DNA from: Bacteroidetes bacterium HGW-Bacteroidetes-21
GTDB taxonomy: Bacteria > Bacteroidota > Bacteroidia > Bacteroidales > GWA2-32-17
NCBI GenBank assembly: GCA_002840935.1
Contig: PHDH01000007.1
Location: 1 to 42,144, forward strand
Direction of reading: 5' to 3'
Length of the DNA stretch: 42,144 nucleotides
Numbering within the stretch: the stretch's first letter is position 1; each line of letters starts with the position of its first letter. The notes below the pieces were generated by a model, which saw nothing but the letters and a program-made list of their open reading frames with translations, did not search any database and was not told the origin of the DNA. A program made the translations under genes and the position numbers. Shown piece by piece: positions 1 to 42,144 of this stretch.

Positions 1-1
1 T

Positions 2-337
2 AATCCTACTGCACAGGATGCTCTTGATTTAATTAGAGCAGTACCCAATCCTTATTACGGATATAGTGCATATGAAAAATCCCAGCTCGAAAATCTAGTA
101 AAATTCACCAACCTTCCTCAGCAGTGTACAATTACTGTATATACTGTCAACGGAACCCTCATCAGAAGATTCAAAAAAGACAGTCCCTTGTCATATCAGG
201 ACTGGGATCTGAAGAATGATTATGGAATTCCTATCGCTAGTGGTGTATATATCATCCATGTTGATGCTCCCGGTATCGGGGAAAAAGTAATCAAATGGTT
301 TGGAGCTATGAGACCTATTGACCTTACTAATTTTTAA
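2..337 (+). CDS. C-terminal end of a T9SS-exported protein (5' truncated by window)
   Basis: The frame is open from the first bases and ends at a TAA, giving about 111 residues of a C-terminus. It reads as a type-A-like T9SS sorting domain: an AVPNPYYGYSAYE start, a beta-rich core with ITVYTVNGTLIRRF, then SGVYIIHVDAPG and a short tail. The PNPYYGYS opening and the GVYIIHV strand are features I associate with large exported proteins of Bacteroidota encoded next to PorV/PorQ-type barrels. The next gene starts 18 bases later on the same strand and is such a barrel, so the two are probably co-transcribed. The N-terminal domains lie outside the window, so the protein's own activity is unknown. 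Confidence 0.75.
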   Translation, partial: NPTAQDALDLIRAVPNPYYGYSAYEKSQLENLVKFTNLPQQCTITVYTVNGTLIRRFKKDSPLSYQDWDLKNDYGIPIASGVYIIHVDAPGIGEKVIKWFGAMRPIDLTNF

Positions 338-355
338 CAGATAATATTTGTAGCC

Positions 356-1462
356 ATGAAAATAAAAGAAATAGTACTAAGTTTAGCTGCAATACTATTG
401 ATAACAGCAAACGGCTTTGCCGGCAACGAACAAAGGGCTGGTGCCGCGGGTGCCAGTGAGTTATTGATTAACCCCTGGGCGAGAAGTTCAGGTTGGGGTG
501 GCGCTAATACTGCCGGATCTAAAGGATTAGAAAGTGCTTATCTGAATATTGCAGGTACAGCATTTACGAAATCTACTGAACTATTATTCTGTAATACACA
601 GTGGGCTGTAGGTACAGGGATAAATATCAACGCTTTTGGTTTATCACAGAAATTAGGTGATGCCGGAGTGCTTACCTTATCCATGATGTCTATGAATTTC
701 GGAGACATTGAAATCACTACCGTTGATATGCCAGAAGGAGGTATTGGAACTTACCGTCCGGTATATTCCTATATCACCATGGGCTTTGCCAAGGAATTCT
801 CTAACAGTATTTATGGAGGTCTTGCCGTGAAAGTTATTAATGAAAAGATTTCCGACCTTTCTGCCAGTGGTGTAGCGTTAGATGCTGGTATACAATATGT
901 CACTGGTTTGGGAAAAAACAAACTTGGTAAAAGAAATTCGGATAACCTGAAGTTTGGTCTGGCAATGAAAAACGTAGGACCTACCATGCGCTTTAAAGGC
1001 GATGGTATGTCATTCCGTGGAATCGTTCCTGCAACCGAAGTTATTATGACTGTTGAACAGCGTTCAGCTGATTTCGAATTGCCCGCTCTGATTACCATCG
1101 GAGGAATGTATGATTTTATGCTGGCACCTCAGGTAGATACTGTAGCTGGAAAAATTACCAATAATCATCGTTTAAGCGTTGCGTTAAACTTTACCTCCAA
1201 TTCATTTACTAAAGACCAGTTCCAGTTGGGTGTTGAGTATTCTTTCAAAGAATTCTTGATGTTCAGAAGTGGCTTTGTATACGAAAAAGGTATTGAAAGT
1301 TATGATACACGTAAAACATGGTTTACAGGTCCAACTGCTGGTCTAACAGTTCAGATTCCAATTAATAAAGAAAAAGGTTCTACATTCTCCCTTGATTACA
1401 GTTTCAGAGCAACCAATCCATTTGACGGAGTTCACTCAATTGGAGCCAGAGTTTCTTTGTAA
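356..1462 (+). CDS. PorV/PorQ-family outer-membrane beta-barrel protein
   Basis: This 368-residue protein starts with a signal peptide (about residues 1-22, ending NGFAG). The mature N-terminus contains the stretch AGASELLINPWARSSGWGGA and the AYLNIAGTAF motif, which are typical of PorV/PorQ-family barrels (FadL-like fold) of the type IX secretion apparatus. The rest alternates short amphipathic strands ending in aromatic residues and finishes HSIGARVSL, as outer-membrane barrels do. PorV shuttles cargo from the translocon to the sortase PorU; PorQ-like paralogues serve particular cargo. Its position 18 bases after a T9SS cargo gene suggests it serves that protein. Whether it is the general PorV or a dedicated paralogue cannot be decided from sequence alone. 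Confidence 0.8.
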   Translation: MKIKEIVLSLAAILLITANGFAGNEQRAGAAGASELLINPWARSSGWGGANTAGSKGLESAYLNIAGTAFTKSTELLFCNTQWAVGTGININAFGLSQKLGDAGVLTLSMMSMNFGDIEITTVDMPEGGIGTYRPVYSYITMGFAKEFSNSIYGGLAVKVINEKISDLSASGVALDAGIQYVTGLGKNKLGKRNSDNLKFGLAMKNVGPTMRFKGDGMSFRGIVPATEVIMTVEQRSADFELPALITIGGMYDFMLAPQVDTVAGKITNNHRLSVALNFTSNSFTKDQFQLGVEYSFKEFLMFRSGFVYEKGIESYDTRKTWFTGPTAGLTVQIPINKEKGSTFSLDYSFRATNPFDGVHSIGARVSL

Positions 1463-1474
1463 TTATTTTTTTTA

Positions 1475-1482
1475 TATATTTG
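1475..1482 (+). promoter_or_regulatory. Bacteroidota -7 element upstream of greA
   Basis: TATATTTG matches the TAnnTTTG consensus of the Bacteroidota primary sigma factor. A TTTG lies upstream at 1456-1459 but only 15 bases away, so the -33 element is weak. Transcription would begin near 1488-1490, just before the stem-loop at 1495-1511, and lead into greA. Confidence 0.5.
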
Positions 1483-1494
1483 CAGTTCAAAGGG

Positions 1495-1520
1495 TCCCGA
1501 TTTTTTCGGGATTCTTTTCT
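1495..1520 (+). terminator. Stem-loop with T-rich tail between the barrel gene and greA
   Basis: TCCCGA (1495-1500) pairs with TCGGGA (1506-1511) across a five-T loop and is followed by TTCTTTTCTTTTT. It can terminate transcription of the upstream barrel operon. Because the greA -7 box lies just upstream, it would also sit at the very start of the greA leader. Confidence 0.55.
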
Positions 1521-1540
1521 TTTTATCTAAAACGAAGCAT

Positions 1541-2014
1541 ATGAGTAGTGTCATTTATTTTACCGAAGAAGGGTTCAAGAAAATAAAAGAAGAACTCGAA
1601 CACTTGAAACTTATCGAACGACCTGCAATTACTAATATGATTGCAGAAGCTCGCGACAAGGGCGATCTGTCAGAAAATGCCGAATACGATGCCGCCAAAG
1701 AAGCACAGGCTATGCTTGAGTTAAAAATTTCAAAACTGGAAGATAAAATTGCAAACTCAAGAATTATTGATGAAAGTAAGCTCGATGCAACAAAAGTGCA
1801 AATCCTGACCCGCGTTAAAATTAGAAATACAAAAACAAAAGCTGAATTTGTTTATATGTTGGTTCCAGAGCTTGAAGCGAATTTTAAAGAGGGTAAAATT
1901 TCTGTGAATACACCTATTGCTCAGGGAATCATGGGTAAAAAACCTGGAGACAAAGTAGAAGTCGTTGTTCCTAACGGGAAAATAGAATTCGAAATAATTG
2001 AAATTCTAAAATAG
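1541..2014 (+). CDS. greA: Transcription elongation factor GreA
   Basis: The 157-residue product has the normal GreA length and layout. An N-terminal antiparallel coiled coil (residues 1-75) carries the acidic tip GDLSENAEYDAA, in which D42 and E45 are the residues that position magnesium for RNA cleavage. A C-terminal FKBP-like domain follows, with the conserved PIAQGIMGKKPGDKVEV segment. GreA enters the secondary channel of RNA polymerase and rescues backtracked complexes by stimulating transcript cleavage. The ATG at 1541 fits the family N-terminus. The HIT hydrolase gene starts 4 bases after its stop, so the two are co-transcribed. Confidence 0.97.
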   Translation: MSSVIYFTEEGFKKIKEELEHLKLIERPAITNMIAEARDKGDLSENAEYDAAKEAQAMLELKISKLEDKIANSRIIDESKLDATKVQILTRVKIRNTKTKAEFVYMLVPELEANFKEGKISVNTPIAQGIMGKKPGDKVEVVVPNGKIEFEIIEILK

Positions 2015-2018
2015 TATT

Positions 2019-2414
2019 ATGTCAACAATTTTCAGCAAAATCGTGAGGGGTGAAATCCCCTGTTATAAGATTGCCGAAGATGAAAACTTTCTGGCCTTTC
2101 TGGATATTAGTCCTCTGGCTATGGGACATACCCTGGTTATTCCTAAAAAAGAAGTCGATTATATTTTCGATATTGACGACGAGATGACTGGCAAAATGTG
2201 GATTTTTGCAAAAAAAATGGCAAAGGCAATAAAAATAGCTGTTCCTTGTAAGAAAGTCGGTATTGCTGTCATTGGTCTAGAAGTAGCGCATGCGCATATT
2301 CACCTTATTCCAATTAACAGAGTGGATGATATTAATTTTGCCCGCGAGAAACTGACTCCTTCCTCCGTGGAATTAGCAGAAATGGCAAAGAAAATTCAAG
2401 AAAAGATAAACTAA
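2019..2414 (+). CDS. HIT-family nucleotide hydrolase/transferase
   Basis: This 131-residue protein has the signatures of the HIT superfamily: the N-terminal SKIVRGEIPCYKI and DISPLAMGHTLVIPK segments, and the histidine triad HAHIHLIPI (H91, H93, H95). The family hydrolyses nucleoside phosphoramidates or dinucleoside polyphosphates; Bacteroidota members are usually HinT-like. The gene is 4 bases downstream of greA and ends just before a strong terminator shared with the convergent protease gene, so greA and this gene form a two-gene unit. The exact substrate cannot be inferred. Confidence 0.93.
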   Translation: MSTIFSKIVRGEIPCYKIAEDENFLAFLDISPLAMGHTLVIPKKEVDYIFDIDDEMTGKMWIFAKKMAKAIKIAVPCKKVGIAVIGLEVAHAHIHLIPINRVDDINFAREKLTPSSVELAEMAKKIQEKIN

Positions 2415-2430
2415 CGTATAGATTTATAAA

Positions 2431-2462
2431 AAAAAGGTTCGTTTTTGACGAACCTTTTTTTT
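2431..2462. terminator. Bidirectional rho-independent terminator
   Basis: An 11-base stem (2431-2441 with 2449-2459) closes a seven-base loop. It is flanked by an A-run on the left and a T-run on the right, so it can work on both strands. It lies exactly between the convergent HIT and tricorn-protease genes. Confidence 0.9.
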
Positions 2463-2469
2463 ATTCTAG

Positions 2470-5400
2470 TTATTTCGTTTTATCTGGGAAAGCAGGTATT
2501 CCAGCTTTTTTTACAGGATTTTTTGCAAGTGAATCCAGTATTACTTCTATGGCTTTGTCGAGTTGTTGATCGATACCTTTGAATTCCATAGCAGGATCAT
2601 TATCTATCAAAATATCGGGGTCAATGCCATGCCCTTCAATTATCCAGTCGCTGCCATCGGCGGCATAGTGCGCAAATTCAGGCCGGTTTAGGTAAGCTCC
2701 GTCTACGAAAGGAAGAGAGTTACGGATGCCAACTACACCACCCCAAGTGCGAACACCAATAATGGGTCCCAGTTTAAAATACTTAAACTGATAAGGGAAA
2801 AGGTCTCCGTCGCTGGCCGAATAATTATTGACGAGTAATACTAGAGGACCCGGCATAACCTGTGCTGGCGATGGACTGCCTTCGGTAGCATTACGACTCA
2901 TGCCCATAACAGCAATTTCACGACGTAATCTTTCGATTATCATGGGCGATACGTTGCCGCCACCATTTCCTCTGTCGTCAATAATCAAGGCTTCTTTGCC
3001 CAGTTGGGGGTAGAAATGCTTTACAAACTCATTTAGCCCTTCAACACCCATATCGGGAATGTGAATGTATCCTACTTTACCCTTGGTTTTTTCGTTTACA
3101 TATTTTATATTGTTTTCAACCCAGTTGTAGTAATACAAATCGTTTTCCTGTCGAACAGGAATCACCGTGACAGTTCTTTTCTGAGAGCCTGCTGCATCTG
3201 TAGATATGGTAAGTTCAACTTCTTTATCCGATTTGTTTACAAGTAACTCATACAAGTCGTTGTAATCTTTGGTGCTGACTTTATCGATGGCCGTAATAAA
3301 TTCGCCTTCTTTTACATTGACCCCGACATCGGCCAATGGCGAACGGTATTTCTCATCCCAGGGCTGACCCTGTAGTATTTTATCGATACGGAAATATCCT
3401 GAACTGTTTTTCGAAATCTCGGCTCCCAGTAAACCCATATAAATTTTATCCAGTGGAGGTTTATCTCCGCCACCGACATATGCATGTCCAACACTTAGTT
3501 CGCCTATAAGTTCTCCGATCAGGTAATTTACATCATTACGACTGCGAACCCAAGGTAACATCACGGCATATTTTTCTTTCATCTGCGCCCAATTAACACC
3601 ATGCATATTCGGATCGTAGAAGAAGTCTCTCATTTGCCTCCATGCTTCGTTATAAATTTGAGCCCATTCTTTGCGGATATCAACTTTTACTTTTAGGTCA
3701 GTTACTACGGTTTTATCGGTTTTAATCTCTTTATCTGTCCGGTCAATCACGTAATAATTACTTCCTTTTATTAAAAGCATTTTCTTCCCATTGTCAGAAA
3801 TCTGAAAGCCATACTCACCAAGGACATTCTCTTTCTTTTCCTTCATATCAAAAGCTTTGATTTTAGGGGCCGGGTCTTTTGATGTACGGGATGAATAATA
3901 GACCATATTTTCGACTATTCTCAGATTCCAGTAATCACCCGGAGAAACAGGTAAAGCAATCGTTCTGTTTTGGATATTATTCAAATCAATTTTAAACGTT
4001 TTGTCGGTAACTTTGGTGTCGAATAATTCGTAGTGCCTTGGTCCGAAAGGTACGGGTTGAGTTTCGTCGAGGGGAATAATGTAAATACGGGACATAAACT
4101 GGTAGGCGTGATTCCATTCGGTCTGACTGTATGTGGGATTAAAGTCGCGGTCGGAAGTAAAAGCAAGATAGCGTCCGTCGTCGCTAAAAATGGCGCCATT
4201 GGAGGAATACCATTCGCTACTTACGGCTACAGATTTATTTGTTTCTAGGCTATAAAGCCAGATTTGCGACATTTCTGCTTTGTTTATTTGATTGGTGTAC
4301 ACCACCCATTTACTGTCGGGCGACCAATTGTACTGCGTTATTTCCCAGAATTTGCTCTGCTCAATGGTTGTCACCTTTTTAGAAGTTATATCCACATACA
4401 TCAGCTTCATTTCACGGTTGCTGAACATTATTTTTTTCCCATCGGGCGACCATTTTAAACCAAAAATATAGTTTTTACTGCCTGAAGTGATCGCAACGGC
4501 AGGTTCTGAACCATCGGCTTTTTGAGTGTATATTTCATATTCGCCACTTTGGTCGGAGAGGTATGCGAGGGTTTTTCCATCGGGCGAAAAAACAGGATTC
4601 CTGTCGTGTGCTCCGCTGCTTAAGGTTAAGTTAATCGTCCGCCCTTCTTTTGCAGGGACAATAAATATTTCACCTCTGGCGCCAAAAGCAATTTTGTCTC
4701 CTTCAGGGGCAAGAAAAATTGACTGGACATTTTTGGAAGCATCCTTAATTTCAGATAAAAGAACAGGATTGTCGTTGGCAATCTGAATAGGTACTGGCAC
4801 AACCGCTGCCTTTTGAACATTATAATACATTAGTTTTCCGCCGTTTTCGAAAATAATACCTTGACTATCGTGCGAGGGGAATTTGATATCATATTCTTTA
4901 AAGTCAGTCACTTTTTTTGTTGTTTTGGTTTTTGTGTCATAGCAGAAAAGATTCATTATCCTGTCTCTGTCGCTGATATAGTAAATCTCGTTTCCTATCC
5001 ACATAGGAAAAATATCCTGAGCTACATTATTTGTTATATTTTCAGTCTTTTTTGTTGCAGGATCGTATATCCAGATATCGTCTGCCATACCTCCTTTGTA
5101 ATATTTCCAGGTTCTGAATTCCCGCATCACTCTGTTGTATGCCAGAAGTTTTCCGTCGGGCGACCAGGAGTTGAATCCTCCAGCAGGAAGAGGTAATTGT
5201 TCTGAAATTCCGCCATTGACAGAAACTTTGAAAAGCTGACCTACAAAGTCGTTCCATGATTTTTTGCGGGAACGGTAAATAATACTTTTTCCGTCGGGAG
5301 TCCATGAGGTTACAATATTGTTGGGCCCCATTCTGTCGGATAAATCGTCGCGGTCGAGGGTGGCGGTATAAGTTATTCTTTTAGGTTCTCCACCTTGCGA

Positions 5401-5673
5401 AGGGATAGTGTATATTTCTGTGTTCCCATCGTATTGAGCAGTGAAAGCCAGGGTTTTTCCATCAGGTGAAAAACGCGAAAAAGTCTCGGTCCCGACGTTA
5501 GATGTCAGTTTACGGGCCATGCCACCCGATAATGATACAGTATATATATCACCAGCAAAACTGAAGACTACATTGTTCCCGTTTACTGAAGGAAATCTGA
5601 GCATACGGGCTTCTTCCTGAGCAAAAAGTAAAATAGGAAACAAAATAAATAATGAGAAAAATATTCTTTTCAT
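2470..5673 (-). CDS. Secreted tricorn-type S41 protease with beta-propeller and PDZ
   Basis: The 1067-residue product opens with a signal peptide (MKRIFFSLFILFPILLFAQ). Residues about 20-620 are TolB/PD40 propeller blades with repeated FSPDGK or WSPDGK motifs. A tricorn C1-like segment, a PDZ domain (around VNVKEGEFITAIDKV) and a C-terminal S41 catalytic domain follow. The tricorn catalytic residues appear intact: H730 in SVGHAYVGG, nucleophile S954 followed by D955 in NNYSASDGD, and E1013 in EGHGIDPD. Tricorn-like peptidases degrade oligopeptides; this one should act in the periplasm or on the outer membrane. It stands alone on the minus strand and ends at the shared terminator at 2431-2462. 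Length and domain order match Bacteroidota tricorn homologues. Confidence 0.93.
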   Translation of the reverse strand: MKRIFFSLFILFPILLFAQEEARMLRFPSVNGNNVVFSFAGDIYTVSLSGGMARKLTSNVGTETFSRFSPDGKTLAFTAQYDGNTEIYTIPSQGGEPKRITYTATLDRDDLSDRMGPNNIVTSWTPDGKSIIYRSRKKSWNDFVGQLFKVSVNGGISEQLPLPAGGFNSWSPDGKLLAYNRVMREFRTWKYYKGGMADDIWIYDPATKKTENITNNVAQDIFPMWIGNEIYYISDRDRIMNLFCYDTKTKTTKKVTDFKEYDIKFPSHDSQGIIFENGGKLMYYNVQKAAVVPVPIQIANDNPVLLSEIKDASKNVQSIFLAPEGDKIAFGARGEIFIVPAKEGRTINLTLSSGAHDRNPVFSPDGKTLAYLSDQSGEYEIYTQKADGSEPAVAITSGSKNYIFGLKWSPDGKKIMFSNREMKLMYVDITSKKVTTIEQSKFWEITQYNWSPDSKWVVYTNQINKAEMSQIWLYSLETNKSVAVSSEWYSSNGAIFSDDGRYLAFTSDRDFNPTYSQTEWNHAYQFMSRIYIIPLDETQPVPFGPRHYELFDTKVTDKTFKIDLNNIQNRTIALPVSPGDYWNLRIVENMVYYSSRTSKDPAPKIKAFDMKEKKENVLGEYGFQISDNGKKMLLIKGSNYYVIDRTDKEIKTDKTVVTDLKVKVDIRKEWAQIYNEAWRQMRDFFYDPNMHGVNWAQMKEKYAVMLPWVRSRNDVNYLIGELIGELSVGHAYVGGGDKPPLDKIYMGLLGAEISKNSSGYFRIDKILQGQPWDEKYRSPLADVGVNVKEGEFITAIDKVSTKDYNDLYELLVNKSDKEVELTISTDAAGSQKRTVTVIPVRQENDLYYYNWVENNIKYVNEKTKGKVGYIHIPDMGVEGLNEFVKHFYPQLGKEALIIDDRGNGGGNVSPMIIERLRREIAVMGMSRNATEGSPSPAQVMPGPLVLLVNNYSASDGDLFPYQFKYFKLGPIIGVRTWGGVVGIRNSLPFVDGAYLNRPEFAHYAADGSDWIIEGHGIDPDILIDNDPAMEFKGIDQQLDKAIEVILDSLAKNPVKKAGIPAFPDKTK

Positions 5674-5805
5674 AAGTTTGTTTTTAATCCCTTAAAATTG
5701 CGAAAATCCATGCAGTATTCAAAATATATTATACCAACATTCCAATAAAATCTGTGAAATTTGGAAGAAAACAGATGTAATTTCTTTGGGTTTGATTTAT
5801 TAAGG

Positions 5806-5837
5806 TTGAATTCGTATGAAATAAATTATTATTTTTG
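5806..5837 (+). promoter_or_regulatory. Bacteroidota promoter for the lipoprotein-radA operon
   Basis: TTG (5806-5808), a 21-base spacer and TATTTTTG (5830-5837) match the TTG-N19..21-TAnnTTTG promoter form closely. Transcription would start about 5843-5845. That puts the first usable starts of the next gene at 5865 or 5871 and excludes a TTG at 5835. Confidence 0.65.
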
Positions 5838-5864
5838 TACGGGAAACCCTTCGTAAAAAAAGGA

Positions 5865-6227
5865 ATGATAATGAAATATTTATACTTAGTTCTTCTCTTA
5901 GTATTAGTTCTTTCGGGATGTAAAAAGTCGAAAGAAAATAAATTAATTGGTAGTTGGGATTTATTGCCTCAATATGCAGCTGATACAGCAAATCCGCAGG
6001 TTTATACTTTCGATGCTTCGTATAAACTGATACGTACAATCAATGACTCCATTTCAGATACTGCAAATTACGAAATTGTTCAGGAATTTAATAAGTTTTA
6101 TATTGATATTCAGAATCTGGATGGTTATTCGGATGGTCATTATTATATTGAGAAATTGAATAAAACGGTGCTTATTCTTCAGTCCTTCAGCCCATTTATG
6201 CGTAAAGAGTTTACTAAAGCCGAATGA
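5865..6227 (+). CDS. Small lipoprotein, first of a tandem paralogous pair
   Basis: The product is about 120 residues and begins MIMKYLYLVLLLVLVLSGC, a short charged start, a hydrophobic run and an LSGC lipobox, so it should be lipidated at the cysteine. I chose ATG 5865 (or 5871, two codons on) because the promoter -7 box ends at 5837 and an AAAAAAAGG ribosome site lies just before. The mature part is a small beta-rich domain starting KLIGSWDLLPQY, with GHYYIEKLNKTVLIL near the end, resembling lipocalin-like lipoproteins of Bacteroidota. The next gene encodes a paralogue with the same landmarks and overlaps by four bases. The function is unknown. Confidence 0.8.
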   Translation: MIMKYLYLVLLLVLVLSGCKKSKENKLIGSWDLLPQYAADTANPQVYTFDASYKLIRTINDSISDTANYEIVQEFNKFYIDIQNLDGYSDGHYYIEKLNKTVLILQSFSPFMRKEFTKAE

Positions 6228-6628
6228 TGAAAAACGCGATTATTATATTTAGTTGTATTGCTATTTTTTCTTACAGTTGTTCCGAAAAGAGAAAGCAGGA
6301 AAAACTTATTGGGTCGTGGGACGTGGTTTTTCTAACAGCTGCAGAAAGTGGTAGTGATGTTACCTGGACCTTTGCCGAAGGGGGAAGTCTGTTTGTGACT
6401 TCTCGTGGAACAGATACAACCATTGTGGATTCTGCTTCTTATTTCATGGACTCGAAATTTCTTGACGCATATTATGTTACTATTAGTGATTTAAATTATT
6501 GGGAAGATGGCAAGTATATGATTCAGAAAATGAATCGTAAAATATTGATTATGGAAAGAGTCATGATGCCCGATGGACAAACCAGTGGATCGTACCTGCA
6601 CAAGGAGTTTGTAAAAAAGGAACAGTAG
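6224..6628 (+). CDS. Small lipoprotein, second of a tandem paralogous pair
   Basis: This 134-residue protein starts MMKNAIIIFSCIAIFSYSC, ending in a lipobox-like YSC, so the cysteine is the probable lipidation site. It shares landmarks with the preceding protein: KLIGSWDVV after the signal, a WTFAEGGSL strand, and DGKYMIQKMNRKILIM near the C-terminus (compare GHYYIEKLNKTVLIL). The ATGA overlap (start 6224, upstream stop 6225-6227) implies translational coupling. radA begins 2 bases after its stop, so the three genes form one operon from the promoter at 5806-5837. No binding site or catalytic residue is recognisable. Confidence 0.8.
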   Translation: MMKNAIIIFSCIAIFSYSCSEKRKQEKLIGSWDVVFLTAAESGSDVTWTFAEGGSLFVTSRGTDTTIVDSASYFMDSKFLDAYYVTISDLNYWEDGKYMIQKMNRKILIMERVMMPDGQTSGSYLHKEFVKKEQ

Positions 6629-6630
6629 TT

Positions 6631-7998
6631 TTGGCAAAAACAAAATCAGTTTTTATTTGTCGTGAATGCGGCGCAGAATCACCCAAATGGGTGGGCAAAT
6701 GCTTTGCCTGTGGCGAATGGAATAGTTTTGCTGAAGAGGTAAAATTTACTGGAAAAACGGTCAATAAATCGGCGGGTTTGTTGGTCAGTCGCGTTGAATC
6801 AAAACCCATGTTACTGTCCGAAATCTCAACAGATAAAATTGAACGTATAGATACCCGGAGTGTGGAATTTAACAGAGTACTGGGTGGCGGAATTGTCCCA
6901 GGATCTGTTGTTTTGATAGGTGGAGAACCCGGTATAGGAAAATCGACCCTCATGCTTCAGTTTGCTTTGCGAGTGGGTTCACTGAAAACATTGTATGTGT
7001 CGGGCGAGGAGAGCGAAGAGCAAATAAAATTGAGGGCTACACGCATTAGCGGCAAGGGCTTGTCGTGTTATATTTATTGCGAAACTCGTTTAGAAAAAAT
7101 ACTAGAACAATGTGTAGCCCAGACACCCGATTTAATTGTTGTTGACTCCATTCAGACCATCTATAGCGATACGTTTGAATCGGCTCCCGGAAGTGTGACC
7201 CAGGTGCGCGAATGCGCTACTGCCTTACTACGCTTTGCTAAAGAAAACGGCAAACCGGTTTTTCTCATCGGCCATATTAATAAAGAAGGTCATCTGGCTG
7301 GTCCCAAAGTACTCGAACATATAGTTGATACCGTTTTGCACTTCGAAGGCGACGGCCACCATTCGTATCGTATGCTCAGGGCTCTAAAAAACCGTTTTGG
7401 GCCGGGCAACGAAATCGCCTTGTTTGATATGCAAAACAGCGGATTGCGCGAAATCACCAATCCCTCCGAAATACTTTTGAGTCAGGGTGACGAACCTTAT
7501 AGCGGTACCGCCGTGGGAGCCGCTATGGAAGGACTCCGGCCATTGTTTATCGAAGTCCAGTCGCTGGTTAGTCCTACAAGTTATGGTGTGCTGCAGCGCT
7601 CATCGAGTGGCTACGACAGTAAGCGACTGAACATGATTATTGCCGTTCTGGAAAAAAGAGGAGGACACAAACTGGCCGGCAAAGATATTTTTGTAAACAT
7701 TGCTGGTGGTCTTAAAGTCAACGACCCGGCGATGGACTTACCCGTAATGGCCGGTATGATTTCTTCGGTGTACGACAGACCTCTGCCCTCGAAGTCCTGT
7801 TTCTGCGGAGAAATAAGTCTCACAGGCGAAATCAGAGCCGTGCAAAAGATAGATCAACGTTTGGCAGAAGCCGAAAAACTGGGTTTTACCAAATTCTTCC
7901 TTTCAAAATACAATAAAATTACTACCCAAAAGAACAGCAAAATATCCCCTGTTTATGTAACAACTGTGGATGAATTGCTTGCCAAACTGATGCACTAG
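6631..7998 (+). CDS. radA: DNA repair protein RadA (Sms)
   Basis: The 455-residue protein shows the full RadA layout. An N-terminal C4 zinc finger (C10, C13, C24, C27) precedes a RecA-like ATPase with Walker A GGEPGIGKST (residues 97-106), a Walker B around LIVVDSIQT, and the RadA-specific KNRFG motif at 253-257. A C-terminal Lon-protease-like domain ends the protein (VNIAGGLKVNDPAMDL, FCGEISLTGEIR). RadA is a branch-migration helicase acting in homologous recombination. Translation appears to start at TTG 6631 with AAAAAAGG about 10 bases upstream; no ATG precedes the zinc finger. It follows the lipoprotein genes closely, but no functional link is evident. Confidence 0.96.
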   Translation: MAKTKSVFICRECGAESPKWVGKCFACGEWNSFAEEVKFTGKTVNKSAGLLVSRVESKPMLLSEISTDKIERIDTRSVEFNRVLGGGIVPGSVVLIGGEPGIGKSTLMLQFALRVGSLKTLYVSGEESEEQIKLRATRISGKGLSCYIYCETRLEKILEQCVAQTPDLIVVDSIQTIYSDTFESAPGSVTQVRECATALLRFAKENGKPVFLIGHINKEGHLAGPKVLEHIVDTVLHFEGDGHHSYRMLRALKNRFGPGNEIALFDMQNSGLREITNPSEILLSQGDEPYSGTAVGAAMEGLRPLFIEVQSLVSPTSYGVLQRSSSGYDSKRLNMIIAVLEKRGGHKLAGKDIFVNIAGGLKVNDPAMDLPVMAGMISSVYDRPLPSKSCFCGEISLTGEIRAVQKIDQRLAEAEKLGFTKFFLSKYNKITTQKNSKISPVYVTTVDELLAKLMH

Positions 7999-8055
7999 TT
8001 GGCAATCTGATATTTTTAGTTGTTTTATTCTAAATTATTTAGGCATGTTTTATTG

Positions 8056-8083
8056 TAAGGAAATTACTTTTCCTTATTTTTTT
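8056..8083 (+). terminator. Terminator downstream of radA
   Basis: AAGGAAA (8057-8063) pairs with TTTCCTT (8069-8075) across a five-base loop, and ATTTTTTT follows. It lies about 60 bases after the radA stop and just before the promoter of the next unit. Confidence 0.7.
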
Positions 8084-8093
8084 GTCAAAAAAG

Positions 8094-8124
8094 TTGCGAA
8101 TTTAAAAATAGATTCATAGATTTG
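8094..8124 (+). promoter_or_regulatory. Bacteroidota promoter for the secreted protein/adhesin unit
   Basis: TTG (8094-8096), a 20-base spacer and TAGATTTG (8117-8124) match the Bacteroidota promoter consensus. It lies between the radA terminator and the start at 8165 and probably drives both the small secreted protein and the large adhesin. Confidence 0.7.
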
Positions 8125-8164
8125 AACAGTATATAAAATTGTTCAAACGTTTAAATTTTTGGCC

Positions 8165-8566
8165 ATGAAAATAATAACGGTGTTAATTTTTGCAATTTCT
8201 TTTGCCTATTCTGAGGCGTATAGTCAGGAATGGGGAATGTATAGTACAGATGGGGAATTAAAAATTGAATATAAAAAAGTTGAATGTGTTGATATTGCCA
8301 ATGGTATATATCAGGAAAAAGTGTTGTTTAGGTATACAAATCTTACAGAAAGAGAAATTGAGAAGGACATTCTGGTAAGGGGCACTTATAATAATAAAGG
8401 CAAGGTTTATCAAACACAGCCCGATGTTTCCTTTAAACTTTCTTTGCCTGGTGGCAAGAGGGTTGAGGGGACTTGTGATGAAAAGGAAAAAGCCTTGTGT
8501 TTATTTTCTAGAATGCTGGATATTGAATCGTCTCAATTACTTGAATTTGAAGTCAAACTTAAATAA
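8165..8566 (+). CDS. Small exported protein of unknown function
   Basis: I place the start at ATG 8165, giving 133 residues beginning MKIITVLIFAISFAYSEAYSQ, a clear signal peptide; a start two codons earlier would only add MA. The mature domain is beta-rich and contains two cysteines (VECVD, GTCDEKEKALC gives further ones), with no motif I recognise. Charged and hydrophobic residues alternate in the final FEVKLK. It is 7 bases upstream of the 1604-residue adhesin and shares its promoter. It may be a small partner or folding factor of that adhesin, but this rests only on position. Confidence 0.75.
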   Translation: MKIITVLIFAISFAYSEAYSQEWGMYSTDGELKIEYKKVECVDIANGIYQEKVLFRYTNLTEREIEKDILVRGTYNNKGKVYQTQPDVSFKLSLPGGKRVEGTCDEKEKALCLFSRMLDIESSQLLEFEVKLK

Positions 8567-8573
8567 AACAAAA

Positions 8574-11500
8574 ATGAAAACATATACATTGTTCTTCTTG
8601 GTTGCCTTTTTGAGTTTTTCTCCAGCATGGCTATTGGGTCAATGTACTGTTACAGGCTCTTCTGCACAATCAACACTTATGTGTGGCAACTGTACGCAAC
8701 TTAGTGCATATGGTCAGGGGCAGGGACAGACCGTTTTTAGTGAGAATTTTAATGCCGGCACCTATGGGCCTGGTTGGTCATCAAGTCAGCAGGCCATGTG
8801 GAACAATCCATGTATTCCAAACGGTGTTGATGGAACTACGCATGTGTGGATGGGGAATTCTTCGCCTGTACCCAGAATATTAACTACCCAAGGTTACGAT
8901 CTAACTCCTGGGGTGGCTGGTGTAACGATATGTTTTGATATGGTTTTTGCCATTCAGGGTAATGCTGCGCCCTGTGAAGGTCCAGATGAACCAGATGAGG
9001 GAGTTTATTTGCAGTATTCAGTCGATGGCGGCTCTACCTGGGTTAATATTAACTATTTTGATCCGAACGGGGGCAACGACCCTCAGCTTACAAATTGGAA
9101 TAACTGGTGTTTTGAGTTACCTGCGGCTGCTTTAAGTTCCAACACTATGATTCGCTGGTTTCAGGTGGCTGATTCGGGTGCTGATTACGATCATTGGGGA
9201 ATTGATAATGTAGTGATTTATTTTAACGATCCAACGTATCAAATTACCTGGCTGCATGATAATTTCAATTTGGGGGCTGTTGGTGGAACCGATCCAAATC
9301 CCGTTTGTCCTACTACAAGTACTTCGTATGTTGTTCAAATGACAAATGGAACATCCTTTTGTTTTGATACAGTATATATTGCAGTTACACCACCTACTTT
9401 TAATGTAACCGCATTTCCCGATACGGCTATTTGTGCCGGTTCCTGTGTACCTCTTCAGGGAACAGCTCAAGTAATAATTAGTCCCGCGAAAACTCCTACT
9501 TATGAAAATAATGAGATTTCTATGGTGACAGGAGGAAATGCCTCAGTAAATATTAATATTACTGATTTGAATATGACACAGATACTTCCTAATGCTATTA
9601 CGCAGGTTTGTATCAATTCTTTTTCATTTACTGGTACCCAGATTTGTACCAATTTTAGCGGGTGCAATTGTAATGGAACGACTATTAGTATGGGAAGTAC
9701 CTGTAATTTAAATACGGCTAGTTTTAATGTGTATCTGAACACACCCAGTGGATGTCAGATCCTTTTAGTTCCTCAGTATCAGTCTACAGGTGGGGCTTAT
9801 GGCAGTGTTTGTTTTGTGCCTGCCGGTGGGCAGAATATTACTTCAACCACTTTTCCGGCATCCGGGAATTGGAATCCTCAGGAACCCTTCAGTGATTTAA
9901 ATGGATGTGATGCCAACGGTATCTGGTCGCTTGAGTTTGATGCTCCGGGAGGACTTGGGTTCGGAGTCGGATCATTAACGGGTTGGTCTATTTCGTTTAA
10001 CGATCCTGAAATAAGTTATGTAGGAGATTATTCCTGGTCGCCAACCACAGATATGACAGGTGCAAATACCCTGACCCCTAATGTTTGTCCTACAACAACA
10101 ACAAATTATATGTTGACCGTGGCAGATACGGCAGGATGTGCTTCTGCTTCGGATATTGCAACCGTTACAGTAAATTCTTGTTCTTTTGGCGTGACTGTAA
10201 ATTCAGCTACAGTTTGTCCTGGCGATTGCGCGGATATTTCTGCTACCATCGTTTCAGGTACTGGTCCATATACTTATCTCTGGTCGAACGGTTTACCGGC
10301 CACAGCCGGACCCCATCATGTTTGTCCTTCGGCGACTACAACTTATTCTGTTACTATTACAGATAACGGGAATGGTGGTGCAACATCTACTGCGTCGGGG
10401 ACTGTTACAGTAAATACGCTGCCTTCGGCAAGTGCGGGTGCTGATCAATCTGTCTGCCCCGGGATAGCAGCAAATCTTCTGGCTTCGGGAGGAACTTCTT
10501 ATGTTTGGAGCAATGGAATTTTAACTGCTTCCAACACGGTTAGCCCAACACTAACAACCACTTATACTGTCACGGTCACTGGTACTAACGGATGTATTTC
10601 AACAGATGATGTTACAGTGACTGTTTTAGCTCTTCCTACAGCCAATGCCGGACTCGACCAGACAGTGTGCCCCGGAGTTTCTGCTACACTCACGGCAACA
10701 GGAGGAACAGGATATTTATGGAGTACAGGTGAGAACACGGCTTCCATAACCGTAAATCCATCTTCAAATACCAGCTACACAGTAACAGTTTCGGGATCAG
10801 GAGGTTGTACGGCAACAGATGATGTATTGGTAAATGTAAGTCCTTCGCTCAACGTAATTATTACTCCTTCACAAGATACTATTTGTATTGGAGGAAATAC
10901 CATATTAACTGCATCGGGGGCATCAACTTATTTGTGGTCGGGCGGAGAGACAGCTAACCCAATGACTGTGTCGCCTCTTAGTACCACTTCTTATACGGTA
11001 ACCGGCACTTCTGGCGGATGTTCCGGGCAAGGCTCCTTTACGATTGAAGTCGTTCCTTCTCCTGTAGCGAATGCTGGCAACGATCAGTCGATTTGTGCAG
11101 GAACGAACGCAAATCTCACTGCCACCGGGGGTGTGAATTACATTTGGAGTAGTGGTGCTACATCGGCAAATACAACCGTATCGCCAACTACAACAACAAC
11201 TTATGTTGTGACTGTGATCAATGCATACGGCTGTACTGCAACAGATAATGTGCAGGTTACAGTTATCTCTGCACCTGTGGCAGATGCTGGTCCTGATCAG
11301 ACCATCTGTTCCGGATCTTTGGCTCAATTAACAGCATCAGGTGGTGTTTCCTATTTATGGAATACCGGCGATGTTACTGCGCAAATCAGTGTGAGTCCAG
11401 TTACAACAACTACTTATTCTGTCACCGTGACAACAGGAGGGACTTGTACTGCAACGGATCAGGTAACAGTAAATATAACCCCGGATGTAGCTGTTTCAGT

Positions 11501-13388
11501 TACAGCAAGTGCTACGTCTGTTTGTGCTGGTCAAGTGGTTAATTTGACTGCAAGTGGAGCCAACCAGTATGTTTGGTCGAATGGAGCTACAGGAAGTTCA
11601 ATTTCCGTAAACCCAGCAACCACCACCACCTATACTGTAACCGGAACGACGGGCACTTGCTCAGGAAATAGTTCTGTTACCATAACAGTATTTCCTATTC
11701 CTGTTGCTGATGCGGGTAACGATCAGTCTATTTGTGCTGGTTTTTCGGCAACCCTTACCGCTTCTGGTTTGGGTAGTTATTTATGGAGTACAGGCGAATC
11801 AACACAAACAATTATTGTCAGTCCGCATAATACAACAGATTATTTTGTGACTGTAACAAATGGAGGGGGATGTTCTTCGTCCGATCAGACACAAGTAAGG
11901 GTAAATGATCAACCTGATGGGAATGCCGGTAATAATCAGACTATATGTCATGGCGGGTCGGCAACATTAACGGCTAGTGGCGGTGATAATTATTTGTGGA
12001 GTACAGGTGCGGTGGGTTCAAGTATAACCGTGTCACCTAATGCTACAACGACTTATGCTGTTATAATATCAAGTAATTCAGGGTGTTCGGCCTCCAGTTC
12101 GGTTACTATTACCGTTTCCTCTGCGGTCGTGGTTTCTAGTACGCCCAGTTTGACCCTTTGTAACGGGCAGGTAGGATTTCTTCAAAGCTCCGTAACGGGC
12201 GGAACACCACCTTATAATTATTATTGGAACGGTCAGATTGGTAATGCAGTGTATCAGATTCAGTCAGGATCTCAGTCTGTATATAATGTCTACGTAGTAG
12301 ATGCTATGGGCTGTACCAGTAATGTAAGTCAATCATTGGTCTACGCCTCGCCACCTGTAGAGTTGGATCTTATGGCAGCCCCTCTTACGGTTTGTCCTGG
12401 AGAGTCGGTAGTAATTTCTGCTTCGGTTTCTCAAGGTGCGGGTGGTCCTTATATTTTCAGACATAACGGTCAGATTATTACCCCTCCGTATATCATATAT
12501 CCAGAAGCAACCGGGTCGTATGAGTTTTCTGTGGAAGATAATTGTGGGAGTATTGATTATGAGTCGATTCAAATAACTGTATTTTCAACTCCTGTAGTTA
12601 CATTTACCAGCGATACCATGTATGGATGTCAACCGCTCAGAGTAAATTTTAATCAGCATTGCAATGTCCCGGTTGTTTCTTCGCTGTGGGATTTTGGTGA
12701 TAATAGTCAGGACTTTTCGATGGCTGTCAACCCCTCACATACTTTCCATTTTAGCGGTGTTTTTGATGTTTCTCTTACAGTTACCAGTAACGACGGTTGT
12801 AAATCAACGATTATTTTTGAAGAAATGATTGAAGTTTTTCCGCTTCCTGAGGCAAGGTACGTAGCAAATCCAAATGTTGTAAGCATTATAAAACCTGAAG
12901 TTCAGTTTACAAATCTGTCGTCCGGAGCCAGTTGGTATATCTGGCATTTTGGGGATGGTGATTCAAGTAGTATTGTTCATCCAGCCCATATTTATGATCA
13001 GATTCAAGACTTTAACACGAGTTTGATAGCGTTTACCGATAAGGGATGTAAAGACACCGCATATCTTACTGTCGTTGTAAAGGACGAATATACATTTTAT
13101 GCGCCAACAGCTTTCTCTCCTGATAATGACGGTATTAATGATGTGTTTTTTGTGACAGGGGTTGGCATAGATGAGAATAATTTTAAGCTGATGGTTTTTG
13201 ATCGATGGGGGCAGGTTCAATTTGAGACAAATCAGTTTTCCGAAACAAGTCCCGAACAATATGGATGGGATGGGACAACCAAAAGTGGGCAAAAAGTACC
13301 CGTTGGCACTTATGCCTGGATAGCGGTTTTTAAAAATGCAGCTGGCAACAAAAGCGAAGAAGCTGGTTCTGTGACAGTAATTCGATAA
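8574..13388 (+). CDS. Giant type-B T9SS adhesin with Ig-like and PKD repeats
   Basis: The real start is ATG 8574 (1604 residues): the open frame extends upstream, but MKTYTLFFLVAFLSFSPAWLLGQ is an obvious signal peptide directly after the previous stop. Domains in order: a Reelin-like module (about 55-220, with YLQYSVDGGSTW and HWGIDNVVIYF), a proprotein-convertase P-domain-like module (about 310-480), and about nine Ig-like repeats of roughly 71 residues (about 538-1186), each with DQ.[IV]C.G near the start, Y.W..G in the middle and TTTYTVTVT near the end. Further beta-sandwich units follow, then two PKD domains (about 1343-1502, WDFGDN and WHFGDGD). The last ~95 residues are a type-B sorting domain (FYAPTAFSPDNDGINDVF, DRWGQ, YGWDGTTKSGQKVPVGTYAW). 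It is therefore a cell-surface or secreted adhesin. No PorP/SprF gene adjoins it. Confidence 0.93.
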   Translation: MKTYTLFFLVAFLSFSPAWLLGQCTVTGSSAQSTLMCGNCTQLSAYGQGQGQTVFSENFNAGTYGPGWSSSQQAMWNNPCIPNGVDGTTHVWMGNSSPVPRILTTQGYDLTPGVAGVTICFDMVFAIQGNAAPCEGPDEPDEGVYLQYSVDGGSTWVNINYFDPNGGNDPQLTNWNNWCFELPAAALSSNTMIRWFQVADSGADYDHWGIDNVVIYFNDPTYQITWLHDNFNLGAVGGTDPNPVCPTTSTSYVVQMTNGTSFCFDTVYIAVTPPTFNVTAFPDTAICAGSCVPLQGTAQVIISPAKTPTYENNEISMVTGGNASVNINITDLNMTQILPNAITQVCINSFSFTGTQICTNFSGCNCNGTTISMGSTCNLNTASFNVYLNTPSGCQILLVPQYQSTGGAYGSVCFVPAGGQNITSTTFPASGNWNPQEPFSDLNGCDANGIWSLEFDAPGGLGFGVGSLTGWSISFNDPEISYVGDYSWSPTTDMTGANTLTPNVCPTTTTNYMLTVADTAGCASASDIATVTVNSCSFGVTVNSATVCPGDCADISATIVSGTGPYTYLWSNGLPATAGPHHVCPSATTTYSVTITDNGNGGATSTASGTVTVNTLPSASAGADQSVCPGIAANLLASGGTSYVWSNGILTASNTVSPTLTTTYTVTVTGTNGCISTDDVTVTVLALPTANAGLDQTVCPGVSATLTATGGTGYLWSTGENTASITVNPSSNTSYTVTVSGSGGCTATDDVLVNVSPSLNVIITPSQDTICIGGNTILTASGASTYLWSGGETANPMTVSPLSTTSYTVTGTSGGCSGQGSFTIEVVPSPVANAGNDQSICAGTNANLTATGGVNYIWSSGATSANTTVSPTTTTTYVVTVINAYGCTATDNVQVTVISAPVADAGPDQTICSGSLAQLTASGGVSYLWNTGDVTAQISVSPVTTTTYSVTVTTGGTCTATDQVTVNITPDVAVSVTASATSVCAGQVVNLTASGANQYVWSNGATGSSISVNPATTTTYTVTGTTGTCSGNSSVTITVFPIPVADAGNDQSICAGFSATLTASGLGSYLWSTGESTQTIIVSPHNTTDYFVTVTNGGGCSSSDQTQVRVNDQPDGNAGNNQTICHGGSATLTASGGDNYLWSTGAVGSSITVSPNATTTYAVIISSNSGCSASSSVTITVSSAVVVSSTPSLTLCNGQVGFLQSSVTGGTPPYNYYWNGQIGNAVYQIQSGSQSVYNVYVVDAMGCTSNVSQSLVYASPPVELDLMAAPLTVCPGESVVISASVSQGAGGPYIFRHNGQIITPPYIIYPEATGSYEFSVEDNCGSIDYESIQITVFSTPVVTFTSDTMYGCQPLRVNFNQHCNVPVVSSLWDFGDNSQDFSMAVNPSHTFHFSGVFDVSLTVTSNDGCKSTIIFEEMIEVFPLPEARYVANPNVVSIIKPEVQFTNLSSGASWYIWHFGDGDSSSIVHPAHIYDQIQDFNTSLIAFTDKGCKDTAYLTVVVKDEYTFYAPTAFSPDNDGINDVFFVTGVGIDENNFKLMVFDRWGQVQFETNQFSETSPEQYGWDGTTKSGQKVPVGTYAWIAVFKNAAGNKSEEAGSVTVIR

Positions 13389-13434
13389 GATGTCAGAGTT
13401 TTAGTACTCAAACAAGATTTGGTGGGAGGATTGC

Positions 13435-13470
13435 AAAAACCCCTGAAGAAATTATTCGTTAGGGGTTTTT
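13435..13470. terminator. Bidirectional terminator between adhesin and usp genes
   Basis: AAAAACCCCT (13435-13444) pairs with AGGGGTTTTT (13461-13470), a perfect 10-base stem with a 16-base loop. It separates the convergent adhesin and universal-stress genes and can work in both directions. Confidence 0.85.
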
Positions 13471-13493
13471 AATATAAAATATTCGACTTAGTT

Positions 13494-14318
13494 CTAATAA
13501 AACCCACCCAGTTTCCCGGTATCAAGTCTCGGGTTGATGGTCATTACGGGTATGCTGGCGTTATTAGAAATGATTTGTTGTTCGTCGGCACCGAACATAT
13601 AATCGGTAATGCCGATATGCTTGGTGGTCATAATCATAATCAGGTCGGCGCCAATTTCTTCGGCAAAAGCAACGGTTTGTTCGGAGAATTTACCTTTTTC
13701 CTGAGATGCTTTCATTTCGAATTTAATATTACGTTCTTCGAGGTATGTTTTAGCAAAGGTGAGGTTGGCTTTGGTTTTTTTCAGCAAGGTATTATCTACA
13801 ATGTAAGGAATAAAGAGGTAGAGTTTGGTGCTGAAATAGCGGGAGATAAAATCGGCCCAGCGTAATTTTTCTTTGTTTTCTTTAGTGAAATCGATGGGGC
13901 ATACGATTTTCGAAAAGGGAGAATCGTTGGGTGGGTTCTGAACAACAATAAAGGGTACGCTTGATTCGGCTATTACCTTTAATGCTTTGCTTCCGGTAAG
14001 TTTTTGCATTCCTTTAATGCCATGTGTTCCCATAACTACAAAGACTGCATTCATGCCTTCGGCTGTTTCGCGGATGGTGGAAAAAATGCTGCCGTCTTTA
14101 ATAATCCAGTTAATACTTACATTTTTGATTTTCAGACATTCGGCAATGGATTCGTTCATGCGTACAGTCGTGGTATCATCTTCTTTACCAATATGAAGCA
14201 AGGTAATGTTCACATCAATCGTGCGCGCAATTTTTATCGCATGAAGTAGTGCATTTTTGGCCACTTCGGTAAAATCCCATGGCACTATAACTGTTTTCTT
14301 TTCGTTTTTACTTTCCAT
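13494..14318 (-). CDS. Tandem-domain universal stress protein (UspA family)
   Basis: The 274-residue protein has two Usp folds. The first (about 1-140) begins KTVIVPWDFTEVAKNAL and has VFVVMGTHGIKGMQKLTGSKA, close to the ATP-binding G-2x-G-9x-G[ST] loop. The second (about 147-274) begins KIVCPIDFTKENKEKLRWA, with LIMIMTTKHIGITDYMFGADE near the end; its loop is poor, so it may not bind nucleotide. Such double proteins are common in Bacteroidota and act in the cytoplasm in stress physiology. The gene is divergent from the cyclase sensor, with only 43 bases between the two starts, so their promoters must overlap or abut. Confidence 0.92.
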   Translation of the reverse strand: MESKNEKKTVIVPWDFTEVAKNALLHAIKIARTIDVNITLLHIGKEDDTTTVRMNESIAECLKIKNVSINWIIKDGSIFSTIRETAEGMNAVFVVMGTHGIKGMQKLTGSKALKVIAESSVPFIVVQNPPNDSPFSKIVCPIDFTKENKEKLRWADFISRYFSTKLYLFIPYIVDNTLLKKTKANLTFAKTYLEERNIKFEMKASQEKGKFSEQTVAFAEEIGADLIMIMTTKHIGITDYMFGADEQQIISNNASIPVMTINPRLDTGKLGGFY

Positions 14319-14361
14319 TTGTAGATTTTTTTATAAGTTTACAACCTAAGACTATTTCGGG

Positions 14362-17300
14362 ATGATAATTAATACTCAATACAAATATAAACAATTTTAT
14401 TTAGTTTTAATATCTGTTTTTGTATTTTTTAATACGACAGTATATTCGCAGCCGGCGGAACAAGGAACGCCGTTCTTCGTTAATTATCCTCCAAAATCTT
14501 ATGGTTTCGAGAATCAAAATTTCTGCGTGGTTGAAGGAGAAAAAGGGCTCATTTATTTTGCTAATAGCAACGGAATACTCGAATATGACGGTCATTCTTG
14601 GAATCTGATTCCTCTGGCAGGTATTCCCCGACTCACGCGTACAGAAAATGGGACGGTATATGCAACAGGCTTCAGCGATTTCGGGAAACTCACCAAAAAT
14701 AATCTCAATAAAACTGTTTTCACTTCACTCATTAATGCTTCTAATAAGAAATATGTGCAGGATATCAATGTTCAGAAACTAATTTCGTCGGGCAATAATG
14801 TTTTTCTTGTTACCGGAAAGTATGTGTATAAATGGGAATCCGGCATATTATCTCCTTACGATAGCTCGAATGTCTATATCAACGCCTTTGTTGTTAATAA
14901 TAAATTGTATATCAATGAGTTTAGCAAGGGACTGTTTTTGAGCGAAGGAGGAAAGAGAAAAGAATTACCCTATACCAAAATATTTTCCAACAAGATTATT
15001 CTCGAAATGTCGCCATATACAAATGGACGAATGCTTATAAAAACCGGTGACGATAAAGGCTTTTATCTGGCAGACGATAAGTCTGTTTCAGTTTTTAATA
15101 CCTCCTGGGATAAGTTTATCGACGACAATTATTTTATGACCATGACCACCAATCCTAATGGTGATATTGTGGTCGGAACGCAAAATACAGGAGTCATTAT
15201 CCTGAATGAAAAAGGGGAGTTGCTAAGTGCAATTAACCGCCAGACGGGGCTTTGGGACGATGATGTAAAGGGTTTTTATACCGATCATATTGGTAACATG
15301 TGGCTGGCATTGAACAATGGTATAGGCAGGATAGAGTACCCATCTGCCTTTTCGTATTACAAATATTCCGAAGGAATTCGTGGTGGAGTATCCTCTATTA
15401 CCCGGTTCGGGAATGTAATATATATCGCCACAACACAAGGTTGTTTTTATATGGACAAATATTCATATACGTTGGATAATCACATTCACATCAATCATTT
15501 TAAGCAGGTTGCCAACGCCGATTTTGAGTGTAATTCTCTTTATAATAACGATAACAGAGATTTATTGGTGTCGTCTGCTACCGGCTTATATGTGATTCAG
15601 AATAAGAGTTTAAAAAAGATTTTTGATGGCCAGACGGAAGGTATTATCCGGTCGAAATTTCGTGAAGATTGTTTTTTTGTAGGCAGCTTTGGCATGTATA
15701 TGGTTTATAAGTCGGGTAACGAATGGAAATACGAAAAACTAAGTGGGTTAGATAAACTGGTTCGCACGATTGCTGAAGACGATCAGGGAAATCTTTGGTT
15801 GGGAACCGATTATCTGGGGCTTTATCAAGTAATGCTTCACGGACGCTGGAACAGTTCGGCGCCCATACTTACCTATGAAGCAGGAAGAGGTCTTCCGCAG
15901 AATTTCGAGTGGGTGGATGTATATTATACCTCTAATGGAATTCTGTTTTCTACTTTTGTGGGAGTCTTTCGATTCAACGAAAAAACCGGCGCATTTTATC
16001 CCGACGATAAACTGGGTATTGACTTCAGCAGTGGAAATAAGTGGATGTTTCCCATTATCGAAGATCCTTATAAAAACCTATGGTTTAGCATGGCTACCAA
16101 AGGAAATCATGAGAAGGAGACGGGCATTGCATTTACACAGGAGAAGGGGGATCATTATTCCCTAGTCATCAATCCACTTAAAAAAATTAAAGACTATACC
16201 CTCGAGTGTATTTTTCCCGATTCGAATGCCGTTACCTGGTTTGGCGGATTTGACGGTCTTATTCGCTTTGATGCATCCTGTTCCAGCGAAGATACTTTGA
16301 AATTTAATACACTGTTAAGAAGTGTTGTCATTGGAAAAGATTCTTTTGTTTTTGCCGGTGATACTTTCTTTACTGATCCTACTTCTGGTGTGATAGAACA
16401 GATAATTCCAGAATTCCGTTATAGGTATAATCACGTTAAATTTGTTTTTGCAGCTCCCTTTCATATCCGGCAGGAGGATGTGTCTTACCAGTGTTATCTG
16501 GAGGGGTTTGATAAAGACTGGCAGCCCTGGACATCCTCTAACGTAAGGGATTATACTTTTTTGCCCGAAGGGTCCTACGTTTTTCACGTGAGAGCAAAAA
16601 ATATTTACGGCACCATGACAGAGGATGTTAAATATTCTTTCAACATTAAACCCCCCTTATACCGGCATTGGCTGGCCTATATTCTTTATCTGACGGCGTT
16701 ATTGGCTTTTATATATATGCTTTTAAAATGGCGTTCGTTTGTCGATGCTCAGGAAAGAATTAAACTCGAAAGATTGCTGGCAGAACGAACCGAAGAACTT
16801 GTTAAACAGAAAGAAAGAGCCGAAGAACTGGTAGCCAATATTCTCCCAAAGGATACCGCGCAAGAGCTGGTTTCTAAGGGTCATGCGACCCGAAAAAAAT
16901 ATAAAATGGTGACGGTATTGTTTAGCGATGTGCAGGGTTTTACGCAGATCGCAGAGCATATGAACCCCGAAAAACTACTCGACGAATTGGACCGCTTTTT
17001 CCTGTATTTCGATTCTGTAGTTGAACGACTGGGCGTAGAGAAAATTAAAACCATTGGCGATGCCTATATGTGCGCGGGGGGGATTCCGGTTAAAAACAGA
17101 ACCAACCCCATAGATGTAATTCTGGGTGCTCTGGAAATCCAGCAGTATATGAAAATTCTGAAGTCCCAGTCACAAAACGAATGGGATATACGAATCGGAA
17201 TCCATACTGGACCCGTTATTGCCGGGGTAGTGGGGAGTAAAAAATATACCTACGATATTTGGGGTGATACCGTAAATATTGCCAGTCGAATGGAGTCGAC

Positions 17301-18081
17301 AGGAGAAGCCGGAGAAATAAATATTTCGGAGTCTACATTTGAACTGGTGAAAGACTATTTCGAATGTGAATACAGGGGTAAGTTGCCGGTGAAATATAAA
17401 GGCGAAATTGACATGTATTTTGTCAAAGGAATCCTTCCCGAGCTTTCCGAAAATCGCGACATGATTCACCCCAACAGAGAATTCCTTAGCAAACTTCAGT
17501 TGTTGCGATTCAGTGATCTCGAAGAGTTGATAATGACTAAACTCGATAAAGGCTTACCTAAAAATTTGTATTATCACAATGTAAAACATACCATTGATGT
17601 GATGGTCCAAACCGAAATTCTGGCCATCAGCGAAAGGGTCACACGTGAAGAAATGCTCTTGCTGAAAACAGCGTCATTGTTCCATGATACGGGATTTTTA
17701 ATTGGCTACGACGACCACGAATTTTTAAGTATCAAAATGGCTAAGGACATATTACCTCAATATATGTATTCGGAAGAACAGATTGCTGTCATTTGCGATT
17801 TGATATTCGTAACTAAACTCCCACCCGTACCCCGCAATAAACTGGAAATGATAATGTGCGATGCCGATCTGGATTATCTGGGTCGCAACGACTTTATTCC
17901 TGTCTCCCAGAATCTTTTCCGTGAAATGTACGAAAGAGGAAAGATCCGCTCCATCGAAGAATGGAATCGCCAACAGTATTCCTTTATCAGTCAGCATAAC
18001 TATTTCACAGAAACTGCCCAGAAAATAAGGGAAGTTAATAAACAGGAAGTTTTGAAAGAATTGAAAAAAATGATAGAATAG
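14362..18081 (+). CDS. Membrane sensor with propeller ectodomain, adenylate cyclase and HD domain
   Basis: The 1239-residue protein starts with a signal/anchor segment and has a periplasmic Reg_prop two-propeller region (about 30-660, blades such as NLWLGTDYLGLYQV), then a Y_Y_Y domain ending near 760 (CYLEGFDKDWQPW). One membrane helix (about 769-791) and a coiled coil (793-845) lead into a class III cyclase. Metal-binding D856 and D900, adenine-selecting K896 (EKIKTIGD) and D965 (YDIWGD), N972 and R976 are all present, which predicts adenylate rather than guanylate cyclase. A C-terminal HD domain keeps H1072, H1108-D1109 and D1167. The ectodomain is the type used in hybrid two-component sensors, here coupled to cAMP instead of a kinase. 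The next gene follows after 28 bases. Confidence 0.92.
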   Translation: MIINTQYKYKQFYLVLISVFVFFNTTVYSQPAEQGTPFFVNYPPKSYGFENQNFCVVEGEKGLIYFANSNGILEYDGHSWNLIPLAGIPRLTRTENGTVYATGFSDFGKLTKNNLNKTVFTSLINASNKKYVQDINVQKLISSGNNVFLVTGKYVYKWESGILSPYDSSNVYINAFVVNNKLYINEFSKGLFLSEGGKRKELPYTKIFSNKIILEMSPYTNGRMLIKTGDDKGFYLADDKSVSVFNTSWDKFIDDNYFMTMTTNPNGDIVVGTQNTGVIILNEKGELLSAINRQTGLWDDDVKGFYTDHIGNMWLALNNGIGRIEYPSAFSYYKYSEGIRGGVSSITRFGNVIYIATTQGCFYMDKYSYTLDNHIHINHFKQVANADFECNSLYNNDNRDLLVSSATGLYVIQNKSLKKIFDGQTEGIIRSKFREDCFFVGSFGMYMVYKSGNEWKYEKLSGLDKLVRTIAEDDQGNLWLGTDYLGLYQVMLHGRWNSSAPILTYEAGRGLPQNFEWVDVYYTSNGILFSTFVGVFRFNEKTGAFYPDDKLGIDFSSGNKWMFPIIEDPYKNLWFSMATKGNHEKETGIAFTQEKGDHYSLVINPLKKIKDYTLECIFPDSNAVTWFGGFDGLIRFDASCSSEDTLKFNTLLRSVVIGKDSFVFAGDTFFTDPTSGVIEQIIPEFRYRYNHVKFVFAAPFHIRQEDVSYQCYLEGFDKDWQPWTSSNVRDYTFLPEGSYVFHVRAKNIYGTMTEDVKYSFNIKPPLYRHWLAYILYLTALLAFIYMLLKWRSFVDAQERIKLERLLAERTEELVKQKERAEELVANILPKDTAQELVSKGHATRKKYKMVTVLFSDVQGFTQIAEHMNPEKLLDELDRFFLYFDSVVERLGVEKIKTIGDAYMCAGGIPVKNRTNPIDVILGALEIQQYMKILKSQSQNEWDIRIGIHTGPVIAGVVGSKKYTYDIWGDTVNIASRMESTGEAGEINISESTFELVKDYFECEYRGKLPVKYKGEIDMYFVKGILPELSENRDMIHPNREFLSKLQLLRFSDLEELIMTKLDKGLPKNLYYHNVKHTIDVMVQTEILAISERVTREEMLLLKTASLFHDTGFLIGYDDHEFLSIKMAKDILPQYMYSEEQIAVICDLIFVTKLPPVPRNKLEMIMCDADLDYLGRNDFIPVSQNLFREMYERGKIRSIEEWNRQQYSFISQHNYFTETAQKIREVNKQEVLKELKKMIE

Positions 18082-18109
18082 TAATATCATTATTACGAAA
18101 GTATATAAG

Positions 18110-18901
18110 GTGACAAAACGCTTAATCATCACAGGATTTTTGATTTGTACTGCATTTTATGCCGGGGCACAGTTTATTGTACGTTCCGAAAGTCGTGTCG
18201 AAACTATGCCGTTTACATTGAATTCAGACGTCAAGCAACCCGCATTGTTTTATCGGGCCGAGTTTGAGCAGAAAATATTTTGGCGTACCATGTTTAACGA
18301 AAAAGATCAGGAAAAGACAGTCTATCATTTTCATTCGGTATATAAACTCGATTCAATTATTGGTGCTGTAATATATGGTATTGATATTGACATGCTCGGT
18401 GCTGCTTTTAAAAAACAGGGACCAAACCGTTTTCGATACTGGAATAAATTGCGATTGGGGATGGCCTTATTAGCAGAGGCAAATCCGGAATGGGATCCTA
18501 TTCCTGCAGAGAAATTTTATGACTATCTGAATGCCATGGTTTATATCTCTTTTTTGCATCTGCCTTCTAAAGCAAGGGGCGATCAGACAACCAAAGCACG
18601 CAGGGGTTCTTATATGTTGTATGCTATGATGACACCATCTCAACGACAAGAGTTTTTTCTGAAATTTAAGCCCGTTGGAAGTACCTGGGTAAAATTCAAC
18701 TACTTCAAAGAATTCAATGAAGTTTGGGCGGGTGCCGGCGTGGAAGTTGAAGTGAATCCTAATGGATATGATAATAGTGTTACGCATTCTTCTAAAGACG
18801 TTTACCGCGGACTTACCATCATGGCGGGCACATGGATGAATACCAGTAGTCAGGAACTTTCCCTACGTGTGGGATTGAAATGGAATATGTGTAATCATTA
18901 A
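18110..18901 (+). CDS. Exported protein of unknown function
   Basis: The 263-residue product starts at GTG 18110, because the signal peptide MTKRLIITGFLICTAFYAGAQ begins there and no ATG is available; a weak GAAAG site lies about 9 bases upstream. The mature protein is mixed alpha/beta, with a tryptophan- and tyrosine-rich centre (PNRFRYWNKLRLGMALLAEA), a basic stretch SKARGDQTTKARRGSY and a beta-rich end (SLRVGLKWNM). I compared it with gliding proteins such as GldN and saw no convincing match. It lies 28 bases after the cyclase sensor on the same strand, so it is probably co-transcribed and may act in the same periplasmic signalling unit. That link is inference only. Confidence 0.75.
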   Translation: MTKRLIITGFLICTAFYAGAQFIVRSESRVETMPFTLNSDVKQPALFYRAEFEQKIFWRTMFNEKDQEKTVYHFHSVYKLDSIIGAVIYGIDIDMLGAAFKKQGPNRFRYWNKLRLGMALLAEANPEWDPIPAEKFYDYLNAMVYISFLHLPSKARGDQTTKARRGSYMLYAMMTPSQRQEFFLKFKPVGSTWVKFNYFKEFNEVWAGAGVEVEVNPNGYDNSVTHSSKDVYRGLTIMAGTWMNTSSQELSLRVGLKWNMCNH

Positions 18902-19047
18902 TCCCCCTTTTTTTAGAAGAATTCTCCTGCTTTTTTTGTCCTGAACAAAAACTTTGTATTCCAGCATTTTAAAAAAGGACTGTTATAAAACAGGCTAAAA
19001 AATAAGGAAAAGTGATAATAATGTTCTTTTTTTGAAATCGATTTATT

Positions 19048-19055
19048 TACCTTTG
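19048..19055 (+). promoter_or_regulatory. Bacteroidota -7 element upstream of ilvE
   Basis: TACCTTTG matches TAnnTTTG exactly and lies 27 bases before the ilvE start. No TTG sits at the usual 19-21-base distance; the nearest TTTG (19031-19034) is 13 bases away. Confidence 0.5.
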
Positions 19056-19081
19056 AGTTCAATCGTTCAAACCAAAAATTT

Positions 19082-20104
19082 ATGGAAACAAATATCGACT
19101 GGAAAAATCTGCCTTTTGGCTATCTAAAGACTGACTTTAATATTCGTGCATATTATAAAAATGGACAATGGTCGAAACCCGAAATAAGTTCTGACGAACA
19201 TATGCCCATTCATATTGCTGCCACCTGTCTTCATTATGGGCAAGAGGCTTTCGAAGGGATGAAAGCCTATCGTGGAAAAGACGGAAAAATCCGTTTGTTT
19301 CGTTGGGACGAGAATGCCCACCGTCTGCAGCATTCAGCCAGAGGAGTTATGATGGCCGAGGTTCCCGATGATTTGTTTATCGAATGTGTTACTCTGGCTG
19401 TTAAAAAGAACGAACGTTTTGTGCCACCTTACGGAACAGGTGCTTCTTTGTATCTAAGGCCTTTATTGATAGGAACAGGTGCCGAAGTCGGAGTGAAACC
19501 TGCCAGCGAATATACCTTTATGATTTTTGTAACACCTGTTGGACCCTATTTTAAAGAAGGCTTTAACCCCGTAAAAATAGCTGTGGTAAGAGATAGCGAC
19601 CGTGCAGCACCTCAGGGAACAGGAACTTTTAAAGTGGGAGGCAACTATGCTGCCAGTCTGCGTGGCGTCATCAAAGCACATAAGGCAGGTTATGGCGCAC
19701 CTATGTATCTTGACTGCGTCCACAAACAGTTTGTCGACGAAATTGGTGCAGCCAATTTCTTTGCAATTAAAGACAACACTTATATCACACCAAAATCAGA
19801 GTCTATTCTGCCGTCCATTACCAATAAGAGCCTAGTGCATCTGGCAGAACAAATGGGTTTGAAAGTTGAAAGAAGACCTGTTGACTTTAACGAAATAAAT
19901 TCTTTCGAAGAAGTGGGTGCTTGTGGAACGGCTGCTATTATTAGTCCTATTGGCGAGATTTACGATATTGATAAAGAAACCACCTATAAATTCTGCAAAG
20001 ACGGAAAACCCGGTCCCATATCAACCAAATTATACGAAACCCTTTTGGGTATTCAGTTTGGCGATATTCCCGATCCTTATGGTTGGGTAACTTTTGTGGA
20101 ATAA
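19082..20104 (+). CDS. ilvE: Branched-chain amino acid aminotransferase
   Basis: The 340-residue protein has the length and motifs of type-II-like BCATs in fold class IV of PLP enzymes. HYGQEAFEGMKAYRGKDGKIRLFR near residues 57-80 is the classical substrate-pocket segment. K184 in GTFKVGGNYAAS is the Schiff-base lysine, and FVDEIGAANFF and CGTAAIISPIGEI are the phosphate-binding and C-terminal signatures. It transfers the amino group between glutamate and the 2-oxo acids of leucine, isoleucine and valine in the cytoplasm. It is monocistronic: a promoter element lies upstream and a strong terminator begins 20 bases after the stop. Confidence 0.96.
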   Translation: METNIDWKNLPFGYLKTDFNIRAYYKNGQWSKPEISSDEHMPIHIAATCLHYGQEAFEGMKAYRGKDGKIRLFRWDENAHRLQHSARGVMMAEVPDDLFIECVTLAVKKNERFVPPYGTGASLYLRPLLIGTGAEVGVKPASEYTFMIFVTPVGPYFKEGFNPVKIAVVRDSDRAAPQGTGTFKVGGNYAASLRGVIKAHKAGYGAPMYLDCVHKQFVDEIGAANFFAIKDNTYITPKSESILPSITNKSLVHLAEQMGLKVERRPVDFNEINSFEEVGACGTAAIISPIGEIYDIDKETTYKFCKDGKPGPISTKLYETLLGIQFGDIPDPYGWVTFVE

Positions 20105-20123
20105 ACTACGACTAACATTATTG

Positions 20124-20160
20124 AAAAGCCGGGAAAACTTTTGTTCTCCCGGCTTTTTTT
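20124..20160. terminator. Bidirectional terminator after ilvE
   Basis: AAAAGCCGGGA (20124-20134) pairs with TCCCGGCTTTT (20147-20157) and is followed by T residues. It lies between convergent ilvE and the lipoprotein gene and probably serves both. Confidence 0.88.
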
Positions 20161-20194
20161 TGATGTCAATATGGGCGTAAGTTTTTAATAAAAA

Positions 20195-20605
20195 TCAATC
20201 CACAGGCAACAAACAAATCTCCACATCGCCATAGCGTAAGGTCATGATTTTTTTGGAGAGATAAACGATTTTATAGGTGTTGGGCCCTATCGATAAATAA
20301 CTACTGTCCTGATGAAGTTGCCATATACCATCAGAGATGAGATTGCCTTCGCAGTCGGTGTGATGGTAGCTCATGTCGGGATAAAAGGAATAGAGTGTGC
20401 AGCCCATCTCTTGCGTTTGCTCGTTTCCGGCATAAACAAAATGTTTGATAACCCAGGGCTGTGACGATATTATTTCATGGGGACTGTCGGAAAAAACACG
20501 GATGTCACTGCAGGAAAAAAGCAGGAGCATGAGTGCCGGAACAAGGAGTTTTAATGCCTTGTAAGGATGAAAAAAGGTGCTATGACGTTTTTTGTATAAT
20601 GTCAT
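20195..20605 (-). CDS. Small lipoprotein coupled to the MBL-fold hydrolase gene
   Basis: The open frame extends further upstream, but I place the start at 20605 (ATG at 20603-20605). It overlaps the stop of the upstream hydrolase gene as ATGA, and it directly precedes a lipoprotein signal peptide (KLLVPALMLLLFSC). The result is 136 residues. After a serine/proline-rich linker the mature domain is beta-rich (GCTLYSFYPDMSYHHTDCEG, GIWQLHQDSSYLSIG, KIMTLRYGDVEICLLP) and resembles small lipocalin-like lipoproteins such as those at 5.9-6.6 kb in style, though not clearly in sequence. The function is unknown. Confidence 0.8.
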   Translation of the reverse strand: MTLYKKRHSTFFHPYKALKLLVPALMLLLFSCSDIRVFSDSPHEIISSQPWVIKHFVYAGNEQTQEMGCTLYSFYPDMSYHHTDCEGNLISDGIWQLHQDSSYLSIGPNTYKIVYLSKKIMTLRYGDVEICLLPVD

Positions 20606-21447
20606 GAAAGGAGTTGGGATAAGGCAAATGTTTCTTTTATTTCGGGACCCTTTCTTCCTTCCTGTAATGTGCCGCATTCTTGGAGGGGATCGTGTTCGAA
20701 AAAGAGGACATAGTTATTGTCCAGCGCTTCTTTCAGGAAGGCCTCTTTTTCATCAATGGCGGTTAAGGGATAAACATCGTAGGCCGATATCCATAGTAGA
20801 TTAACATGTACAGCCGAGGGAACGAGGTCGGCAGTAAAAGCTATTTTATGCTTTCCTGTGTCGATAATGGGAATGATTTGGCCGGGGGTATGTCCGTCGG
20901 ACATAAAAATATTGATTTCGGGGAAAAGAGGGCCGGGTTTATCCACGAAGTTTATTTTACAGTCTTTCAACGGGAGTATATATTCCGGTGGATAGGCTGC
21001 GCTTTCACGCTTGTTGGGATGAAGTGCCCATTCCCATTGCTTCGAACTGACATGAAACACGGCATTAGGAAATACATTTACGAACGAGTGATGGTCGTTG
21101 CTGGCATAGTCCACAGCACCACCGCAATGATCCCAGTGGAGATGTGTAAAGATGACATCCGTAATGCTTTCGGGCGTGTAGCCGTTCTTTTTCAAGGCAT
21201 TCACAATATTCTCGTTCAGGTTCAAATGATAGTGTTTAACGAGTTTGTCGGTCACTTTATTGCCAATGCCTGTATCAATAACGATTCTTTTTGTACCCGT
21301 GTCAACCAGTAAACAGCGGTTGGCCAGAACACACATATTGTTTTCGTCGGCTTGATGGTGCTTAGACCACATGCTTTTAGGTATGACGCCGAACATGGGA
21401 CCTGCATCTATTTTAAAATTTCCGGTTTCGAGTGATATTAATTTCAT
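20602..21447 (-). CDS. Metallo-beta-lactamase-fold hydrolase, lactonase-like
   Basis: The 281-residue protein carries the MBL-fold metal motif THLHWDHCGG (H102, H104, D106, H107), a downstream zinc histidine in SDGHTPGQ and a metal-bridging aspartate in IAFTADLVPS. The overall form, with LVDTG..RIVIDTGIGN at residues 48-63, matches the AHL-lactonase/glyoxalase-II-like subgroup. There is no signal peptide, so it should be cytoplasmic; the substrate could be a lactone or another ester. It is divergent from the mpl-type ligase and is followed by a four-base-overlapping lipoprotein gene. Substrate assignment would need structural comparison. Confidence 0.9.
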   Translation of the reverse strand: MKLISLETGNFKIDAGPMFGVIPKSMWSKHHQADENNMCVLANRCLLVDTGTKRIVIDTGIGNKVTDKLVKHYHLNLNENIVNALKKNGYTPESITDVIFTHLHWDHCGGAVDYASNDHHSFVNVFPNAVFHVSSKQWEWALHPNKRESAAYPPEYILPLKDCKINFVDKPGPLFPEINIFMSDGHTPGQIIPIIDTGKHKIAFTADLVPSAVHVNLLWISAYDVYPLTAIDEKEAFLKEALDNNYVLFFEHDPLQECGTLQEGRKGPEIKETFALSQLLS

Positions 21448-21481
21448 GCAAATGTCTTATTTTAGCCTTTCGGGAAAGATT

Positions 21482-21489
21482 CAAAATTA
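21482..21489 (-). promoter_or_regulatory. Bacteroidota -7 element for the MBL-fold gene
   Basis: Read on the minus strand the bases are TAATTTTG, an exact TAnnTTTG match, 34 bases before the hydrolase start. It lies inside the 57-base divergent region shared with the Mur ligase gene. No clear -33 TTG is visible. Confidence 0.45.
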
Positions 21490-21504
21490 ACGAAAAACAT
21501 TGAA

Positions 21505-22857
21505 ATGAAAATACACTTTATAGCCATTGGTGGAAGTGCGATGCACAATCTGGCGCTGGCATTGCAGAAAGAGGGGCACGAAGTGACCGGCAGTGACGAC
21601 GAAATATTCGAACCTTCACGCAGCCGACTGGCCGCAAAAGGGATATTACCGCCGGCTTATGGCTGGTTTCCCGAAAAAATTCATGCGGGTCTCGATGCCG
21701 TTATTGTGGGTATGCATGCCCGAAACGATAATCCAGAATTAAGTCGCACCAAAGAACTGGGCCTTCCCTTTTTCTCTTACCCCGAATTTTTATACGAACA
21801 GACAAAAAACAAAACCCGTATTGTCATTGGCGGAAGTCATGGTAAAACGACCGTCACATCTATGATTATGCACGTGATGAAGCATGCGGGTATAGATTTC
21901 GATTATATGGTGGGTTCGCTCATCGAGGGTTTCGACAACATGGTAAACTTTTCGACTACATCAAAATATGCGGTTTTCGAAGGGGATGAATATTTGTCGT
22001 CGCCCACCGATTTACGTCCCAAATTTCATTTGTACATGCCCCATGTCGCTGTCATTACAGGAATCGCCTGGGATCATGTGAATGTTTTTCCGACCTTCGA
22101 AAATTATGTCGAACAGTTTAAAATATTTTGCGATAAAATTGAACCTAGTGGAAGTCTTATCTATTTTGGTGGCGATGCCGAGGTTCAAAAACTGGCAGGT
22201 ACTTGTCGCAGAGATGTAAATACGCAAGTGTATGAAGCACATCCATATACGGTTCGCGATAATGCCACGTTTCTGAACACTTCAGCGGGCGAAATTCCTG
22301 TCCTTGTTTTTGGCGAGCATAATATGCAAAATCTACAGGCAGCTCTTCTGGTGTGTCGTCAGGTGGGTGTGAGTGACACCGATTTTTACAAACACATATC
22401 CTATTTTTCTGGTGCAGCCAAACGTTTGCAGAAACTCAAAAGCAGTCAAAACCTTGAACTCTATCTCGATTTTGCCCATTCCCCTTCCAAGCTAAAAGCT
22501 ACCATTGAAGCCGTGAAAAAGCAACATTCGGGACACAAACTTCTGGCATGTTTTGAATTGCATACTTTCAGCAGTTTATCGGAATCCTTTCTTCCCCAAT
22601 ATGCGCATTGCATGGACGTAGCCGACGAAGCCGCTGTTTTTGTCAACCCCCATGCTTTTGAAATGAAGCGGATGACACCCTTTACCCCGGAACAAATACG
22701 GGAAGGCTTTGCCCGGAATAATATCACCGTATTTTTTGATGAAAAAGAGATAGAAGTCTGGCTACAGACGTATGCCGGTGCGAAAAACTGTGTCCTCATG
22801 ATGAGCTCAGGCAATTTTAATGGGTTGAATCTCACCAACCTGAATATTAATTCTTAA
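21505..22857 (+). CDS. mpl: Mpl-type Mur ligase (murein tripeptide ligase)
   Basis: The 450-residue enzyme has the three Mur-ligase domains: an N-terminal Rossmann domain (MKIHFIAIGGSAMHNLA), a central ATPase with P-loop GGSHGKTTV (residues 109-117) and the EGDEYLSS loop, and a C-terminal domain with LDFAHSPSKL. The MHNLA and EGDEY features separate Mpl (UDP-MurNAc:tripeptide ligase, used in cell-wall recycling) from MurC. It acts in the cytoplasm, rejoining recycled L-Ala-gamma-D-Glu-mDAP to UDP-MurNAc. The gene is divergent from the MBL-fold hydrolase with 57 bases between starts. MurC is the only real alternative and is less likely on length and motifs. Confidence 0.9.
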   Translation: MKIHFIAIGGSAMHNLALALQKEGHEVTGSDDEIFEPSRSRLAAKGILPPAYGWFPEKIHAGLDAVIVGMHARNDNPELSRTKELGLPFFSYPEFLYEQTKNKTRIVIGGSHGKTTVTSMIMHVMKHAGIDFDYMVGSLIEGFDNMVNFSTTSKYAVFEGDEYLSSPTDLRPKFHLYMPHVAVITGIAWDHVNVFPTFENYVEQFKIFCDKIEPSGSLIYFGGDAEVQKLAGTCRRDVNTQVYEAHPYTVRDNATFLNTSAGEIPVLVFGEHNMQNLQAALLVCRQVGVSDTDFYKHISYFSGAAKRLQKLKSSQNLELYLDFAHSPSKLKATIEAVKKQHSGHKLLACFELHTFSSLSESFLPQYAHCMDVADEAAVFVNPHAFEMKRMTPFTPEQIREGFARNNITVFFDEKEIEVWLQTYAGAKNCVLMMSSGNFNGLNLTNLNINS

Positions 22858-22913
22858 ACCTAAACAGCAACCTTTACCCGCAAAGATTCGTCATAAAGAT
22901 ATAATGCTTTAAA

Positions 22914-25900
22914 ATGAAAAAACGCTTCCAAATATTCATCGTATTCTTCCTGTTTTCTTCGGTTGGTCTTTTCGCACAGACGGCAGTTAGCGGTATCATT
23001 AACACGTATTTTGGCGTGGCTGGTTTTTCGGGGTTAAATAGCGTTACTCTTTCAACAACTACAGGATTAAGTGTAGGCGATACCGTGATGCTTATTCAAA
23101 TGAAGGGAGCTGATATTAACACATCCCAGTCCTCAGATTTTGGTAATATCTTATCCATGAACGATGCTGGAAACTGGGAAATACTAAGGATACTTTCCAT
23201 AAATACCACCTCTAAACTGGTAACCTTTACTTGCAATATATCTAAAACATATTCCGGAAATTGTCAGGTAATTAAAGTTCCCTCTTATACAAATGTTGTA
23301 GTTGGAACTGGGCTGACTTGTGCGCCATGGGATGGAGCCACCGGCGGGGTTTTGTGTATGATAGTTAATGATACGCTTAAACTCAATTCATACATTGATG
23401 TAACGGGGATGGGATTTCAAGGAGGTCTTCCTGTGCCTAATTTTATGGGGATTTGTTCTTCATTAAATACAGGATATCTGAAGTACTATTATTCCTCAAG
23501 TGCCGATAGTGCTGGCATGAAGGGTGAGAGTGTTTTTCAGGATGCCATGCCCTCTTTTGCTCGGGGAAGGGGAAAAATTGCCAATGGCGGAGGTGGTGGT
23601 AATTCGCTGAATGCTGCTGGTGGCGGTGGAGGTTATGGCGGCACCGGTGGAAAAGGAGGTAAGGAAGTTGATTTTTGTACTAGTCCGGCTGATGTCGGGG
23701 GGCTGGGAGGATTGTCTTTGGCTTCTTATACTCTAGGAGGTAAAATATTTTTAGGTGGCGGGGGTGGCTCAGGAACGGCTGAATTACCTGCAAGTGATCC
23801 ATTACCTGGCGGAAACGGGGGTGGCATTGTTATTATTATAGCAGATAATATTATTGGAAATGGATACGGAATAAGTGCAAAAGGTCAGAGTGTTACAGGA
23901 ACTACTTTCGAGGAAAGTGCGGGAGGTGGCGGTTCTGGTGGTAGCATCGTAGTTTTTGCCAATACCATTTCTGGGGGTTTTACTCTTACTGTCAGCGGTG
24001 GTGCGGGTGGAAATGCCGGTGCTGGTACTTCTGTTTCGTGCCGCGGATCTGGTGGTGGTGGTGGTGGCGGTGTTATTCTTGTAAAAGATGGTCTGACGGG
24101 TTTTACCTCCATGACTGTTGCCGGAGGTTTGGCGGGAACTTCTACCTGTCCTCTTTTCAAAGGCGAAAACGGAATGCCCGGAGTTGTTCAGACTTCAACT
24201 TCATTACCCCTGAATTGTGTGAATTTCAATTTGAACCTTATTACAAATATTATTCAGCAGGATCAAGATGTTTGCTTGGGCGAAATACCTAACATGTTGA
24301 CCGGGAATGTGCCCACCGGAGGGACTGGTACCGTTACCGGATATCAATGGTCGCAAAGCACCGATGGAGGTTCTTCCTGGAGTAACTGTCCTCTGCCCAA
24401 TACTTTGCAGAATTATACTTTTTCGTCGGGATTGACACAAACCACCATGTACAGAAGACGGGTTTCTTTTTCGGGCGGGGAAAGTGGTATCAGCAATATA
24501 GTTACTATAACTGTGAATCCCAAACCTGATATTTATATAGTATATGGCGGAGGGGTGTATTGTCCAGGTTCAGCCGGAAATTCTGTACTAATGACAGGAT
24601 CACAGGTGGGGGTTAATTATTCCTTATTACTAAATGGAGTATCAACTGGGACAATATTACCAGGTAATGGCTTAGCGCTGGATTTTGGAAATCAACTGAA
24701 TGTAGGATCGTATTCCGTTACAGGCAGCTTTTCTAGTACCGGATGTCTTTCCAATATGCAGGGCAGCGCCCCTCTTTCGATGGACCCACCTATACAGATT
24801 AATTTTTCTCTTTTAACACCCTCCTGCGCGGGTGATGCCAATGGCTCGATAACAGCCCTGCCAACGGGAGGATCAAATACTTATACTTCGTATGTTTGGA
24901 GCAATAGTGGAAATACCGAAACCATCTCGGGTCTGGTTACCGGAACTTATATTGTGACTATTCACGATACCTATGGTTGCACCGCTACTGATACAGCTTT
25001 TTTGCCCCAACCCTTAATGCTCGATGCTTTTATCTCTGGTGGTCAACAGATTTCCTGTCATGGGTCCAACGACGGGATAGCCGTAGTGAACCAGAATGGT
25101 GGAACGCCTCCGTATTTTTATAGCTGGTCGGGAGGGTCGATTAACGATACCATCGAAAATCTGGGTCCTGGCTATTATCATGTAACCGTATTTGATAGTC
25201 ACAATTGTACGGATACAACCACATCACTTATTATGGAGCCTTTTGAAATAATGACTTTTATTGATTCGATGATTCCGGCTAACTGCTTTGGTGAAACAGG
25301 TATGCTTGTTGCTTCAACAAATGGAGGAACTCCTCCTTATTCCTATTTGTGGGAAACAGGTGGTACAGACGATACTTTGTTAAATGTGTCCCCGTGGATT
25401 GCCGTTTACTTTACAGTAACTGATTCTCATGGCTGCTGGGATACTACTGCCGGAATGGTCAGTGCACCGGATGAGTTACAGATAAATCTTATAACACTTT
25501 CTAATCCCATTTCGGGCAACGATGGATATCTTGAAGTTGAAATCCTTGGCGGAACCCCTCCTTACTTAATTACCTGGACAGGGGGCGAAAATTCCTTGTC
25601 TATTATTAATCTGGCGGCTGGCATTTATAGCGTAACAGTTGTGGATTCTCATAGTTGTCAGAACACTCAGACCTATCTTTTAAACCCACCCAATGTCCAT
25701 CTGGTTATTGGTGGCGACTCTGTTCTTTGTCAGGGAAACAACGGAATACTATGGCCGTCCTTATTGAATCAGGGTTCAACGGAAACTTATAATTATTTAT
25801 GGGGAACCGGAGAAATGACAGATACTATTCATATTTCTCCCCTAAGCTCTCATTATTATTATCTTTCGGTTACCGATGTCAATAATACTGTTTATGTGGA

Positions 25901-27620
25901 CTCCATCTGGGTCGAGGTCGTTGAAATTCCCGTTTTTCATATTACCGGAGATAGCCTGATGTGTGCCGGAGATACTGCCCATTTATTAGCTTCTGCGAGT
26001 TCGAACAACTACCAATATCTTTGGAGCACGTCCGAAACATCGAGCGGTATAGCGCTTGAAGTCTTAAATACGACAGCAGTTTCGCTTACTATAACCGACA
26101 GAGGTTGTTCTTATTCGGACGATCTGGTCATCGATGTGTCGCCTGCTTTTAACGCGACACTTAACACTCCGCCTTCTATTTGTCATTGGGATACAACAAC
26201 AGTAACAGTGATTACAGATAATGCTGCAATTACCAATTACACCTATCTCTGGCATGATGGTAATCCAAATCCTCAGTTTTTATATTGGGCAATCAATACG
26301 GGGAATTTTACTTTTGCGGTAACTGTTACAGCCGGAGCTTGTACGCGGATTCAGACACATCCGATAGAAGTAAAACCTCATCCCGATGTCGCCATACAGG
26401 GTCCCAATTCGGTCTGTTTTGGCGAAACAACTACGCTTACTTGTAGTGGAACCGGCTTGTATTACTACTGGATAAATACATCGCAAACGGGCAATACCAT
26501 TGTTGTCAATCCCGCCGTTACTACCAGCTATATTGTGGGAACAGAGGGCGCCAACGGTTGTTTCTGGGCAGATACTTTGTTGTTAAACGTCCATCCCCAG
26601 TCCGGAATTGTTTCTGCTATTGGCGATACCATTTGTCCCGGAACTCAGGCGCAGGTGAATATTGATTTTACCGGAACGCCCCCCTGGTCGTTCGATTACT
26701 CCATAGGTAGTGATTCCTGGGTAGAACAGAATATCACCGCGAATCCATACACCTTTCTTTTTAATCCGCAGATGCAGGGTAGTTACATCATTTCCAATCT
26801 CATGGACGGAAACAATTGTCCGGGCACAATCTCTTCTGGCTTCGGAATTGGCTTTAGAAATCAGCCTGTTGCTTTTGCCGGAAATGACACATCTATTTGC
26901 GGAAATACCTGTGGATTAAGAGGACGATTGAATGTTGGTGAAACGGGAATTTGGTCGGCTTCTTTTGGTGTTGTTCTTTCTAATGTCACAGATCCACATT
27001 CGCTTGCCGGAGTGGGGGTGGTCAATAATATTTATTCGATGTACTGGACGGTCACCAATGCCGAGGGTTGCACCGATGTCGACACGGTAAAAGTGCGGTA
27101 TAACTCCGAACCCTCGATACCCTTTGCCGGCGACGATCAGGAATTGACACACAATAATCAGACACAGCTTAATGCAACGATTCCAACTTCCGGTTTTGGC
27201 ACCTGGTATTTGATCGATGGAGCCGGGGTTATTGTTGATACAGCTCTGGCGTATACTGCGGTTACCGGTTTGGCTATGGGCGATAATATTTTTCGCTGGG
27301 TAGTCAAAAATCCACCTTGCCCTTCAAAATTTGACGAAGTGACGATCAAAGTGCTGGCCGTTACTATTCCTACCGGGTTCTCACCGAATCAGGATCTGGT
27401 AAACGATGAATTTATAATTGAAGGACTGGAAACATACTCCGAAAACAGTCTGGACGTTTATAACCGTTGGGGTATTTTGGTCTATACGTCAACACCTTAT
27501 GCCAACAACTGGGACGGCAAAGATCAAAGCGGAAACGTGCTTCCCGACGACACGTATTTTTATGTACTGAAGCTGAATAAAAACGAATTTATAAAAGGTT
27601 ATGTGCTTATCCATCGTTAG
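22914..27620 (+). CDS. Giant SprB-like type-B T9SS adhesin
   Basis: The 1568-residue protein starts with a signal peptide (MKKRFQIFIVFFLFSSVGLFAQ). The first ~200 residues are beta-rich. A glycine-rich block (about 226-386) with runs such as GGGGG and GGGGGYGG follows. Ig-like modules lead to four SprB-type repeats (about 628-926), each with NGG[TS]PPY.Y.W, G.Y.VTV.D and H.C elements. More Ig-like units follow, and a type-B sorting domain closes the protein (about 1483-1568: TGFSPNQDLVNDEFII, YNRWGI, WDGKDQSGNVLPDDTYFYV). SprB is the mobile gliding adhesin of Flavobacterium; this relative should be surface-exposed. The next gene overlaps its last 20 bases and encodes a PorP/SprF partner, the usual pairing. 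Confidence 0.93.
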   Translation: MKKRFQIFIVFFLFSSVGLFAQTAVSGIINTYFGVAGFSGLNSVTLSTTTGLSVGDTVMLIQMKGADINTSQSSDFGNILSMNDAGNWEILRILSINTTSKLVTFTCNISKTYSGNCQVIKVPSYTNVVVGTGLTCAPWDGATGGVLCMIVNDTLKLNSYIDVTGMGFQGGLPVPNFMGICSSLNTGYLKYYYSSSADSAGMKGESVFQDAMPSFARGRGKIANGGGGGNSLNAAGGGGGYGGTGGKGGKEVDFCTSPADVGGLGGLSLASYTLGGKIFLGGGGGSGTAELPASDPLPGGNGGGIVIIIADNIIGNGYGISAKGQSVTGTTFEESAGGGGSGGSIVVFANTISGGFTLTVSGGAGGNAGAGTSVSCRGSGGGGGGGVILVKDGLTGFTSMTVAGGLAGTSTCPLFKGENGMPGVVQTSTSLPLNCVNFNLNLITNIIQQDQDVCLGEIPNMLTGNVPTGGTGTVTGYQWSQSTDGGSSWSNCPLPNTLQNYTFSSGLTQTTMYRRRVSFSGGESGISNIVTITVNPKPDIYIVYGGGVYCPGSAGNSVLMTGSQVGVNYSLLLNGVSTGTILPGNGLALDFGNQLNVGSYSVTGSFSSTGCLSNMQGSAPLSMDPPIQINFSLLTPSCAGDANGSITALPTGGSNTYTSYVWSNSGNTETISGLVTGTYIVTIHDTYGCTATDTAFLPQPLMLDAFISGGQQISCHGSNDGIAVVNQNGGTPPYFYSWSGGSINDTIENLGPGYYHVTVFDSHNCTDTTTSLIMEPFEIMTFIDSMIPANCFGETGMLVASTNGGTPPYSYLWETGGTDDTLLNVSPWIAVYFTVTDSHGCWDTTAGMVSAPDELQINLITLSNPISGNDGYLEVEILGGTPPYLITWTGGENSLSIINLAAGIYSVTVVDSHSCQNTQTYLLNPPNVHLVIGGDSVLCQGNNGILWPSLLNQGSTETYNYLWGTGEMTDTIHISPLSSHYYYLSVTDVNNTVYVDSIWVEVVEIPVFHITGDSLMCAGDTAHLLASASSNNYQYLWSTSETSSGIALEVLNTTAVSLTITDRGCSYSDDLVIDVSPAFNATLNTPPSICHWDTTTVTVITDNAAITNYTYLWHDGNPNPQFLYWAINTGNFTFAVTVTAGACTRIQTHPIEVKPHPDVAIQGPNSVCFGETTTLTCSGTGLYYYWINTSQTGNTIVVNPAVTTSYIVGTEGANGCFWADTLLLNVHPQSGIVSAIGDTICPGTQAQVNIDFTGTPPWSFDYSIGSDSWVEQNITANPYTFLFNPQMQGSYIISNLMDGNNCPGTISSGFGIGFRNQPVAFAGNDTSICGNTCGLRGRLNVGETGIWSASFGVVLSNVTDPHSLAGVGVVNNIYSMYWTVTNAEGCTDVDTVKVRYNSEPSIPFAGDDQELTHNNQTQLNATIPTSGFGTWYLIDGAGVIVDTALAYTAVTGLAMGDNIFRWVVKNPPCPSKFDEVTIKVLAVTIPTGFSPNQDLVNDEFIIEGLETYSENSLDVYNRWGILVYTSTPYANNWDGKDQSGNVLPDDTYFYVLKLNKNEFIKGYVLIHR

Positions 27621-28533
27621 AAAAACAGGTCTGCTGGCGTTGCTGGTAATTTCTGCGTTGACAGGAAAAGCGCAATTTTTTCAGCATTACAGCCACTATC
27701 ACATGAATGGTTTTATTATTAATCCGGCCTATGCCGGCAGTCGCGATGTGATGAGTGCCGTTTTTCTGCATCGCGATCAGTGGATAGGATTTCCCGGGGC
27801 TCCGGTAACGCAGACCCTGAGCATGCATAGTCCGCTGAAAAATATTAATTCGGCGGTGGGCATCAATATTTTTAACGATAAAATTAGTGTAAGCCGTCAC
27901 ACCGGAATATTTTTCGATTATGCCTATCGCTTCAAAACCGGGAAAAATAGTCGTTTATCGTTGGGTCTGTCAGCAGGAATAAGCTTTTTCCGTTCGGCTT
28001 TGGGCGAAATACAAACGACAACAGGAAACGATCAGGCTTTTGACGGAACTAACTTTAAATATACTACGCCTAACTTTGGTTTCGGAATGTTTTATACCGG
28101 AAAAAGATTTTTCGCAGGACTTTCGTGGCCGTTGATGGTGAAATATGCCTCCGATCTTTCGAACAATATACCAGACTCTCTGATGGTATCGCCCATAAAT
28201 CGTTTTTTGCAAGCTGGTTATATCTTTAAGCTGAATGATGATTTGGATATTAAGACCACCATCATGATAAGAAATTATGAGCAATTCGAAGGACAGCTGG
28301 ATCTTACTGCCGGTTTAATTGTGTATAAAACTTTGCTGATAGGCTTCGCCATTCGCTCGAAAGATGCGTTTACCGGTTTGATAGAATTTCAGGTAAACGA
28401 TAAGTTCAGAATTGGCTATGCCCACGATTTTGTTACTTCGGGTCTGGCTAAGTATACTCATGGGTCGAACGAAATTGTACTGAGGTATGAGCCGGTATTT
28501 AAAACAGCATTTTCTAACACCCGATTCTTCTGA
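27601..28533 (+). CDS. PorP/SprF-family T9SS outer-membrane partner
   Basis: The 310-residue product has a signal peptide (MCLSIVRKTGLLALLVISALTGKAQ) followed by the family hallmark FFQHYSHYHMNGFIINPAYAGS and the HRDQWIGFPGAP motif, then repeated barrel strands. PorP/SprF proteins anchor or deliver type-B cargo such as SprB. Translation starts at ATG 27601, inside the last codons of the adhesin gene (20-base overlap, AAAAGG directly upstream), which implies coupled synthesis of adhesin and partner. The product should sit in the outer membrane. Confidence 0.94.
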   Translation: MCLSIVRKTGLLALLVISALTGKAQFFQHYSHYHMNGFIINPAYAGSRDVMSAVFLHRDQWIGFPGAPVTQTLSMHSPLKNINSAVGINIFNDKISVSRHTGIFFDYAYRFKTGKNSRLSLGLSAGISFFRSALGEIQTTTGNDQAFDGTNFKYTTPNFGFGMFYTGKRFFAGLSWPLMVKYASDLSNNIPDSLMVSPINRFLQAGYIFKLNDDLDIKTTIMIRNYEQFEGQLDLTAGLIVYKTLLIGFAIRSKDAFTGLIEFQVNDKFRIGYAHDFVTSGLAKYTHGSNEIVLRYEPVFKTAFSNTRFF

Positions 28534-28534
28534 T

Positions 28535-29923
28535 ATGATGAAATTACTGTCGGTACTGATATTGTTTTTGATCTGCTTTGGACAGCTGGACGCACAGTCT
28601 TTTTATGATACCGAACGGTTGAAAATCAATACCCGCGATTTTAACGAGTTTGGACCTGTAATGCTCGACTCTAGCTTGTATTTTTGTTCCGATCGAAAGA
28701 ATTCATATACCAAAAATGCAGTCGAAAATGAAAGAGTTGTTTACCGTTTTGATGTGTATATGGTGCAGGATACGGCCAAAATGCGTGCAATGGATTTGCC
28801 TTTCGAATTAAACAGTTTTGGAAACGACGGGCCCCTCTGTTTTTCGCCTGATGGGAAAGAACTTTATGTAAGTCAGAACTTTACAGCTAAGCCTGAGGCC
28901 AAGACTATAACGCAGGTTGGGATTTACCAATACAAAAAGCAAGACGAAAAATGGGGCGAAAAAACACCTTTCCGCCACAATAATACCGATTGGAATACCG
29001 GTCACCCTTGCCTGAGTCCCGATGGTAAAACTTTGTATTTTTCGTCCGACAGACCTGGCGGACTGGGCGGATTCGATATTTATTTCTGTCAATTAGAAAA
29101 TGGTGTCTGGAGCGATCCGGTTAATATCGGTTCGCCTGTTAATTCGGCGAAAAACGAAATTACCCCTTTTGCACATACTTCGCAACGTTTGTATTTTGCA
29201 TCAGACCGCGACTCTGTGAACGGCTTCGACATCTATTCTGCCGTGGCCAACGACAACGGGTTTTCGCTACCCGAAAAACTAACGGAGCCGATTAATTCTA
29301 AGTTCAACGATTTTTCGTTTATCTGTAATGCCTCGGGCGAAGCTGGTTTTTTTGCCAGTAACCGGCAGAAATCTGATGATATTTACTCTTTTCGTTCTAC
29401 TTTCCCCGATTTTGAGACCTGCGACAGCATACAGACCAACAATTATTGTTTTACTTTTTTCGAAGAAAACACACGCGATCTGGACAGTTTAGCCTTGACT
29501 TATGAGTGGGATTTTGGCGACACAAAACTACGTAAAAAAGAAGCCGATTATTGTTTTCCCGGCCCTGGCAATTACGATGTAAACCTCAATATTATTGATT
29601 CGGTTACGGGAGAGTTTTACGAAAATCAGGCCAGTTACAACATGGTTATTGAAGATGTGGTTCAACCCGTTATTACAGCACCTGAAGCTATAAAGGCTGG
29701 CATCGAGGTAGTCTTCGATTCCGACAAAAGCAATCTCCCCGATTTCGAAGTACAGGGATATTACTGGCGTTTTAGCGATGGCTTTAAATCCACAGGACCT
29801 CAGGTCTCACACCTTTTCGAAAAACCCGGACAGTATAAGGTGTGGCTGGGTGTAATACTGAAGGACACTGCCAACCAAACAACGCTTAAAAAATGTGTGT
29901 TTGTGGATGTCGTTGTAAAATAA
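28535..29923 (+). CDS. PD40-propeller/PKD exported protein, PorE-like without OmpA domain
   Basis: I start at ATG 28535 (or 28538), one base after the PorP/SprF stop. The longer open frame overlaps the barrel gene, whereas MMKLLSVLILFLICFGQLDAQ is a good signal peptide. The product is about 462 residues. Residues about 30-285 are PD40 blades (CFSPDGKELYVSQ, CLSPDGKTLYFSSDRPGG, RLYFASDRDSVNGFDIY). Residues about 300-462 hold two PKD-like modules (YEWDFGDT, GPGNYDV; YYWRFSDG, PGQYKVWLG). PorE-type proteins in this position usually end in an OmpA peptidoglycan-binding domain; here PKD modules replace it. It ends the adhesin operon and may link the adhesin complex to other envelope parts. Confidence 0.85.
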   Translation: MMKLLSVLILFLICFGQLDAQSFYDTERLKINTRDFNEFGPVMLDSSLYFCSDRKNSYTKNAVENERVVYRFDVYMVQDTAKMRAMDLPFELNSFGNDGPLCFSPDGKELYVSQNFTAKPEAKTITQVGIYQYKKQDEKWGEKTPFRHNNTDWNTGHPCLSPDGKTLYFSSDRPGGLGGFDIYFCQLENGVWSDPVNIGSPVNSAKNEITPFAHTSQRLYFASDRDSVNGFDIYSAVANDNGFSLPEKLTEPINSKFNDFSFICNASGEAGFFASNRQKSDDIYSFRSTFPDFETCDSIQTNNYCFTFFEENTRDLDSLALTYEWDFGDTKLRKKEADYCFPGPGNYDVNLNIIDSVTGEFYENQASYNMVIEDVVQPVITAPEAIKAGIEVVFDSDKSNLPDFEVQGYYWRFSDGFKSTGPQVSHLFEKPGQYKVWLGVILKDTANQTTLKKCVFVDVVVK

Positions 29924-29945
29924 AGATCACTTTCACATTCTGTGG

Positions 29946-30020
29946 TTCGTCCCCCGACGAATCACTTGAATGTAGTCAAAACAGACCCGTCACTCGCTAC
30001 ATGCGAGCAACTGAGTGGGT
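29946..30020. repeat. Cassette-boundary element C: two hairpins at the left edge of the island
   Basis: TTCGTC (29946-29951) pairs with GACGAA (29956-29961). Further on, 29985-30020 is an imperfect palindrome: CTCGC/GCGAG around TACAT, closed by an outer ACCC/GGGT. The sequence TGTAG..GACCCGT...GAGC.A.TGAGTGGG shares its layout with the copies near 30459-30504 and, more loosely, 32065-32100. The stop codon of the 90-residue gene falls at its edge. Confidence 0.55.
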
Positions 30021-30292
30021 TATTCAGCAGAACGGTATTCAGAAAAGTACACATCCATTCCAATTTTACCCATAATTGCCATAGATTTAGAACTAAGAAC
30101 GCCACCCCCACCTGAAGCATCTTTACTTATGTCAAAGCCAATGTCAGCAACATATTTATTTGGCTTTAAAGCCTTCGCTTTTTTCTCCAGCCAAGATTCG
30201 AGTACGTCAATTTGAGTCGGCAAATCCCAAATTCCTTCACACAGCCAATCTACTTTTACAAATGTTTCCTGAATGTATATATTAATTGGCAT
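30020..30292 (-). CDS. Small protein of unknown function in a cassette-like unit
   Basis: The 90-residue product begins MPINIYIQETFVKVDWLCEG and has an amphipathic helix (DVLESWLEKKAKAL), then a strand and a flexible glycine-rich turn (SKDASGGGGVLSS). There is no signal peptide or recognisable motif. The ATG is preceded by AAAGGAAAC at a suitable distance, and the upstream conserved element carries a TACATTTG promoter box on this strand, so I accept it over the overlapping plus-strand frames. Its 3' end runs into a hairpin element that recurs beside other island genes, which is the arrangement of a mobile gene cassette. Confidence 0.6.
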   Translation of the reverse strand: MPINIYIQETFVKVDWLCEGIWDLPTQIDVLESWLEKKAKALKPNKYVADIGFDISKDASGGGGVLSSKSMAIMGKIGMDVYFSEYRSAE

Positions 30293-30326
30293 ATATCTGT
30301 TTCCTTTATAATATTTGCTGTTTTGA

Positions 30327-30517
30327 GTATATAGCGGTATATTTTATGTGCTCTATAATAATTCAAATGTAAAAAAAGTTACTCAAAAAACACAAGAAAG
30401 GACAATGAATTTAATGTCATTTTGTATGTGTTTCACCATATGCCATTATTAGAAAATTTGTAGCATTGGCCCGTTACATATGAAACGTGAGCGAATGAGT
30501 GGGGAATCGTTATAGTA
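30327..30517 (-). repeat. Cassette element A: promoter-bearing intergenic repeat
   Basis: Bases 30327-30412 align nearly throughout with 31926-32012, and 30452-30475 align with 32059-32081, giving a colinear diverged repeat of about 150 bases. On the minus strand it contains TACATTTG (30364-30371) with a TTG 21 bases upstream (30393-30395), a good promoter for the 90-residue gene. The far end has a CGTT/AACG hairpin around 30472-30487, then GAGCGAATGAGTGGGG, and stops just before the stop codon of the next gene. Confidence 0.65.
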
Positions 30518-30814
30518 TTATTTCTTTTCTGTTTTAATAATATGTATTCTTCCGAATCCTTGTTTTGTACTTATAGTAAAATACCAAACATTTTCTAATC
30601 CATTTAAAAGAACTGGTTTTTCTACTGAATCTTTGCTTAAGAGCTCCCTTTTAATTTCATCAATTGTCTTTAATCCCATCTGATCAATTTGCTCACGTTC
30701 CTCTTTAATTTTTTCGATCCAATCCTTAATTGAAGTATCCAGATTACTCGATTGTACCTGAGTCGTGTATGTTCCTCCTCGAAACTCCATAATGTATGTG
30801 AATGTGCTTTTCAT
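30518..30814 (-). CDS. Small protein of unknown function downstream of the nuclease gene
   Basis: The 98-residue product starts MKSTFTYIMEFRGGTYTTQV. It continues with a short tryptophan-containing helix, a charged helical stretch (IEKIKEEREQIDQMG) and a beta-hairpin end (VWYFTISTKQGFGRIHII). It lies 45 bases downstream of the nuclease-like gene on the same strand with no terminator between, so the two probably share one transcript and one cassette. No signal peptide or membrane segment is present. It could be a partner of the nuclease or simply a cassette passenger. Confidence 0.6.
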   Translation of the reverse strand: MKSTFTYIMEFRGGTYTTQVQSSNLDTSIKDWIEKIKEEREQIDQMGLKTIDEIKRELLSKDSVEKPVLLNGLENVWYFTISTKQGFGRIHIIKTEKK

Positions 30815-30859
30815 TTTTTATTTACGACACTGTTTAGATAAATTGTGTTGTAATACAAA

Positions 30860-31855
30860 TTAGGTTTTATTACTTGCTTTTATTAATTTTAACTCATTAA
30901 TTTTTTTCGAAATATCCTCCATCCTCTTTTGTTTTTCTTGCATCCGAAGATCTGTTTTTTCAGATGGTGAGTGAACTTCATTTAGATAATCAAATAGTTT
31001 TTTGAATCCATTATTGGGTTCAGAATATTGAATAACTGCAATTGCTTGTGGACTATATTGTTTTGCAATTACAGAAAGAACAAAACCTATGTCTTTATTA
31101 AAGGATTTCAATTTTTCATTCAAAAAATCCTTACCTCTAGAATTAATAAACTTTGAGAATTTGGAAAGATTAAAGTATTCTAAGTCAGTTCCAATATTCC
31201 CATTTAGTATAATACAATCTTCTTTTGTTCCAACGTCTTCGATATTTGAAGCTTTTTTAATTTCTTCCATTGTCACATTTTCATTTAGGCGATAAAGGTT
31301 GGCTGTGGTAACTATGATTGGAACATTGTAGAAAATAACTTCAGAGGTGGCTAGTAACTCATCTATTTGGTGTTCCATCGCACTAACAATTTTTTCAGCC
31401 ATTGCATAGCTTAATTGGCTAATTGTTTGTGTTATGGTTTTGGGATTTTGTCCCCCAGAAGTAATTTCAATTCCTTTCCCACACAATGCTCCCAGAGGTT
31501 CATAATCGAGGGGAAGAAACTTCTTTTCCTTAGTGAAGTGATCAATTGGATTTAGAAAAGCGTATGATTCAATCTCATTAATGCCACCATAGTTTTCGGG
31601 GATGAATATCCAGTTTGTGGATGGGTCTCTATACTTACATTCGATCATTAGGTCAAAAAAATCACCACCCTTAATATATGAGGCATCAATATCATAGGAG
31701 AATTCATTGATTACCTCATTTTCATCTTCTCTTAAATACGTATATTCATAATTCCCAACGCATCCATTCTCACTGAGCAATTGCATTACTTCATATTCAA
31801 GTGGAATACTTGATTTAAGTAAAAAGTCTTTCCATTTACTATATTCTTTTTTCAT
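30860..31855 (-). CDS. PD-(D/E)XK nuclease-like protein
   Basis: This 331-residue cytoplasmic protein has a restriction-endonuclease-like core near its N-terminus: an early glutamate helix (PLEYEVMQLL), then D57 in SYDIDASYI and the E-x-K pair E72/K74 in FFDLMIECKYRD, the metal-binding set of the PD-(D/E)XK superfamily. The remainder (about 90-290) is alpha/beta with IVTTANLYRL, and the last 35 residues form a charged coiled-coil-like helix. No methylase or specificity subunit adjoins it, so it is not a classical restriction system. It may be a stand-alone defence nuclease or act with the small protein 45 bases downstream. Element B upstream supplies a TACATTTG promoter box. Confidence 0.75.
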   Translation of the reverse strand: MKKEYSKWKDFLLKSSIPLEYEVMQLLSENGCVGNYEYTYLREDENEVINEFSYDIDASYIKGGDFFDLMIECKYRDPSTNWIFIPENYGGINEIESYAFLNPIDHFTKEKKFLPLDYEPLGALCGKGIEITSGGQNPKTITQTISQLSYAMAEKIVSAMEHQIDELLATSEVIFYNVPIIVTTANLYRLNENVTMEEIKKASNIEDVGTKEDCIILNGNIGTDLEYFNLSKFSKFINSRGKDFLNEKLKSFNKDIGFVLSVIAKQYSPQAIAVIQYSEPNNGFKKLFDYLNEVHSPSEKTDLRMQEKQKRMEDISKKINELKLIKASNKT

Positions 31856-31925
31856 TTTCTAATTGTACATTGCGAATGTCTTGTATATAGCTTCATATGA
31901 ATGCATTTCTATTTGCCTATTAGAT

Positions 31926-32100
31926 GTATTTAGCTGTACATTTTATCTGTTCTATCATTTAATCAAATGTAAAATAATTTAATCAAATATTAAAAGAAAG
32001 AACAAGGAATTTTCTTGCATAAAGCCAGGAAGAGTATATTTAGCTAGGTGCCCTAATCGAAAATTGTAGCAATGACCGGTTTTGACAGCTCGCTGAGTAG
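31926..32100 (-). repeat. Cassette element B: second promoter-bearing intergenic repeat
   Basis: This is the diverged partner of element A (31926-32012 with 30327-30412; 32059-32081 with 30452-30475). The minus-strand TACATTTG box at 31964-31971 is exactly conserved, 109 bases before the nuclease gene start, although no TTG lies at the standard distance. Around 32069-32136, CAATGACCGG.. faces ..CCAGTCAGCATTG as a long imperfect inverted repeat. Confidence 0.65.
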
Positions 32101-32150
32101 ATCAACAAAATAGACCAGTCAGCATTGACAATATGTGTGCAAATTAATAG

Positions 32151-32768
32151 CTATATGTTATTAAAGACAATAGGGATTAATTTTTGAAATTCCTTTAATA
32201 GTGGTTTTGCAATTTCTCTCATTTGTGGGTGGGCGGCCTCACTAGTCCGAAGTTTAAAAAAGTGTTTCCATTCTCTCAAGTTCATCGTAACTACAATTTC
32301 TGTTTTTAAAGAATTTGGCAAAACACTCCTAGCTTCTTGAGGACTAGCTCCAAGTGAAATCAACTTGTTATAAGCAATTTCAGACTGAATCAAAGATTCT
32401 TTCCAAATGATAAACTTCTCATCATCCTCATTCCAAAAACAAGGTTTAATAACAGTCAGTTCACTTCCATATTTGCCTTTAGAATAATTACAATATCTTG
32501 TAGATTCTTGAGTATAACTTGCAAGCCTATGCCTAACAATTTCATGCGAAATCCCTCTATCACAAACTATTCGCACAGTTATACTTTGATGTTCAATTAC
32601 TGAAAAATGACCTCTTTCATTAATCATTGACACAAATTCCTCTGCTGAATCATGAGTTATTTGGTTTTCGCTCTTATAGGCGGTTCGACCAGCCTTTTCA
32701 ATCTGTTTAAGAATTAAGTCAGAGTCAATTTTTGACTCTATAGTAAAGTAGGGTTCAATTATTTTCAT
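32151..32768 (-). CDS. thyX: Flavin-dependent thymidylate synthase ThyX
   Basis: The 205-residue protein carries the ThyX signature RHR-x7-S (R79, H80, R81 to S89, within RHRLASYTQESTRY), the upstream SVIEHQSITVRI strand, and a C-terminal MNLREWKHFFKLRTSEAAHPQMREI segment that contributes dUMP-binding residues. ThyX methylates dUMP to dTMP using methylene-tetrahydrofolate with FAD and NADPH. Its ATG overlaps the stop of the metallophosphoesterase-PRTase gene as ATGA, so it is the last gene of the four-gene operon. ThyX in an AT-rich accessory island, coupled to PRTase-like genes, is unusual and suggests a part in that system rather than only housekeeping dTMP supply. Confidence 0.95.
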   Translation of the reverse strand: MKIIEPYFTIESKIDSDLILKQIEKAGRTAYKSENQITHDSAEEFVSMINERGHFSVIEHQSITVRIVCDRGISHEIVRHRLASYTQESTRYCNYSKGKYGSELTVIKPCFWNEDDEKFIIWKESLIQSEIAYNKLISLGASPQEARSVLPNSLKTEIVVTMNLREWKHFFKLRTSEAAHPQMREIAKPLLKEFQKLIPIVFNNI

Positions 32769-34501
32769 TTCTCATCTGTTGAAAAAAGTGGATAAAATAA
32801 GTCCAAACTATGTTTTATTATTGTACAATTCTCAATATTGTCATTATGCTGGCAAAGATTAATCTTTATTTTATTGCATATGCTATGATGGGTAACATTA
32901 TTGTAACTTGAAAATATTTCAGATTCATTTTCGCCTCCACAATAAAAAAGAGAGAATACAAATATATTCTTATTATTAAACATTTCTTTTTTTATTGTAT
33001 CTTTAAGTGAATCTGCCTTAAATAGAAGGTCTTTAATAAGTACAATATTCTTATATTTTCCTTCTTTGATTGTATGTTCGAAATTTGAAAAATCATTATC
33101 TTTTAGATAATCAGGAATAAAACTATAATCACACTCTGGGAAGAGAATTGACAATCTTGCTCCTAAAACATTACCTTCAATTCCTATTCCAATAATTAAG
33201 TCTGGCTTTATATCTATAAAGACTTGAAGAAATTTTAAATAAAATAAATGACTTATTAAATTAATTGATTCCTTATTTGAAATTAAATAATTTATATCTA
33301 TAATACCATGGCTTCTAAAACTCTTTGACCAATGGAAATGGCCCGTTTTGAAAAGTTTGTTTTCTTGAATCAATCTCATTAGCATATCTACATATTCTTC
33401 ATACTGATTGTTTTCTAGTTTACTAATACTTTCCGGTATTAAATCTTTATAATTTTCATTGTTAGATAAAGTTGTGAAATCATTTTTATCTTGGTTTAAG
33501 ACTAAGTCATTTAACACTTCATCGCTGTGTTTTATACAAAGAGTTACTTCATCTAATTCTTCCGAACTGTTATGATGCAGCCAATATGGGTTTTTTGAAT
33601 CAGGTTCTTCATATTCGTAAAACAATACTTTATACTTATGCTTTTGATTTTCTATTGAATGTATAATATTAAACGCATTTTTGATGCTTTTCCCAATTTT
33701 ACAAAAACTACTAACTGAAACATAATATTTATTTCCAGCGGTTTTAATTTCTCCTTTACTTCTAGAACTATGGATATGACCACAAAATGTTGTTGGAAAA
33801 TTACTATTGAGAATAAGAGAAACATCTTCCCAATTCTTAACATTAGCAGACTCATTTTTAAAGTCTTCTGGATTGTGATGCATTACCAGCAATTTGTCAT
33901 AATCATTAAATTTAATATTTGAAAATATGTCCTTAATTTTATTCTCAAGTGATTTAGTTTCAATAAAACCGATATGATCTTTTTTTTGAAAACTCTCTTT
34001 AAAACATGAGTTTATCCCTAGTATTATTAATTTATCTTCATCATCTATAATTGTATCAACTATTGCACTATCGCAAATGAAGTCTTTTTTTGTTTCAAAA
34101 AAATCATGATAAAATTTCTTAAATGATTGAAATTTAATATCATGGTAAAGATATGCTTCTTTTCTATTCGCTTCTGGCATACCATCAAGAGTTTTGCGTA
34201 GTGCACTCCATGTTATATCATGATTACCTGGACATATGAGAATATTTTCTTTCTTAATATTGAATTTTTGTTTTAATTCATTAAGAAAAATCAATACCTC
34301 ATTATACTCTCTCTCTTCCCCTTCATTTGCTATATCTCCAGAAATCAATATGTATTTTAATTTTAGAGAGTTTTTACTCAATCCATTTTCTAACCCCGAA
34401 ATAAAGCGCAACTTATAAGAATCATCATATTTTGAATTTCCTTTTAATTCATAATTTGCTACAAAATGCAAATCTGAAATATGTAAAATGGCATTCTTCA
34501 T
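32765..34501 (-). CDS. Metallophosphoesterase fused to an orotate-PRTase-like domain
   Basis: The 578-residue protein has two parts. Residues 1-300 are a calcineurin-like phosphoesterase with all metal motifs: D10-x-H12 (SDLHF), G55-D56, GNH94-D95, H208/H209 and GH242-x-H244. After an acidic linker, residues about 385-525 resemble orotate phosphoribosyltransferase: TGHFHWSKSFRSHG recalls the OPRTase GHF..L.SG..S segment, PDLIIGIGIEGNVLGARLS recalls the nucleotide-side loop, and NIVLIKDLLFKADSLK lies where the PRPP loop should be but lacks the acidic pair and TTGGS. The PRTase part may therefore bind but not turn over PRPP. It begins 2 bases after the stand-alone PRTase-like gene and overlaps thyX. 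No signal peptide is present. Confidence 0.85.
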   Translation of the reverse strand: MKNAILHISDLHFVANYELKGNSKYDDSYKLRFISGLENGLSKNSLKLKYILISGDIANEGEEREYNEVLIFLNELKQKFNIKKENILICPGNHDITWSALRKTLDGMPEANRKEAYLYHDIKFQSFKKFYHDFFETKKDFICDSAIVDTIIDDEDKLIILGINSCFKESFQKKDHIGFIETKSLENKIKDIFSNIKFNDYDKLLVMHHNPEDFKNESANVKNWEDVSLILNSNFPTTFCGHIHSSRSKGEIKTAGNKYYVSVSSFCKIGKSIKNAFNIIHSIENQKHKYKVLFYEYEEPDSKNPYWLHHNSSEELDEVTLCIKHSDEVLNDLVLNQDKNDFTTLSNNENYKDLIPESISKLENNQYEEYVDMLMRLIQENKLFKTGHFHWSKSFRSHGIIDINYLISNKESINLISHLFYLKFLQVFIDIKPDLIIGIGIEGNVLGARLSILFPECDYSFIPDYLKDNDFSNFEHTIKEGKYKNIVLIKDLLFKADSLKDTIKKEMFNNKNIFVFSLFYCGGENESEIFSSYNNVTHHSICNKIKINLCQHNDNIENCTIIKHSLDLFYPLFSTDEK

Positions 34502-34503
34502 AG

Positions 34504-35559
34504 CTATTTAAATTCAGTTTCGATTTTATATTTAATATCGCCGTTATTCTCTTTTGTTAACTTGAAAAGTGAACAGGTTTCGATTTCTTGCTTTCCTTTA
34601 ATCGCTTCAATTTTGACAATAGAAATATTCCCAATAACAATGGAATTCTCATATTGAATAAGACTTTTGGCAATTTCAATTTCAGTACCCATACATATTA
34701 CATCTGATACGATTAAGTAATTGTTTTGATTATCAAAATTGTTTCTTAAAATTGTTCTATATATTTTATTGATAGGCCCAATATGATCAATATAAGCCAT
34801 GTCAAGTAATGCTAATTTCGAAAGAATAGAAGCGATATAAGCCCCGTTTAAAGATTGAAAGAATAATAAAGTTTTTTTGATGTCTTTTCGATTATAATAT
34901 TCTTTAATAAGATTATCTGAAATAGCTTTTTTACAAAGGAGATATATCCCGAAATAAGTTAAATCCTTTTCTTCAATAAAACGCTTAATGTTTATATAGT
35001 TAGGCAAATATACATTACTAGAATTGCTAAATATTTTTTCATTAGGCTCAAGATATTTTTCTTTTAATCTTTTAATAAAGAGTCTTTGAAAAAGAGTCTT
35101 TATAAAAGAATCATATTCTTGAGTATCTATTTTACTGCATTTATAAAAGATATCAGTATAGGAATTCGTATCATGCTCCTTTATAAAAGCATTATTTTTT
35201 TGTTTGAATGACTTAAGTTTGAGATCTCCATATAACTTCTCGCTAACACGGATCAGAGATATGGAAATTTCTCTTTCAATTACTAAATTAAGGATTAAAT
35301 CAAATTCTGAACTTGCATTGCGAGATTCGTTAATTCTATAGAAATCAAACACAATATGTTTGTATGAAAATTCTTTTGTTTCAATAGCTTGTCTAACTCT
35401 TTCGATTGTATCAATTTTCAATTCAGTTGCAAAATAACCTAGACCAGAATCGCTGGAGATATTTGATTCATAATAATTAAAATTTTGAAAGACTTGTTCA
35501 CAATGAAGAGAAAAGTATATGGTTTCATTTTCTGAAATTGCTGAAAATAGATTTTTCAT
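34504..35559 (-). CDS. Phosphoribosyltransferase-like protein
   Basis: The 351-residue protein ends in a type I PRTase-like domain. LLFFQSLNGAYIASILSKLA (231-250) matches the pyrophosphate-side loop and helix, and YLIVSDVICMGTEIEIA (281-297) matches the PRPP-binding loop, with D286 retained but serine at the first acidic position (S285) and GTE closing the loop. The first 200 residues are mixed alpha/beta with no recognised motif. It could use PRPP on a base or nucleotide, or only sense PRPP. It starts 2 bases after the GHKL ATPase gene and is followed after 2 bases by the phosphoesterase-PRTase fusion, so it must be made in step with both. This family placement rests on motif reading only. 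Confidence 0.7.
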   Translation of the reverse strand: MKNLFSAISENETIYFSLHCEQVFQNFNYYESNISSDSGLGYFATELKIDTIERVRQAIETKEFSYKHIVFDFYRINESRNASSEFDLILNLVIEREISISLIRVSEKLYGDLKLKSFKQKNNAFIKEHDTNSYTDIFYKCSKIDTQEYDSFIKTLFQRLFIKRLKEKYLEPNEKIFSNSSNVYLPNYINIKRFIEEKDLTYFGIYLLCKKAISDNLIKEYYNRKDIKKTLLFFQSLNGAYIASILSKLALLDMAYIDHIGPINKIYRTILRNNFDNQNNYLIVSDVICMGTEIEIAKSLIQYENSIVIGNISIVKIEAIKGKQEIETCSLFKLTKENNGDIKYKIETEFK

Positions 35560-35561
35560 TA

Positions 35562-36707
35562 TTAAAAATTTAATTCGACTTCAATATGTACGCCTTGATA
35601 ATTGCTTTCATAAAATCTTACTGGAGAAATTAAATAATCACTTGTAAGATTATCAAGTAGACATTTTGCACATTTCATCGGTATTACATCACAACCGCTA
35701 CATCGATTTGAAGTAAATATAACTTGTACATTATCGTAATGTATTCTCATCTTACCACCTTTTTCTAGAATATGAACCAGTAATGTATATAGATTGTCTC
35801 TTTCTTTGCTTTTGGAATAATGTAGTGCGTCAAAAATTAATAAATAATTTTTTAATTTTTTTTTGTAATGGGATTTAAAATTTCGAGTAACAAAATTATC
35901 GAAGTTGGGTTTTTTTATAAATGACCCTTCGAAACCAATTCCTATATCAGAAATTGAAATTGTAGTTTTGTTATCCTTAGATTGTAGCATAGCTGAACAG
36001 GCTGAATAGCTATATAGCATAGAATTACATACTATTTCAGTAATAATTGATAAAATTGTATTAATGTTATTTTGAGAGCGTTCATATGCGTGTAACACAT
36101 TGTAAAAGTACTTTTCAATCTTTGGCTTTAGTTCATTAAATTTTTTTGTTCGAATTGTATCCAACTTCAGTTCGAGGTTTTCCGGTGTTAATGATTTGTC
36201 TAAGTAATTCTTGTAGTACTCATATGAACAATTTTCAAAAACATGAATCTTGTGATTTGGATTGTAATTAATTAGGTTATTCGAATTATTGTAAAAACCT
36301 AAATACCCTTTCTCAAAAGCAAAAATTTCTAGACCAACTCTTTTAACAATCTCAATTTTGATATTATTAACATTAAACTCTTCGCTAATAATTTTTGGTG
36401 CACCAACATTATTAAAAAACTGTGTATTATCTAAATATTTTGTGGCACTAGTATTTAAAATTTTCAAGGGTATTATTTTGCCATTATGAAAAGTCTTTAA
36501 AATCAAACCAAGAAATAACAAATTAGGTAAAACCAAAGGATCAAATTCGTCAACCTTTGTAAATGAAAATACTGGTGGAGTTGAATTCCCGTTTTCCATA
36601 TAAAATACTTTCAACTCCTCAAACAACTTTACATAGAACTTATAAGAGGAAATCTTACCAGAAAATTCTATTTCTTTAGATTCAAGATTATATTTAATAT
36701 TTTCCAT
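35562..36707 (-). CDS. GHKL-type ATPase with STAS-like N-terminus and Cys4 cluster
   Basis: In this 381-residue protein, residues about 1-110 resemble a STAS/anti-anti-sigma fold (FSFTKVDEFDPLVLPNLLFLGLILKT, then KIIPLKIL). Residues about 200-335 are a GHKL ATPase: N-box E224-x3-N228 (TEIVCNSMLYS), G1 box D254-x-G256-x-G258 (SISDIGIGF), and a G2-like stretch HYSKSKERDNLYTLL followed by GGKMRIHY. Four cysteines (C336, C339, C346, C349; C-x2-C-x6-C-x2-C) form a likely zinc knuckle between core strands. No kinase dimerisation domain or receiver is nearby, so it is not a standard sensor kinase. It is the first gene of the four-gene operon and may be its sensing or switching ATPase. Confidence 0.75.
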   Translation of the reverse strand: MENIKYNLESKEIEFSGKISSYKFYVKLFEELKVFYMENGNSTPPVFSFTKVDEFDPLVLPNLLFLGLILKTFHNGKIIPLKILNTSATKYLDNTQFFNNVGAPKIISEEFNVNNIKIEIVKRVGLEIFAFEKGYLGFYNNSNNLINYNPNHKIHVFENCSYEYYKNYLDKSLTPENLELKLDTIRTKKFNELKPKIEKYFYNVLHAYERSQNNINTILSIITEIVCNSMLYSYSACSAMLQSKDNKTTISISDIGIGFEGSFIKKPNFDNFVTRNFKSHYKKKLKNYLLIFDALHYSKSKERDNLYTLLVHILEKGGKMRIHYDNVQVIFTSNRCSGCDVIPMKCAKCLLDNLTSDYLISPVRFYESNYQGVHIEVELNF

Positions 36708-36726
36708 CTATTAGAATATCAAAATG

Positions 36727-36756
36727 CTAAAATAAGAAAATTGCACTCTTTGTCAA
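36727..36756 (-). promoter_or_regulatory. Possible promoter of the GHKL-PRTase-MPE-ThyX operon
   Basis: On the minus strand TTG (36754-36756), a 19-base spacer and TATTTTAG (36727-36734) approximate the Bacteroidota promoter, with one mismatch in TAnnTTTG. It lies 20 bases before the ATPase start in the 154-base gap. The rest of that gap shows no obvious operator or terminator. Confidence 0.4.
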
Positions 36757-36861
36757 AACATTGGTTCGTGAGACTTGGCTTCAATAAAATTGTGATATAG
36801 TTTTTTTTTGTAAATATTTCGTTTTTCTGTTCTTTCACAATGTATGCTTTTCAAATTATTT

Positions 36862-37377
36862 TTATTTCTTTGTTATTATCATGTAAAAATCAGTCAAATT
36901 CCGAATCGTTAATAGTAAAACATGTACTATCAAAAATACAATTAGTGAGAATCCAATATACTTAATTTCAATTCTCATTCTATAATTATCGGCAATCAAC
37001 GGATAAATAAGATTAACAATTATTAAAAAAATCTCAATTACAACAGAATAAGTAAAATTAATAAGTAATAATCGGAATAAAGACGCTTCCTGACTCCCAA
37101 TTTTCACTTTTGTTTTAATATTCTTAATCTCTTCAAGATTTCTACTATTCCCAGTTGTCAAAATTGTTATTATGGTAATAGAAAAACCAACTAAAACTCC
37201 AAGTAAAGTTAATGAGTTATTTCGAAAATTTGCACATGAGGAAACTACAGCTCCATTCTTTAATAAGCAATAGATTAGAACCCCAATAATTGCAGGAATA
37301 ATAAGCTCATAAATAAACAATCTTTTAGTTAATGTTTTAAAGTAGTCCGAAAGTAAAAGTAAAAATTCAAGGTACAT
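36862..37377 (-). CDS. Small multi-pass membrane protein
   Basis: The 171-residue product has about four membrane helices: LFIYELIIPAIIGVLIYCLL, LTLLGVLVGFSITIITILTT, a third around YSVVIEIFLIIVNLIYPLI and a last around GFSLIVFLIVHVLLLTI. A cytoplasmic charged loop (GNSRNLEEIKNIKTKVKIGSQEA) separates helices two and three. It starts one base from the stop of the 284-residue gene, so the two are co-transcribed. Small multi-helix membrane proteins are common membrane-damaging effectors in bacterial defence operons, which makes that a reasonable hypothesis, but no family signature is recognised. Confidence 0.75.
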   Translation of the reverse strand: MYLEFLLLLSDYFKTLTKRLFIYELIIPAIIGVLIYCLLKNGAVVSSCANFRNNSLTLLGVLVGFSITIITILTTGNSRNLEEIKNIKTKVKIGSQEASLFRLLLINFTYSVVIEIFLIIVNLIYPLIADNYRMRIEIKYIGFSLIVFLIVHVLLLTIRNLTDFYMIITKK

Positions 37378-37378
37378 A

Positions 37379-38233
37379 TCAATTAAAATTATGTAAAACA
37401 GTATCCATTTCGATTAACATTTCATTTGATAAGATTTCTCCAGTATCTTGATTATATTCAACCATAACATACTCTTGCCTCTCAATAAAATCAGTATTAA
37501 TTTTTACTTCGTTATTCTCTTGATTTCGTCCAATAATCCTTATTTTATGAATGGAATTTGTCCCACCATTTAACTTGGAATAAACATCACTTACAAAATC
37601 AATAATAGAATCACGAGTATTTGCCTTTACATTTATGGATATTTCATGTTGAACAGAATTTAAACGTTTTGAATAATTCAGGGAGTTACTCCCTAATAGT
37701 TGCTTATCTACAAATACATCAGCACAAACAACACGATTCAGATTTTGTATTTCCTCAAGAAAACTATCTTTTGCGATAATCTCATAACTAAATTTCAAAC
37801 GGGCATCTAAATCCAAAAGGGATAAAAAGTGATTAAAATATGATAAAAGTTGGTTTATATTTAATGCATCTTTACCCTTCTCTAATATTAAAATCAAATC
37901 TCCATCAATAGCCTTAGAAATTAAATGAGTTTTGTGTCTTTCACCTTCTAATAACTTTTTAGGATTTTCCCGTTCCGCAATAGTCTTACCATCTATCAAA
38001 GGAGGTCGAAAACTATGAGTTGCACTTTTAAAAACTAAATGACAACGAGAAGTAGAATCAAACTTTTTTACCTCATCAAGGAAACAGAATTTCTCACTAT
38101 TTATGTTCTCTTTCCTACCAACTTTTTCAATTATTATTAATGAATCAATAAGGTTACTAAATATATCAAAAACATTGAAGTCTGATAAATTTAAAGTCAA
38201 ATAATAAAATCCAATTTTTCTTTTCTTTTTCAT
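37379..38233 (-). CDS. Protein of unknown function, first gene of the membrane-protein pair
   Basis: The 284-residue cytoplasmic protein begins MKKKRKIGFYYLTLNLSDF. It has a central segment LLEGERHKTHLISKAIDGDLILILEKGKDALNI that suggests an alpha/beta fold, a helix around LLSYFNHFLSLLDL, and a beta-rich C-terminal third (IHKIRIIGRNQENNEV, EYVMVEYNQDTGEIL). I could not assign a family. A good promoter lies 45 bases upstream, and the multi-pass membrane protein is encoded one base downstream. The pair could be a sensor and membrane effector, or unrelated to the neighbouring four-gene operon, which has its own 154-base leader. Confidence 0.7.
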   Translation of the reverse strand: MKKKRKIGFYYLTLNLSDFNVFDIFSNLIDSLIIIEKVGRKENINSEKFCFLDEVKKFDSTSRCHLVFKSATHSFRPPLIDGKTIAERENPKKLLEGERHKTHLISKAIDGDLILILEKGKDALNINQLLSYFNHFLSLLDLDARLKFSYEIIAKDSFLEEIQNLNRVVCADVFVDKQLLGSNSLNYSKRLNSVQHEISINVKANTRDSIIDFVSDVYSKLNGGTNSIHKIRIIGRNQENNEVKINTDFIERQEYVMVEYNQDTGEILSNEMLIEMDTVLHNFN

Positions 38234-38277
38234 TTTAAAATTTTGTTTCTAGTAAAACAACATGTGCATATCGCTAT

Positions 38278-38307
38278 CAAAAATAAAATAAAATAATGCA
38301 CCAGCAA
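38278..38307 (-). promoter_or_regulatory. Bacteroidota promoter of the membrane-protein pair
   Basis: On the minus strand TTG (38305-38307), a 19-base spacer and TATTTTTG (38278-38285) match the consensus exactly. It lies 45 bases before the start at 38233. Confidence 0.65.
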
Positions 38308-38580
38308 TGAAATATTTGCAAAATAATTTTGCGTAAGGCTAAGAAGTTAAAGAATTAACGCTCAAACATATCCTAGTTGTTATATGTATGGAGTATTTGT
38401 CATATTTGAAATTATTTTTGGGGTAAAGAAACATGATATTAAACATGAAATGGGGGCTGGTTTTGTAATGCAAACAATATGTGTAGGATAAAGCATACAA
38501 TTAACTATTTGTTGAAAAATAATGGTGGAGGGGGGTGGTTACCTTTTGCATTTTCGTACTCTTATAGCAGTAATTTTTAA
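38308..38580. other. Gene-free stretch at the right edge of the island
   Basis: These 270 bases are AT-rich and hold no reading frame I would accept. A short inverted repeat GTTAA/TTAAC lies near 38347-38360, and a G-rich run near 38525-38540. I see no integrase, transposase or attachment site. Confidence 0.5.
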
Positions 38581-38876
38581 CCGCAAAGAGCGCAAAGTTA
38601 TCGCAAAGGACGCAAATAATTTTTTTCACAGAGAGACACGGAGTAGACACAGAGTAACACAGAGAATATTTTGATTATAAATACAAATACTTTAGCCACA
38701 GATTTCACAGATTATCGCAGATAATTATACAAAACGAGGAAAATATTTCTCCACGAATTATCACAAAGAGCATTAAAGAATTGTAAATCGCTGTATTATA
38801 GCGCATTTATTAGTGCGAATGAGTGTAAATTAGTGGATAAAAATCAAAATACTTTAGCCACAGATGCCACAGATTG
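38581..38876. repeat. Cluster of short-period degenerate repeats (four families)
   Basis: Four families of 8-10-base units follow one another: GCAAAG-type (38581-38616), CACAGAG-type (38627-38665), CCACAGATT-type (38694-38728 and again 38857-38876) and AATTAGTG-type (about 38807-38836, with ACGAATTATCAC at 38752-38763). Each family holds two to four imperfect units. None encodes a plausible protein. Direct-repeat spacing is too short and irregular for CRISPR. Confidence 0.8.
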
Positions 38877-39125
38877 AAAAGCACCCAAAGCGTCAGTAAA
38901 ATAACGCTCAAAGGCCCTCGCAATAGCTATTGGCGTTCTTGTAAACGCTGGAGATACGACATGACCAAATGCGTCATGTCTCGTAATGACGTAAGGAATG
39001 GGTGTTTTCGGGTATTTCCCCCCTCTTTGAGAATCAGAGAGGGGCCGGGGGTGAGTCTGAACCAATCAGCGGCTTATTAGAGATAAATTTTATGTTTATT
39101 ATTTTTTTCTTTCCGATTTTAGTTA
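38877..39125. other. Non-coding stretch with a C-rich/G-rich hairpin
   Basis: No credible gene is visible here. CCCCTCT (39020-39026) pairs with AGAGGGG (39038-39044), followed by CCGGGGGTGAG, a form I have seen as a dispersed repeat in Bacteroidota genomes. The frames over it look like repeat-derived shadows. The last bases lead into the L31 promoter. Confidence 0.5.
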
Positions 39126-39133
39126 TACATTTG
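39126..39133 (+). promoter_or_regulatory. Bacteroidota -7 element upstream of the L31 gene
   Basis: TACATTTG matches TAnnTTTG exactly and is followed by GCA, with the L31 start 26 bases on. No TTG is present at the standard -33 position; a T-rich tract lies there. Confidence 0.55.
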
Positions 39134-39158
39134 CAGCCCAATTCAGATTTTAATAAAA

Positions 39159-39419
39159 ATGAAACAAGACATTCATCCTAAGAATTACCGACTGGTTGTG
39201 TTTAAAGATATGTCCAACGAATATCAGTTTATAACCAAATCGGCAGCTAACACTAAAGAAACCATTGATGTTGACGGTGTTACCTATCCTTTAATCAAAG
39301 TTGAAATTTCACACATGTCTCATCCGTTTTATACCGGAAAAATGAAACTTGTTGATACAGCTGGTCGCGTTGATAAGTTCAACACCCGTTTCAAGAAGTC
39401 TCAAGAGATGAAAAAATAA
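39159..39419 (+). CDS. rpmE2: 50S ribosomal protein L31 type B
   Basis: The 86-residue protein matches the type-B (zinc-independent, C-minus) L31 form: [18 protein letters not shown] at the start, [23 protein letters not shown] in the centre and [12 protein letters not shown] near the end, with no cysteine pair. It belongs to the large ribosomal subunit near the central protuberance, bridging the subunits. It has its own promoter element and terminator, so it is monocistronic, and it sits alone between repeat-rich non-coding stretches. Position and length leave no doubt on the start. Confidence 0.97.
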
Positions 39420-39437
39420 TATTTGCAAATTCTTTGT

Positions 39438-39467
39438 TTAAAAACCGCCCGAAAGGCGGTTTTTTTG
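39438..39467 (+). terminator. Terminator of the L31 gene
   Basis: AAAACCGCC (39441-39449) pairs with GGCGGTTTT (39455-39463) around CGAAA and is followed by further T residues. It begins about 20 bases after the L31 stop. Confidence 0.92.
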
Positions 39468-39477
39468 CATTATACGA

Positions 39478-39637
39478 CATTGGCTTTGATAAACAATTAG
39501 AATATCCGGAATCTAAGTTTTTAAAGTCTGAGGATATTTTTAGATACCGGATCTGCACTGAATGTATGTTTAAGAATTAGAGCAAGACATGCTCCGTCCG
39601 TATGACGACAAGGAAAGAAAAAAAGAAGACGTCATTC
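39478..39637. repeat. Direct repeat R1 (about 160 bases) with conserved stem-loops
   Basis: Shares its order of blocks with 40007-40174: CATTG.CTTTGA near the start, AATATCCGGAATCTAAG, then AGATACCGGATCT, then CCGTATGACGACAAG, then GTCATTC. Two stems are visible: ATCCGGAATCTA with TAGATACCGGAT (11 of 12 pairs), and GAGCA/TGCTC around AGACA. No open reading frame spans it. Confidence 0.75.
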
Positions 39638-39940
39638 CCCGCAGAGATCGTCACGTCCCGATTAATCGGGAGCATTTGCGAATTCATTAATTTTTCAAAG
39701 ACCGGCTTCCTCGCTACCGATGTCTCGGTAGACGTAAGGATTGCTATGTTTGGTATGACGGTAGAGGAAACAGATGTTCGTAGAACATACATTATTGTAA
39801 CTAAACGTAGAAATTGATTTAAAGGCTGTAGGCCTTTCATAACTTGTACATGTTATGCAAGCCCTACGGCTTGTTTGATTATTATATTTTAGTTTTAAAA
39901 TAATGAAAGCTCTACGAGCTTTTAATAATAAATGAAATTT
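39638..39940. other. Hairpin cluster between repeats R1 and R2
   Basis: At least five small hairpins lie here: the perfect palindrome TCCCGATTAATCGGGA (39656-39671), CTACCGA/TCGGTAG (39714-39731), AAAGGC/GCCTTT (39821-39837), CAAGCC/GGCTTG (39858-39873) and AAAGCTC/GAGCTTT (39906-39922). The last three share a loop related to CTAC/TGTAG. The small open frames here look repeat-derived and are not annotated. Confidence 0.6.
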
Positions 39941-39970
39941 AATCTGTGAAAATTTGTGTAATCTGTGGCA
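39941..39970. repeat. Inverted copy of the CCACAGATT-type short repeat
   Basis: AATCTGTGAAAATTTGTGTAATCTGTGG-type sequence is the reverse complement of the units at 38694-38728 and 38857-38876, about 1.1-1.2 kb away on the other side of the L31 gene. Confidence 0.65.
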
Positions 39971-40006
39971 AAATAATAATAGACGTCATTCGGAATTCAA
40001 GTCATA

Positions 40007-40174
40007 CATTGAGTTTCGACTAATAACTAGAATATCCGGAATCTAAGTAAAAAGGTCTGAGGTAAAATTTAGATACCGGATCTACGCTTAAGTTAATGCC
40101 TGAAAATAAGTAAGACCTGCTTCGTCCGGTATGACGACAAGAAAAGAAAATAAGTAGAAGTCATTCGGAATTCA
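40007..40174. repeat. Direct repeat R2 (about 168 bases)
   Basis: This is the second copy of R1. The ATCCGG/CCGGAT stem is unchanged. The second stem reads AAGTA/TGCTT where R1 has GAGCA/TGCTC, so two changes both preserve pairing (one compensatory, one by G-T wobble). A further GTCATTCGGAATTCA block precedes it at 39984-39998, and the same block closes it at 40160-40174. Confidence 0.75.
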
Positions 40175-40181
40175 CGACCCA

Positions 40182-40221
40182 CATTGAGTTTTGACAAACA
40201 ATTAGAATATCCGGAATCTAA
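40182..40221. repeat. Partial direct repeat R3 at the end of the glycosyltransferase gene
   Basis: The first 40 bases of the R unit recur here (CATTGAGTTTTGACAAACAA, then AATATCCGGAATCTAA). The stop codon of the minus-strand GT4 gene (40218-40220) lies inside it, so the repeat supplies the gene's stop. Confidence 0.7.
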
Positions 40222-41372
40222 ATATTTCGATAAACCTTATTCAATATTTCATCATAGTTTTGCGCCACCACTGCCCAGTCGTTCATCTTCCTGAATTGTT
40301 CCACGACCTCTTTTTTCACCGGATATTCCTGCTTTCTTTCCTGGTCGAAGTCCAATATAGCGTTAGCCAATGCTTCGGGGTTTTTAAGCGAAACAAATTT
40401 TCCGTTGATACCCTCGGTGATCATTTCAGTATTTCCGCTTACCGGGGTAGTAATGACGTAGAGACCCGAACACAAGGCTTCGAGCACCGCTACCGACATG
40501 CCTTCGGCCAGCGAGGGAAGCACAAAGAGGTGCGATTGAGCATACAAGGCCGGCATTTGTTCTTTCGACTGCCAACCAGTGAACTCTATGTAATCTGCAA
40601 GGTGATTGTCTTTCGCAAAGTCCTGCATGGAGGTCAACAGCGGTCCGTTTCCTGTGATTATTGCCTGAAAAGACAAAGCCGCATTTTTGAGTATAAGTAG
40701 GGACTTAAGAAAAGTAAAAGGATCTTTTTGTGCCACCAAACGACCCCCGTAAAGTATTTTCAAAGTTGATTCCTTGTCGGGATACACGATGGGAAACATC
40801 GCTGTGTCGCAGCCATTAGGGACGACCATGTTTTTAGCCGCATTTTTGTGGCCGGTAAAACGATCGATGTTTTTCTTCATGTAGGCCGTTTGCACAAAAT
40901 TGGTGACCGATTTACGACAGATTTTATGAATCCATGGCCAAGTAACCAAGTGATAAAAAAACATCTGGCGTGGAAAATACCATGGAATATCATGCCCGTG
41001 GCTCATAACGACATAGGGAATCTGCAACTTTTTGTTCAAAAATCTCGCAACGGCTCCCCCGGGCAGAGCAAAATGGGCAAAAATAATATCGGGTTTATTT
41101 TCAAGGCAATACGTAAGGGCAAAACGACGGGTAAGCTTAATCCAGCTCAGCATTTCAAAAACATTTGATTTGTAAGGTTGTTTTCTGTAGGCGTCAAGGC
41201 GAATAATCCTAACCCCTTTTTCTATACTGTCTAAAGGCAAATCACCGAATCGTGTTGTGATAATGGTGACTTCATGTCCTAAAACTGTAAGTTGTTCACC
41301 TATTCGTGCCGAAATCAGTCCTGCACCGCCACCCAGCGGAGGATGCTCATAGTTTACCGTCAGTATTCTCAT
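40218..41372 (-). CDS. GT4-family glycosyltransferase
   Basis: The 384-residue protein has the two Rossmann domains of GT-B enzymes. The N-terminal acceptor domain starts MRILTVNYEHPPLGGGAGL, with HVTIIT-like strands and MSHGHDIPWY. The C-terminal donor domain has ILYGGRLVAQKDPFTFLKSL, GNGPL and the retaining GT4 E-x7-E motif within PSLAEGMSVAVLEAL (about residues 290-300). It should transfer a sugar from a nucleotide donor onto a lipid-linked or surface glycan at the cytoplasmic membrane face. The start at 41372 overlaps the C-terminal end of an upstream GT2 remnant by 26 bases, a coupling typical of polysaccharide operons. The sugar and acceptor cannot be told. Confidence 0.93.
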   Translation of the reverse strand: MRILTVNYEHPPLGGGAGLISARIGEQLTVLGHEVTIITTRFGDLPLDSIEKGVRIIRLDAYRKQPYKSNVFEMLSWIKLTRRFALTYCLENKPDIIFAHFALPGGAVARFLNKKLQIPYVVMSHGHDIPWYFPRQMFFYHLVTWPWIHKICRKSVTNFVQTAYMKKNIDRFTGHKNAAKNMVVPNGCDTAMFPIVYPDKESTLKILYGGRLVAQKDPFTFLKSLLILKNAALSFQAIITGNGPLLTSMQDFAKDNHLADYIEFTGWQSKEQMPALYAQSHLFVLPSLAEGMSVAVLEALCSGLYVITTPVSGNTEMITEGINGKFVSLKNPEALANAILDFDQERKQEYPVKKEVVEQFRKMNDWAVVAQNYDEILNKVYRNI

Positions 41373-41580
41373 CCGGTTTGTCCGTATTCAGGGTTTTGTC
41401 GACCACGTATAGCGGACGACCTTTGACTTCATTGCTTATATTGTAAACATATTCAGCAATAATCCACAGAAGAATAAAAAGGAAGCCAATAAGTATATAG
41501 TTAAAAACGGCAAGCCACTCTAACAGCTTGTAAAACTGGCCAGGCTGCTCGGAATAGAAGCTGAAGTCATCAGCTGAAAC
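41347..41580 (-). pseudogene. C-terminal remnant of a GT2 (GtrB/DPM1-like) glycosyltransferase
   Basis: Seventy-seven codons directly after the TlpA-like gene's stop, in the same frame, encode a C-terminal glycosyltransferase end: FYKLLEWLAVFNYILIGFLF-type membrane helix, then IIAEYVYNISNEVKGRPLYV and a polar tail. The EVKGRPLY motif after the last membrane helix is a hallmark of GtrB/DPM1-like GT2 enzymes, which load sugar onto polyprenyl phosphate. No ATG, GTG or TTG occurs before that motif in this frame, and the roughly 240-residue catalytic domain is missing. Its stop overlaps the GT4 gene by 26 bases, so the pair was once an operon. The break point lies near 41580. Confidence 0.8.
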
Positions 41581-42144
41581 TTATTTCGCTTCCAGTACCT
41601 CTTTTACCTTATTATAGAGATCATCTCCCCTGAGATTTTTGGCTATGATAGTGCCTGTTTCATCGAGGAGGAAGCTTGCCGGAATAGAACTTACTGCATA
41701 TGCCCTTGCAGCAGCATTGCTCCAGTACTGGAGATCTGAAACATGAGTCCAGGTGAGTTTATCATCTTCAATGGCTTTTACCCAATCCTCTTTCTTCTGA
41801 TCGAGAGATACTCCGAGTATGTCAAATCCTTTTTTATGAAATTCATTGTAAACTTTCACTATATGAGGATTCTCCTTACGACATGGACCGCACCATGCTG
41901 CCCAGAAATCAACGAGTAAAAGTTTTGAACCTGTTATTGATGAAAGGGAAACCGGATTGCCGTCTACATCATTCATAGTAAAATCAGGTGCTTTTTGTCC
42001 GATAGCAACCGCCTTCAGTACGGATACCCTTTCTTGAAGGCTAATCATCTGAGGCAATGAAGCAATACTGGTGTCGAGGTTGTTTAGCATTGTCTCAAGC
42101 TCATCCGCCTCCATACTGTAACTGATGCTCCCCAGAATAGACGG
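41581..42144 (-). CDS. TlpA-like thioredoxin-fold protein (5' end beyond window)
   Basis: The frame is open to the window edge (residues before the first internal methionine read PSILGSISYS), so the gene is probably longer; 187 residues are visible. Residues about 40-187 are a TlpA/ResA-type thioredoxin domain: GQKAPDFTMNDVDGNPVSLS, the active site WAAWCGPCRKE, the VSLDQKKEDW strand and the cis-proline loop SSIPASFLLDE. Bacteroidota relatives usually have an N-terminal DUF4369-like domain and a signal peptide, and act as envelope disulfide reductases. The C-terminus (KVKEVLEAK) looks complete. It is followed in frame, with no gap, by a GT2 remnant, which is an unnatural neighbour. Confidence 0.9.
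   Translation of the reverse strand, partial: PSILGSISYSMEADELETMLNNLDTSIASLPQMISLQERVSVLKAVAIGQKAPDFTMNDVDGNPVSLSSITGSKLLLVDFWAAWCGPCRKENPHIVKVYNEFHKKGFDILGVSLDQKKEDWVKAIEDDKLTWTHVSDLQYWSNAAARAYAVSSIPASFLLDETGTIIAKNLRGDDLYNKVKEVLEAK

What the first reader, a model, noticed from the sequence alone, without database searches (positions are those of the whole stretch)
32151..36707. Four-gene operon: GHKL ATPase, PRTase-like, phosphoesterase-PRTase fusion and ThyX
The four genes have gaps of 2, 2 and -4 bases, so they are translated as one unit. The set combines a STAS-like/GHKL ATPase with a Cys4 cluster, two different PRTase-like proteins, one of them fused to a calcineurin-like phosphoesterase with all metal motifs, and ThyX. 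From family knowledge the last two touch pyrimidine nucleotides (OPRTase-like fold; dUMP to dTMP). The island is AT-rich and mobile-looking. Inference: a nucleotide-centred conflict or stress system in which the ATPase senses a trigger, the PRTase/phosphoesterase pair alters a nucleotide or PRPP pool, and ThyX restores dTMP or makes a modified product. I know of no named system with this composition.
Basis: partly seen in the sequence, partly recalled or inferred. Interest (0 to 1): 0.9.

Follow-up and report, generated by a model that had tools for sequence, protein, structure and literature searches.

The report
Bacterial conflict operon with borrowed ThyX
A set of three linked genes (an ATPase and two sugar-phosphate-binding proteins, one joined to a phosphate-cutting enzyme) recurs in distant bacteria, sometimes with a phage-type thymidine-making enzyme as a fourth gene; it is probably an undescribed nucleotide-targeting anti-phage system, though its function is untested.

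Summary
It is not a local accident: I found 28 further loci. All hold the same ordered core, cut short only at contig ends or by broken frames: GHKL ATPase, PRTase-like protein, then a phosphohydrolase fused to a second OPRTase-like domain. In 27 loci (Bacteroidota) the hydrolase is a calcineurin-like phosphoesterase; in two IMG/VR loci it is swapped for an HD-CE domain. ThyX directly follows the core in four loci: this window, another family of the same order, and both HD-CE loci. ThyX is therefore an accessory, not a core part; four Flavobacterium loci carry a stand-alone PncC there instead. In every case tested (two for ThyX, four for PncC) the genome has its own ThyA or full-length CinA elsewhere, so the fourth gene is an extra copy of a nucleotide-metabolism enzyme. 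The ThyX is of phage type. Both PRTase-like domains are OPRTase-like with altered PRPP loops, so sensing looks likelier than catalysis. The phosphoesterase is related to those of validated anti-phage systems DS-8/DS-9 but fails membership. Best reading: an effector-swapping, nucleotide-centred conflict system, not described in the papers I could search. Function is untested.

The parts
35562..36707 (-). Gene 1: ATPase of the GHKL superfamily with an N-terminal, possibly STAS-like, domain (381 aa); N-box E224xxxN228 and G1 box D254xGxG258
   Evidence: (HATPase_c in 17 of 24 homologues); STAS-like part only suggestive (best PDB hit a STAS domain, E 1.6)
35661..35702 (-). Cys4 motif (CSGCDVIPMKCAKC, residues 336-349) near the GHKL C-terminus, a possible metal site; shared with L059, absent from the other homologues aligned
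34504..35559 (-). Gene 2: PRTase-like protein (351 aa): N-terminal alpha/beta domain plus C-terminal OPRTase/PurR-like PRTase fold (about residues 170-351)
   Evidence: model pLDDT 79, pTM 0.84; Foldseek PurR 6e-8, OPRTase 2e-7
32765..34501 (-). Gene 3: calcineurin-like phosphoesterase fused to a second OPRTase-like PRTase domain (578 aa)
33602..34501 (-). Phosphoesterase part of gene 3 (about residues 1-300); motifs DxH, GD, GNHD, HH, GHxH all present
   Evidence: (DS9_1 E 1.6e-30, 106.5 bits, below its 420-bit cut-off)
32768..33379 (-). OPRTase-like PRTase part of gene 3 (about residues 375-578); PRPP loop altered in this copy (IKDLLFKADSL against ITDVVNDGRTI in most homologues)
32151..32768 (-). 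Gene 4 (accessory): flavin-dependent thymidylate synthase ThyX, phage type; 4-nt overlap with gene 3
32502..32534 (-). ThyX signature RHRX7S (RHRLASYTQES), intact
   Evidence: read directly from the translation

Best explanation
A horizontally spread, effector-swapping, nucleotide-centred conflict (probably anti-phage) system. Shown: a conserved operon encoding a GHKL ATPase, a PRTase-like protein and a phosphohydrolase (calcineurin-like, or HD-CE in two loci) fused to a second OPRTase-like domain, with an optional extra nucleotide-metabolism enzyme (phage-type ThyX or PncC) as fourth gene. Inferred: the two PRTase-like domains pair as OPRTases do and bind PRPP or a nucleotide as the sensing element; the GHKL ATPase is an ATP-dependent switch that holds back or releases the complex; infection-driven change in the nucleotide pool frees the phosphohydrolase, which destroys a nucleotide needed by phage and host; ThyX (dTMP) or PncC (NMN to NaMN, for NAD) offsets the damage, or supplies a version of the enzyme that the phage or the effector does not hit.
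For: Same order and strand of the three core genes in 29 loci, patchy even among relatives (1 of 5 genomes in G652's family; 2 of 393 in the order). ThyX directly downstream in four loci with core proteins 35-43% identical (L059) or lower, and with a different hydrolase in two. HD-CE (PF24391, 61.5 and 60.2 bits, cut-off 27) replaces the phosphoesterase while the PRTase tail stays. The phosphoesterase is closest to DS-9 and DS-8, whose phosphoesterase residues are needed for phage defence (PMC13092281). The fourth gene duplicates a housekeeping function: ThyA in G000 and G652, full-length CinA in the four Flavobacterium genomes with PncC. Defence- or mobility-like neighbours: integrase, AAA_21 ATPase and HNH gene in L005, OLD-like nuclease and recombinases in L232; PADLOC hits among flanking proteins (no control set).
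Against: No functional data. ThyX is in only 4 of 29 loci, so no account that needs dTMP explains the family. The window has no neighbour that PADLOC names, and PADLOC counts in flanks have no control. No match in plasmids or in the GenBank phage collection. HD and calcineurin-like folds also occur in nucleases, so a nucleotide substrate is an inference. PRTase pairing was not modelled. The gene 3 model is weak (pLDDT 68).
Confidence: 0.6

Rival explanations
1. A nucleotide or PRPP stress regulator rather than a defence system: a GHKL/STAS partner-switch that senses PRPP or nucleotides through the PRTase-like domains and trims a nucleotide pool, with ThyX or PncC as ordinary metabolic partners.
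For: PurR, a PRPP/ppGpp-sensing regulator, is among the best fold matches of gene 2; altered PRPP loops suit a sensor; accessory genes are metabolic.
Against: Patchy distribution, low GC against the flanks in the window, recombinases and OLD-like or HNH genes nearby in several loci, and swapping of the hydrolase for HD-CE are typical of conflict systems.
Confidence: 0.2
2. The operon makes a modified or toxic pyrimidine nucleotide: PRTases add ribose phosphate, the hydrolase trims it and ThyX methylates it, or ThyX is the insensitive spare that protects the host's thymidylate supply.
For: ThyX is a second thymidylate synthase beside ThyA and follows the core in four loci.
Against: 25 of 29 loci lack ThyX; both PRPP loops have lost the usual acidic pair in most copies, which speaks against catalysis.
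Confidence: 0.1
3. ThyX is a hitchhiker from a phage with no role in the system.
For: Operon ThyX falls among phage ThyX (74-76% to IMG/VR contigs without the core); a single origin of the four operon copies is not supported by the tree, though not rejected.
Against: Same position in four loci, with an identical 4-nt overlap in window and L059, kept while core proteins fell to 35-43% identity and across a change of hydrolase. Repeated capture at one place suggests selection.
Confidence: 0.1

Closest known systems
DS-9 and DS-8 (DefensePredictor anti-phage systems, PMC13092281)
   Same: Related phosphoesterase domain (DS9_1 model E 1.6e-30; DS8 5.6e-15), which is needed for defence in both
   Different: DS-9 pairs it with a HAD phosphatase and DS-8 fuses it to NACHT; here it is fused to a PRTase-like domain and linked to a GHKL ATPase and a second PRTase-like protein. 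Scores far below the equivalog cut-offs (106.5 of 420; 54.2 of 790)
Conflict systems with swappable calcineurin, HD-CE and other nucleotide effectors (eLife 52696; Pfam HD-CE)
   Same: Effector swapping with nucleotide-directed enzymes; calcineurin-type phosphoesterase given as the commonest effector of one class
   Different: The eLife text mentions neither PRTase, GHKL nor thymidylate synthase; no MoxR, vWA or STAND module was seen here. The paper from which I recall the CE names was not held
YydB of Bacillus subtilis (YydD-YydB pair)
   Same: Best Foldseek match of gene 3 (9a6c_B, E 3.5e-16)
   Different: Its structural partner is YydD, which I recall as an ABC-type ATPase; no such gene lies in the operon. 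The match rests on a weak model (pLDDT 68, rmsd 17)
SpoIIAB/SpoIIAA-type partner switching
   Same: GHKL ATPase linked to possibly STAS-like domains (weak anti-sigma F hit 0.053)
   Different: No sigma factor or phosphatase partner; STAS assignment weak; no kinase activity shown
Orotate phosphoribosyltransferase and PurR
   Same: Fold of both PRTase-like domains
   Different: The first acidic residue of the PRPP loop is missing in all 17 gene 2 copies compared and in nearly all gene 3 copies

Membership tests
ThyX (TIGR02170 / PF02511) | Score over the curated cut-off | tested here: met
   138.9 bits against 87.9; 170.2 against 24.8
ThyX (TIGR02170 / PF02511) | RHRX7S signature | tested here: met
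   RHRLASYTQES, residues 79-89 (translation)
ThyX (TIGR02170 / PF02511) | Makes dTMP from dUMP | not testable with these tools
   needs an enzyme assay or thyA complementation
GHKL ATPase | HATPase_c profile match | tested here: met
   17 of 24 homologues at E up to 0.1, best 6.2e-5; the window protein itself has none
GHKL ATPase | N-box (ExxxN) and G1 box (DxGxG) | tested here: met
   TEIVCN and SDIGIG in the window; the N-box E is N in L082
Catalytic type I PRTase (OPRTase) | PRTase fold | tested here: met
   Foldseek to OPRTase, APRT and PurR for both proteins; pyrE hits
Catalytic type I PRTase (OPRTase) | PRPP loop with two adjacent acidic residues | tested here: not met
   Gene 2: S/G/F/Y-D in 17 of 17; gene 3: K-D in the window, T-D in most, E-D only in L059
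Calcineurin-like metallophosphoesterase | Profile match and metal motifs | tested here: met
   PF00149 51.1 bits against 21.5; DxH, GD, GNHD, HH, GHxH
DS-9 anti-phage system | DS9_1 equivalog score and a HAD partner gene | tested here: not met
   106.5 of 420 bits; no HAD gene in the operon
DS-8 anti-phage protein | Phosphoesterase fused to NACHT | tested here: not met
   C-terminus is PRTase-like; 54.2 of 790 bits
STAS domain (partner-switching) | STAS profile match | tested here: inconclusive
   2 of 25 gene 2 members at about 0.05; gene 1 N-terminus best PDB hit a STAS domain at E 1.6
Anti-phage defence system | Protects cells from phage | not testable with these tools
   needs plaque assays

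The most novel reading that the evidence does not exclude
A new class of immune system in which two paired, non-catalytic OPRTase-like domains act as the nucleotide or PRPP sensor for interchangeable phosphohydrolase effectors, and in which a phage-derived ThyX (or PncC) is kept as a pool-restoring or attack-resistant enzyme within the system.
Probability: 0.3. Interest if true: 0.88.

Novelty: new variant of a known kind. Interest (0 to 1): 0.74.

Why it matters
If it is immune, it adds a compact family, with 28 further loci named here for testing, in which a PRTase-like pair and a GHKL ATPase control swappable nucleotide hydrolases. It would tie phage-type thymidylate synthesis to host immunity and offer a direct way to ask how cells sense infection through PRPP or nucleotide pools. 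The swap of calcineurin-like for HD-CE with the PRTase tail kept is a natural domain experiment.

Tried and rejected
Plasmid and GenBank-phage tblastn with core proteins from the window, L010, L082 and L232: no match. IMG/VR scan with the first PRTase alignment: no relative; L082 and L232 came only through ThyX. Idea that ThyX is the host's only thymidylate synthase: rejected, ThyA present. Idea that ThyX is a regular part: rejected, absent from 25 loci. Idea that L082's upstream pair (about 290 aa plus 170-aa membrane protein) is the same as the window's: no BLASTP support. Homology of the two N-terminal domains of genes 1 and 2: not supported. Host of L232: not settled. Empty-site comparison: the chosen flanking gene is a large multi-copy family, so not informative. 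G103 and G903 phosphoesterase hits lack the PRTase tail and belong to other gene sets.

Full report
Observation. The four genes are intact, on the minus strand, with gaps of 2, 2 and -4 (ATGA) bases, as reported. They sit in an AT-rich stretch: GC 0.26-0.33 against 0.42-0.44 in flanking genes. ThyX and the calcineurin-like phosphoesterase are clear by curated profiles. The GHKL and PRTase labels have no significant Pfam support on the window proteins, but the families support them (below).

How common. A first search of 395 Bacteroidota genomes with gene 2 gave two informative relatives, G308 and G016, both with genes 1-3 in the same order. A scan of 84,980 species genomes gave 24 loci, all Bacteroidota, one of them the G016 locus again. 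A profile search of 393 genomes of the same order gave one more, G652. Two further loci came from IMG/VR contigs. In all, 29 loci including the window. In every one the core is ordered GHKL, PRTase-like, hydrolase-PRTase, on one strand; it is incomplete only where a contig ends (L021, L022, L028) or a frame is broken or shortened (L011, L014). The system is rare and patchy: 2 of 393 genomes of the order, 1 of 5 in G652's family.

ThyX. Most loci lack it. It follows the core directly in four. L059 (G652, same order, another family) has the same four genes, the same 4-nt overlap and the same Cys4 motif; core identities to the window are 43, 36 and 35%, ThyX 73%. L082 and L232, both from IMG/VR, have GHKL, PRTase-like, hydrolase-PRTase and ThyX in tandem. 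Sampling caveat: these two were found by searching with ThyX, so they show that the linkage recurs but cannot be used to estimate its frequency; among loci found by gene 2 alone the count is 2 of 27 including the window. G000 and G652 also hold ThyA, and none of the other 59 genomes of the order tested has a ThyX like this one. The operon ThyX is phage-type: IMG/VR contigs without the core carry ThyX at 74-76% identity. Trees neither show nor reject one origin for the four operon copies (AU p 0.35 for all four, 0.83 for window with L059).

A second accessory. In four Flavobacterium loci (L009, L023, L025, L028) a stand-alone PncC follows the core by 4-37 bases. Each of those genomes also holds a full-length CinA elsewhere. 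Thus the fourth position takes extra copies of nucleotide-metabolism enzymes, ThyX or PncC.

Effector swap. In L082 and L232 the phosphoesterase is replaced by HD-CE (PF24391, E 1.3e-16 and 3.3e-16, over cut-off) while the PRTase tail remains (PF00156 over cut-off in L232). Within the phosphoesterase family the metal motifs differ by lineage: GNHD with GHxH in the two ThyX loci, GDHD with GNEH in 20, GNHD with GDxH in L006 and L031. So the two ThyX phosphoesterases keep the textbook motifs, perhaps with another substrate; that is inference.

Folds. Gene 2 models well (pLDDT 79, pTM 0.84) and matches PurR, OPRTase and APRT. Gene 3 models poorly overall (68) but its parts match metallophosphoesterases and OPRTase. 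A profile comparison aligns the two PRTase-like parts, though weakly (E 0.026). Their PRPP loops have lost the first acidic residue in all 17 gene 2 copies compared and nearly all gene 3 copies. From knowledge of OPRTases (dimers with shared active sites) I infer that the two may pair and bind PRPP or a nucleotide without turnover; this was not modelled. Gene 1 has N-box and G1 motifs. STAS-like domains in genes 1 and 2 are only suggested, and the two N-termini do not align with each other.

Comparison with known systems. The nearest validated relatives of the phosphoesterase are DS-9 and DS-8, in which mutation of the phosphoesterase active site abolishes defence (PMC13092281); the same paper lists a thymidylate synthase among newly validated defence domains. 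Membership fails on score and partner genes. The eLife 2020 survey of conflict systems names the calcineurin superfamily as a common effector but mentions neither PRTase, GHKL nor thymidylate synthase. Searches of open-access papers found no system of this composition; a likely relevant 2020 J Bacteriol paper was not held, so prior description of parts cannot be excluded.

Mechanism. Shown: conserved core, effector swap, optional extra nucleotide enzyme, phage-type ThyX. Inferred: PRTase-like pair as sensor, GHKL as switch, phosphohydrolase as effector on a nucleotide, ThyX or PncC as restoring or resistant enzyme. I put 0.6 on a conflict system of this general kind and much less on any single step.

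Noticed in passing
window 36862-38233 (minus strand): A 284-aa soluble protein and a 171-aa membrane protein lie upstream, 1 base apart, with no Pfam or PADLOC hit; L150 has a look-alike pair (2970-3848, 3872-4381) upstream of its core, but BLASTP gives no support. Possibly a separate two-gene system.
   Followed up: partly
window 30860-31855 (minus strand): A 331-aa protein with a possible PD-(D/E)xK-like stretch (FDLMIECKYR) downstream of ThyX, in the same AT-rich stretch; no family hit.
   Followed up: no
window 30363-30412 and 31963-32012: A 50-nt direct repeat (82%) lies 3' of ThyX and again 3' of the 98-aa gene; no other copy in the window, L059, L150 or L232. Could mark cassette borders or shared terminators.
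   Followed up: partly
L060:5015-8814: Another phosphoesterase (491 aa, DS9_1 E 5.8e-16) sits directly upstream of an HSP90-like ATPase (774 aa), near a DNA methyltransferase: a different phosphoesterase-GHKL pairing.
   Followed up: partly
L061:7817-11877: Phosphoesterase (DS9_1 E 1.6e-15) followed by a P-loop ATPase of the Sll1717 family and a 329-aa unknown protein, beside DNA methylase, ThyA and integrase genes.
   Followed up: no
L013:12952-14430, L018:12908-13990, L006:5678-6922: Other unknown genes follow the core on the same strand in single loci, 2-10 bases downstream in L018 and L013 and farther in L006; further accessories are possible.
   Followed up: partly
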